Origin: Gammaproteobacteria bacterium
GTDB taxonomy: Bacteria > Pseudomonadota > Gammaproteobacteria > Ga0077536
Length of the DNA: 48,044 nucleotides
NCBI GenBank assembly: GCA_016874535.1
Contig: VGUA01000015.1
Coordinates: 1-48,044, forward strand
Direction of reading: 5' to 3'
A program made the translations under genes and the position numbers. This document shows positions 1-48,044 of the stretch, piece after piece. The notes beneath the pieces were generated by a model, which ran no database searches, was not told the DNA's origin, and saw only the letters and a program-made list of their open reading frames with translations. The number at the start of each line of letters is the position of its first letter. The stretch's first letter is position 1.

Positions 1-1139
1 CCATCGAGTTCCGGCAAGGACACCATCATCGTTGCCTCCACCGGCATCAGGCCTTGGGCAGAAGCTTCCCACTGGTCGAGCGACTGGAACTCCACCGGGG
101 TCACAGAAAGGTAGGGCACATCGAGACCAGCAAGCACTTCCTCTGCGGCGCTGGCATCGTTGTAGGCGGGCCCACCAACAAGGGAGAAGCCCGTCAGGGA
201 CACCACTGCGTCGACAATGGGCTTGCCGTCGACATGGAAGTAGCGCGTGATTGCCGGCCTGGCATCGAGGCCCGAAGCAAAGGCCGGGATCACCCTCAGG
301 CCTCGTGACTCCAGCGCTTCGATCACCCCATCGTAGTGACGGGTATTGCCTGCCAGCAGGTAAGACCGCATGAGCAGCAGGCCGACTGTCCCTTTGCTTG
401 GGGTACGAGCAACCGAGGGGAGTTTGCGCACGTCGGTGCCCAAGCGTCCCCGCAGACGCGGGTGGTAGACGCCAGTGTCCGGATAGTCCACCGGATCCGG
501 GGCTTTGGCGGCCTTGCGCAGACCTTCACGGTCAGCGCCAGCGTAGCGCTGTACGAGGAAGCGCATCAGCCCCGCGATGTTCTCTTCGGATCCGGAGAGC
601 CAGTACTGCAGCACCAGGAAGTATGCGCGGACATCCTGTGCGGTACCGGGAATGAAGCGCAGGAGCCGGGGCAGTCGCCGCAGCATCTTCATCTGTTGCT
701 CGCCAGCGCCACTACCCTGGGAGCGGGACCCACGCAGACGCTTCAGGAAGGCCAGAGGGCCCCCACTCTGCTTGGACTGCATGTCAAAGCGTCCGAGGCG
801 TGTCAGGCGTGTCACTTCGGCCGCGCACAGCACGCAGGCCATCGCGTCACACTGTTCGCGACGCTGCCGCAGAGCCTCGAGCACAGGCTGGTAATGGTCC
901 TCCATGAACAGCATCGTCGCCACCATGATGTCGGCTTTCGCGATGTCGTCCACACAGCGCGCCAGAGCGTCTTTATCGGTACCCCAGTCGGACGCCGCGT
1001 GCATCACGAACCTGAAGCCCGGCAGCACCTGGGACACCGCGGTCGCGGCACGCTCGGCAGCACCCGCGAGGTGCCGGTCCATGGTGACCAGCACAAACCG
1101 CAGGGAGGTGGACTCAGCGACCGAAGTGGGCTTTGGCAT
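1..1139 (-). CDS. bchH: Magnesium chelatase subunit H (BchH), 5' part only; runs off the left window edge
   Basis: Reverse-strand translation from ATG at 1139: [94 protein letters not shown]..., typical BchH N-terminus; located directly after bchB. Confidence 0.93.
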
Positions 1140-2727
1140 CGTAAAGCGTCTCCACGGTGATCGTGGCCAGGCCTCTCTCGCGCGCAAACCGCTCGGTGTT
1201 GCGTCGCGCTTTGCCACGCACGAAGAACGGAATCTTGCGCAGCTCAAGCTCGGTTTCGGGAGCCCACCGGGGCAGAGTCGCTGCAGACTCTTCGCCCGCC
1301 GCCTCCATGGCCACATCGATGTCCTGCGCTGGCGCAGCATGTCCCACCGACTTCCCGAGGTGGGAAGGCACTGCCTTGTCGTTAAATTCGAAATCTTCGC
1401 GAAACATCTGCAGCAAGTGCTCTTCCAGCCCCATGACCAGCGGATGCACCCAGCTGTCGAAGATCACGTTTGCGCCTTCGAAGCCGTAAACCGGGCTGTA
1501 GCGAGCGGGAACATCCTGGACGTGGATGGGTGTCGAGATGACTGCGCAGGCAATGCCGAGACGCTTCGCGATGTGTCGCTCCATCTGTGTACCCAGCACG
1601 AGCTCCGGCGCTGCTTCGGCGATGGCTGCCTCTACCGCAAGATAGTCGTCGGTGATCAGCGCATCGACTCCGTACAGGGCTGCCGCCGCGCGCAGCTCGC
1701 GCCCGAACTCACGGCTGTAGGATCCTAGTCCGACGACCTCGAAACCCAGTTCATCGCGTGCAACACGGGCGGCGGCAATGGCATGGGTGGCGTCGCCGAA
1801 GATGAACACACGCTTGCCGGTGAGGTAGGTCGAGTCGACCGAGCGCGAATACCAGGGCAGGCGCGAGGCTGAGGCGGCCGTCGAACTTGCCCCCGACAGC
1901 TCGCCTGCGAGCACCTCGTCCTGATCGAGGCCCGCGAGGACGGCCACTTCACGCATGAATCCACGGGTTGCGCCGACGCCCATCGGCACGGTCCTGGTAT
2001 AGGGCTGACCGAAAGAGCGCTCCAGCCAGGCGCAGGTGGTACGGGCGATCTCGGGGTAAAGATCGATGTTGAAATCCGCATCAGGCAGACGAGCGAGATC
2101 GGCTGGCGTGGCACCGAGTGGTGCAACCACGTTCACATCCACCCCGAGGCGGGACAGCAAGCGAGTGATCTCGGTGACGTCGTCCCGGCAGCGCAAACCA
2201 AGCACCGTCGGCCCGAGAAGGTTTGCCCGGGGCCGACGCCCGCCGGTGTTTCGGCTCTCCCGTTCCGGAGCAGCCTCCGCCAGGCGCCCGGCCAGCGCGG
2301 CGCGTACGACCTGATAGAAGGTTTCAGCCGCGCCCCAGTTTTCTTTCTTGGAATAGGCGGGCAACTCCAGCGGCACGACGGGGATCCCGATATTCATGCT
2401 CGCGGCGAGCGTGCCCGCCTGGTCCTGCAGCAGCTCGGCCGTGCAGGACTCTCCCACCAGCAGCATCTGCGGACGGAAGCGTGCATAAGCCGCTGCGACT
2501 GTCTGTTTGACCAGTCCCGCCGTATCGCCTCCCAGGTCTCGCGCCTGGAAGGTCGTATAGGTCACTGGCGGACGCTGATCCTGACGCTCGATCATCGTGA
2601 ACAGCAGGTCGGCATAGGTGTCCCCCTGAGGGGCATGCAGCACGTAGTGCAAGTCCCGCATCGAAGTCACCACACGCATCGCGCCGATGTGCGGAGGGCC
2701 TTCGTAGGTCCAGAGAGTCAGCTCCAT
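1114..2727 (-). CDS. bchB: Light-independent protochlorophyllide reductase subunit B (BchB)
   Basis: [49 protein letters not shown]...; start trimmed from ORF start 2844 to the conserved MELTLW. Confidence 0.97.
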
Positions 2728-2735
2728 GGCAGTTC

Positions 2736-4513
<1,778 letters not shown>

Positions 4514-4570
4514 GGGCGCGCTTTCTCCGGCTTGCCTTTTGCCCGGAGCGTAGTCCCGCCCCGCCTCAAG

Positions 4571-4604
4571 TGTCAACTGAAGTTGACGTTCAATTCATTT
4601 GACA
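4571..4604. promoter_or_regulatory. Candidate PpsR/CrtJ binding sites between bchF and ppaA
   Basis: TGT-N12-ACG at 4571-4588 (TGTCAACTGAAGTTGACG) and CGT-N12-ACA at 4587-4604 (CGTTCAATTCATTTGACA). Confidence 0.75.
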
Positions 4605-4794
4605 TTGCAGCATGAGGTCAGGATCATCGGGGCAAGGTATCGGCGCCTCGCGGGTTCGTGGCAGAATCGGGTCGCAACGCCGTTGGACAACTTCGCGGTG
4701 GTGCAGCATAAAAATGATGGAATCGAGTCAAGCACCTGTACCGAAGAACTTCATGACCCGCATCCAAACCTGAACTCCTGCCAGGACAGGGAGG

Positions 4795-5748
4795 TTGAAG
4801 CCCATGACCATGTCCAACAAGACCGGCGCACGCAGTTCGCGCAGGCCAAGAAAGGAACAAGCCGCACTCCAGAGCAGTGCGGAACCTGCGGGGAATGACT
4901 TCACGGATCCCGGTTTCGGCAGCCTCCTCCGGACCATAGAGGCTGACATCATCCCCCGCCTGCTTCTGGCCCATCAGCACGGCATCCCAGCAAGCGCGCA
5001 CGATACTGCCTCCCGAGCCCCCGCAATCGGCACTGCCGACGTCGAGAGACTCACGCGCCTCGCCCAGACCAGCGATTTCGCAGCCGTCTGGAAAGAGGTT
5101 GATGGGCAACGGGCCAGCGGCGTGCCGCTGGAGGCCGTGTTTCTCGATCTCCTCGCACCCGTCGCCCGCCGACTGGGCAAACTTTGGGAGCAGGACCTGC
5201 TTGATTTCACCGGAGTGACGATTGCGCTCATGCGCCTGCAGCAGGTGATGCGCGAACTGGCGCCGGCATTCAGCGCACAGATCGCGCGTCGGCCTCGCGT
5301 CATACCGCTACGCATCCTCGTCACCACGGTACCGGGCGAGCAACACCGGTTTGGCGTGCTGATGGTGGCTGAATTTTTCCGGCGGGCCGGCTGGGAAGTA
5401 ATCTCCGACCCGGTCAACAGTGACCAAGCCTTGCGCGCCCTGCTGGCTGAAACGCACTTTGACCTGCTCGGACTTTCGCTGGGCTCGCACACGGGCCTCG
5501 ACGCGTTGTCATGGACGATACAGGCAAGCCGTGATGCCACTCTCAACCGCGAGCTTGGTATCATGGTGGGCGGGCCGGCATTTGTGGGCAATCCCGAGTA
5601 CATGACCAGGGTTGGCGCGGATTTGACCGCATCCGACGCGCGCTCTGCGGTAACCCACGCGGAAAATTTCATCAAGAACCTTGAATCGCGCCAGATGACT
5701 CCGCTTTGGCCCGGCGATATCAACCCTGCAACGCTCAGACCTCACTGA
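4795..5748 (+). CDS. ppaA: PpaA/AerR-like cobalamin-binding photosynthesis regulator
   Basis: B12-binding fold with ExHxxG motif (GEQHRFGVLMVAEFFRRAGWEV), directly upstream of ppsR; exact start uncertain (4795 or 4804). Confidence 0.9.
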   Translation: MKPMTMSNKTGARSSRRPRKEQAALQSSAEPAGNDFTDPGFGSLLRTIEADIIPRLLLAHQHGIPASAHDTASRAPAIGTADVERLTRLAQTSDFAAVWKEVDGQRASGVPLEAVFLDLLAPVARRLGKLWEQDLLDFTGVTIALMRLQQVMRELAPAFSAQIARRPRVIPLRILVTTVPGEQHRFGVLMVAEFFRRAGWEVISDPVNSDQALRALLAETHFDLLGLSLGSHTGLDALSWTIQASRDATLNRELGIMVGGPAFVGNPEYMTRVGADLTASDARSAVTHAENFIKNLESRQMTPLWPGDINPATLRPH

Positions 5749-5754
5749 TTCACC

Positions 5755-7161
5755 TTGAAGCACTCACTCACCTCACTCGATGGCAAGGCGGCAAGCTCAC
5801 TGCTGACAGCCGTTTCGGACATCACCCTTCTGCTCGACAAGACCGGCCGGATACTGGATGCCTCGGTGGGCAGTCCGGAACTTTCCGCGCTGGATGCGCG
5901 GAGCTGGGTCGGAAAATCATGGGCGGATACGGTCACTTTCGAGAGCCGCGACAAGATTTCCGCATTGCTGAAAGAGCGTTCCGCGAAGAACGTGCGCTGG
6001 CGGCAGGTCAATCATCCTGCAGGATCGGGACAAACCGATTTCCCGGTGCTCTATCGCACCGGCACTGTCGTCAGCCAAGGCTTGATTGTCGCGATGGGTC
6101 GGGATCTCAGGGCCGCTGCGGCGCTCCAGCAGAGACTGCTGGAAGCCCAACAGGCACTCGAAGATGACTACACCCGCCTGCGCCAGATCGATACCCGCTA
6201 CCGCCTTCTTTTCCAGACCACCACTGAGGCCGTGGTGGTGGCGGATGCCGCCTCAGGCGTAGTGACGGAGGCCAATCCGGCAGCGGTACACCTCTTGGGT
6301 CACGCCGGGCGGAAGATCACCGGCCTGGCACTGCACGACCTCGTCGCTGGCGCCGGTGCCGCAGCGCTCCAAGGACTGCTGGACACGATCCGGGCCACTG
6401 GCCGTGGCGACGAGGTCCGGGTCACTCTTGGGCGTGGCGCCCATAAACGCGATTTTGCCGTCTCCGGGTCACTTTTCCGGCAGGAAAATGTCGCCCACGT
6501 GCTGCTGCGCCTGACTCCCGGGGATGTGCGCTCCGCGGTGGACAAGACGACGTCTCCGTCCCAGCAGATCTCTTCGCTGATGGATCGTTTCCCGGACGGC
6601 TTCGTGGTGACCGATCCCTCGGGCCTCATCGTCGCCGCAAACAACGCATTCCTCGAAGCCGCCGAGCTCGGAACCTTCGAACAGGCACGCGGCAAGTCGC
6701 TGGATCGCTGGCTGGGTCGCTCGCCCGTGGATGTGCGGGTGTTGCTCTCCAATCTGCAGCAGCATGGAGTGGTTCGCCACTTCTCGAGTGTGCTCAGCGG
6801 CGAATTCGGTGCCAGCATGGAGGTTGAGGTTTCAGCCGTGTCGGCAGTCAATGCCGAGACGCCGAGCCTGGCCTTCATGATCAGGGACCTCCGGCGAGTC
6901 GTCGGGCGCGACGGGTCCCGCGCCCCGCATCTGGGCGCATCGGCTGAACAGCTCACGGAGCTCATCGGTCGTGTGTCCCTGAAGGAACTGGTTCGCGAGT
7001 CCACCGACATGATCGAGCGATTGTGCATAGAGGCCGCACTGGAACTCACGGGTGACAATCGCGCCTCCGCGGCCGAGATGCTCGGACTCAGCAGGCAGAG
7101 CCTCTATATCAAGCTCAGGCGGCATGGCCTCGGCGATCTCGAATCCAGCAACGAAGCCTGA
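5755..7161 (+). CDS. ppsR: Transcriptional repressor PpsR/CrtJ (PAS domains plus FIS-type HTH)
   Basis: PAS-like repeats and C-terminal MIERLCIEAALELTGDNRASAAEMLGLSRQSLYIKLRRHGLGDL HTH. Confidence 0.95.
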   Translation: MKHSLTSLDGKAASSLLTAVSDITLLLDKTGRILDASVGSPELSALDARSWVGKSWADTVTFESRDKISALLKERSAKNVRWRQVNHPAGSGQTDFPVLYRTGTVVSQGLIVAMGRDLRAAAALQQRLLEAQQALEDDYTRLRQIDTRYRLLFQTTTEAVVVADAASGVVTEANPAAVHLLGHAGRKITGLALHDLVAGAGAAALQGLLDTIRATGRGDEVRVTLGRGAHKRDFAVSGSLFRQENVAHVLLRLTPGDVRSAVDKTTSPSQQISSLMDRFPDGFVVTDPSGLIVAANNAFLEAAELGTFEQARGKSLDRWLGRSPVDVRVLLSNLQQHGVVRHFSSVLSGEFGASMEVEVSAVSAVNAETPSLAFMIRDLRRVVGRDGSRAPHLGASAEQLTELIGRVSLKELVRESTDMIERLCIEAALELTGDNRASAAEMLGLSRQSLYIKLRRHGLGDLESSNEA

Positions 7162-7215
7162 GCTCGCGGGAGGCGTACCCAAGCCTCCCACCCCGGACAA
7201 GGACACCGCGCCCAG

Positions 7216-7246
7216 TGTAAATTCTGTTTGACGCTCGAAAGCGTCA
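7216..7246. promoter_or_regulatory. PpsR-like half-consensus site and 18-nt inverted repeat upstream of bchG
   Basis: TGT-N12-ACG 7216-7233 (TGTAAATTCTGTTTGACG); TGACGCT-CGAA-AGCGTCA 7229-7246. Confidence 0.55.
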
Positions 7247-7262
7247 GGCATAAATTGCTTTC

Positions 7263-8129
7263 GTGTCGCGCCCCGGTTTCACCTCTGTCGTCGAACTGCT
7301 GAAACCCGTGACGTGGTTCCCACCGATGTGGGCGTTCGCCTGCGGGGTGGTCTCGACGGGCCAGCCGCTGGAACAACGCTGGGGCCTGGTGCTCACGGGC
7401 CTGCTGCTGACAGGACCGCTGGTATGCGGCACCAGCCAGGCCGTGAACGACTGGTTTGATCGGCACGTGGATGCCATCAACGAGCCCGGGCGGCCCATTC
7501 CCTCCGGCCGCGTGCCCGGACATTGGGGGTTGTATGTCGCTTGCGTGTGGACCTTGCTGTCGCTCGCTGTCGCTCCCGCACTCGGTCCCTGGGGATTCGG
7601 GGCCACCGTCCTCGCCTTGCTCCTCGCCTGGGGCTACAGCGCTCCACCCTTTCGTTTCAAGCGTAATGGATGGCTGGGTAACAGCGCCTGCGCCGTCAGC
7701 TATGAAGGCCTCGCATGGGTCACGGGGGCTGCGGTCATGATGAACGGCGCCATGCCTGACGGACGAACGCTCGCACTTGCCGGACTCTACAGTCTCGGCG
7801 CACACGGGATCATGACCCTCAACGATTTCAAGTCCGTGCAGGGCGATCGCCAATGCGGAGTCGATTCACTCCCGGTGCTGTTGGGAATATCTGGCGCGTG
7901 CCGTGCGGCCTGTCTGCTCATGACGGTGGCCCAAGTGGCAGTTGCAGCACTGCTGGTCATCTGGGGACATGCACTGCATGCCGCAGGCGTGGGTCTGCTG
8001 CTCACGGTACAACTTGTACTCATGACGCGGCTGTTGCGTGATCCTGTCGCACGGGCCACCTGGTACAGCGGATTCGGGGTCACGCTTTATGTGCTCGGCA
8101 TGCTGTTGAGCGCATTCGCGCTGCGCTGA
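7263..8129 (+). CDS. bchG: Chlorophyll/bacteriochlorophyll synthase (BchG)
   Basis: UbiA-type prenyltransferase: LLKPVTWFPPMWAFACGVVSTG..., NDWFDRHVDAINEPGRPIPSGR. Confidence 0.95.
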   Translation: MSRPGFTSVVELLKPVTWFPPMWAFACGVVSTGQPLEQRWGLVLTGLLLTGPLVCGTSQAVNDWFDRHVDAINEPGRPIPSGRVPGHWGLYVACVWTLLSLAVAPALGPWGFGATVLALLLAWGYSAPPFRFKRNGWLGNSACAVSYEGLAWVTGAAVMMNGAMPDGRTLALAGLYSLGAHGIMTLNDFKSVQGDRQCGVDSLPVLLGISGACRAACLLMTVAQVAVAALLVIWGHALHAAGVGLLLTVQLVLMTRLLRDPVARATWYSGFGVTLYVLGMLLSAFALR

Positions 8130-8142
8130 GAGAGGAACTTAC

Positions 8143-9471
8143 ATGGCACGCAATCTGGGCTGGCTCGGAATCATTCGCCTCGGTCTGGTACAGACCTCGC
8201 TCGGTGCGATGGTCGTTCTGGCAACATCGACCTTCAATCGCGTGATGGTGGTGGAACTGGCCTTGCCGGCCATGCTGCCCGGTCTGCTGGTGGCCGTGCA
8301 CTACGTGACGCAAATCTTCCGTCCACGCATGGGCTACGGCTCTGACGTCGGCGGACGCAGCACTCCTTGGATAGTCGGCGGCATGTGCGTACTGGGACTC
8401 GCCACGCTGGGCGCCGCGATCGCCACGACCCAGCTCGCAAACAGCCTCGTGCTCGGCACGATCATGGCCATCATCGCCTACTTCGCGATTGGACTCGGGG
8501 TGGGTGCCGCAGGCACTTCCCTGCTGGTGCTGCTCGCAAAACGCGTGGTTGCGGGCAGGCGTGCAGCGGCTGCAAGTGTGGTCTGGCTCATGATGATTGC
8601 AGGTTTTGCAGTGACCGCCACCCTGGCCGGCAAGTTTCTCGATCCCTACACGCCCATGCGTCTGGTCGAAGTTTCGGGGAGTGTCGTTGCCATCGCCTTG
8701 TGCGTCACGTTCGCCGCGGTCTGGGGTCTCGAGCAGCGTGTGTTGCCCACGACAGCCGAGGAAGACCCGGTAGCACAGACTCCAAAGATTCCTTTCAGGG
8801 TGGCACTTGCGGAGGTCTGGTCGGAACCAGAAGCACGACGCTTCACCATCTTCGTCTTCATCTCCATGCTTGCCTACAGTGCCCAGGATCTGATCCTCGA
8901 ACCTTTCGCGGGTGTGGTGTTCGATTACACGGTGGGCCAGTCAACCAGCCTGTCGGGTATTCAGCATCAAGGGGTATTCGTGGGCATGCTGGGTGTCGCG
9001 GTTCTCTGCAGCCTCTTCAAGAACAGTTGGTTGGGCTCCCTGAAAATGTGGACCGTAACCGGCTGCCTCGCCTCTGCCGCAGCCCTGTGGGCGCTCTCGC
9101 TGGCCAGCTTGATGAGCCCGGACTGGCCGTTGCGACTCACGGTATTTCTGCTTGGCGCAGCCAACGGCGCGTTTGCGGTGGCTGCGATCGGCTCGATGAT
9201 GGCAAACGCAGGACGGGGCACCGCCGCGCGCGAAGGTGTCCGCATGGGACTGTGGGGCGCAGCCCAAGCCTTCGCCTTTGGCCTCGGTGGATTTGCCGGA
9301 ACCGCCGCGAGCGATCTCGCGCATGCCTTGTTGGCCTCGCCAGTGCAGGCGTATGCCGTGGTCTTTGGTCTGGAAGGAGGACTCTTCCTCCTCTCAGCCG
9401 TGATTGCGGGCCAGCTCACGGTCTCCAATCAACAACGCCGGCGCCTGGAAACAGGCACCGCCTTCACCTGA
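8143..9471 (+). CDS. PucC/BCD-family MFS transporter (Bch2/ORF428-like)
   Basis: MARNLGWLGIIRLGLVQTSLGAMVVLATSTFNRVMVVELALPAMLPGLLVAVHYVTQIFRPRMGYGSDVGGRSTPWI; between bchG and bchP. Confidence 0.92.
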   Translation: MARNLGWLGIIRLGLVQTSLGAMVVLATSTFNRVMVVELALPAMLPGLLVAVHYVTQIFRPRMGYGSDVGGRSTPWIVGGMCVLGLATLGAAIATTQLANSLVLGTIMAIIAYFAIGLGVGAAGTSLLVLLAKRVVAGRRAAAASVVWLMMIAGFAVTATLAGKFLDPYTPMRLVEVSGSVVAIALCVTFAAVWGLEQRVLPTTAEEDPVAQTPKIPFRVALAEVWSEPEARRFTIFVFISMLAYSAQDLILEPFAGVVFDYTVGQSTSLSGIQHQGVFVGMLGVAVLCSLFKNSWLGSLKMWTVTGCLASAAALWALSLASLMSPDWPLRLTVFLLGAANGAFAVAAIGSMMANAGRGTAAREGVRMGLWGAAQAFAFGLGGFAGTAASDLAHALLASPVQAYAVVFGLEGGLFLLSAVIAGQLTVSNQQRRRLETGTAFT

Positions 9472-9501
9472 ATGCAAGTCGCCAGCCAAGGAGTGTCTGC
9501 C

Positions 9502-10695
9502 ATGGAAAAGCACGAGATTCTGGATGCAGTGGTCGTGGGGGGAGGTCCGGCCGGTGCTACCGCCGCGGCCGAGCTGGCGGCACGTGGGCTTGCGGTGATG
9601 CTGCTGGACCGGGCTGGCAGGATCAAACCCTGTGGTGGCGCGGTGCCACCACAGCTGCTGCGTGACTTCGAGATTCCGGACCATCTGCTCGTGGCTCACG
9701 CCACTCGTGCCTGTATTGTCTCGCCCACGCTGCGTGAAGTGGACATGCCGATCTCCCGCGGCGGATACGTCGGCATGGTGGATCGGGATATGTTCGACGA
9801 GTGGCTGCGTGAGCGCGCCGCCGATCGGGGCGCCATCCGTGAGGAGGGACTGTTCAAGGCCAGTCGCCAGGAAACCGACGGCACGCTCACCCTGGAGTAT
9901 CAGCAGAAGAACGGCGAGATCCGCGAACTCCGGACGCGCACGATGATCGGCGCTGACGGCGCGTCATCGCGCGTCGCGAAGGAGAACATCCCCGGAGCGG
10001 ATCAGCTGCAGTGCGTGTATGCCTACCATGAAGTCATCCGTGCGCCGGATCCCGCACACGCACCGGCCTTTGATGGCTCGCGTTGCGATGTCCACTACCG
10101 GGGCACCATCTCGCCGGATTTCTACGGCTGGGTCTTCCCGCATGGCGACAAGGTGAGCGTCGGCAGTGGCAGCGCGCACAAGGGATTCTCGCTGCGCGGC
10201 TCGGTCTCGAGGCTGCGCGCCGACACGGGCCTTGCCGAGGCGGAAACCCTGCGACGCGAAGGCGCCCCCATTCCCTTGAAGCCCCTTGCACGCTGGGACA
10301 ATGGCCGGAACATCGTCCTGGCCGGGGATGCTGCAGGCGTGGTTGCTCCTGCATCAGGTGAAGGCATCTATTACGCGATGACTGGAGGGCGCCTCGCTGC
10401 GGATGCTGTGAGCGAGTTCCTCCTGAGCGGCAATCCGCGTGCTCTCGGCAGCGCGCGCAAGAAATTCATGAAGGCTCATGGTCGTGTGTTCTGGGTGCTC
10501 GGCATGATGCAGCGATTCTGGTATCGCAACGACAAGCGTCGCGAACGTTTCGTGAGCATGTGCCGGGATCGTGATGTACAGGAGCTGACGTGGGAGGCGT
10601 ATCTGAACAAGCGTCTCGTGCGTGCCAAGCCCCTCGCCCATGCCCGGATTTTCTTCAAGGACATGGCCCATCTGATGGGTCTGGTTGCGCCCTGA
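9502..10695 (+). CDS. bchP: Geranylgeranyl diphosphate/bacteriochlorophyll reductase (BchP)
   Basis: MEKHEILDAVVVGGGPAGATAAAELAARGLAVMLLDRAGRIKPCGGAVPP...; AAGGAG ribosome-binding site just upstream of 9502. Confidence 0.95.
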   Translation: MEKHEILDAVVVGGGPAGATAAAELAARGLAVMLLDRAGRIKPCGGAVPPQLLRDFEIPDHLLVAHATRACIVSPTLREVDMPISRGGYVGMVDRDMFDEWLRERAADRGAIREEGLFKASRQETDGTLTLEYQQKNGEIRELRTRTMIGADGASSRVAKENIPGADQLQCVYAYHEVIRAPDPAHAPAFDGSRCDVHYRGTISPDFYGWVFPHGDKVSVGSGSAHKGFSLRGSVSRLRADTGLAEAETLRREGAPIPLKPLARWDNGRNIVLAGDAAGVVAPASGEGIYYAMTGGRLAADAVSEFLLSGNPRALGSARKKFMKAHGRVFWVLGMMQRFWYRNDKRRERFVSMCRDRDVQELTWEAYLNKRLVRAKPLAHARIFFKDMAHLMGLVAP

Positions 10696-10732
10696 AGCAA
10701 CCCGGTCCTGGACAGGCTGAAATGCCTCGCTG

Positions 10733-11011
10733 ATGGATGCACTGCCTGACTCGCTGCCGGTCTGGATCCTCGACGGGATCATGCTTCTGGTGGTGCTGGA
10801 GGCATGCCTCTTCGCGTGGGCAAGACGCCGACGCGGGCGGGCGCGGGCATTCGCGCAGCCGTGGTTTTTCAATCTGCTCTCGGGTTTATGCCTGCTCGCC
10901 GCCCTGAGGATGGTGCTTGGGGGCGCAACGTCGTGGCCTGTCCTGCTTGCTCTAAGCGGCGCCTTTGCGGCGCATCTGCTGGATATCCACCAACGCAACC
11001 GCCTGCCATGA
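10733..11011 (+). CDS. Small hypothetical membrane protein (92 aa) downstream of bchP
   Basis: MDALPDSLPVWILDGIMLLVVLEACLFAWARRRRGRARAFAQPWFFNLLSGLCLLAALRMVLGG...; 2-3 hydrophobic segments, no overlap with other genes. Confidence 0.6.
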   Translation: MDALPDSLPVWILDGIMLLVVLEACLFAWARRRRGRARAFAQPWFFNLLSGLCLLAALRMVLGGATSWPVLLALSGAFAAHLLDIHQRNRLP

Positions 11012-11026
11012 GACTCGGCGTTCCAG

Positions 11027-11048
11027 CGATCGGGGTGCACCCCGATCG
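11027..11048. terminator. Perfect 22-bp palindrome between convergent operons; possible bidirectional terminator/cruciform
   Basis: CGATCGGGGTGCACCCCGATCG. Confidence 0.5.
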
Positions 11049-11099
11049 GGGATCAGGGTACCTGTCGAGGTTCTGAGATGGGTGCTTGCCGCATGGGTC

Positions 11100-11126
11100 C
11101 CGGTCCCCGTGCGGTATGGGAACCGG
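11100..11126 (+). terminator. Hairpin followed by T-rich stretch, probable terminator of the bchG-bchP operon
   Basis: CCGGTCCCC-gtgcggtat-GGGAACCGG then tacttcgctctttt. Confidence 0.4.
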
Positions 11127-11144
11127 TACTTCGCTCTTTTCCGG

Positions 11145-12197
11145 CTATTCTTCCGTCGCCGCGGCGGTGGTCGTGGCAGGCGGCGGAGCGGGAGTCCCGA
11201 GTTCCGGATGATCCTTCAGCATGCTGAGACCGCCCAGCGGCTTGTTAAGCCCCTGATGGCAGGTACTGCAATTCGCCTTGAAGGGATCACCCAGGGCGCC
11301 CTGACGATTCTGCGGGAACACCGGGGCAAGCGGCTCGATGTAGTCGGCGTTGATCTCCCGGACCATCCGGATCCCGTGCCAGGCGGTCGCGCGCTGGGGA
11401 TTGCTTTCCTCCCACACCGCGAAGGCCCGCGAGTTGTGACAGAAGGTGCAGTTCACGCCGAGTGAATCGGACATGTGCATCATCAAGCCGTAGGTTTTCT
11501 CGGCGGAAAGAATGTCCGGCGCATGGGGCGGCTGCGTGGGCAGCGCCTGCGGGGCATTCACCCTGATCTCGGATGCGCCCAATAGAAACGGCGTGTAAGG
11601 GTCGAAAGGCAGCGACGACAAGCCCACACTGCGCACCGGGAAGTTCTGTCCTCCCTGGTTGCCGTCGAACCTGGAGCGGCGTACCGGTCCCGGATCCTTG
11701 GCCCAGTGATTGGTCGGTATGTTCTGCCCCGCGTGACAGGTATAGCAGGTCACGCCGGTTTCCTTCACATGGTCCGTCCAGCCGGTATTGATCGCGAGGG
11801 TCATTTCGATCATCCGTCGCGAAACGACCTTGGTGTATTTGGAATCGTCGGCAAAATCGGCTGCTTCGTGGCAGTAGGCACAACCCTCCTTGGGCGCGAC
11901 CCATGCAGTGATGCTGGCCATCAGTCGGCCGAACTGGCCCGCGTCCAGATGTCCCAGCACTTGCACATTCTTGTAGACATCACCGGCCTTGGGACCGCCG
12001 GGCGGAACCTGGGGCAGGGCAGCGGGCACCGCGGCTTGCGCTGCCGCGGCAGGATCGGCTCCGGGCTCGGCCAGCTCCACCATGGCTGTGCCCCGGAAGC
12101 CCTGCTGAGTACTTTCGACGGGCGGATACTGGTCGCATCCCGCAAGCGCAAGAAGGGCTGTGAGCATCAACGCGCGTGAGTGTGGATAGCCTCGCAT
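11145..12197 (-). CDS. pufC: Photosynthetic reaction center tetraheme cytochrome c subunit (PufC)
   Basis: Four CxxCH motifs (CAYCH, CYTCH, CTFCH, CSTCH); lipobox LAGC; start at 12197 overlaps pufM stop. Confidence 0.96.
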   Translation of the reverse strand: MRGYPHSRALMLTALLALAGCDQYPPVESTQQGFRGTAMVELAEPGADPAAAAQAAVPAALPQVPPGGPKAGDVYKNVQVLGHLDAGQFGRLMASITAWVAPKEGCAYCHEAADFADDSKYTKVVSRRMIEMTLAINTGWTDHVKETGVTCYTCHAGQNIPTNHWAKDPGPVRRSRFDGNQGGQNFPVRSVGLSSLPFDPYTPFLLGASEIRVNAPQALPTQPPHAPDILSAEKTYGLMMHMSDSLGVNCTFCHNSRAFAVWEESNPQRATAWHGIRMVREINADYIEPLAPVFPQNRQGALGDPFKANCSTCHQGLNKPLGGLSMLKDHPELGTPAPPPATTTAAATEE

Positions 12198-13171
12198 TAC
12201 TGCAGCCCTCCGCTTTGCAAGGTGGCCGGATCGACTACCGGCATGGGCGGGTATGGTGGTGCAATCCCATGCTTGACCCCCCACAGGTACCAGTTGTCCA
12301 CCACGGTTCCTGTAAGCAGGATGCCGATGCCGCCGGTCAGCGGGCAGAGCACCGCGAACCACCAAGCCCAGCGGTGGATGGATTCCATGGTGGCGTTGAA
12401 GCCCATGGTCCAGCGCCAGAAGAGCGCGGCGCGTTCGGACGCCGTTCCGCGGTCGACGATTTGTTCGATCTCACGCTCGCCACCGAGGCGGCTGACCGCG
12501 AGGATCGTTGCACCGTGCATGGCGAACAGGAGCGTTGAACCGTAGAGGAACGCGATTGAAAGCATGTGGAACGGGTTGTAGAACAGATTCCCGTAGCGAA
12601 TGGAGAACGCTGCAGTCCAGTCGAGGTGAGGGAAGATGCCGAAGGGCACCGCCTCGCTCCAGCTTCCCATCATCAAGGGGCGGATGAATCCAAGCACGAG
12701 ATAAAGCCAGATGGCCGAGGCAAACGCCCAAGTGGTATGCGTTCCCATGCCAAGTGCGCGGGCCCTGCGGTACATGCGCACCCACCAGAGGAGTATGGAG
12801 CTGGTCAGAAAAAATCCTGCCATGAGCCACCAGCCGCCTTCTGCCAAGGGTGGCAGAGTCAAGCCGTACTGCGGTGACGGAGGCTCCAGCGCAAGCCAGG
12901 GCAGCTGGCGCAGGAATTCCGTCGGGCTCCAGTTGACCGATGCGGCCATGTTGAGGCCGATGATCTCGATGGCGACGAAGAAGCAGAGGATGGAGGTCAG
13001 CCCCAGCCAGCCGAGGTAGAACGGTCCGATCTGCGCATCACCGATCTTGCCCAGCCAATAGGAAAAGATGGGCTGTCCTTGTCTGACCCAGCTGCCGCCA
13101 CGCATGGGCACGCCGGGGTAGGGCGCCGCGCGCACCTGCACGCGGGTGAAGATATTCTGGTAATCGGCCAT
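12197..13171 (-). CDS. pufM: Photosynthetic reaction center M subunit (PufM)
   Basis: [57 protein letters not shown]... Confidence 0.98.
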
Positions 13172-13215
13172 CGCGTATCCCCTCTAAGCGTTATTCCTGC
13201 GCTTTGCTTTGTTAT

Positions 13216-14037
13216 TCACCAGATCGGCAGGCTGAGCCACCAGTTCCACCATTCCGGCCAGCCTTTGCTCCAGAAGGGGCCGCTGATCACGATGCAGACC
13301 GCGCTCCAGAAGCCGGCCGAGAGGGCCAGGAACAGGCCGAGTCGGTGGATGCCCAGGGTGCCAATGGAGTACCCGATGGCATCCCTGAAGAAGGTGTTCT
13401 CGTGCTCCGGTGTCTTGACCTCCTCGCCGGCACCCGGATTGGTGGCGGAGAGAATCAGTGAACCGTGCAGGGACAGGGCGAAAGTGGTGGTGAAGAAAAA
13501 TGTCACCGCCAGCATGTGCGCCGGGTTGTAATGGAAATGCAGATACTGGTAGCCGGTGTTCGATACCCAGTCGAGATGGGACAGGATTCCGTACGGGAAA
13601 CCATGACCCCAGGCGCCCATCAGCAGCGGCCGGATCACAACGAGGGTGAAGTACGCAAAAATCGCGACACTGAAGGCAAAGGGCACGTGCAGCCCGATGC
13701 CAAGCTTGCGCGAGATTTCGACTTCACGCAGGGCCCAGGATCCGAAAGATCCGAGCGCACAGACGGTGATGATTTGCCACAGCCCCCCCTCCTTGAGCGG
13801 AGCGAGGCCGAGTCCGTACGACAGATCTGGTGGTGCGATGTTGATCTGCCAGACGTTCCAGGTCGGTCCCAAGGCCGCACCGTAAAGAATCAATGCTGTG
13901 CCGAGAATGGTGAAGAACGCCCCAGTGACTCCGAAGAAACCCACGTAGAAGGGGCCAATCCAGAAGTCGAACAGATCGCCGCCAAGCAGCGTTCCGCCCC
14001 GGACACGGTATTTTCTTTCAAAACTGAGCATGGGCAT
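13216..14037 (-). CDS. pufL: Photosynthetic reaction center L subunit (PufL)
   Basis: [46 protein letters not shown]... Confidence 0.98.
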
Positions 14038-14137
14038 GGGTGCTCTCCTACTATGCCGAAGCTGCGTAACCCGTGAGCAACATCGTGTGCGATTGCCGGG
14101 GACCGCCGGCCGCGCAAACTTTTCCGGCGACGGATGA

Positions 14138-14180
14138 GCGGATGAAGCTGGAACTCATGGAATTCCTGATCTCCATCCGC
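14138..14180 (-). promoter_or_regulatory. Putative intercistronic mRNA hairpin between pufA and pufL
   Basis: GCGGATG (14138-14144) pairs with CATCCGC (14174-14180), with internal GGAATTCC. Confidence 0.4.
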
Positions 14181-14196
14181 CCGGGTCGCCGATACA

Positions 14197-14406
14197 TCAG
14201 CCGATGAAGTTCCGCGCGGAAGGCGACTGGGCCTCCGGCATGACCGTCATCGCCGTTGGCTTTCCGGCATTTCTCGGCCCTTCGATCCAGTTGAATCGAT
14301 CGGTGCTGAGCAGAATGAAATGAATCAGGATTGCCAGGACGAACAGGAAGGTCGCCAAGGCGACCAGAGTGCGTCTGGGATCAAACAGAAGCCATACTCT
14401 CCACAT
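14197..14406 (-). CDS. pufA: Light-harvesting complex 1 alpha subunit (PufA)
   Basis: [43 protein letters not shown]... Confidence 0.97.
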
Positions 14407-14421
14407 GATGCTTCCTCCTTT

Positions 14422-14643
14422 CTAGACGAAGACGTTCTTGACGGTTTCCATCAGACCCTGCACGCCGTCGAGCGTCATGCCGTAGCCTTCAGGACCCGGG
14501 AACCACGGGCGCCACTGCCATACGAGGAAGTGGGCGATGATTGCCACCACGGTGAACAGGATGAAACTGCTCATGAAGATTCCGTGGAACTCCTTTGCTT
14601 CCTGATCGGTCAGTCCCGACAGGGAAGTACCTCTATCTGCCAT
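14422..14643 (-). CDS. pufB: Light-harvesting complex 1 beta subunit (PufB)
   Basis: [50 protein letters not shown]...; start trimmed from 14691. Confidence 0.96.
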
Positions 14644-14751
14644 CTCTACTCTCCTTCTGGCCCCAATGGCCGTTATCACACACGCCTCCACCCGACCGGG
14701 CGCCTTCCCGGCATCCCGCCCCTTGTTGAAGGGACGCGACGGATGAATTCT

Positions 14752-15018
14752 TCAGTTCATCGAAACGAACTCGACGACTGTCTCTGCTGCCGTTCGGGCT
14801 TCCTCGAGCAGGGTTGCCCCCTGGCGGGTGCCCGGCAGCCACTTCAGTCGCACCAGCCGCGAGAGCATTCCGACAACGAGGAACGCCACCAGGCAAACAC
14901 CGAAAATGAACCGCAGGTCGCGGCTGCAGTGCGCGTGGCTCGGGGCTGACTTCCGGGCGGTGGTCGGCGTCATGTTCATGACTGCCGCCCCTTCGTTCGC
15001 GAACATTTCTGCCTTCAT
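14752..15018 (-). CDS. pufQ: PufQ-like small membrane protein
   Basis: 88 aa single-TM ORF ([27 protein letters not shown]) between bchZ and pufB; start overlaps bchZ stop. Confidence 0.8.
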
Positions 15019-16475
15019 TGCACTGCTCCTGTCTTGAGTGCCATCTGTGTCTGGGCGACGCGGTTTGCCGTCACGCTGAGTTCTCCTGCTGCCCTTGCAT
15101 CCCGTTCAGCCCGGTCGCGGATCTCCTTGGCCGCCGAGATCCGCACGAGGACCGGCTCGGTCTCGACGAGTGATTCAAGCATCTGGTGTGCGTCCTCTTC
15201 CCAACGCGTCGTTCCGTCGGCGCGTTCCGCACGCACCGGCGTCGCCTCGATGCGGTCGAGATCCGCAGCGGTCGGTAGGATGTGGAACAAGGCGTCAAAG
15301 AGGGCGTTGCAGACTTCCTGAACCAGATAGACCGCGCCCGCATAGCCCATGAAAGGGGTCCCGGTGTGACGGCGGATCAGCGCTCCGGGGAAGGACGCCG
15401 GAATGTAGACAGCCCTGCTGCCGGATTCGGCGAGGTACATGCGTTCGTTGAAGCTGCCAAACACCACCAGTGCGCCTTTCTTGCGCACCAGCGCGCGAAC
15501 GGCCTCATTGTCTGATTTGGTTCCCGGGCAGCGGGCCACGGAGTAGGCGCAGGGCAAGCCGAGCTCCTGCTCCAGGAAATTCCTGATTCCGCGGGAATAC
15601 GTCTCTGTTGCCACGACACCAAAGCTCGCCGTGGCGTAGAAGTCCTGGGTAACCGAGCGCCACAGGTCCCACAAGGGCTTGATGGTGGTGTGCTTCTCGC
15701 GGGCGATGAAAGGTTCGGGATCAAGACCGAGCAGTTCGCCCAGCTTGCGCAGGAAGCGGGTCGTGCTGTGCAGGCCGATGGGCGCTTGCAGATAAGGCTT
15801 GTCGAGGTTTTCGCAGAGCAGCCGTCCGAATTCGCGATACATGCAGACGTTGACATCGGCCTCGGCGAGCTTTGGGACATCCTCGAGATGGCTACCCAGG
15901 GGAAATACGAGATTGATTTCCGCGCCGATACCTTCAACCAGGCGCTTGATTTCGGCGAGGTCGCTGGGGCCGTTGAAAGTGCCGTAGATGGGACCAATGA
16001 TGTTGACGCGCGGCTTGCTGCCCGCCGGACGGGTGCTCCGCGCCCGGGCGCGTTTTGCGCCGTATTCGGTCCAGAGCCAGTTGATGGCCCGATTGGCGCT
16101 TTGCCACTGATCTTCGTCAATGGTGCGCGGCAGAAAGCGCAGGATATTGGTGCCTTCGGGCGTCACGCCCCCGCCGATCATCTCGGCGATGGAGCCCGTG
16201 ACCACCACGGCCGGCAAGGCCGGGTCGAGGCTGCGGTGAGCGCGTTTCATCGCTCCTTCCGTGCCATGCTGTCCAAGCTCTTCCTCCGCAAGCCCCGTCA
16301 CCACGATGGGCAACTCATGCGGTGGCAGCGCGTCGGTGTAATGCAGCACCGAGGTCACCGGAAGATTCTCGCAACCTACCGGCCCATCGATGATGACCTG
16401 CAAGCCCTTGATGGCCGTGAAGGCATAGACCGCTCCCCAGTACCCGCCCGCCCGATCGTGATCGAGGATCAACAT
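15015..16475 (-). CDS. bchZ: Chlorophyllide a reductase subunit Z (BchZ)
   Basis: [62 protein letters not shown]...; start overlaps bchY stop. Confidence 0.97.
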
Positions 16476-18022
16476 CAGAAATCCCCCTCGGAAAGGCCTT
16501 TGCGGACTGCCTTGCGACTTTGACTGGCGCGGAATCCGGGGTGCAGTACGGGCTCCTCCTGCCACACGCCGGCGGTGTCGCCCTCCCCCACGCCTTCGAA
16601 GAATTCGCGCATGCGATCGAAGCGCTCGCGATTTGCCATCGCGGCGTTGACCACCTGGGCCAGCGAGCCCGCGCCCGCCGCCCCCATCAAGGGTCGGGCC
16701 GAGATGAGGTTGGTGAAGTAGAGCGCCGGTGTGCCACGCTGCTTGGCTGCCTGCACCAGAGGTGTGGTGCCAATGGCCAGATCCGGATCGAACTGATCCA
16801 GCGCGGCCAGATCCTGTTCCAGCGAGGCACGGTAGGTCACGGCAATGCCCCGATCATTCAGCCAAGCCTCATCGACGGCGGACCACTCCGTACGCGGGCA
16901 GGCGGTGCCAACCGAGCGCACGTCAGCCCCACTCTCCACCAGGAGCCGCGCAACCAGCAGCTCTGATCCTTCGTAACCGGAGACGGTAATCCGACCCTTG
17001 ATCGGCGCACCGGCCAAGGCGCCCTTGATCGCTGGCAGGGCCTTGTTTTGGGCCGCGGCGATTTGAGTCCGGGAAACTCCGCACGCTTCGCCTATCGCCG
17101 CCAGCCAGGCCGCGGTTCCGTCGTGGCCAACGGGAGCTGAACCAATGACAGGGCGCCCCGCGGCATCAAACTGGCGGAACACCGAGCGATAGAACGGATG
17201 CAGGCCGGCCGCCACCGGGCAGTCCAGCGCGGCATAAAGCTCGCGCCACTCACGGGTGGGCACTGTCGGGCCCGCCGCAAGTCCCATGGGCTCGAGAAGC
17301 ATGCCGATGGAAACCGGATCCGCAGGAAAAATCTCGCCCACCAGCGCGACGGTGGGGCGTTCGGAAACGCCAGTACGAGGTGCGGCCACGGGTCCGTCCA
17401 TCACTTCCTGGCGGGCGAATTCCAGCATGGCTCCAGCGAGCACATCCTTGGCTTCCGCGTGTGTTGGCACTCCGAAGCCGGGCACATCGATGCCAATCAC
17501 GCGTACCCCGTCGATTTCGCGCGGCAGCAGCCGCAGTGGAACACCGGAGGCGGTTGGCACACAAAGATTGATGACCACGATAGCGTCGTATTGCGCCGGG
17601 TCAGCCAATTTGAAAACCGCCTCCCGGATATCCTCGAACAGCTTGCCGGTGACCAGGGTCTCGGAGTTGAAGGGCACATAGCCCACCGAACGCCGTGCAC
17701 CGTAGAAATGCGAGGTGAAAGTCAATCCATAAACGCAACAGGCCGATCCCGAGAGCACGGTGGCTGTGCGCCGCATGCGCAAGCCGACGCGCAGTGAGCC
17801 GAATGCAGGGCACATGCTTTGCGGCTGATCGTGCGGCCCCTTGGGGTAGTCAGTGGCATAACGCTCGAGCAGGGCGCTGTTGCCGGCCGCCTTTGCTGCA
17901 CGCTGCATCTCGCCGGCACCGGCATGACAGCCCTTGCCTTCCACCGCCACGCGAGCCTGCAGGCCGTCGCCCGACACGGGAGCATCGAGGGACTCGGCGT
18001 ATCCTTTCGCCTGCATGCTCAT
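16475..18022 (-). CDS. bchY: Chlorophyllide a reductase subunit Y (BchY)
   Basis: ...[72 protein letters not shown]... Confidence 0.97.
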
Positions 18023-19020
18023 GCCTCGTCGTACACCACTTCCAGGGACGCTTTGGGTGCGGCATTGGCGCCCTGCATGTCGGCAGCCGAGGCAGGTTCC
18101 AGAATCACATCCCGGCCGACGGCATCGGCGGCAAACAGGCCCAGGAGATCGTCCTGTCCCAGCGGTGAGGGCCGTACTGGCGGCGCGTCTGCCACGTTGC
18201 TCGCGAGGGATTCAAAAAGCGACGCCCAAGGAGTCCCGGGTCTGCCGATGATCTCGTAGGCTGCGCTCTTGCGACGAATGTCCTCATGCGCGGGGATGGC
18301 CGAAAGCACGGGGATTCCCGCCCTTTCCGCAAAGGCTGCGGCTTCGCCGGTGCCGTCATCCTTGTTGATGACCATACCGGCCACGCCCACATTGCCGCCC
18401 AGCTTGCGGAAGTACTCCACCGCAGAGCAGACGTTGTTGGCTACGTAGAGCGACTGCAGATCGTTGCTGCCCACCACGATGACCTTCTGGCACATGTCAC
18501 GGGCGATCGGCAGGCCGAAGCCCCCGCAGACCACGTCACCGAGGAAGTCGAGCAAGACGTAATCGAAGTCCCAGTCGTGGAAGCCAAGCTTTTCCAGCAG
18601 CTCGAAGCCATGGATGATGCCGCGCCCGCCGCATCCGCGACCAACTTCCGGCCCGCCGAGTTCCATGGCGAAGACGCCGTCGCGCTTGAAGCACACATCG
18701 CCGATCGAAATCTCATCCCCCGCAGCCTTTTTGCGCGAGGACGTCTCGATGATAGTCGGGCAAGCCCTGCCGCCGAAAAGCAGTGAAGTGGTATCGCTCT
18801 TCGGATCACAGCCTATGAGCAACACTTTTTTGCCCTGCTGGGCCATCATGTAGGAGAGGTTGGCAAGCGTGAAACTCTTGCCGATCCCGCCTTTGCCATA
18901 GATCGCGATGATCTGTGTCTTGGCGGCGGCGCGAGACTGCGTTTCCGCCTGCGGTGCGGCAGTGTTCGCAGGTCTGATGGCACTTACTGAAATCCGGGCC
19001 GAGTCGGCTTGAACGCTCAT
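18019..19020 (-). CDS. bchX: Chlorophyllide a reductase iron protein subunit X (BchX)
   Basis: NifH-like P-loop IAIYGKGGIGKSFTLANLSYMMAQQGKKVLLIGCDPKSDTTSLLFGG. Confidence 0.97.
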   Translation of the reverse strand: MSVQADSARISVSAIRPANTAAPQAETQSRAAAKTQIIAIYGKGGIGKSFTLANLSYMMAQQGKKVLLIGCDPKSDTTSLLFGGRACPTIIETSSRKKAAGDEISIGDVCFKRDGVFAMELGGPEVGRGCGGRGIIHGFELLEKLGFHDWDFDYVLLDFLGDVVCGGFGLPIARDMCQKVIVVGSNDLQSLYVANNVCSAVEYFRKLGGNVGVAGMVINKDDGTGEAAAFAERAGIPVLSAIPAHEDIRRKSAAYEIIGRPGTPWASLFESLASNVADAPPVRPSPLGQDDLLGLFAADAVGRDVILEPASAADMQGANAAPKASLEVVYDEA

Positions 19021-19958
19021 CGGAAATTTCTCCAGTCAATCACCATCTTGAGGCAGGATGGGTCGTTGAAAGCGGTGCGATAGGCAGCGTCTGCTTCACT
19101 CGCGAGGCTGCGGTGCGTGATGAGGTCATCCAGATACAGTTGGCCGGCTTCCACCAGATCGGTGACAACCGCCAGATCGCCTTCCTGCCACTGGGCGGCG
19201 ACTCTCAAGCGTGCTTCGCGCATGAATGCCGGCGGGAAAGCGAAGGAAAGAGGCTGGTCGTAAAACCCTGCCAGCACGATTTCCCCGCCTGGCGCGAGTC
19301 GTGCGATCAGGGAATCGAGAATCGAAGGATCTCCGCTGACATCCACGATGGTGTGGTAATCGCGGCGCGGATCATCCTCGGGGGAGATTACGGTGTAGGG
19401 ATCCGTGTTGTGCCTGCGTTCCGGATTGCGTTCCCACACCACCGGAGGTTCAGCACCTTCGAGCAGGGCAAGGCGTGCGAAGAGGCGGCCCAGCACCCCA
19501 TGACCCACGATCAGATCCGGCTGGCTGGCTGTCGATGACGAGGTTGCGTGGTAAGCCGTGGCGGCAAGGGCCAACAGCACACCGCGTTCGCCAACCCGAT
19601 CGTCGATGGGCTGTACGCGTGAACCCGGGACCACGACGCGAGCAGCGGCTCCGCCGAACAGCCCGCGCACATCCCCGAAACACCGCGCACCGGGAACAAA
19701 CACCCGAGTGCCCACCTCGAGGCCCGAAGCGGCGCCCGCGGCGGCAACCCGCCCTACGGATTCATAGCCGGGTACCAGTGGATAGCCCATGCCCGGGAAG
19801 TGCGGCATGCGTCCGGACCAGAGAAGCCTCTCGGTGCCGGTGCTGATTCCGCTCCAGTCGATATCGACCACGATGTCCTCGTCGCCCGGGGGCGACAGCT
19901 CCAAGGTCTTCAGCGCCAGTTTGCCAGGTCCTTCCAGGACCACTGCCGTCGTTTGCAT
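19017..19958 (-). CDS. bchC: Bacteriochlorophyllide a dehydrogenase (BchC)
   Basis: MQTTAVVLEGPGKLALKTLELSPPGDEDIVVDIDWSGISTGTERLLWSGRMPHFPGMGYPLVPGYESVGRV. Confidence 0.96.
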   Translation of the reverse strand: MQTTAVVLEGPGKLALKTLELSPPGDEDIVVDIDWSGISTGTERLLWSGRMPHFPGMGYPLVPGYESVGRVAAAGAASGLEVGTRVFVPGARCFGDVRGLFGGAAARVVVPGSRVQPIDDRVGERGVLLALAATAYHATSSSTASQPDLIVGHGVLGRLFARLALLEGAEPPVVWERNPERRHNTDPYTVISPEDDPRRDYHTIVDVSGDPSILDSLIARLAPGGEIVLAGFYDQPLSFAFPPAFMREARLRVAAQWQEGDLAVVTDLVEAGQLYLDDLITHRSLASEADAAYRTAFNDPSCLKMVIDWRNFR

Positions 19959-20005
19959 GGGTGACCTCGGGCTCCGTGTGGAGGGTCTTTTTATTCGCAG
20001 CCGTG

Positions 20006-20049
20006 TGTCAGTTTAGATATACGTCTTTTTTTGTCAACTGAAGTTTACA
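20006..20049. promoter_or_regulatory. Tandem PpsR/CrtJ binding sites upstream of bchC
   Basis: TGT-N12-ACG 20006-20023, 8-bp spacer, TGT-N12-ACA 20032-20049 (TGTCAACTGAAGTTTACA). Confidence 0.85.
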
Positions 20050-20057
20050 CTCGATTC

Positions 20058-21206
20058 TCAAACGGCCTCTGCCAGCAGCACCGACGTCAACATCGGGACG
20101 CCGACCTTCAAGGTCCGGGCCCGTCCGAAGCCGGCGGTGGCAAGAAGCTCGATCAGGTGTTCACGCCTACGCGGGCGTCCTTGCCCCATGGCGAGCAGAT
20201 AGAACGCGAGGTATGCATCGCTCAGGCGCCCAGCGGCGCCCTCCCCCGACATGGGCTCCGCAACCAGCAGCGCCGTACCGCCCGGCAATCCCCGTCGAAG
20301 ATTGCGCAACAAGGCGAGCACCGCGGTGTCGTCATGGTCGTGAAGGACTCGCACCAAGGTGACAATGTCGGCCCCAGGCGGCAGGGGATCGCTGAAGAAA
20401 TCACCACCCACGGCGGTGATCCGCTCAGCCAGTCGGCCTTCTGCAAGACGACGCGCTGCCCGCTCGGCCACGCCGGGCAGGTCGAAGATGACGCCCCGCA
20501 GTGCCGGGTGGGCGCGAGCCACTGCGGCGGAAAAGACACCTTCCCCGCCACCCACATCGAGCATCAGGCGATGACGGGAGAAGTCATAGGCACGCAGCAC
20601 TTCACCGGCGATCATCGGCTGGGATTCCGCCATGAGGCTGGAGTATTCATCCAGTGAGGTCCCCGGCAGCGCTGAAGGGCTGGTGTTGCGGGAATAGGCC
20701 CAATAGGCCTTGAGAGCGGTATCCTCCTGTGCCCCACGGAGCAGGGCCACCGGGTCGCGCAGATCTTCGTAGAACAAATCATGGTGCGCGATCATCGCGA
20801 GGATGCCGCGATTCCCCACCAGCGAAGCGCCGAGGGAGGCGAGTCCGTAGCAGCCATCCTTGCGCTGCTCGACGAGTTCGATCGCACGCGCTGCATCCAG
20901 CAGGATCCGCAGCGACTCTTCGGGAAGACCGGTCAGCGACACCAGCGATGCCAGCGAGCGCGGCGCCTCGCGCAGGGTGTCGAGCAGCCGCAGCTGCAGG
21001 CAGGCTTTGAGCACACGGGAATAGACGAACCCCGCGCAGAGATCGAACAGTTTCGCGGCCTGACGCCGTGCGATCCAGCGTGTGAGCGGGAACCCCGAGG
21101 CCCATTGCTGGAATGCTGGGCTGGCCAGCAGCCCATCCCGCAAGTGGCGCCAACGCCCGATCAAGGGCTGCAGCCCTGGAAAACCTGCATCCGCAGCATC
21201 CTGCAT
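20058..21206 (-). CDS. crtF: Hydroxyneurosporene/demethylspheroidene O-methyltransferase (CrtF)
   Basis: SAM methyltransferase fold (LMLDVGGGEGVFSAAVARAHPALRGVIFDLP); adjacent to crtE and bchC. Confidence 0.93.
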   Translation of the reverse strand: MQDAADAGFPGLQPLIGRWRHLRDGLLASPAFQQWASGFPLTRWIARRQAAKLFDLCAGFVYSRVLKACLQLRLLDTLREAPRSLASLVSLTGLPEESLRILLDAARAIELVEQRKDGCYGLASLGASLVGNRGILAMIAHHDLFYEDLRDPVALLRGAQEDTALKAYWAYSRNTSPSALPGTSLDEYSSLMAESQPMIAGEVLRAYDFSRHRLMLDVGGGEGVFSAAVARAHPALRGVIFDLPGVAERAARRLAEGRLAERITAVGGDFFSDPLPPGADIVTLVRVLHDHDDTAVLALLRNLRRGLPGGTALLVAEPMSGEGAAGRLSDAYLAFYLLAMGQGRPRRREHLIELLATAGFGRARTLKVGVPMLTSVLLAEAV

Positions 21207-21213
21207 TGCAGGT

Positions 21214-22086
21214 TCAAGCGGCTTGGCGCGAGATTTCCTCGGGGATGAGCCGTTGCGATTCGAGACGGATCAATTCCTGGAGGTCGCTGCCACCCGGGCA
21301 GGAAGGAATGGAAGCCAAGGCCGAATCGAGGAGGTACTCGAAGCGCTTGAGAGCTCCCTTGAGGCCGAGAGCCCGAGTGCTGCTGGGCCGGCCATGTGCG
21401 AGATCCTGCCCCATCGGCTTGCCGGTATCGTGACTGCTGGCAGCCACATCGCGGATATCATCCGCCACCTGGTAGGCCTCACCCAGCCTGGCACCCAGAG
21501 CGGTCCAGCGTGACGGGTCGGCGCCGGCCGCAATGGCTCCGGATTCGGTGGCCGCGCTGAAAAGAATGCCGGTTTTGGCGCGATGGTATTCAGCGAGCGA
21601 GGCATTGGGCTCACTTTCCCAGGCCTGGCCTGCCACGATGCCGGAAGGCATGCCTGCGGCCCTGCACAGCGTGTGCATGAGCGACGGCAGCTTGGCGGCA
21701 TGCTCTGCGCCCGCACCGAGCAGCGCTTGATAGGCGAGCACGATCAGGGCGTCCCCGGCGAGCACGGCAATTTCCTCGCCGAAAGCCACATGCACGGACG
21801 GCCTGCCGCGCCGCAAGGCGGCGTCATCAAAGCAAGGCAGGTCGTCATGCACCAGCGAAGCACAGTGAAAAAGTTCGATTGAAGCGGCGGCAGACTCCGC
21901 GGCGCGCAGGTCTTCGCTGGCGCCGCAGGCAATGGCTACCGCCATGCACAGGCGTGGCCGGATGCGGGCGCCACCCGGAAACACCGCGTGGCGTATCGCG
22001 GCGGCCAATTTGGGAGGGTACTTCCCACGCTCCCCCTGGCCGATGACCGTGGCGATCGTGTCTTCGATCCGGCGCATGACGTCCAT
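21214..22086 (-). CDS. crtE: Geranylgeranyl diphosphate synthase (CrtE)
   Basis: Polyprenyl synthase motifs CASLVHDDLPCFDDAALRRGRPSVH. Confidence 0.93.
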   Translation of the reverse strand: MDVMRRIEDTIATVIGQGERGKYPPKLAAAIRHAVFPGGARIRPRLCMAVAIACGASEDLRAAESAAASIELFHCASLVHDDLPCFDDAALRRGRPSVHVAFGEEIAVLAGDALIVLAYQALLGAGAEHAAKLPSLMHTLCRAAGMPSGIVAGQAWESEPNASLAEYHRAKTGILFSAATESGAIAAGADPSRWTALGARLGEAYQVADDIRDVAASSHDTGKPMGQDLAHGRPSSTRALGLKGALKRFEYLLDSALASIPSCPGGSDLQELIRLESQRLIPEEISRQAA

Positions 22087-22099
22087 CCTGGCCTCCGCG

Positions 22100-22143
22100 T
22101 GTGTAAATTTTTTTACTTGTACATGTGTAAATCAAAATAGACA
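22100..22143. promoter_or_regulatory. Tandem PpsR/CrtJ-type sites in the crtE-crtD divergent promoter
   Basis: TGT-N12-ACT 22100-22117, 8-bp spacer, TGT-N12-ACA 22126-22143 (TGTAAATCAAAATAGACA). Confidence 0.75.
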
Positions 22144-22179
22144 CTTGCGGCATGTCGGTCAACGGTTTCATGCAAGCAG

Positions 22180-23715
22180 ATGGCACGCCCTGATCCACAG
22201 GCACCGGTAGTCGTGATTGGTGCCGGGGTCGCCGGCCTTGCTTCGGCCATGCTGCTCGCCGCGCATGGCATTCCTGTCCGGGTCTGCGAAGCGGCCTCCG
22301 CCCCGGGCGGCAAGATGCGAGAGGTGAGTGTGGGCAGCTCGCGAGTGGATGCCGGCCCCACCGTGCTCACCATGCGCTGGGTTTTCGAAGAGCTTTTCGC
22401 CGAAACCGGGGACGCACTGGAGAACCACCTGACGCTGCAGCCGCTCGAAATCCTGGCTCGCCACCGCTGGACGGATGACTCATCCTTGGATCTCCACGCA
22501 GACCATCAGCGCTCGGTCGAGGCTATCGCGGCATTCGCCGGTTCCAGGCAGGCACAGCTTTATGAAGCCTTCTGTGTGCGGGCCCGCAAGACTTATGAGG
22601 TACTTGAGCCTGCCTTCATGCGCCAGGCTCGTCCCGGCATGCGGCACTTTCTTCACCCGCAAACCTTGCGCAGGCTGCCATCACTGTGGCGCAGCGCGCC
22701 ATTCTCGAGCCTTTGGCAGGCGCTGTCCGAGCATTTCCCGGATCCAAGGCTCCGGCAATTATTCGGCCGCTATGCAACTTACTGTGGCTCCTCGCCATTC
22801 CTTGCGCCCGCCACTCTCATGCTGATTGCCCACGGCGAGCAACGGGGTGTGTGGAGCGTAGAGGGCGGCATGCATCAGGTGGCGTGCGCCATGGAAGCGC
22901 GGGCTCGCGCGCTCGGCGTTGAATTTCATTACGGCCAGGCTGTGACTGATGTGCTGATGGCAAACGGCCGTGTGACCGGTGTGCGCCTCGCTGATGGATC
23001 GGGGATACGGGCCGCAGCGGTCATCGCGAACGCCGATCCCGGTGCCCTGGCGGAGGGCAGACTGGGCGGGGCGATTGCGCGGCGAATGCCCGGTGTTGAT
23101 ATGCGCCGGCGCTCCCTGTCGGCCGTGACCTGGTGCCTGGAGGCCCGCACAGAAGGGTTTCCGCTGACCCGGCACAATGTCTTCTTCTCGCAAGACTATG
23201 CCGCCGAGTTCTCGGACTTGCAGCAGAAACGCTGCCTGCCCACCGATCCCACCATCTACCTCTGCGCCCAGGATCGGGACGACAGGAACATTCCAGCCGG
23301 GGAGGGTCACGAACGGCTGTTCGTTCTGGTGAACGCACCCTCCGGCATCACTCCGGACACTTCATCGGAAGAAGCACTTGCCGCGTGCGAAACGCGAACC
23401 TTTGATGCTCTCGCGAGACACGGCGTGAAGATCGATCGTGCGACGGGATCGTGCACCAGAACCGCACCGGCCGATTTTGCGCGTCTTTTCCCGGGGAGCG
23501 GCGGGGCACTTTATGGCCAGGCCACTCACGGATGGCGAGCTTCGTTCACGCGCCCCGGTGCTGGCACTGCCGTACCGGGTCTGTTTCTCGCGGGCGGTGG
23601 CGTGCACCCGGGTGCCGGCGTACCGATGGCCGTGACCTCGGGACGCTTCGCGGCACACGGCGTGCTCACCGGATTGTCGCGCGCCACCTCCCGGCGACGG
23701 GGATTGACGCCATGA
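22180..23715 (+). CDS. crtD: Methoxyneurosporene (hydroxyneurosporene) dehydrogenase CrtD
   Basis: Phytoene-desaturase family: VVVIGAGVAGLASAMLLAAHGIPVRVCEAASAPGGKMREV...; overlaps crtC start. Confidence 0.93.
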   Translation: MARPDPQAPVVVIGAGVAGLASAMLLAAHGIPVRVCEAASAPGGKMREVSVGSSRVDAGPTVLTMRWVFEELFAETGDALENHLTLQPLEILARHRWTDDSSLDLHADHQRSVEAIAAFAGSRQAQLYEAFCVRARKTYEVLEPAFMRQARPGMRHFLHPQTLRRLPSLWRSAPFSSLWQALSEHFPDPRLRQLFGRYATYCGSSPFLAPATLMLIAHGEQRGVWSVEGGMHQVACAMEARARALGVEFHYGQAVTDVLMANGRVTGVRLADGSGIRAAAVIANADPGALAEGRLGGAIARRMPGVDMRRRSLSAVTWCLEARTEGFPLTRHNVFFSQDYAAEFSDLQQKRCLPTDPTIYLCAQDRDDRNIPAGEGHERLFVLVNAPSGITPDTSSEEALAACETRTFDALARHGVKIDRATGSCTRTAPADFARLFPGSGGALYGQATHGWRASFTRPGAGTAVPGLFLAGGGVHPGAGVPMAVTSGRFAAHGVLTGLSRATSRRRGLTP

Positions 23716-24692
23716 GTCTGACCACCGCCCCGCTCACGGCGACCGCGGGCCCACTCAGGGGGCCTGCTTTCACCCACACCCCACCGGCAGGAGGATATGT
23801 CTGGTGGTATCTGGATGCATTCTCGCAAGATGGTGCTTCGGGACTGACGCTCATCGCCTTCATCGGCAGTGTCTTCTCTCCCTATTACGCCAGCGCGAGG
23901 CGCAACGGCTTGGGGGATGCACAAAACCATGTGGCTCTCAATGTCGCCTTGTATGGGCGACGTGGCGCGCGCTGGAGCATGACCGAGCGAAGCGCGGGAG
24001 CCTTGTCGCGGAGTGATTCTCAGCTCGTCATTGGTCCCAGCGCGCTGCACTGGCACGGTGACACGCTGGAGATTGAACTGGATGAAATCTCGGTGCCGAT
24101 TCCGCGGCGTATTCGGGGCAGGATCCGCGTCCATCCTCGATATCTGCCGTGCAAGCGGTACGCGCTCGACGATGCCGGCTTGCATGGCTGGCAGCCGATA
24201 GCCCCGCGGGCGGAGGTGGAGGTTGAGCTCGACCACCCGCGGCTGCGTTGGCGGGGCACGGGCTATCTGGATTCGAATGCGGGCAATGTTCCGCTGGAAG
24301 AGTCATTCCGCGACTGGGACTGGTCTCGCGCAACGACTGACGGGGGTGAATCCCTGATCGTCTATCAAGTTCGGCAGATGAGGGGAGATGACCGCAATCT
24401 GGCACTTCATTTCAGGGACGATGGCACGGTCGAACCCTTTCAAGCTCCGACTCCGCGTCCCCTGCCCAAGGCACTCTGGGGGGTGAACGGGGCAGGCTCT
24501 CTCGATCCCGAACATCCGGTGCGGATGGTGGAACGTCTGGAAGACACCCCGTTTTACTCACGTACCCACCTCAGCGGCGTACTCGCAGGACGCCCCGTCG
24601 AGGTCATGCATGAGAGCCTCTCGCTGCAGCGCTTCAGGCAGCGCTGGGTGCAGATGCTTCTGCCTTTCAGGATGCCCCGACGGCCCTCATAG
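23712..24692 (+). CDS. crtC: Hydroxyneurosporene synthase/carotenoid 1,2-hydratase CrtC
   Basis: GGYVWWYLDAFSQDGASGLTLIAFIGSVFSPYY...; start trimmed from 23451 to the ATGA overlap with crtD. Confidence 0.94.
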   Translation: MSLTTAPLTATAGPLRGPAFTHTPPAGGYVWWYLDAFSQDGASGLTLIAFIGSVFSPYYASARRNGLGDAQNHVALNVALYGRRGARWSMTERSAGALSRSDSQLVIGPSALHWHGDTLEIELDEISVPIPRRIRGRIRVHPRYLPCKRYALDDAGLHGWQPIAPRAEVEVELDHPRLRWRGTGYLDSNAGNVPLEESFRDWDWSRATTDGGESLIVYQVRQMRGDDRNLALHFRDDGTVEPFQAPTPRPLPKALWGVNGAGSLDPEHPVRMVERLEDTPFYSRTHLSGVLAGRPVEVMHESLSLQRFRQRWVQMLLPFRMPRRPS

Positions 24693-25746
24693 ATTGAGTA
24701 TCGCGCTCGCGGCGTTCGAGCCGTTCAAAGATGGCGATGAGGCGTTCAACGCGAGCATCGAGATTCCACCAAGGCACAACAGCCGCAGGCGCGGTCCCCA
24801 GGGCATCAGCAGCGGACCCGGCCACCGCACGCACCAGGAACATCGCCTCTGCCACCGTGGGCGAGTGGTCGCGTGAGGGCAGCCGCAAGGTCGAGACCAG
24901 GGCACGCGTCAGATACCAGCACTTGCGCGTCCGGCCCACGCGAGCCCTGACACTCACGGAGTCAAATCCATTGCGGGCCACCTGATGTCCGATTCCGGCA
25001 TAGAGATATCGCGCGGCGTACATCGCCGGCCTGCATGCGAGAGGAAGTCCTGCGATGCCATCCTCGGCCTTGCGATAAAGAGTTTCCGCCGCCTCCAGCA
25101 AGCGCGCAACCACACGGGCGATGCCGGGATTGAATTCGGGGGCTGCCAGCCACGCACGTTCATCGATGCCCTCAGCCGCCAACCAGGCGAGCGGCAGGTA
25201 GAGGCGCCCTGCCCTTGCATCCTCACCTACGTCACGGGCGATGTTCGTGAGCTGCATGGCTACACCGAGATCACTCGCCCTGGCGAGCAGCCTCGGCTCA
25301 TCCACGCCCATGACTCGCGCCATCATCACGCCTACCGTCCCCGCCACGCGGGCGGCATAGGCGAGCAAGGCGGGAAAATCCGCATAACGGCGGTTCTCCG
25401 CATCCCATGCAAAACCCTCGAGCAGTGCTGCCGGGATCTCGTGCGGAATGCGGTAGCGCCGAACCACCGCGGCAAACGCACGATCACTCGCGATATCGAA
25501 AGGGGCACCGGCGTGCAGGCAGCGCAGCCGATGTTCCAGGGTCACGAGTGCCTGGGCTGGTTCTGAAGTCTGGTCGATGGCGTCATCCGCCTCACGACAG
25601 AAGCCGTAAAGTGCCGTGGCGCCCTCTCGCAGCGCGGATGGCAACAGATGCGAAGCGGCATGAAACGAGCGCGAGCCATGGCGCAACAGCTCACGACAGG
25701 TGGCGATATCCGCCGCCTCCAGCAATTCAGACGCTGATTCGGACAT
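24667..25746 (-). CDS. crtB: Phytoene synthase CrtB
   Basis: RHGSRSFHAASHLLPSALREGATALYGFCREADDAIDQ...; LGVAMQLTNIARDVGEDARAGRLYLP. Confidence 0.95.
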   Translation of the reverse strand: MSESASELLEAADIATCRELLRHGSRSFHAASHLLPSALREGATALYGFCREADDAIDQTSEPAQALVTLEHRLRCLHAGAPFDIASDRAFAAVVRRYRIPHEIPAALLEGFAWDAENRRYADFPALLAYAARVAGTVGVMMARVMGVDEPRLLARASDLGVAMQLTNIARDVGEDARAGRLYLPLAWLAAEGIDERAWLAAPEFNPGIARVVARLLEAAETLYRKAEDGIAGLPLACRPAMYAARYLYAGIGHQVARNGFDSVSVRARVGRTRKCWYLTRALVSTLRLPSRDHSPTVAEAMFLVRAVAGSAADALGTAPAAVVPWWNLDARVERLIAIFERLERRERDTQSMRAVGAS

Positions 25747-27253
25747 CGGGCACCACACTGTCGAGGATTCGCGCCGAGGAAAGGACTCCCGGCAAGCCGG
25801 CACCGGGATGGGTACCGGCGCCCACGAGGTAGAGATTCTTTACATCCTCGCTGCGGTTGTGGGGACGGAACCATGCGCTCTGCGTGAAGCGTGGTTCCAG
25901 ACCAAAGCCCGCACCGCGGAAGGACAGGAACTGGTTCTCGAAGTCAGGTGGGGTGGTGACCCAGGAAGTCGCCAACCGGTCTTCGAGGCCCGGCAGCACG
26001 GTTGCCGACAGCTCACGCGCGATGCGTGCGCGATAGGTCTCGCGCAGTTCCATCCAGTCGAGGCCACTCTCCGTATTGGGCACGGGCGAGAGCACGTAAA
26101 AAGCGTCACAGCCGGGCGGTGCCAGTGACGGATCGGTGGCCGTGGGTCTATGCAGGTACAGGCTGAAGTCGTCCGCGAGAATCTTGCGGGAGAAGATATC
26201 CTCCAGCAATTCACGATAGCGCGGCCCGAGCAGCAGCATGTGATGAGGCACATCCTCATAGCGACCACGGGTGCCGAAGTACCAGACAAACAGGCCCATC
26301 GAATAGTGGGAGCGCTCGATCTTGCGATCGGTCCAGCGGCGGCGCGCATGCGCAGGCACCAGATGGCGGTAGGTCCAAGCCGAATCAGCGTTGGAAACCA
26401 CGATATCCGCCGCGATTTCCTCTCCCGACGCGAGCCTGACGCCGGTCGCGCGTCCATGCTCAACGAGGATCGTGGCCACGTCGGCGCCGGTACGGAGCGT
26501 GTTCCCCTGACCTTCGATCAGCTTGACCATGCCATTCACCAGGCTGCCGGTGCCCCCCATCGCGAAATGCACGCCCCAGGCGCGTTCAAGATAGGCGATG
26601 AGGGCGTAGACCGCCGTGACGGAGAAGGGATTGCCGCCCACCAGCAGCGGGTGATAGCTCAGAATCGTGCGCAGGCGCGGATCGCGCACATGTTTCGCCA
26701 CCAGGCCATGCACGCTGCGATAGCTTTGCAGCCGGATGAGTTCCGGTACTGCGCGCAGCATGGTGCCCCAGTTGTCGAAAGGCACATGCCCGAGCTTTTC
26801 GAAGCCCGTGCGATAGATGGCTTCGCTGAGCTGCATGAAGCGTTCGTAACCGGCCACATCGTCCGGTGAGAAGCGCGCCACCTCGGCGCGCATCGCAGCG
26901 GGATCGCCGCTGTAGTTGAACGTCTCGCCGTTATCGAAGCGAATCCGGTAGAACGGGTCGAGTTCACGCAGCTCAACGTCATCCTCGAAACGCCGTCCGC
27001 AGAGTTCCCACAGTTCGCGAAACAGGAACGGCGCCGTGATGATGGTGGGTCCGCTGTCGAAGGTGAACCCATCCTGTTTGCGGACCCAGGCGCGCCCGCC
27101 GGGAACCCCGCAGCGTTCCAGCACGGTCACGCGATAACCGCGCGCCCCCAAGCGTATGGCTGCCGCCAGTCCGCCAAAGCCGCTGCCGATCATCACGGCA
27201 TGCGCTGCGCGGCCCGGTTGACCCAAGGGTGCTGAGGTGAGTGATGTCAACAT
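25727..27253 (-). CDS. crtI: Phytoene desaturase CrtI
   Basis: HAVMIGSGFGGLAAAIRLGARGYRVTVLERCGVPGGRAWVRKQDGFTFDSGPTIITAPFLFRELW... Confidence 0.96.
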   Translation of the reverse strand: MLTSLTSAPLGQPGRAAHAVMIGSGFGGLAAAIRLGARGYRVTVLERCGVPGGRAWVRKQDGFTFDSGPTIITAPFLFRELWELCGRRFEDDVELRELDPFYRIRFDNGETFNYSGDPAAMRAEVARFSPDDVAGYERFMQLSEAIYRTGFEKLGHVPFDNWGTMLRAVPELIRLQSYRSVHGLVAKHVRDPRLRTILSYHPLLVGGNPFSVTAVYALIAYLERAWGVHFAMGGTGSLVNGMVKLIEGQGNTLRTGADVATILVEHGRATGVRLASGEEIAADIVVSNADSAWTYRHLVPAHARRRWTDRKIERSHYSMGLFVWYFGTRGRYEDVPHHMLLLGPRYRELLEDIFSRKILADDFSLYLHRPTATDPSLAPPGCDAFYVLSPVPNTESGLDWMELRETYRARIARELSATVLPGLEDRLATSWVTTPPDFENQFLSFRGAGFGLEPRFTQSAWFRPHNRSEDVKNLYLVGAGTHPGAGLPGVLSSARILDSVVPDVRISV

Positions 27254-27281
27254 TGCTGGACACTGTAACATTTTTTTTACA
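27245..27281. promoter_or_regulatory. Two PpsR/CrtJ-type sites at the crtI start
   Basis: TGT-N12-ACA 27245-27262 (TGTCAACATTGCTGGACA) and 27264-27281 (TGTAACATTTTTTTTACA). Confidence 0.8.
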
Positions 27282-27316
27282 GTGAGCCAGCCGTGCCCGA
27301 CGAGGCGTGGTCGGCG

Positions 27317-29095
27317 TCAGCGGGGTGAGAATCCCTCGCTTGAATGCTGAACCAGGCGCGCCAGAGATCCCGCATCCGCATGCGGCAATGCAAGGTACCT
27401 TGCCCCCAATTGATGTGCGAATTCTTCCGCACGGGGATGAGGGCGGGGCGAAGTATCGATGAACAGAGTGCCGAAGCCCCGCTGCAGGTACTGCCGTGCT
27501 GCCGCTGTGGCGTCGGCCTCCCCGGCGCTGCGGCCTTGGCTGCCGTCTCGCGCAAGATTGGCGCGGCCATCGGTGAAGAACACCACCAGCGGTGTGGCCC
27601 GGGAACGTTGGACCTGTGCCGCGAGTTCGGCTGCTGCATCGATGGCGGCAGCGAGCGGCGTGCCGCCGCCGCCGGGCAAGGCCGCAAGGCTGCGGCGTGC
27701 GCGCGCCAGCGAACGGGTGGGCGGTAGCAGGGTTTCTGCGGCAGTTCCCCTAAAGGCTATCAAGGCCACCTGGTCCCGCCGCACATAGCATTCAGCGAGC
27801 AGCAGCTCCACTGCACCCTTCGCTTCCGCGAGCCGGTGCAAAGCGGAGGACCCGGAAGCATCCACCACGAATAGCGTGACCGTGCGCGAACGCTGGCGAT
27901 AGCGTCGTGACCGCAGATCCTCACGCGCGATGAAGAAGCTTCGGGCAGTGTCGGCAGCTTCCTTGCGTCGCCAGGCCTGCCAAGGCGCGGCGGCGTAGAG
28001 GGTGGCCACCAGATCCAGCCGCTCTCCGCGTTTCGGTAGACCGCGACGGGTGCCCATGGGTCGTCCGCGCGCACCTCCCGAATGTTGCTGACCGGATTTG
28101 CCGGCACTGCCTGCGGCGCCGCGCACCTGGCCGCGCAGCGCAAGACTTGCCAACACCTCGGGCCCCAGTGCGGTTGCAATTGCCGCCAACACGCGATCTT
28201 GCATCGCCAACGGCTGCTGGGCACTGGCAGGTGGCGTTTCGCCGGTGTCGGTGTGGGAGGCATCGTGATTGGGTGGCGGCGAAGGTTCGGTCTCCATAGC
28301 GGGAGTCGTGTCGGGTTCACCGTTCACTGGCAGGCGCGTGGCGCGGTGTCCCAGCACCAGACTCGCCGCGAGCATCAGATCACTCTCATCCGGACACACC
28401 CGCCCATGCAAGGCGGCGCTCGCGCGGGCCACCCTGGTGGCAAGAATCGGTGCCCTAAGGCTCTGGATCCCGCAGCGCAGGGCGATTTCGTTGAGCGCCG
28501 TCAGGAGCTCATCCGTACTCGTCACATCGGACAGGAGCCATCTTGCGCGTGCCGTCTCCTCGGCGGCGAACAAGGCTTCGCCAGCCTCATTGATGCGGAT
28601 GTCGTCCAGCCTGACTTCGAACGCGACGCGCTCACGCAGCGCAGCCGGTGCGCGTTCATCCTCATCCAGCCCCTCGTCAAGCATGACCACGCCAAAGCGG
28701 CTGGGCGCGCGCAAGGCGAGGCCCTCACGTTCCACCTGCACTTCGTGGGTGTCGATTGCGGCTGCAATGCGCCCTGCGGTCGCGGGCGAGAGGCGTTCGG
28801 CCATGGACAGCACCACGACTCCTCCGTCGGCAGTGGCGAGCAGGCCACGCTCCGCCTGAGGCCTGCCCATGGCCAGTGTCGCAGCGAGATCGAGTCCACC
28901 CAGCAGGCGGGAGTCCGGGATATCGAGCGGGACCATGCGCCACGGACAATCCGCGGGCAACCACTGCCGCAGCAGGGCCAACCACCGCTGGCGCACGGGG
29001 CCTGCTGCAGCACGCACCACCACGCCACCCGCGCCCTCCGGGTCAACCGCGAGCAGTGCCGCGGCAAATTGGGCGAGCTGCCAGGGATCCGGCAC
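27317..29095 (-). CDS. bchD: Magnesium chelatase subunit D (BchD)
   Basis: AAA+-like N-terminus, acidic/Pro linker and VWA domain (VTLFVVDASGSSALHRLAEAKGAVELLLAECYVRRDQVALIAFRG). Confidence 0.95.
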   Translation of the reverse strand: MPDPWQLAQFAAALLAVDPEGAGGVVVRAAAGPVRQRWLALLRQWLPADCPWRMVPLDIPDSRLLGGLDLAATLAMGRPQAERGLLATADGGVVVLSMAERLSPATAGRIAAAIDTHEVQVEREGLALRAPSRFGVVMLDEGLDEDERAPAALRERVAFEVRLDDIRINEAGEALFAAEETARARWLLSDVTSTDELLTALNEIALRCGIQSLRAPILATRVARASAALHGRVCPDESDLMLAASLVLGHRATRLPVNGEPDTTPAMETEPSPPPNHDASHTDTGETPPASAQQPLAMQDRVLAAIATALGPEVLASLALRGQVRGAAGSAGKSGQQHSGGARGRPMGTRRGLPKRGERLDLVATLYAAAPWQAWRRKEAADTARSFFIAREDLRSRRYRQRSRTVTLFVVDASGSSALHRLAEAKGAVELLLAECYVRRDQVALIAFRGTAAETLLPPTRSLARARRSLAALPGGGGTPLAAAIDAAAELAAQVQRSRATPLVVFFTDGRANLARDGSQGRSAGEADATAAARQYLQRGFGTLFIDTSPRPHPRAEEFAHQLGARYLALPHADAGSLARLVQHSSEGFSPR

Positions 29096-29098
29096 GGA

Positions 29099-30124
29099 CT
29101 ACGCGGGCCAGATTTCGCGCATCCCGCGCTCGATACGCACCGCCGACCCGGCATCGTCCAGTGGATTCCTGCGCAGTCTGTGACGCAGGGCCGAGGGGGC
29201 AATCTCACGCAGGTGGGCGGACGTCACCTCGAGCTCGCCGGCCAGACTTGCCGTGGCACGCGCGGCGCGCAGCAGGGTGAGTTCACCGCGCAGGCCATCG
29301 GTGCCGAGCTGCATGCACAGGCGTGCGGCCTGTTCCAGCACGGCATCGGGCACCTCCACTTCAGGCAGCAGCTCACGGGCATGGGCAATCTGCTTGCGTA
29401 AACGTGCCTGTGCCCGGCTCCAGTGCGCATTGAAGCCCGCCGGATCGCGCTCAAAGGCATCGCGGCGCTTGATGATCTCGAGGCGCGAAGGCAAATCATC
29501 CGGCGTGCTGATTTCCACCGACAGCCCGAAGCGATCCAGCAACTGCGGCCGCAATTCACCTTCCTCCGGATTACCACTGCCCACGAGCACGAACCGCGCC
29601 GGGTGACGCACGCTGAGCCCTTCGCGCTCCACCACGTTCTCGCCGGAGGCCGCCACATCGAGCAGCAGATCCACCAAGTGGTCTTCCAGCAAGTTGATTT
29701 CATCAATATAGAGAAAACCACGGTGGGCCCGCGCCAACAGCCCGGGCTCGAAACGCCGGACACCGTTCTGCAGCACCTGTTCGAGATCGAGGGCGCCCAC
29801 GACGCGGTCCTCGGTGGCCCCCAGGGGCATGTCGACGAAGGGCACGGGAATCCTGACGGGCTTGAAGCGGGCACCGGCTTCGCCCGCCTGGCAGCGGCCA
29901 CACAAACCCACCCGCGCGGTCGGCGTACAGCGATAGGCGCACTCAGCAACCGTCTCCAGTGGCGGCAGGAGGTCGGCCAGCGCGCGGACCGTCGTGGTCT
30001 TGCCACTGCCACGGTCGCCAAAAACCAGAACCCCCCCCACGCCTGGCGCCACCGCTGCAATGAGCAGGGCGCGTTTCATCTCCTCCTGGCCAACGATCGC
30101 GGCGAAGGGAAAAGTCGACTGCAT
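29099..30124 (-). CDS. bchI: Magnesium chelatase ATPase subunit I (BchI)
   Basis: MQSTFPFAAIVGQEEMKRALLIAAVAPGVGGVLVFGDRGSGKTTTVRALADLLPP; start trimmed from 30196. Confidence 0.96.
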   Translation of the reverse strand: MQSTFPFAAIVGQEEMKRALLIAAVAPGVGGVLVFGDRGSGKTTTVRALADLLPPLETVAECAYRCTPTARVGLCGRCQAGEAGARFKPVRIPVPFVDMPLGATEDRVVGALDLEQVLQNGVRRFEPGLLARAHRGFLYIDEINLLEDHLVDLLLDVAASGENVVEREGLSVRHPARFVLVGSGNPEEGELRPQLLDRFGLSVEISTPDDLPSRLEIIKRRDAFERDPAGFNAHWSRAQARLRKQIAHARELLPEVEVPDAVLEQAARLCMQLGTDGLRGELTLLRAARATASLAGELEVTSAHLREIAPSALRHRLRRNPLDDAGSAVRIERGMREIWPA

Positions 30125-30207
30125 GCTGGCCTCGAGGTATTGGTCCCTTCCCTTGATACCATTGCGGCCAGTCACTCGCCAAGCGCAACGGATCACAGGG
30201 GAACATC

Positions 30208-31119
30208 ATGGACTGGAATCAGGACGCACCGCCCCACCCTTTGCCGAGCGAGATGTTCATGCTGGACGGCCCTGCGGGCGCACTCGCAGTTCATGTGGCA
30301 GGCCCGGAAGCAGCGCCGCCCGTGTTGCTGGTGCACAGCGTGAATGCGGCAGCCTCCGCAGCGGAGATACGACCGCTGTTCGAATCCTTGCGCCAGGGTC
30401 ATCGCGTATACGCCCCCGATCTGCCCGGCTTCGGCCTCTCGGCGCGGCCGGCCATCGTCCACACACCGAGGGTGATGACCGATGCGCTCGCCACGGTACA
30501 GGCCGCGATCGCGGAGCGTCATCCGGGCCGGCCTCTTGATGCGCTGGCTGTCTCGCTGGGTTGCGAATTCCTGGCGCGTGCGGCCTCGGAAAACCCTGCA
30601 GCCTACCGCAGCCTGGCGCTCGTGAGCCCCACCGGCTTTCGCGGTGCCCGCCCGCCCTATGGATCAGCAGGCAGCACGCGCGCGCTGCCTCGTCTGCATG
30701 CCTTCCTCACCCGCCAGCTCTGGCGCAGACGCCTTTTCGACCTGCTCACCAGCCGTCGCTCGATACGCTTCTTCCTGCGCAAGACCTGGGGCGACAAGCA
30801 CATCGACGAGCAAATGTTTGAATATGCCTGGCGCACGGCAAGGGCGCCGGGTGCCGAGCATGCCCCTCTGTGCTTCCTGAGCGGATTTCTCTTCAGCGCC
30901 GACATCGGGCGCGTCTACGAAACCCTGCGCATGCCGGTATGGATGGTGCACGGAACCCGGGGAGATTTCGTGGACTATCGCCTGAAGAATGTGCTGGCCT
31001 TGAGCAGTGGATGGTCCTTCGACGTGATGCAGGCGGGCGCCCTGCCCTATTTCGAACAGCCGCAGGCCTTTCTCACGGCCTGGGAGCAATTCCGGAGATC
31101 GGCAAAGCCCCTGTCGTGA
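30208..31119 (+). CDS. Alpha/beta-fold hydrolase, BchO-like
   Basis: VLLVHSVNAAASAAEI..., DLPGFGLSARP, nucleophile elbow ALAVSLGCEFLARAA; divergent from bchI. Confidence 0.75.
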   Translation: MDWNQDAPPHPLPSEMFMLDGPAGALAVHVAGPEAAPPVLLVHSVNAAASAAEIRPLFESLRQGHRVYAPDLPGFGLSARPAIVHTPRVMTDALATVQAAIAERHPGRPLDALAVSLGCEFLARAASENPAAYRSLALVSPTGFRGARPPYGSAGSTRALPRLHAFLTRQLWRRRLFDLLTSRRSIRFFLRKTWGDKHIDEQMFEYAWRTARAPGAEHAPLCFLSGFLFSADIGRVYETLRMPVWMVHGTRGDFVDYRLKNVLALSSGWSFDVMQAGALPYFEQPQAFLTAWEQFRRSAKPLS

Positions 31120-31201
31120 CAAGCGTCCGGCTTCTACCTATATTCGCGGAGCATCACGGTTGCAGCCTGCTCGCACTGTCAATATCAAGAAGGAGCCCAT
31201 C

Positions 31202-31636
31202 ATGAGTTCACGTACCGTTGGCGAGATCATCAAAGGCCAGGAACTGCTTACTGCGTCCGCCTCCACGCCCGTCAGCGAGGTGGCCCGAAGCATGCGCGGC
31301 AGACGGGTCGGCGCGGTTCTCGTGGTGGAGGATGGCAAGCTCGCCGGAATTTTCACCGAACGGGATGCCCTTTTTCGCGTGGTGGCGGAAAAGCGTGATG
31401 CGGCAACGACCACGGTCGGTCAGGTCATGACCGCCAACCCCACGGCCATCTCTCCGCGGGATCCTTTCCCGATGGCGTTGCATCTCATGCATGAAGGGCA
31501 GTTCCGCCATGTGCCGGTGGTGGAAGATGGCAAGCCGGTCGGTATCGTGTCTTCCCGCGATGCCATGGGCCCTGAGCTCGAGGACTTCATGTACAGCTTG
31601 ATTCTCCGCGGTCAGGCCAACGACGTATTGGCCTGA
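31202..31636 (+). CDS. CBS-domain-pair protein
   Basis: Two CBS repeats: VGAVLVVEDGKLAGIFTERDALFRVV and FRHVPVVEDGKPVGIVSSRDAMG. Confidence 0.9.
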   Translation: MSSRTVGEIIKGQELLTASASTPVSEVARSMRGRRVGAVLVVEDGKLAGIFTERDALFRVVAEKRDAATTTVGQVMTANPTAISPRDPFPMALHLMHEGQFRHVPVVEDGKPVGIVSSRDAMGPELEDFMYSLILRGQANDVLA

Positions 31637-31642
31637 GGAGAC

Positions 31643-32350
31643 CTATTCCGGTTCCGGGTTGCGTGAGAACCGGTATCCGACGCCGCGCACGGTATGGAAG
31701 TGTAGCGGCGCATCGGGATTGTGCTCGAATCGCTTGCGTAGACGGACGATGAAGTTGTCGATGGTTCGGGTGGACGGGTAGACCTCGTTGCCCCACACGC
31801 GATCGAGGATATCCTCGCGGGTGACGATGGCGCCCGCTGCCCCCGACAGCACCTGCAGGATCATCGCCTCCTTGTGAGTCAGACTGTGCTCCGCGCCATC
31901 CCAGCTGCGTGCGTGGTAGGACCTGAAATCGACGGTGTTGCCACCGAAATCCAGCGCTGCCGCACCTTCGTTGTACAGAGAGACCCGCCGCAGGATGGCG
32001 GCAATCCGCAGCAGCAGTTCCTTGAGATGAAACGGCTTGGCCAGGTAATCATCGCCGCCGGCCTCCAGGCCCTTGATGCGATCCTCGGCATCGGCCTTGA
32101 CCGTCAAGAACAATACCGGCACCTGATTGCCCTCGCCCCTGACCGCGGCACAGAGTTCCAGTCCGTTCAGGCGCGGCATCATGACATCGAGTACCGCGAG
32201 ATCGAATTTCTGCGCGCGCAGGGCAGCCAGCCCTTGCTCACCGTCGTAGGCCACGGTGGTCTCATACCCTTCGGCATCGAGGTTCTCGCGGATGCCGTCT
32301 GCCAGATGGGTTTCATCGTCGACGATGAGGATGCGGGGAGTATGCTTCAT
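31643..32350 (-). CDS. OmpR/PhoB-family response regulator
   Basis: Receiver (RILIVDDETHLADGIRENLDAEGYETTVAYDGEQGL...LAVLDVMMPRLNGLEL) plus winged-helix C-terminus (TREDILDRVWGNEVYPSTRTIDNFIVRLRKRFE). Confidence 0.93.
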   Translation of the reverse strand: MKHTPRILIVDDETHLADGIRENLDAEGYETTVAYDGEQGLAALRAQKFDLAVLDVMMPRLNGLELCAAVRGEGNQVPVLFLTVKADAEDRIKGLEAGGDDYLAKPFHLKELLLRIAAILRRVSLYNEGAAALDFGGNTVDFRSYHARSWDGAEHSLTHKEAMILQVLSGAAGAIVTREDILDRVWGNEVYPSTRTIDNFIVRLRKRFEHNPDAPLHFHTVRGVGYRFSRNPEPE

Positions 32351-33354
32351 GCGGGAATTTGATCAGGCCACAGGATGGAAAACGTTGCGCCGCGCCCGGG
32401 ACCGGGGCTCTCTGCCCGGACCTTGGCTCCACTGAGATCGGCGAGTCTCTTCACGATGTGCAGGCCGAGCCCCGTTCCTTGCGTGGTCCGTCGCAGTTCA
32501 TCCCCGATGCGGTAGAACTTCTGGAACACACGCACGGCCTCTTCTTCCTCGAAGCCGAGACCGTCGTCAGTCACGGAGAGCATCACGGCACCATCCTCGC
32601 GACGTGCGGTGACCGCGATCCGCGTGCCCTTGCCCGCCACACAGGATTTGAGCGCGTTGTCGAGGAAATTGCGCAGGATGGTCTCGAGTGCCGTGCGATC
32701 ACCACGCACCGCATACTCACTTGAAACGTCTGCCTGTATCTCGATGCCGTGGCTCGCCGCATGGTCGCGCACCGTGCCCACCATGCCAAGCACCAGCGAT
32801 TCCAGCTCCACGCGCTCGGGCTTAAGGGCGTGCAGCCCCTGCTCCAGGCGGGCGGAGTCGAGCAGATTGTCCACCATACGGAGCAGGCGTTCATCGTCGG
32901 CGAGAATCCTGTTGGCGAGCTTGGTGGTTTCGGGCTCACCGGACCGCATCACGAGCGTCTCGGCCGAGAGCCGGATGCTCGCCAGCGGGCTCTTGAACTC
33001 GTGCGAGACCGCGGCGAGGAAGTTCTGCTGGCGGCGACGCAGGTGGGCATCCAGGCGAATGGCACTGGTCAGCACGGACATGCCGCCAACCAGCACCAGC
33101 AGGAAGAACCCGCCCTCCCACAGATAACGATTGATCCGTTTTGCACGTTCTTCGGCCAGCGCCTGAATTGCGCCTTCCGGCAAGGTGCCGCCGGCCTTTT
33201 CCGCTTCCCGGTAAAGCGACGCAATGCGGGTTTCCACGGTACGCGAGTAGTGCACGTTCTCGGCGATCCACCACGCCACCTGCGCAGAGGTGAGCGTAAG
33301 CAGCAGCAGAAAACCAATCTGCACCGCGCGCGAAGGATCTCCCTTTAGAGGCAT
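32347..33354 (-). CDS. Membrane sensor histidine kinase
   Basis: Two TM segments, H-box FLAAVSHEFKSPLASIRLSAETL, N/G boxes LRNFLDNALKS, DDGLGFEEEEA; overlaps the response regulator. Confidence 0.93.
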   Translation of the reverse strand: MPLKGDPSRAVQIGFLLLLTLTSAQVAWWIAENVHYSRTVETRIASLYREAEKAGGTLPEGAIQALAEERAKRINRYLWEGGFFLLVLVGGMSVLTSAIRLDAHLRRRQQNFLAAVSHEFKSPLASIRLSAETLVMRSGEPETTKLANRILADDERLLRMVDNLLDSARLEQGLHALKPERVELESLVLGMVGTVRDHAASHGIEIQADVSSEYAVRGDRTALETILRNFLDNALKSCVAGKGTRIAVTARREDGAVMLSVTDDGLGFEEEEAVRVFQKFYRIGDELRRTTQGTGLGLHIVKRLADLSGAKVRAESPGPGRGATFSILWPDQIPA

Positions 33355-33406
33355 GAAGTAAGTGGGCGTGACTTGGCGATTACGGTATGCGGCGAACCCG
33401 GATCAA

Positions 33407-34744
33407 TCAGGCGGCGTGACTGTCCTGCCGCGCCTGGGGCGTGCCCTGCAGTGCAAGACGCAGTTCCTCTGCGAATTCAGGCTCCAGCCCACTGAGGAAA
33501 GCCTCGAGCGAGCCCTCGGGGCCAGCGTGCAGCAGACCGCGCAGACCAAGACACGGGATATGGGCGAAGCGACGGGCCAAGGCTGCAGCCCAGGTTTCCA
33601 CCGCATCCTGCTCCGCGGGATTGAGGTGCGCGAGATCCTTTTTCAGCAGGCGCTTTACGCCCTCCTCCGCCGTGCGCCGGTAACGCTGCTGTAAGGCGCC
33701 GAAAAGGCGGCCGCTGTAGCGTTCGGCAAAGCGCTCGTTGGTTTTCTGCAGGGCTTCGTCCACCAGTTCACGGGCCTGTGCTGCCTCCAGCAGTCGGGCA
33801 GAGCGGTTCTGTTCGGCACGGCGCGTGATCTCCTCCATGCTGATCCGCGGAATGTCCAGTGCGCGGCAGACCTCCGGGTCGAAGTCAGGCGGAATGGACA
33901 TGTCGACGATCAGGGGCGAGTCTCCGGTAGGCGTGCGCGCTCCGAGGCGTTCGAGCTGCTCCTTGTCGAGCAAGGGCTCCGTCGCGCCGGTTGCGCTGAG
34001 GATGGCTTCGACGGGCGGTGGGTTATGGGCGAATTCCGCGAGGGACAGCACTTCGGCGCCGTAGGGTTCGGCGAGGGCTTCGGCCCGCGACGTAGTGCGA
34101 TTGACGATGAGCAAGGGGATACCTGCTGCATGCAGGGAGACTGCAGCGCGCTCGGTCATGGGCGAGACGCCCACCAGGGCCACCCGGCCGGGTGCCTCAC
34201 TCACATGTTCACGAATGAGATCGACCGCAATCTCTGCGAGTGACACCCGTCCAGCACCAATCCGCGTTTCACCGCGAATCGTACCCGCGACACGCAGCGC
34301 TTCTTCAAAGAGGGTTTCAAGAATCGGGCCGCACAGACCCAGACGTCGGGAAAGGTCCCAGGCGGTCCGGACCTGACCCGCGATCTCCACTTCGCCCAGC
34401 ATGGCGGAATCGAGGCCGGCGGTGGTGAGGAAGAGGTGTTCCATGGCGCCTTCGCCACCCCAGGCGCGCAGGGCCTTCAAGGCCTCCGCGGCTGTGCCCT
34501 CCTGCCCAGTGAGCAGGCGCAGGGCCTGAGGACGGAGATCGACCGAGGGGGTGTCTTCCGTGCACACAAACACCAGTTCCACCCGATTACAGGTGGCGAT
34601 GTATGCCAGTTCGGACAGGCCCTGCTCCTTGGCGAACGCCGCAAGGGCAGTTTCCACGGTCGCGGGCTCCAGTGTGTAACCCGCGAGAGAGGCCTTGCCG
34701 GACTGACGCCACGAGACCCCGATCATCCCCAGATTGCGCAACAT
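33407..34744 (-). CDS. hemA: Glutamyl-tRNA reductase (HemA)
   Basis: AYIATCNRVELVF catalytic-Cys region, LFLTTAGLDSAMLGEVEIAGQVRTAWDLSRRLG, NRTTSRAEALAEPYGAEVL. Confidence 0.88.
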   Translation of the reverse strand: MLRNLGMIGVSWRQSGKASLAGYTLEPATVETALAAFAKEQGLSELAYIATCNRVELVFVCTEDTPSVDLRPQALRLLTGQEGTAAEALKALRAWGGEGAMEHLFLTTAGLDSAMLGEVEIAGQVRTAWDLSRRLGLCGPILETLFEEALRVAGTIRGETRIGAGRVSLAEIAVDLIREHVSEAPGRVALVGVSPMTERAAVSLHAAGIPLLIVNRTTSRAEALAEPYGAEVLSLAEFAHNPPPVEAILSATGATEPLLDKEQLERLGARTPTGDSPLIVDMSIPPDFDPEVCRALDIPRISMEEITRRAEQNRSARLLEAAQARELVDEALQKTNERFAERYSGRLFGALQQRYRRTAEEGVKRLLKKDLAHLNPAEQDAVETWAAALARRFAHIPCLGLRGLLHAGPEGSLEAFLSGLEPEFAEELRLALQGTPQARQDSHAA

Positions 34745-34885
34745 CGGCCGGCCTCCACAGAGCAATGGGCGCAAGTAGAACGGATTCACTCCCGCGAATT
34801 GTCACGGCTGTGTCACGTGCGGGATGCCGGGCTCAGGAAAGTCAGGCACAACCAAAGCCCGAACCCTGACCATATAATCGGCGTC

Positions 34886-36397
34886 ATGCCCCCAACGCAC
34901 AACGGAACCGGACCGATCATCGTAGCCGGCATGCATCGCTCCGGGACTTCGCTAACGGCCTCATGGCTCACGCATCTCGGAGTGGACATGGGCCGGCAAC
35001 TGGTTCCGGCCGATGAAGCGAACCGGAAAGGCTATTTTGAAGACACGGCTTTTCTCGCGCTCAGTCGCCGGATGCTGGCCACCGCCTGCAGACAAGAGGC
35101 GGGTGGCCATGCGGATTGGGGCTGGGCCGGGGAGCAAGGTCCGAGTGCCGCGGCGCTCGAATCCTTCCGACCGGAAGCGACCGCGCTCGTGGCCGAGGGT
35201 CGTGCCCGGGGTGCGCTGTGGGGTTGGAAAGACCCACGCACCACCATGCTGCTCGAGTTCTGGCATTCAGTGGCGCCCGATGCGCGCTACCTCTTCCTCT
35301 ACCGTTACCCTTGGGAAGTCTCGGCGTCCATTCATCGTCTGGGCGCCAAGGTTTTTTCCGAACACCCGGACTATCCCGAGCGATTCTGGTTAGCGTACAA
35401 CCGGGCCTTGCTCGAGTTCCTCGCGGCGCATCCGGACCGCTACGTGCTCGCCAACACCAACGCGCTCGTTGCCAACCCCTCGGTGCTGCCAGAGCTCCTG
35501 CGCAATCAATGGGGCCTGAACCTTCAGGGTGATCTGACATCGGCCTTGGAGGCTGAGCTTTTCGAAGCAGCCCCACCGGCGGATCCGCTCCCGGGCCTGC
35601 ATGCGCTCGCTTGGCCAGAGGCGTCACAAATGCTCTCTGCGCTGGATGCCGCCGCCCATTTGCCTTCGGATGGCGCGCAAAGAATTGCCGGCTTTGCCCC
35701 GCGTCTCCTGCATGCGACCGGGACCAAGCCACGCTTCAGCATCGTCACCCCGGTACATGACGACGGCGTGTATCTGGCGGAAGCCATCGCCAGTGCCGAG
35801 CGCAGCTGCACGCCGGAAACCGAACTCATCATCATCAATGACGGTTCGTCCGAACCTTTCACCTGCGCCTTCCTCGAGCGACTACAGAAACGCGGATATC
35901 GGGTCGAACACCAGACCAACCGGGGACTCGCCAACGCGCGCAACCATGCCATTCGCCTAGCGCGCGGTGACTGTCTTCTGCCGCTCGATGCGGATAATCG
36001 CCTGCGCCCGAATTACCTGAGACGCGCGGGCGAGGTACTCGAGGCCAATCCATCGATAGGCGTGGTGTACGGTGATCGCCTGGAATTCGGCCTTCGAAGC
36101 GGCCGGGTGGAGGTTCCCGCTTTTGAGTGGGAGGCCATGTTCGACAGGAACACCATCGATGCATGCGCCGTATTCAGACGTCAGGCATGGGTGGACGCGG
36201 GTGGCTTTGACGAATCCCTGCCCGCGCTGGAAGACTGGGACTTCTGGTTGCGTGTCTGGCTGTCGGGCTGGGATTTTCATCATGTTCCAGAGATTACTTA
36301 CGACTACCGGGTGCGCGCAGGGAGTCTTACGCAGTGGCTGAAAGCCAGCGCACGTTATCGGGAATTGAGGCGCCAGATTCGCGCCCGGAAGGATTGA
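34886..36397 (+). CDS. Bifunctional sulfotransferase-like / glycosyltransferase family 2 protein
   Basis: N-terminal PAPS-loop-like IIVAGMHRSGTSLTASWLTHLGVDMG; C-terminal GT2 FSIVTPVHDDGVYLAEAIAS...ELIIINDGSSEPFT...PLDADNRLRPNYL. ATG at 34886 in frame with ORF 34436. Confidence 0.85.
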   Translation: MPPTHNGTGPIIVAGMHRSGTSLTASWLTHLGVDMGRQLVPADEANRKGYFEDTAFLALSRRMLATACRQEAGGHADWGWAGEQGPSAAALESFRPEATALVAEGRARGALWGWKDPRTTMLLEFWHSVAPDARYLFLYRYPWEVSASIHRLGAKVFSEHPDYPERFWLAYNRALLEFLAAHPDRYVLANTNALVANPSVLPELLRNQWGLNLQGDLTSALEAELFEAAPPADPLPGLHALAWPEASQMLSALDAAAHLPSDGAQRIAGFAPRLLHATGTKPRFSIVTPVHDDGVYLAEAIASAERSCTPETELIIINDGSSEPFTCAFLERLQKRGYRVEHQTNRGLANARNHAIRLARGDCLLPLDADNRLRPNYLRRAGEVLEANPSIGVVYGDRLEFGLRSGRVEVPAFEWEAMFDRNTIDACAVFRRQAWVDAGGFDESLPALEDWDFWLRVWLSGWDFHHVPEITYDYRVRAGSLTQWLKASARYRELRRQIRARKD

Positions 36398-36398
36398 T

Positions 36399-36423
36399 GA
36401 CCATGCGCTTGTTGCGCATGGTC
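36399..36423. repeat. 10-bp-stem inverted repeat after the GT2 gene
   Basis: GACCATGCGC-TTGTT-GCGCATGGTC. Confidence 0.5.
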
Positions 36424-36524
36424 ACCCCTGCGGGGCGCCTCCGCTGCGCTCCGGCGTCCCGATTCGCTTCGCAAATCGGTCGAACGCGAGGTCCAACTCG
36501 AGCGTCCAGACCCATCAGAATTGG

Positions 36525-36548
36525 AAAAGGGTCCCTAAGGACCCTTTT
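36525..36548 (-). terminator. Rho-independent terminator immediately downstream of the tRNA-Arg 3' fragment
   Basis: AAAAGGGTCC-CTAA-GGACCCTTTT. Confidence 0.75.
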
Positions 36549-36555
36549 TCAATTC

Positions 36556-36600
36556 TGGCGCGCCCGGAAGGATTCGAACCTCCGACCCCCTAGTTCGTAG
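36556..36600 (-). pseudogene. 3' fragment of tRNA-Arg(ACG): anticodon loop to CCA; putative att-site remnant
   Basis: Reverse strand: CTACGAACTAGGGGGTCGGAGGTTCGAATCCTTCCGGGCGCGCCA; no matching D-arm/acceptor 5' half adjacent. Confidence 0.75.
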
Positions 36601-36843
36601 TTACGAACTGCAAAATTAACTAGCTGATTTATTTAACGTTATGGCGGTCGCGCCCGTTGCAAAATGCGCCACTGAGCCTGACTTTTCAGCACTGACTTCG
36701 GCAAATCTTCGGCAGCCGTTTCTGGAGGCGCCGCCTACTGCCGACACGGTTACCCGTTCACTTCCGCATCGCCACGCCGCGTGCGGAACTCCCTTGGTTA
36801 TAATCCGGATAGTAACGCGACCAATGCAGCGAGGAGCACAAGC

Positions 36844-37023
36844 ATGATACCGGCCAAGCAAGAAGCACTTGAGTCAATCCGCAAGCTCCCCGACGACGCC
36901 GACATGGAGGAGATCATGTATCGGCTTTACGTCATCGATAAGATTCGAAAGGGTCAGGACGCTGTCAATCAGGGGCAACTCACCACCAGCGAAGCGCTCA
37001 TGCGCGAAATTGAGAAATGGTAG
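36844..37023 (+). CDS. Putative antitoxin of a RelE/ParE-type toxin-antitoxin pair
   Basis: 59-aa MIPAKQEALESIRKLPDDADMEEIMYRLYVIDKIRKGQDAVNQGQLTTSEALMREIEKW; GAGGAG RBS; overlaps the toxin start. Confidence 0.75.
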   Translation: MIPAKQEALESIRKLPDDADMEEIMYRLYVIDKIRKGQDAVNQGQLTTSEALMREIEKW

Positions 37024-37313
37024 TTTGGTCGGACCCCGCTAAAGCCGATTTGCGCGCCATTCACGATTTCATCGCTCGCGATTCGAAGTTCTACGCGGGG
37101 AAAGTCGTTCAAGACATCATCGAAAAATCACGCGCCGTTGGCACGCTGCCAAGAGCAGGGCGCGTGGTGCCGGAACTTGGTGAACAAGATATCCGGGAAA
37201 TTGGTGCACATACGTACCGCATCATCTATGAGGCCCGAGGTGCGGACTGTTATGTGCTCGCCGTGCTTCATAAGCGGCGTGACCTTCAACCAGAGTTAGT
37301 GGAACGGCGCTGA
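37017..37313 (+). CDS. RelE/ParE-family toxin
   Basis: MVVWSDPAKADLRAIHDFIARDSKFYAGKVVQDIIEKSRAVGTLPRAGRVVPELGEQDIREIGAHTYRIIYEA...VLAVLHKRRDLQ. Confidence 0.88.
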   Translation: MVVWSDPAKADLRAIHDFIARDSKFYAGKVVQDIIEKSRAVGTLPRAGRVVPELGEQDIREIGAHTYRIIYEARGADCYVLAVLHKRRDLQPELVERR

Positions 37314-37548
37314 CGATAACTGAGCGTCCGGTGAACCCACCTTGCGGAGTCTTGACCGGAGTCGTTAGGCCAAAAACTCGCCGATAATGTTGCCGGACCG
37401 GAAAACCGGTGCCTGGGCTTTCCTGGATAATTTTTAGGGTTCGCTCGACTTCATCGGTAAACGCAAATCCGACTCCCGCGACTTGGCGCTCGTAATATCG
37501 GGCGGCGTGACGAAGTTCTTGCCGAGCATCGGCATGAAATTCGATCAC
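37222..37548 (-). pseudogene. Truncated RelE/ParE-family toxin with non-homologous C-terminus
   Basis: N-terminus MIEFHADARQELRHAARYYERQVAGVGFAFTDEVERTLKIIQESPGTGFPV is ParE-like; the C-terminus diverges and reads antisense into the 37017 toxin. Confidence 0.7.
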
Positions 37549-37766
37549 TTCAAGGAGTGACGAACTGCCTCAAACACTTCGGAGGCAAAGACAGTCACAG
37601 CAGCGCCGCTTTTGATTTCAGACCAGCGACGTTCAATTTCGACACGCCAATCCTGGGCAACGTCGCCGTGATCTTGGTTTTCCAGTGATTCGATCAGCGT
37701 TAATGCCAAGCGCGCGCGTTCCGGTTCAGATAGCGGTCGAACTTGCGATTCAATTTCGCGAAAGGT
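37545..37766 (-). CDS. Addiction-module antitoxin (Unstab_antitox-like), fused in frame to upstream transposase sequence
   Basis: EIESQVRPLSEPERARLALTLIESLENQDHGDVAQDWRVEIERRWSEIKSGAAVTVFASEVFEAVRHSLK; open frame extends to 37931. Confidence 0.65.
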   Translation of the reverse strand, partial: TFREIESQVRPLSEPERARLALTLIESLENQDHGDVAQDWRVEIERRWSEIKSGAAVTVFASEVFEAVRHSLK

Positions 37767-37901
37767 GTACTGGGCGGGGAGTAGGCGGACTTCGTGTCCG
37801 AGTGCGTGTGCGGTGCGGCCCCAGAAGTGTGCGGTGCCGCAGGCTTCGAACAAGACCAGGGCGGGTGGCTGCGCGGCGATGAAGGTGGAGAAGGCCTTGC
37901 G
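37767..37901 (-). mobile_element. IS110-family transposase fragment
   Basis: SRKAFSTFIAAQPPALVLFEACGTAHFWGRTAHALGHEVRLLPAQY. Confidence 0.75.
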
Positions 37902-37972
37902 CGAGAGCCGCAGCTCCGGCAGAAGCCGCATCGCTTACAGCTGAAAGCCACCAATCGCTCGGCGTGACAGTC
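37898..37972 (-). mobile_element. IS91-family transposase zinc-binding fragment
   Basis: DCHAERLVAFSCKRCGFCRSCGSRA. Confidence 0.7.
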
Positions 37973-38152
37973 CATGCAGCGCATGAGGCAGTAAGCCCAG
38001 ATTGCAACGCCCGCTTCTTCGCGGGCTTGCGACAACAAAGTCGGGTAGTAGCGGTAATCGTCGTTGCAGAAGAACGTCTGCATGCGGCGAGCACCGCGTT
38101 GAGTGACGTGGTGCGGATAGTCGGGAACGACCAGTTTCGGCATCCGTGCCAT
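37973..38152 (-). mobile_element. REP-associated tyrosine transposase (RAYT, Y1) N-terminal fragment
   Basis: MARMPKLVVPDYPHHVTQRGARRMQTFFCNDDYRYYPTLLSQAREEAGVAIWAYCLM. Confidence 0.82.
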
Positions 38153-38196
38153 GAGTGATGACCTCCGTGTCTTCCATGACACGGACAGGCTAGTCA

Positions 38197-38422
38197 GCGA
38201 ATTGAATTGAGTAAACTGTCCCCGGAGAGTGCAAGGTTCAGCGGCTATCGGCGTTCTGCAAGGTCGCCTTGGCCGCTGCAAACGGGCACTGCCCGGCTTT
38301 CGCACGACTCCTGTCTTCCGGTGTGATCTTTTCCCCCAGTCGGGGCCGATGGCCAGCGGACCGAGCTTCTATTTGGGAGACAGTTCCATTTGTCGTGAAC
38401 TGAATTGAGTGAACTGTCCTCG
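38197..38422. repeat. Pair of ~28-bp imperfect direct repeats (38197-38224 and 38395-38422)
   Basis: gcgaattgaattgagtaaactgtccccg vs gtgaactgaattgagtgaactgtcctcg (24/28 identical by eye). Confidence 0.7.
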
Positions 38423-38434
38423 TCATTCTCCCCA

Positions 38435-38556
38435 TCATTCCCTTGCGATTGCTTTCACGGGGCCACCACAGTGCGCGCAGATTTGCATGTCGCTCTTAAA
38501 CACCCGTTTCAGCCAGGGCTTGCAGGTCTCGATATCGATTTTGAACACGCGCTTCA
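38435..38556 (-). mobile_element. IS91-family transposase C-terminal remnant
   Basis: Reverse-strand LKRVFKIDIETCKPWLKRVFKSDMQICAHCGGPVKAIARE*. Confidence 0.7.
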
Positions 38557-38572
38557 GTCTTGCGTATGAGGC

Positions 38573-40612
38573 TCATCGACAGGCGGGGCGCGGCGCATCC
38601 GCGATGAGCGCCCGGAGATGACGGGCGATACTGTCCGCGTTGGGCAGCGCCGCCGCCTGGAGAACCGGCGAGGCAGGGATTCGGATATCGGGCGTCGTGA
38701 GCCGGCGCACCGGCATGCAGAGGCTCTCAGGCATCCGCTCCTGTAGGTGCATTGCGAGCTCCGCGGCGAAGCCGCCGGCGCGCACCGCTTCATGCACGAT
38801 CAGCACTCGCCCGCCGGCTTCCCGCACGGCGTCGGCGATCGCCGCCTCGTCAAGCGGGCGCAGCCAGCGCAGGTCCATCACCGCGACGTCGAGGCGCTCG
38901 GCAGCGAGAGCCTCCGCCGCGGCCAGCGCCTGGTGCAGCATCGCGCTCCAGGTCAAAACGAGCGCATCGCTGCCGCGCCGATGCAGACGCGCGCGTCCAA
39001 CCGGTTCCGCACCTTCCGTTATCCGCACCGGACCGCTCAATTGATAGAGTCCGCGCGCTTCGATGACGACGCAAGGATCGGGATCCGCCGCGGCCGCGCG
39101 CAGCAACTGGTAGGCGTCGTCCGGTGTCGCCGCCAGCGCAAGCTTCAGCCCGGGAATGTGTGCGAGCAGGGCCTCGATGCTTTGCGAATGCTGGGCGCAG
39201 GAACCGGGCGTCACACCTTGCTGCATGCGCACGACGAGCGGCGCACCGCTGCGGCCGTTCGTGAGATAGCGCACGTTCGAGGCCTGATTGATCAGCTGAT
39301 CGAAAGCCACGAAGACGAAATCGCTCCACATGATTTCGACGACAGGCTTCAGGCCCGCGAGGGCGGCACCGAGCGCCGAGCCGAGGATCGCGTTCTCGGC
39401 GATGGGCGTATCGAACACGCGCGCCTCGCCGTATTTCTTTTGCAGATGCTTCGCCGCGCCGAAAATGCCGCCGGCCCGGCCCACGTCTTCGCCGTAGACC
39501 ACCGTCCGGGGATCGGCCTCGAGTTCGGCCGCGAGGGCGGCGTTTACCGCGGCGATGTAGGTCATTTCGCAGGTCTCGAGCACGCGCTGTCCGCTCTCCG
39601 CGGCCACCGGCGCATACACGTGATCGCAGAGCGTCGCGACGGCGGGCAGGGGCGCGTTGGCCGCGCGCTGGGCGATCTCGGTGGCGCGCGCTTCCGCCGC
39701 GCTACGCACCGCGGCGAGCGCATCGTCACTCGCGGCGCCGCAGGCGCGGAGCCGCTCCGCGATCACGAGCAACGGATCCTGCGCCGCCGCCGCGCGCTTG
39801 TCGGCTGCCGGGCGATAGTGCTCGATGTCGCGGTTGTAATGTCCCCACAGCCGCGGCACGCGGCACTCGAGCAGCGTCGGTCCACCGCCCTGCCGCGCGA
39901 TTCCGGCTGCCTTGGCCACGGCCTCGCGCACCGCGATCGGATCCGTCCCGTCCAGCGTCTCGCCGCCCATGCCGTAGGCGAGCGCCCGCCGCGCGAGACG
40001 CTCCACCGGGAACATGTCGCGCGTCGCAGTGAGCTCGGACCAGCCGTTGTGTTCGCACACGAAGATCACCGGCAGCTTCTTCGCGGCGGCGAAAGCCAGC
40101 GCTTCGTGCACCGAACCCTGGTTCATCGCGCCGTCGCCGATCGAGACGATGACGACGCGACCGTTGCCCGCCGCGACGTTCGCGAGCGCAACGCCGCAGG
40201 CAATCGTCGTCCCGGCGCCGACGATGGAGTTCTCCCCGATGAAGCGGGTATGTGGAGCCTGCAGATAGGCCGAGCCTGCGCGTCCGCCATTGATGCCGCT
40301 CGCGCGATGGCAGAGCTCGTCGAACACGGCCTGCGGCTCGAGACCTGCGGCGAGCGCCCAGCCATGGCCGCGATATGTGGCGATGACCTGATCGTCGTCC
40401 GCGAGCGCGGCAAGCGCCGCAAGGGGCACGACTTCTTGCCCAGCGCACAGATGCACCGAGCCCACGATCTGCGGCGGCATAGCGCGTGAGAGTTCCAGCG
40501 CCTGCTCTTCGAACGCGCGGATGAACGCCGCGCGTTCGAAGATCCGCTGCAGGAACGCGGGATCCGCGTGGACGCTCGGCGATGCGGCCGCGGCGGAGTT
40601 GGTATTGGTCAT
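38573..40612 (-). CDS. Thiamine-dependent 2-oxoacid (acetoin/pyruvate-type) dehydrogenase E1, fused alpha and beta subunits
   Basis: Alpha part ...AALADDDQVIATYRGHGWALAAG..., VSIGDGAMNQGSVHEAL; beta part YIAAVNAALAAELEADPRTVVYGEDVGRAGGIFGAAKHLQKKYGEARVFDTPIAENAILG. Confidence 0.93.
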   Translation of the reverse strand: MTNTNSAAAASPSVHADPAFLQRIFERAAFIRAFEEQALELSRAMPPQIVGSVHLCAGQEVVPLAALAALADDDQVIATYRGHGWALAAGLEPQAVFDELCHRASGINGGRAGSAYLQAPHTRFIGENSIVGAGTTIACGVALANVAAGNGRVVIVSIGDGAMNQGSVHEALAFAAAKKLPVIFVCEHNGWSELTATRDMFPVERLARRALAYGMGGETLDGTDPIAVREAVAKAAGIARQGGGPTLLECRVPRLWGHYNRDIEHYRPAADKRAAAAQDPLLVIAERLRACGAASDDALAAVRSAAEARATEIAQRAANAPLPAVATLCDHVYAPVAAESGQRVLETCEMTYIAAVNAALAAELEADPRTVVYGEDVGRAGGIFGAAKHLQKKYGEARVFDTPIAENAILGSALGAALAGLKPVVEIMWSDFVFVAFDQLINQASNVRYLTNGRSGAPLVVRMQQGVTPGSCAQHSQSIEALLAHIPGLKLALAATPDDAYQLLRAAAADPDPCVVIEARGLYQLSGPVRITEGAEPVGRARLHRRGSDALVLTWSAMLHQALAAAEALAAERLDVAVMDLRWLRPLDEAAIADAVREAGGRVLIVHEAVRAGGFAAELAMHLQERMPESLCMPVRRLTTPDIRIPASPVLQAAALPNADSIARHLRALIADAPRPACR

Positions 40613-40764
40613 CGGAATGCTCCTGCAAAACTAGGCGCACCGGCGGAAGCGGAGCGCGGGTAGAAGAAGTGCCGCGTCGGTGTGTCGACAGAGAAGAAGT
40701 GAATGCCATGGATCGAATCAAACGACCAAGGCAATTAAACCTGGCGCAATGTCTTTTCGCGCGA

Positions 40765-41580
40765 TCAGGGCCAGGGTTTGCCAGGCGACAGCGCCGCCCG
40801 GCGCTTCGCCTCGTCCTCTTCGAGCACGATGGGATCGTGCGCCGGATAGATGATGTCGCCGCGAATCGCGATGTCGCGCATGGCGCGCTGCATCTGCTCG
40901 AGGTCATAGAAAATGCCGGCCGGTATCGCCTTGCGCACGTTCATATCGACCTTCCGCACCATGTCGCCGACGCAACCGACAATGCCATCGAGTGTCTTGA
41001 TGTACACGCACTGGCTTCCCGGCGTGTGGCTGTTCGGATAGAGGATGCACTCGATGCCCGGAAAGAGCTCGATGTCGCCCTCGATCAGCTCCACCCGGTC
41101 CCACAGCGTGTCGACCATTGCCGCAACGTCATGGCGGTCGTAGAAGAGCTCGCGCGAGCCGATGTCGAGCGTGCGCGGCCCCATGGGCGCGGCGGCCGCG
41201 GCGAGTTCGCTCCGTTGCACCACGATCCTTGCGTTCGGCAACTGCTCACAGCCGCCGCAGTGATCATAGTGGAGATGCGTGAGGATCACGCAGCCGACTT
41301 CCTCCGGCTTCACGCCGTAGCGTCCTAGCTGCTCGGGCAGCGTCATGCCGGCCGGGATGCGGTGCGGGCCGAGACGGTGGATCTGCATCGCCCGGTCGGC
41401 GCTGCGCATGCCGGCATCGATCAGGATCGGGTCGCGGCCGCCTTCGATCAGGAACGCGAGGATGGGCACCGTCACGCGCCCCTGGTCCTTGTTCATGCCC
41501 CAGAAGACGTCGAGGGCACACCCGACTTCGGCCTCCCCGAGGAGCAGGGGGCGAACGCGGTACTGCTGGCTCATAGGCAT
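40765..41580 (-). CDS. MBL-fold metallo-hydrolase (lactonase-like)
   Basis: Zn motif VILTHLHYDHCGG; PNSHTPGSQCVYI; IIYPAHDP. Confidence 0.9.
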   Translation of the reverse strand: MPMSQQYRVRPLLLGEAEVGCALDVFWGMNKDQGRVTVPILAFLIEGGRDPILIDAGMRSADRAMQIHRLGPHRIPAGMTLPEQLGRYGVKPEEVGCVILTHLHYDHCGGCEQLPNARIVVQRSELAAAAAPMGPRTLDIGSRELFYDRHDVAAMVDTLWDRVELIEGDIELFPGIECILYPNSHTPGSQCVYIKTLDGIVGCVGDMVRKVDMNVRKAIPAGIFYDLEQMQRAMRDIAIRGDIIYPAHDPIVLEEDEAKRRAALSPGKPWP

Positions 41581-41614
41581 GCTCCCCTTGCACTGTTCGG
41601 ACGATGACCCTTGT

Positions 41615-42139
41615 TCATTTCGACACCCCCTCCGGCGCCGCGGTCGTTCGCATCTCGTTCGCCGCCTGCCGCACCGCCTTCACGATGTTCACGTAACCCG
41701 TACAGCGACAGATGTTGCCGGCCAGCCCCGCGCGGATCTCCTGATCCGTCGGCGCAGGGTTCGCGGCGAGCAAGGCGCGCGTCGAGTTGATCATGCCGGG
41801 CGTGCAGAAACCGCATTGGAGACCGTGGCAGTCGATGAACGCACGCTGGATCGGATGCAGTGCGTCCGCACCCGCCGCGAGACCTTCGATCGTCTCTACG
41901 CTCTTGCCCTCGGCCTGCACGGCGAACATGAGGCAGGCGCGCACCGCGCGCCCGCCGACCAGCACGGTGCAGGCGCCGCACTTGCCGTGTTCGCAGCCCA
42001 CGTGGGTGCCGGTGAGCCCGAGCTCGTTGCGCAGGAAATCGGAGAGCAGGAGCCGCGGCTCGACGGCACGCGTATAGCTCGTACCATTCACGCTCGTCGT
42101 CACGCGGATCGCTTTCATTGCCGCCTCGTTCATCGTCAT
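41615..42139 (-). CDS. (2Fe-2S)-binding small subunit of a xanthine dehydrogenase/CODH-family Mo-hydroxylase (CoxS-like)
   Basis: [16 protein letters not shown] and [15 protein letters not shown]...[16 protein letters not shown]. Confidence 0.95.
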
Positions 42140-43008
42140 GCTCCCTTCGCCATTGCGTCGATATAGGCGGCAAGCAGGGCCTGCTTCACCAGCACACCGG
42201 CGAGATGCCGCTTATATTCCCCGCCGGCCACGTTGTCGTCCTGCGGATCGCTCAACGCGTCCACGAGCCGCGCAGCCTCGGCTGCACGTGCGGCATCGAG
42301 CGGGTGACCGATGACCGCCGGGCCGACGTCGAAAGACAACGGAGTCTCTGCGACGCCGCCGAGCGCGAGCGACACAGCGCTCACCTTGTCCCCTGCGCCG
42401 ACACTGACCAGCGCCGCGACGTTGACGATCGCGAAGTCACCGACCCGCTTTGCGAGCTCGCGGAACGCCGACCCGCTACGCGGCAAGGGCACCGGGATGC
42501 GGATCTCGGTTAGCACTTCGTGCGGCGCGATGTCCGTCAGGTAGGTCGTGACGAAGAATTCCGCAATCGGCACGACGCGCTCGCCTTTTGCGCTCGCGAC
42601 GACCACTTCTGCGCCGAGACAGCAGAGCGCGACGCCGCCCTCTGCCGAGGGATCGTTATGCACTACGCTGCCGCCGAGCGTGCCGCGATTGCGGATCGCC
42701 GGGTAGCCGACGTGGCCGAGCGCTTCGCTGAGCAGCGGCAGGCTCTCGCGTACTAGTGGGCTGTCGATCAGATCCTGGTAGCGCGCCATGGCGCCGATGC
42801 ACAACCAGTCACCGTCGCGCCCGACGTGGTTCAGCGCTTCCACGCCGTTGATGTCGACGAGCACCTCGGGCTGAGCGACGCGAAAATTCATCATCGGCAC
42901 GAGGCTCTGACCGCCGGCGATGATCTTCGCGTTATCGTGCGCAGCGAGCGCCGAGAAGAGCGCGGGCAGAGTGTCGACGCGGACGTAGTCGAACGGCTTC
43001 GGTTTCAT
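42136..43008 (-). CDS. FAD-binding medium subunit (CoxM-like)
   Basis: [46 protein letters not shown]. Confidence 0.95.
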
Positions 43009-43472
43009 GACCCCACCTCCTCGGCAGGCAGATCCTCGCCCGCGATCACTTTCTCGACACGCTTGAAGAATTGTTTGGTCAGGAGCTTCGCAATGGGCAA
43101 CAGCGCGCGCTGCGCTAGGCCGGTCATCGCGCCGCCGACCGTCGCCTCGAAGCTGTAGGCGACGCGGGTCGCGTCGCCGTTGTCCTGCAGGGTGACGATG
43201 CCAACGACGCTCATGGTGCCGATTGGGCCGGCGCCTTCCGCCGACATCACATAGCGCTCGCCTACCAGTTTCTCGGCGATTCGCATCCGCCCTTTGTAGG
43301 TGCCGGAGATCGAGGCGATGCCTATTTTCGTCACCAGCTCAAAATCATCGGGTCCCACGACGGCCAAGGATTGACAGCCCGGGGTGCAGCGCTCGATGAC
43401 CTTTGGATCTATCAGTGCGTCCCACACGACCGGCGGCGTTCCGCTGACCTCGGATTCGCCTTCGAATTTCAT
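43005..43472 (-). CDS. CoxG-like SRPBCC protein
   Basis: MKFEGESEVSGTPPVVWDALIDPKVIERCTPGCQSLAVVGPDDFELVTKIGIASISGTYKGRM. Confidence 0.9.
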   Translation of the reverse strand: MKFEGESEVSGTPPVVWDALIDPKVIERCTPGCQSLAVVGPDDFELVTKIGIASISGTYKGRMRIAEKLVGERYVMSAEGAGPIGTMSVVGIVTLQDNGDATRVAYSFEATVGGAMTGLAQRALLPIAKLLTKQFFKRVEKVIAGEDLPAEEVGS

Positions 43473-45877
43473 GCGCCCACCTCGTACATTTCACGCCATA
43501 TGGACGACGTCTTGAGGAGCCGGATCACGCGCTCCGGGGTCAGCGGCAGTTGATCAACGCGCACGCCAAAAGGCTTCAGCGCATCCTCCACCGCGTTCAC
43601 CATGGCCGCACACGGCATGATCGTGCTGCCCTCACCCATGCCCTTGGTGCCGAGCGTGGTATAGGGCGACGGTGAGATCACGTGATCGCACTTGATGTCC
43701 GGCACATCGGTCGCGAGCGGATGCAGGTAACTGGTCAGGTCCGTGTTCCAGAGCTGGCCGCGCTCGTCGTAGTGGAACTCCTCCATCAGCGCACCGCCAA
43801 TCCCCTGCACGTAACCGCCGTGCAGCTGGCCCTCGACGATGGTCGGATTGATGATCACGCCGCAGTCGTCGACGATCGCGACGTCCTTCACCTCGATCTT
43901 CCCGGTCTCGGCGTCGACCTCGACGATGATCGCGCTCGAACCACTGGGGTGCGTCGTATAGAGTCGAATGCGGCCGAGTTCGTCCGGTGTCCAGGACGCG
44001 ATCGGGCTCGTCCAGTAGTGCGTGACCTCGAAGGGGTTGGCGACATGCTTCGGCACGACGCCGAACGCGCCGGGCCATAGATGGAGCTTGTTACCGAGCT
44101 CGCGCAGGGTCATGCGGCGACCACCGGGCTCGACGATGGCGCCGTCGGCCGCGACCAAGCCCGCCGCTTCGCACTGCCACAGGTTCGCGACCACCTCGAA
44201 CAGGTTGGCCTTCAGCCGCCGCGCCGCCTCGGCGATGCAGGAGACATTGAACGTGGCGCCGCGGCTCGACCACGGTCCGAGTCCGTAGGGCACGGCGTTG
44301 GTGTCGCCGTAGACGACGCGCACGTCGTCGGGGGTGAGCCCGAGCTCATCGGCCACGACCTGGCAGAGTGTCGTCTCGGAGCCCTGCCCGATGTCCTGGT
44401 GGCCGGTCAGCACCAGCACGCCGCCTTCCGGCATCAGCCGCACGGTCGCGACCTCATAGGAATTGAAGATGCAGCTCGGTACCGCGCCGCCCGAGGGCTC
44501 GAGCATGGACGCGATGCCGATGCCGAGATACTTGGCGCTCTTGCCCTGAGTCGCGGCCTGGCGCTGCTTGACCTCGTCGTAGTCGACGAGCTCGAGCAGC
44601 TTGGCGAGGCATTGTGCGTAGTCGCCGCTGTCGTAGACGGGGCCCGAGATCTGCTGGTAGGGAAACTCGTCCTTGCCGACGAAATTCCGGCGACGGAACT
44701 CCGCCGGCGAGAGCCCGAGCGCATCGGCCATGCGGCTCATCGCGACTTCGAGCGGGTAGTTCGCAATGTCCTTGCCGTAGCCGCGATAGGCGCCGCTCGG
44801 CGCCTTGTTGGAGACGGCCACCTTGGTCGCGACGCGGAACGCGTGCCACTTGTAGGGTCCCGGCACATAGCCCGCGGCGACGAGGAATTTGCCGGCGCCC
44901 GCCGCGTGGCAGGTGCCGTCGCAGCCGACATTGCCCAGGACCTGCGCGTCGAGGCCCTGCAGTATGCCGTCCTTGCTCACCGCAACCTTGAGATACCAGA
45001 CGTAGTCGCGACACTGCATGCCGGACAGCAGGTTCTCCTGGCGCGACTCGGTCCACTTCACGGGGCGGCCCGTCGCGAGCGAGAGCAGGCAGGGGATGAC
45101 TTCGGCGTCGGCCTGCAGCTTGTTGCCGTAGCCACCGCCGATGTCGGGCGCTATCACCTGCACGTCGTGTTCGGGGAAGCGGAAGGTCTGCGCCACGAGG
45201 GTGCGGACCAGGTTTGGCGCCTGGGTCGAACAATGCAGCGTAAGCTTGCGGTTGTAGGCATCGTAGTGCGCAAGCGCGGCGCGTCCCTCGAGGCTCGCAC
45301 CCGAGTAGCGATGCTGCGGCAGGCGGAATTCGAAGACGTGGTCCGCTCGTGCGAAGGTTTCGTCGACGGCGCCGACCGACATGCCCCACGCGCACTGCAC
45401 GTTGTCGCCCCACTCGGGGTAGAGCAGCGGCGCACCCGGCGCGAGGGCCGCTTCGGTGTCGGTGACGGCCGGCAGCACTTCGTATTCGACGTCGATGAAT
45501 TCGAGCGCGTCTTCGGCCAGGTAGCGCGTGTCCGCGGCAATGGCGACGACCGGCTCACCCATGTAGTAGACCTTGTCCGTCGCGAGAGCGTAGACCGTCG
45601 GCACTTTCATGCCGATGTCGATGGTCGGCGCCAGCGGTCCCCAATACCGTTTCGCGTCCTCGCCCGTCAGCACCGCATGCACGCCGGGTAGTGCGCGGGC
45701 GCGCGAGACATCGACCGACTTGATGCGCGCGTGGGCATGGGGACTGCGCAGCATCGCCGCGTGCAGCATCCCGGGCACGCTGATGTCGTCCGTGTAGCGG
45801 CCGTGGCCGGTGACGAGGCGCAGGTCCTGCTTGCGCGCGAGACTCGCGCCGACCCAGCGCGATGTGGACTTCGTCAT
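43469..45877 (-). CDS. Molybdopterin-binding large subunit, xanthine dehydrogenase family (CoxL-like)
   Basis: VGASLARKQDLRLVTGHGRYTDDI...; DIGGGYGNKLQ; APSGAYRGYGKDIANYPLE; GTKGMGEGSTI. Confidence 0.95.
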   Translation of the reverse strand: MTKSTSRWVGASLARKQDLRLVTGHGRYTDDISVPGMLHAAMLRSPHAHARIKSVDVSRARALPGVHAVLTGEDAKRYWGPLAPTIDIGMKVPTVYALATDKVYYMGEPVVAIAADTRYLAEDALEFIDVEYEVLPAVTDTEAALAPGAPLLYPEWGDNVQCAWGMSVGAVDETFARADHVFEFRLPQHRYSGASLEGRAALAHYDAYNRKLTLHCSTQAPNLVRTLVAQTFRFPEHDVQVIAPDIGGGYGNKLQADAEVIPCLLSLATGRPVKWTESRQENLLSGMQCRDYVWYLKVAVSKDGILQGLDAQVLGNVGCDGTCHAAGAGKFLVAAGYVPGPYKWHAFRVATKVAVSNKAPSGAYRGYGKDIANYPLEVAMSRMADALGLSPAEFRRRNFVGKDEFPYQQISGPVYDSGDYAQCLAKLLELVDYDEVKQRQAATQGKSAKYLGIGIASMLEPSGGAVPSCIFNSYEVATVRLMPEGGVLVLTGHQDIGQGSETTLCQVVADELGLTPDDVRVVYGDTNAVPYGLGPWSSRGATFNVSCIAEAARRLKANLFEVVANLWQCEAAGLVAADGAIVEPGGRRMTLRELGNKLHLWPGAFGVVPKHVANPFEVTHYWTSPIASWTPDELGRIRLYTTHPSGSSAIIVEVDAETGKIEVKDVAIVDDCGVIINPTIVEGQLHGGYVQGIGGALMEEFHYDERGQLWNTDLTSYLHPLATDVPDIKCDHVISPSPYTTLGTKGMGEGSTIMPCAAMVNAVEDALKPFGVRVDQLPLTPERVIRLLKTSSIWREMYEVGA

Positions 45878-46166
45878 GGTGGTCTCCCCTCACTGTCGAA
45901 CGCTGGTTGTCGACGCTCCCCGGGGCGGGCACCGGGACCGTAGACCCACGGCGCTCGCGACGAGAGCGTCTTCCTCGCCCGCCCGGTGGGTCGAGGCGTG
46001 TCATGGATCACCGACCCACAAGCCGGTCCAGTCCGGGGCAGTGGCCTGCTATCTCTTGCCGGCCAGCCCGCCTGTGAGCCAATATTGCGCGTACAAATCT
46101 GCCTGTGACAGGTCCAGTCGCTCGAAACTGGACCACCACCGAATCAAGAGTGAAGGGGGTGACTCC

Positions 46167-47615
46167 ATGAATGCCGGGCGACGTCTGCGTGCAGGCGCAC
46201 TCATCAGGTTGTTCGGTGACTGGCGGCCCGGTCGCGGCGATATTGCCTCCTCGATCGAAGGGCGCATCACCCAACTGGTGTGCGATGGTCGTCTGTCTTT
46301 TGGGACGCAACTACCGTCCGAGCGCGACCTGGCGCGTGAACTCGGCGTGAGCCGGACGACGGTAGCCGCAGCTTATGACCGGCTCCGCGCCGGCGGTCAT
46401 CTGGAGACCCGTCAGGGCGCAGGCAGCTGGGTCGCGCAGGGAGACACCCAGGCGAGCGAGGCGGCGACGCCCTGGTATCCCGTCGGCACGCACGACGAGA
46501 TCGATCTCACGCAAGCCGCACTACCCGCGCCGACAACGTTCTTTGCGGATCTGCTCGCGCGCGCCGCGCCCGCCGCCAACCGCTACAGCGAGGGGCATGG
46601 CTACTATCTCTACGGGCTCCCCGAATTGCGCGCTGCTATTGCGCGTCGCTACACCGACCGCGGCGTGCCAACCACCGCGGGTCAAATCCTCGTCACGACG
46701 GGCGCACAGAACGCGCTCGCGCTGTGTCTCGCGGCGATCCTTCGACCGGGTTCCCGCGTGCTCGTCGAGCACCCGACCTACCCCAACGCGCTCGCGGCGA
46801 TACGCCGCTGGGGCGGGCGTTGCGTACCGGTCGACCTCGACCCTGCCGGCTGGGACCCCGAACGCTGGCGCGAAGCAGTGCGTGAAGCGCGGCCGGATTT
46901 CATCTACTGCGTGCCGGATTGCCACAATCCGACCGGACTCATCATGCCCGAGGACTGCCGTGCACGCCTCGTCGATATCGCTCGTCTGTCCGGGGCGGCG
47001 TTGGTGGTCGACGAGACGCTGACCGACCTCGCCCTCGACGAACCATCACCCACTGCGTTGTCCAGATTTGCGCGCGACGGCATGCTTCTGCTGTCCCTCG
47101 GCTCGCTCAGCAAGGTTTTTTGGGGTGGCCTGCGTGTCGGGTGGATGCGCGGGCCGGAGGCCTTCATCGCGCGCGCCGCCACGGTGAAGGCGACGCTCGA
47201 TATGGCGACCCCGGTGTTGGACCAGCTGATTGCTTGCCAGGTGCTGGCCGACCTCGAGACCATCGTCGCGCCACGACGCGCGCACCTGCGCGCGAATCGT
47301 GCGGCGCTGGTGGAAACCATCGCGAGGTCGATACCCGCCTGGCAGACCGCCACGCCGGCGGGCGGCATCAGCGCCTGGGTCAGACTGGGTGCACCAGTCG
47401 CGACGCGGCTGAGTGAGGTCAGCCACCTCTGCGGTGTGGCGATTACCCCAGGCCCCATGTTCGGCATCGACGGTTCCTTCGAGGACTACATCCGCCTGCC
47501 GCTCACGCTTACGAATGCAATGCTCGCCGAGGCCATGCAACGCCTTGTCCGTGCCTGGATCGCGGTGCGCGATACGCGTGCCGTGAAACCGCGGTCTCTC
47601 GTCGGTACCGTGTGA
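46167..47615 (+). CDS. MocR-type GntR/aminotransferase-like transcriptional regulator
   Basis: N-terminal wHTH FGTQLPSERDLARELGVSRTTVAAAYDRLRAGGHLETRQGAGSWV; PLP-fold with SLSKVFWGGLRVGWMRGP; start trimmed from ORF start 45810. Confidence 0.92.
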   Translation: MNAGRRLRAGALIRLFGDWRPGRGDIASSIEGRITQLVCDGRLSFGTQLPSERDLARELGVSRTTVAAAYDRLRAGGHLETRQGAGSWVAQGDTQASEAATPWYPVGTHDEIDLTQAALPAPTTFFADLLARAAPAANRYSEGHGYYLYGLPELRAAIARRYTDRGVPTTAGQILVTTGAQNALALCLAAILRPGSRVLVEHPTYPNALAAIRRWGGRCVPVDLDPAGWDPERWREAVREARPDFIYCVPDCHNPTGLIMPEDCRARLVDIARLSGAALVVDETLTDLALDEPSPTALSRFARDGMLLLSLGSLSKVFWGGLRVGWMRGPEAFIARAATVKATLDMATPVLDQLIACQVLADLETIVAPRRAHLRANRAALVETIARSIPAWQTATPAGGISAWVRLGAPVATRLSEVSHLCGVAITPGPMFGIDGSFEDYIRLPLTLTNAMLAEAMQRLVRAWIAVRDTRAVKPRSLVGTV

Positions 47616-47756
47616 GGCGGCTGCGGCAGGCCAACCTGGGACACCCACCGAATTAAATCGGGGTTTCGAACGCCGCATTCCACGGGCCCAGTCATCCGGG
47701 ATGGACGCATAACGACTCGATGGCCTGGGTTCATCGGCTGCGACCAGCACCGGTGG

Positions 47757-47776
47757 ACTCTCGCTTTCGCGAGAGT
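47757..47776. repeat. REP-like hairpin
   Basis: ACTCTCGC-TTTC-GCGAGAGT followed by GACGG. Confidence 0.55.
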
Positions 47777-47848
47777 GACGGTGTGGAACGGGGCGCGAAG
47801 CGCGCCTGGCCCATGCCGGGCGCAGGGTTGAACCGAGCGAGGGTGACG

Positions 47849-48013
47849 ATGGACAGGGCAGCGCTGGAACAACACGCAGACCACATTGCCGAGCAAGGCT
47901 ACACCGTGCTCGAAGGCGTAATCTCGCCGGAGCACAGGAAATTTAACTGCCCTTTGTCGGCCGTGTCCCGCGGAATCGCGCGTCGAGTGCGGGGAAATGG
48001 AAGGCTCCTTTAA
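47849..48013 (+). pseudogene. Truncated N-terminus resembling a phytanoyl-CoA dioxygenase family protein
   Basis: MDRAALEQHADHIAEQGYTVLEGVISPEH then an apparent break to RKFNCPLSAVSRGIARRVRGNGRLL*. Confidence 0.4.
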
Positions 48014-48044
48014 GGACCGGTCGGCGGTCGGCGGCGGCCGTTTC

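Follow-up and report, generated by a model that had tools for sequence, protein, structure and literature searches.

Beside the photosynthesis genes of this gammaproteobacterial genome lies what looks like half of a tRNA gene, and the question raised by the locus is whether it marks the place where the chromosome gives way to a mobile element and on which side of it that element lies. A preliminary description, made from the letters of the window alone (the window being the whole 48,044-nucleotide stretch of DNA analysed here, which is the entire contig C15), took it for the att remnant of a tRNA-targeting integrase, with the insert running from 36.6 kb rightwards. The reading favoured here, at a probability of about 0.93, is the site-specific insertion of an island in tRNA-Arg(ACG), with the tRNA rebuilt at the integrase end and the fragment displaced to the other end of the element. 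An island in tRNA-Arg(ACG) is a well-known sort of event, and here it is documented at both of its ends.

The tRNA-Arg fragment and its intact counterpart

On the minus strand, positions 36600 to 36556 read CTACGAA-CTAGG-GGGTC-GGAGGTTCGAATCCTTC-CGGGCGC-G-CCA, that is, tRNA-Arg(ACG) from the anticodon loop to CCA. Neither ARAGORN nor Rfam (at gathering threshold) calls a tRNA in the window, and the sequence upstream of the fragment's anticodon loop has no similarity to a tRNA 5' half; the initial reading of a 3' half with its terminator (36555-36518) and an absent 5' half was exact. The features on and around the junction are as follows:

33407-34789, minus strand: hemA (glutamyl-tRNA reductase; Pfam GlutR), the chromosomal flank, 91% identical to the hemA beside tRNA-Arg in the congener G003
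36380-36395, minus strand: short second copy of the tRNA-Arg 3' end (AATCCTTCCGGGCGCG), an exact repeat that closes the rtT-like unit
36391-36486, minus strand: rtT-like structured RNA repeat, the native tRNA trailer, now detached (covariance model R1, 89.7 bits)
36518-36555, minus strand: original rho-independent terminator of the tRNA-Arg gene (stem-loop, MFE -22.1 kcal/mol)
36556-36600, minus strand: displaced 3' half of tRNA-Arg(ACG), the distal attachment site (attR), 44/45 identical to C131:3632-3708
36643-36662, minus strand: second conserved element-end block (TTGCAACGGGCGCGACCGCC), kept at the distal ends of the G010 and G008 elements
36699-36714, minus strand: putative integrase arm-binding site TGCCGAAGATTTGCCG, inside the element, its position conserved in homologous elements

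Searched with up to 3 mismatches, the 3.08-Mb genome holds the 45-mer in one other place, the intact tRNA-Arg(ACG) at 3632-3708 of contig C131, and reversed patterns run as controls gave 0 matches, so that chance is excluded as the origin of the match. The block of identity begins at the anticodon loop. The duplicate on which the preliminary description had staked its case is therefore present, and an intact gene does carry it; the identity foreseen over all 45 nt falls short by a single base. This mismatch lies in the anticodon stem, with T in the fragment and C in the intact copy, and as the same T is found in intact tRNA-Arg(ACG) genes of the relatives G003, G010, G016 and G022, the base probably represents the allele of the host's original 3' half and not decay.

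Beside the intact gene on C131 stands a tyrosine integrase ORF (L033:2512-3789; Pfam PF00589 and PF02899), convergent on the tRNA, followed in order by a 120-aa ORF for which Pfam gave no match and a second recombinase-like protein (PF12834/PF12835). A glutaminase gene (the glsA side) lies upstream of the tRNA. Directly after CCA come a hairpin and T-run of the element's own, likewise seen in the homologous elements of G008 and G010, from which the rebuilt tRNA gets a new terminator. As the integrase abuts the regenerated tRNA on C131, at the other end of the element, the att site in the window is the distal one, away from the integrase; an integrase thus exists as anticipated, although at the opposite extremity of the element and on another contig instead of immediately beyond the window's right edge. 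The C131 integrase ORF (425 aa) stays open through the antisense of the entire tRNA gene, whereas the G008 and G010 integrases end at 367 aa, before the tRNA gene. An IS91 domain (zinc-binding) and IS debris are also found at the C131 end.

The two junctions have sequence in common beyond the tRNA core. Exact matches to the 16-nt TGCCGAAGNTTTGCCG number only two in the 3.08-Mb genome (C15:36699-36714 and C131:3549-3564), one inside each junction and both in the same orientation; the pattern was picked after both ends were known, and the test is its rarity elsewhere rather than its presence at the ends. Similar sequences stand at near-equal distances in the G008 and G010 elements, and the copies may be regarded as putative integrase arm sites. 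Read in the same orientation, a 22-nt stretch inside the distal junction and one inside the integrase-side junction agree at 18 positions, against 17 for the best of 60 shuffles; this likeness, taken by itself, is suggestive only. The block at 36643-36662 is more weakly conserved at the distal end of the G020 element. A third match to the arm motif, at C26:205-220 with one mismatch, was set aside as chance: it falls in a coding region that looks like a D-alanine ligase, with no tRNA core adjoining. With an intact tRNA elsewhere, a tyrosine integrase beside it and a motif inside both junctions, the interpretation of the fragment as an att remnant is borne out.

Targeting of tRNA genes is a property of this integrase family. 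Relatives of the integrase were collected at 80 loci, 8 of which stop too soon downstream; a tRNA gene lies just 3' of the integrase in 62 of the remaining 72 and is convergent with it in all 62 (Met 21, Arg 19, Lys 13, Phe 5, others 4). Three of these relatives (L080, L082 and L122) are on contigs titled as Klebsiella pneumoniae MAG, a species label that is probably wrong.

Undisturbed sites and a whole homologous element

Comparison with relatives, as proposed at the outset, recovers both the undisturbed site and the former neighbourhood of the two flanks. G012, G013, G016 and G022 each have an intact tRNA and, directly behind it, a terminator and the trailer repeat that comes after the fragment here, a hairpin-plus-T-run of the same kind as 36518-36555 standing immediately 3' of the tRNA; the order tRNA-terminator-repeat is the empty site as seen in relatives. 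The congener G003 has hemA (minus strand), the decayed C-terminus of an integrase (plus), an intact tRNA-Arg (minus) and a decayed glsA (plus), which is the order and orientation predicted if the left part of the window and the right part of C131 flank one element. G003 has neither the glycosyltransferase gene that lies between hemA and the junction in the window nor the trailer repeat and is therefore not a clean empty site; integrase remains are still present in it.

G008 offers the complete arrangement. On its contig C68, a homologous element of 14.7 kb lies between an intact tRNA (1990-2066) and a fragment that starts from 16742, the two having 47 identical bases that begin at the anticodon loop; the att sites are in direct orientation on a single 18.8-kb contig, whereas the ends in the source genome lie on two. 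The element has the same integrase module; next come a GntR regulator, molybdenum hydroxylase subunits, a class-III aminotransferase, hydantoinases A and B and (by eye) an acyl-CoA dehydrogenase-like ORF, and at its distal end stands a HigB toxin with an HTH partner in the place equivalent to that of the window's ParE toxin. The right side of the window has this same layout, a toxin ORF near the junction with metabolic genes behind it, among them those of a CO-dehydrogenase-like molybdenum hydroxylase. Directly behind the G008 fragment stands a second integrase module (L058, G008:C68 16742-18838), two islands being stacked head to tail, from which it follows that elements can stack at tRNA-Arg.

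Proposed insertion, alternatives and known systems

In the mechanism proposed, an element with a tyrosine integrase would have inserted site-specifically at the anticodon loop of tRNA-Arg(ACG), at a point between what are now C131 (glsA side) and the window (hemA/photosynthesis side). The element's own tRNA 3' half and terminator would have replaced those of the host, restoring a working tRNA at C131, and the host's original 3' half, its terminator and its rtT-like trailer would have been moved to the far end of the element to become the fragment in the window. Both junctions, the identity of the core, the end motif in common, the integrase, the adjacency of the flanks in the congener and the whole homologue are directly observed. 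Strand exchange would have fallen within the anticodon loop, and we infer that both ends belong to one copy of the element bridged by an assembly gap. It is worth noting, however, that the ends are on separate contigs with the intervening span out of sight, and that the repeat is imperfect by one mismatch.

The separation of the ends leaves room for the window fragment and the C131 integrase end to belong to different elements, through a tandem array or partial loss at an island hotspot. Such a history has the displaced-fragment mechanism in common with the best explanation and differs from it only in the number of elements, and the confidences placed in the two overlap. In its favour, G008 has two head-to-tail elements, with fragment 1 followed by the second integrase module, and the IS debris and IS91 domain at the C131 end point to decay. 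It is nevertheless unlikely: the whole genome holds only one fragment and one intact copy, the exact end motifs number exactly two, and a tandem array predicts an extra fragment, unless that fragment sits inside the assembly gap.

Two further explanations may be weighed. A chimeric join in a metagenome-assembled contig, or an error of binning, has to be considered for a MAG-like genome in 189 contigs, the more so as chimeras arise at repeats; yet G010 and G008 each have the junction of fragment and arm motif independently, and G003 is syntenic with the left flank, which makes an artefact most improbable. Less credible still is that the 45-mer belongs to an rtT-like array as one unit of a tRNA-trailer repeat, or that it is a second tRNA copy in decay. 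Repeats of tRNA 3' ends are known downstream of tRNAs in this group, and one lies beside the fragment, but trailer units contain only short or split tRNA 3' ends without an anticodon loop, whereas in G008 and G010 the fragments are bounded almost identically, at the anticodon loop, and the sequence upstream of the fragment here matches element ends of other genera.

A single island insertion places the locus close to the Islander-type genomic islands in tRNA genes (PMC4383910), in which the tRNA is likewise regenerated at the integrase end with the displaced 3' fragment opposite, and the tyrosine integrase is convergent on the tRNA; there is no essential difference, although the element here has: 1) two recombinase genes and a small ORF at the integrase end; 2) metabolic cargo; and 3) a toxin-antitoxin module at the distal end. 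With SE (strand-biased circularizing integrative element; PMC10214605) and GInts it has in common a cluster of two or more tyrosine-recombinase genes at one end and Gammaproteobacterial hosts, but its target is a tRNA gene and no Srap was seen between integrase and tRNA. Identity with SE/GInt (an intA-tfp-intB-srap operon with a large Tfp) was rejected, the middle ORF being only 120 aa with no Pfam match; the SE screen itself left out Tfp homologues of <550 aa as truncated (PMC10214605). A RIT element, with three tyrosine recombinase genes in a row, was likewise rejected, there being only two recombinase-domain proteins and the 120-aa ORF.

The island, the photosynthesis region and the trailer RNA

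With the host 3' half pushed to the far end of the element, the DNA to the right of about 36.6 kb lies inside it; the chromosome in the window stops there and the island begins, with these features:

36844-37023, plus strand: small ORF that may encode the antitoxin to the ParE-like toxin (by position only)
37017-37313, plus strand: ParE-family toxin (PF05016, E 2e-15) of a parDE-like module near the distal end
37222-38560, no strand assigned: broken toxin-antitoxin and transposase debris (overlapping partial ORFs, PF09720 antitoxin domain, short repeats)
38573-47612, no strand assigned: probable island cargo (Pfam)

The small ORF has no Pfam match. The probable cargo encodes an E1 dehydrogenase/transketolase-like protein, an MBL-fold hydrolase, a CoxS/CoxM/CoxG/CoxL-like molybdenum hydroxylase and a MocR-like regulator. 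It has only a weak match in G003 (65% over 401 bases), and G004 has a related stretch at another location (79% over 801 bases). Island content to the right of the junction, with cargo nearly absent from the congener, upholds the side to which the preliminary description had assigned the insert. Among the proteins scanned there were no relaxase or type IV secretion genes such as define a conjugative element (ICE), most of the element lying in the assembly gap. By eye, the broken transposase pieces at 37222-38560 are like IS91, IS110 and REP-type transposases; the IS91-like one is similar to the zinc-binding domain of IS91 type found at the C131 end, a likeness that may explain the assembly break.

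The boundary between photosynthesis-side chromosome and mobile island is now fixed, and from its position it follows that the molybdenum hydroxylase genes to the right are best not counted in the photosynthesis region. Beyond this genome, tRNA-Arg(ACG) islands that carry metabolic genes are documented as a family of elements in this bacterial family. The photosynthetic reaction-centre genes (window 11148-14037; family f1) are themselves patchy, being present in 6 of 36 family genomes from 5 genera, which suggests loss or horizontal spread. Arrival of the photosynthesis cluster at tRNA-Arg was considered and rejected, no element end having been found on the cluster's far side; the photosynthesis contigs of G010 and G019 gave no tRNA-Arg match in a search that covered these two genomes and not G040.

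Enclosed by the old terminator and the 16-nt second copy of the tRNA 3' end, the 96-nt repeat (36486-36391) belongs to a structured RNA family. It is one of the 20 units from which model R1 was built, and their alignment has 27 predicted pairs, 14 of them with compensatory changes; the hairpins lie between the parts of a split tRNA T-arm copy. The unit is present in 23 of 36 family genomes and in 27 of 143 sampled genomes of the class. Units lie mostly 61-90 nt downstream of tRNA-Ser or tRNA-Arg genes, often in tandem at 166-180 bp; among the 45 in which the motif could be placed, 28 have a tRNA gene on their own strand no more than 250 nt upstream of the unit's start (17 Ser, 8 Arg, 2 Gln, 1 Pro).

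The nearest known counterparts are the rtT (RttR) repeats of E. coli behind tyrT/tyrV (Bosl and Kersten 1991, as cited in PMC2965389), in which a chain of hairpins likewise stands between GGTTCGA and a copied 3' end of the cognate tRNA; the trailer here differs in following tRNA-Arg, and elsewhere mostly tRNA-Ser or tRNA-Arg, and in its G+C-rich hairpins. R1 finds all three of the rtT units that follow tyrV in E. coli, with 17-20 bits (E 0.0004-0.002 in a 2.5-kb search with filters off); the family is likely homologous to rtT, but this score is weak. With E values up to 10 allowed, Rfam gave no rtT match and no credible family in this part of the window; mir-9457 and other weak matches were rejected as hairpin look-alikes with scores far under gathering. 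On balance, we lean towards 36391-36486 being a member of a broad, conserved family of tRNA-trailer RNAs, of which E. coli rtT would be a divergent member, with this copy detached by the island. If this is true, rtT is no E. coli curiosity but a widespread element tied to tRNA-Ser and tRNA-Arg genes, and a covarying trailer behind many tRNA genes makes its function testable outside E. coli. Three further loci (L176, L197 and L202, in G043 and G016) have rtT-like units with a tRNA-Arg-like 3' end and no upstream tRNA, and are candidates that may prove to be further displaced island ends.
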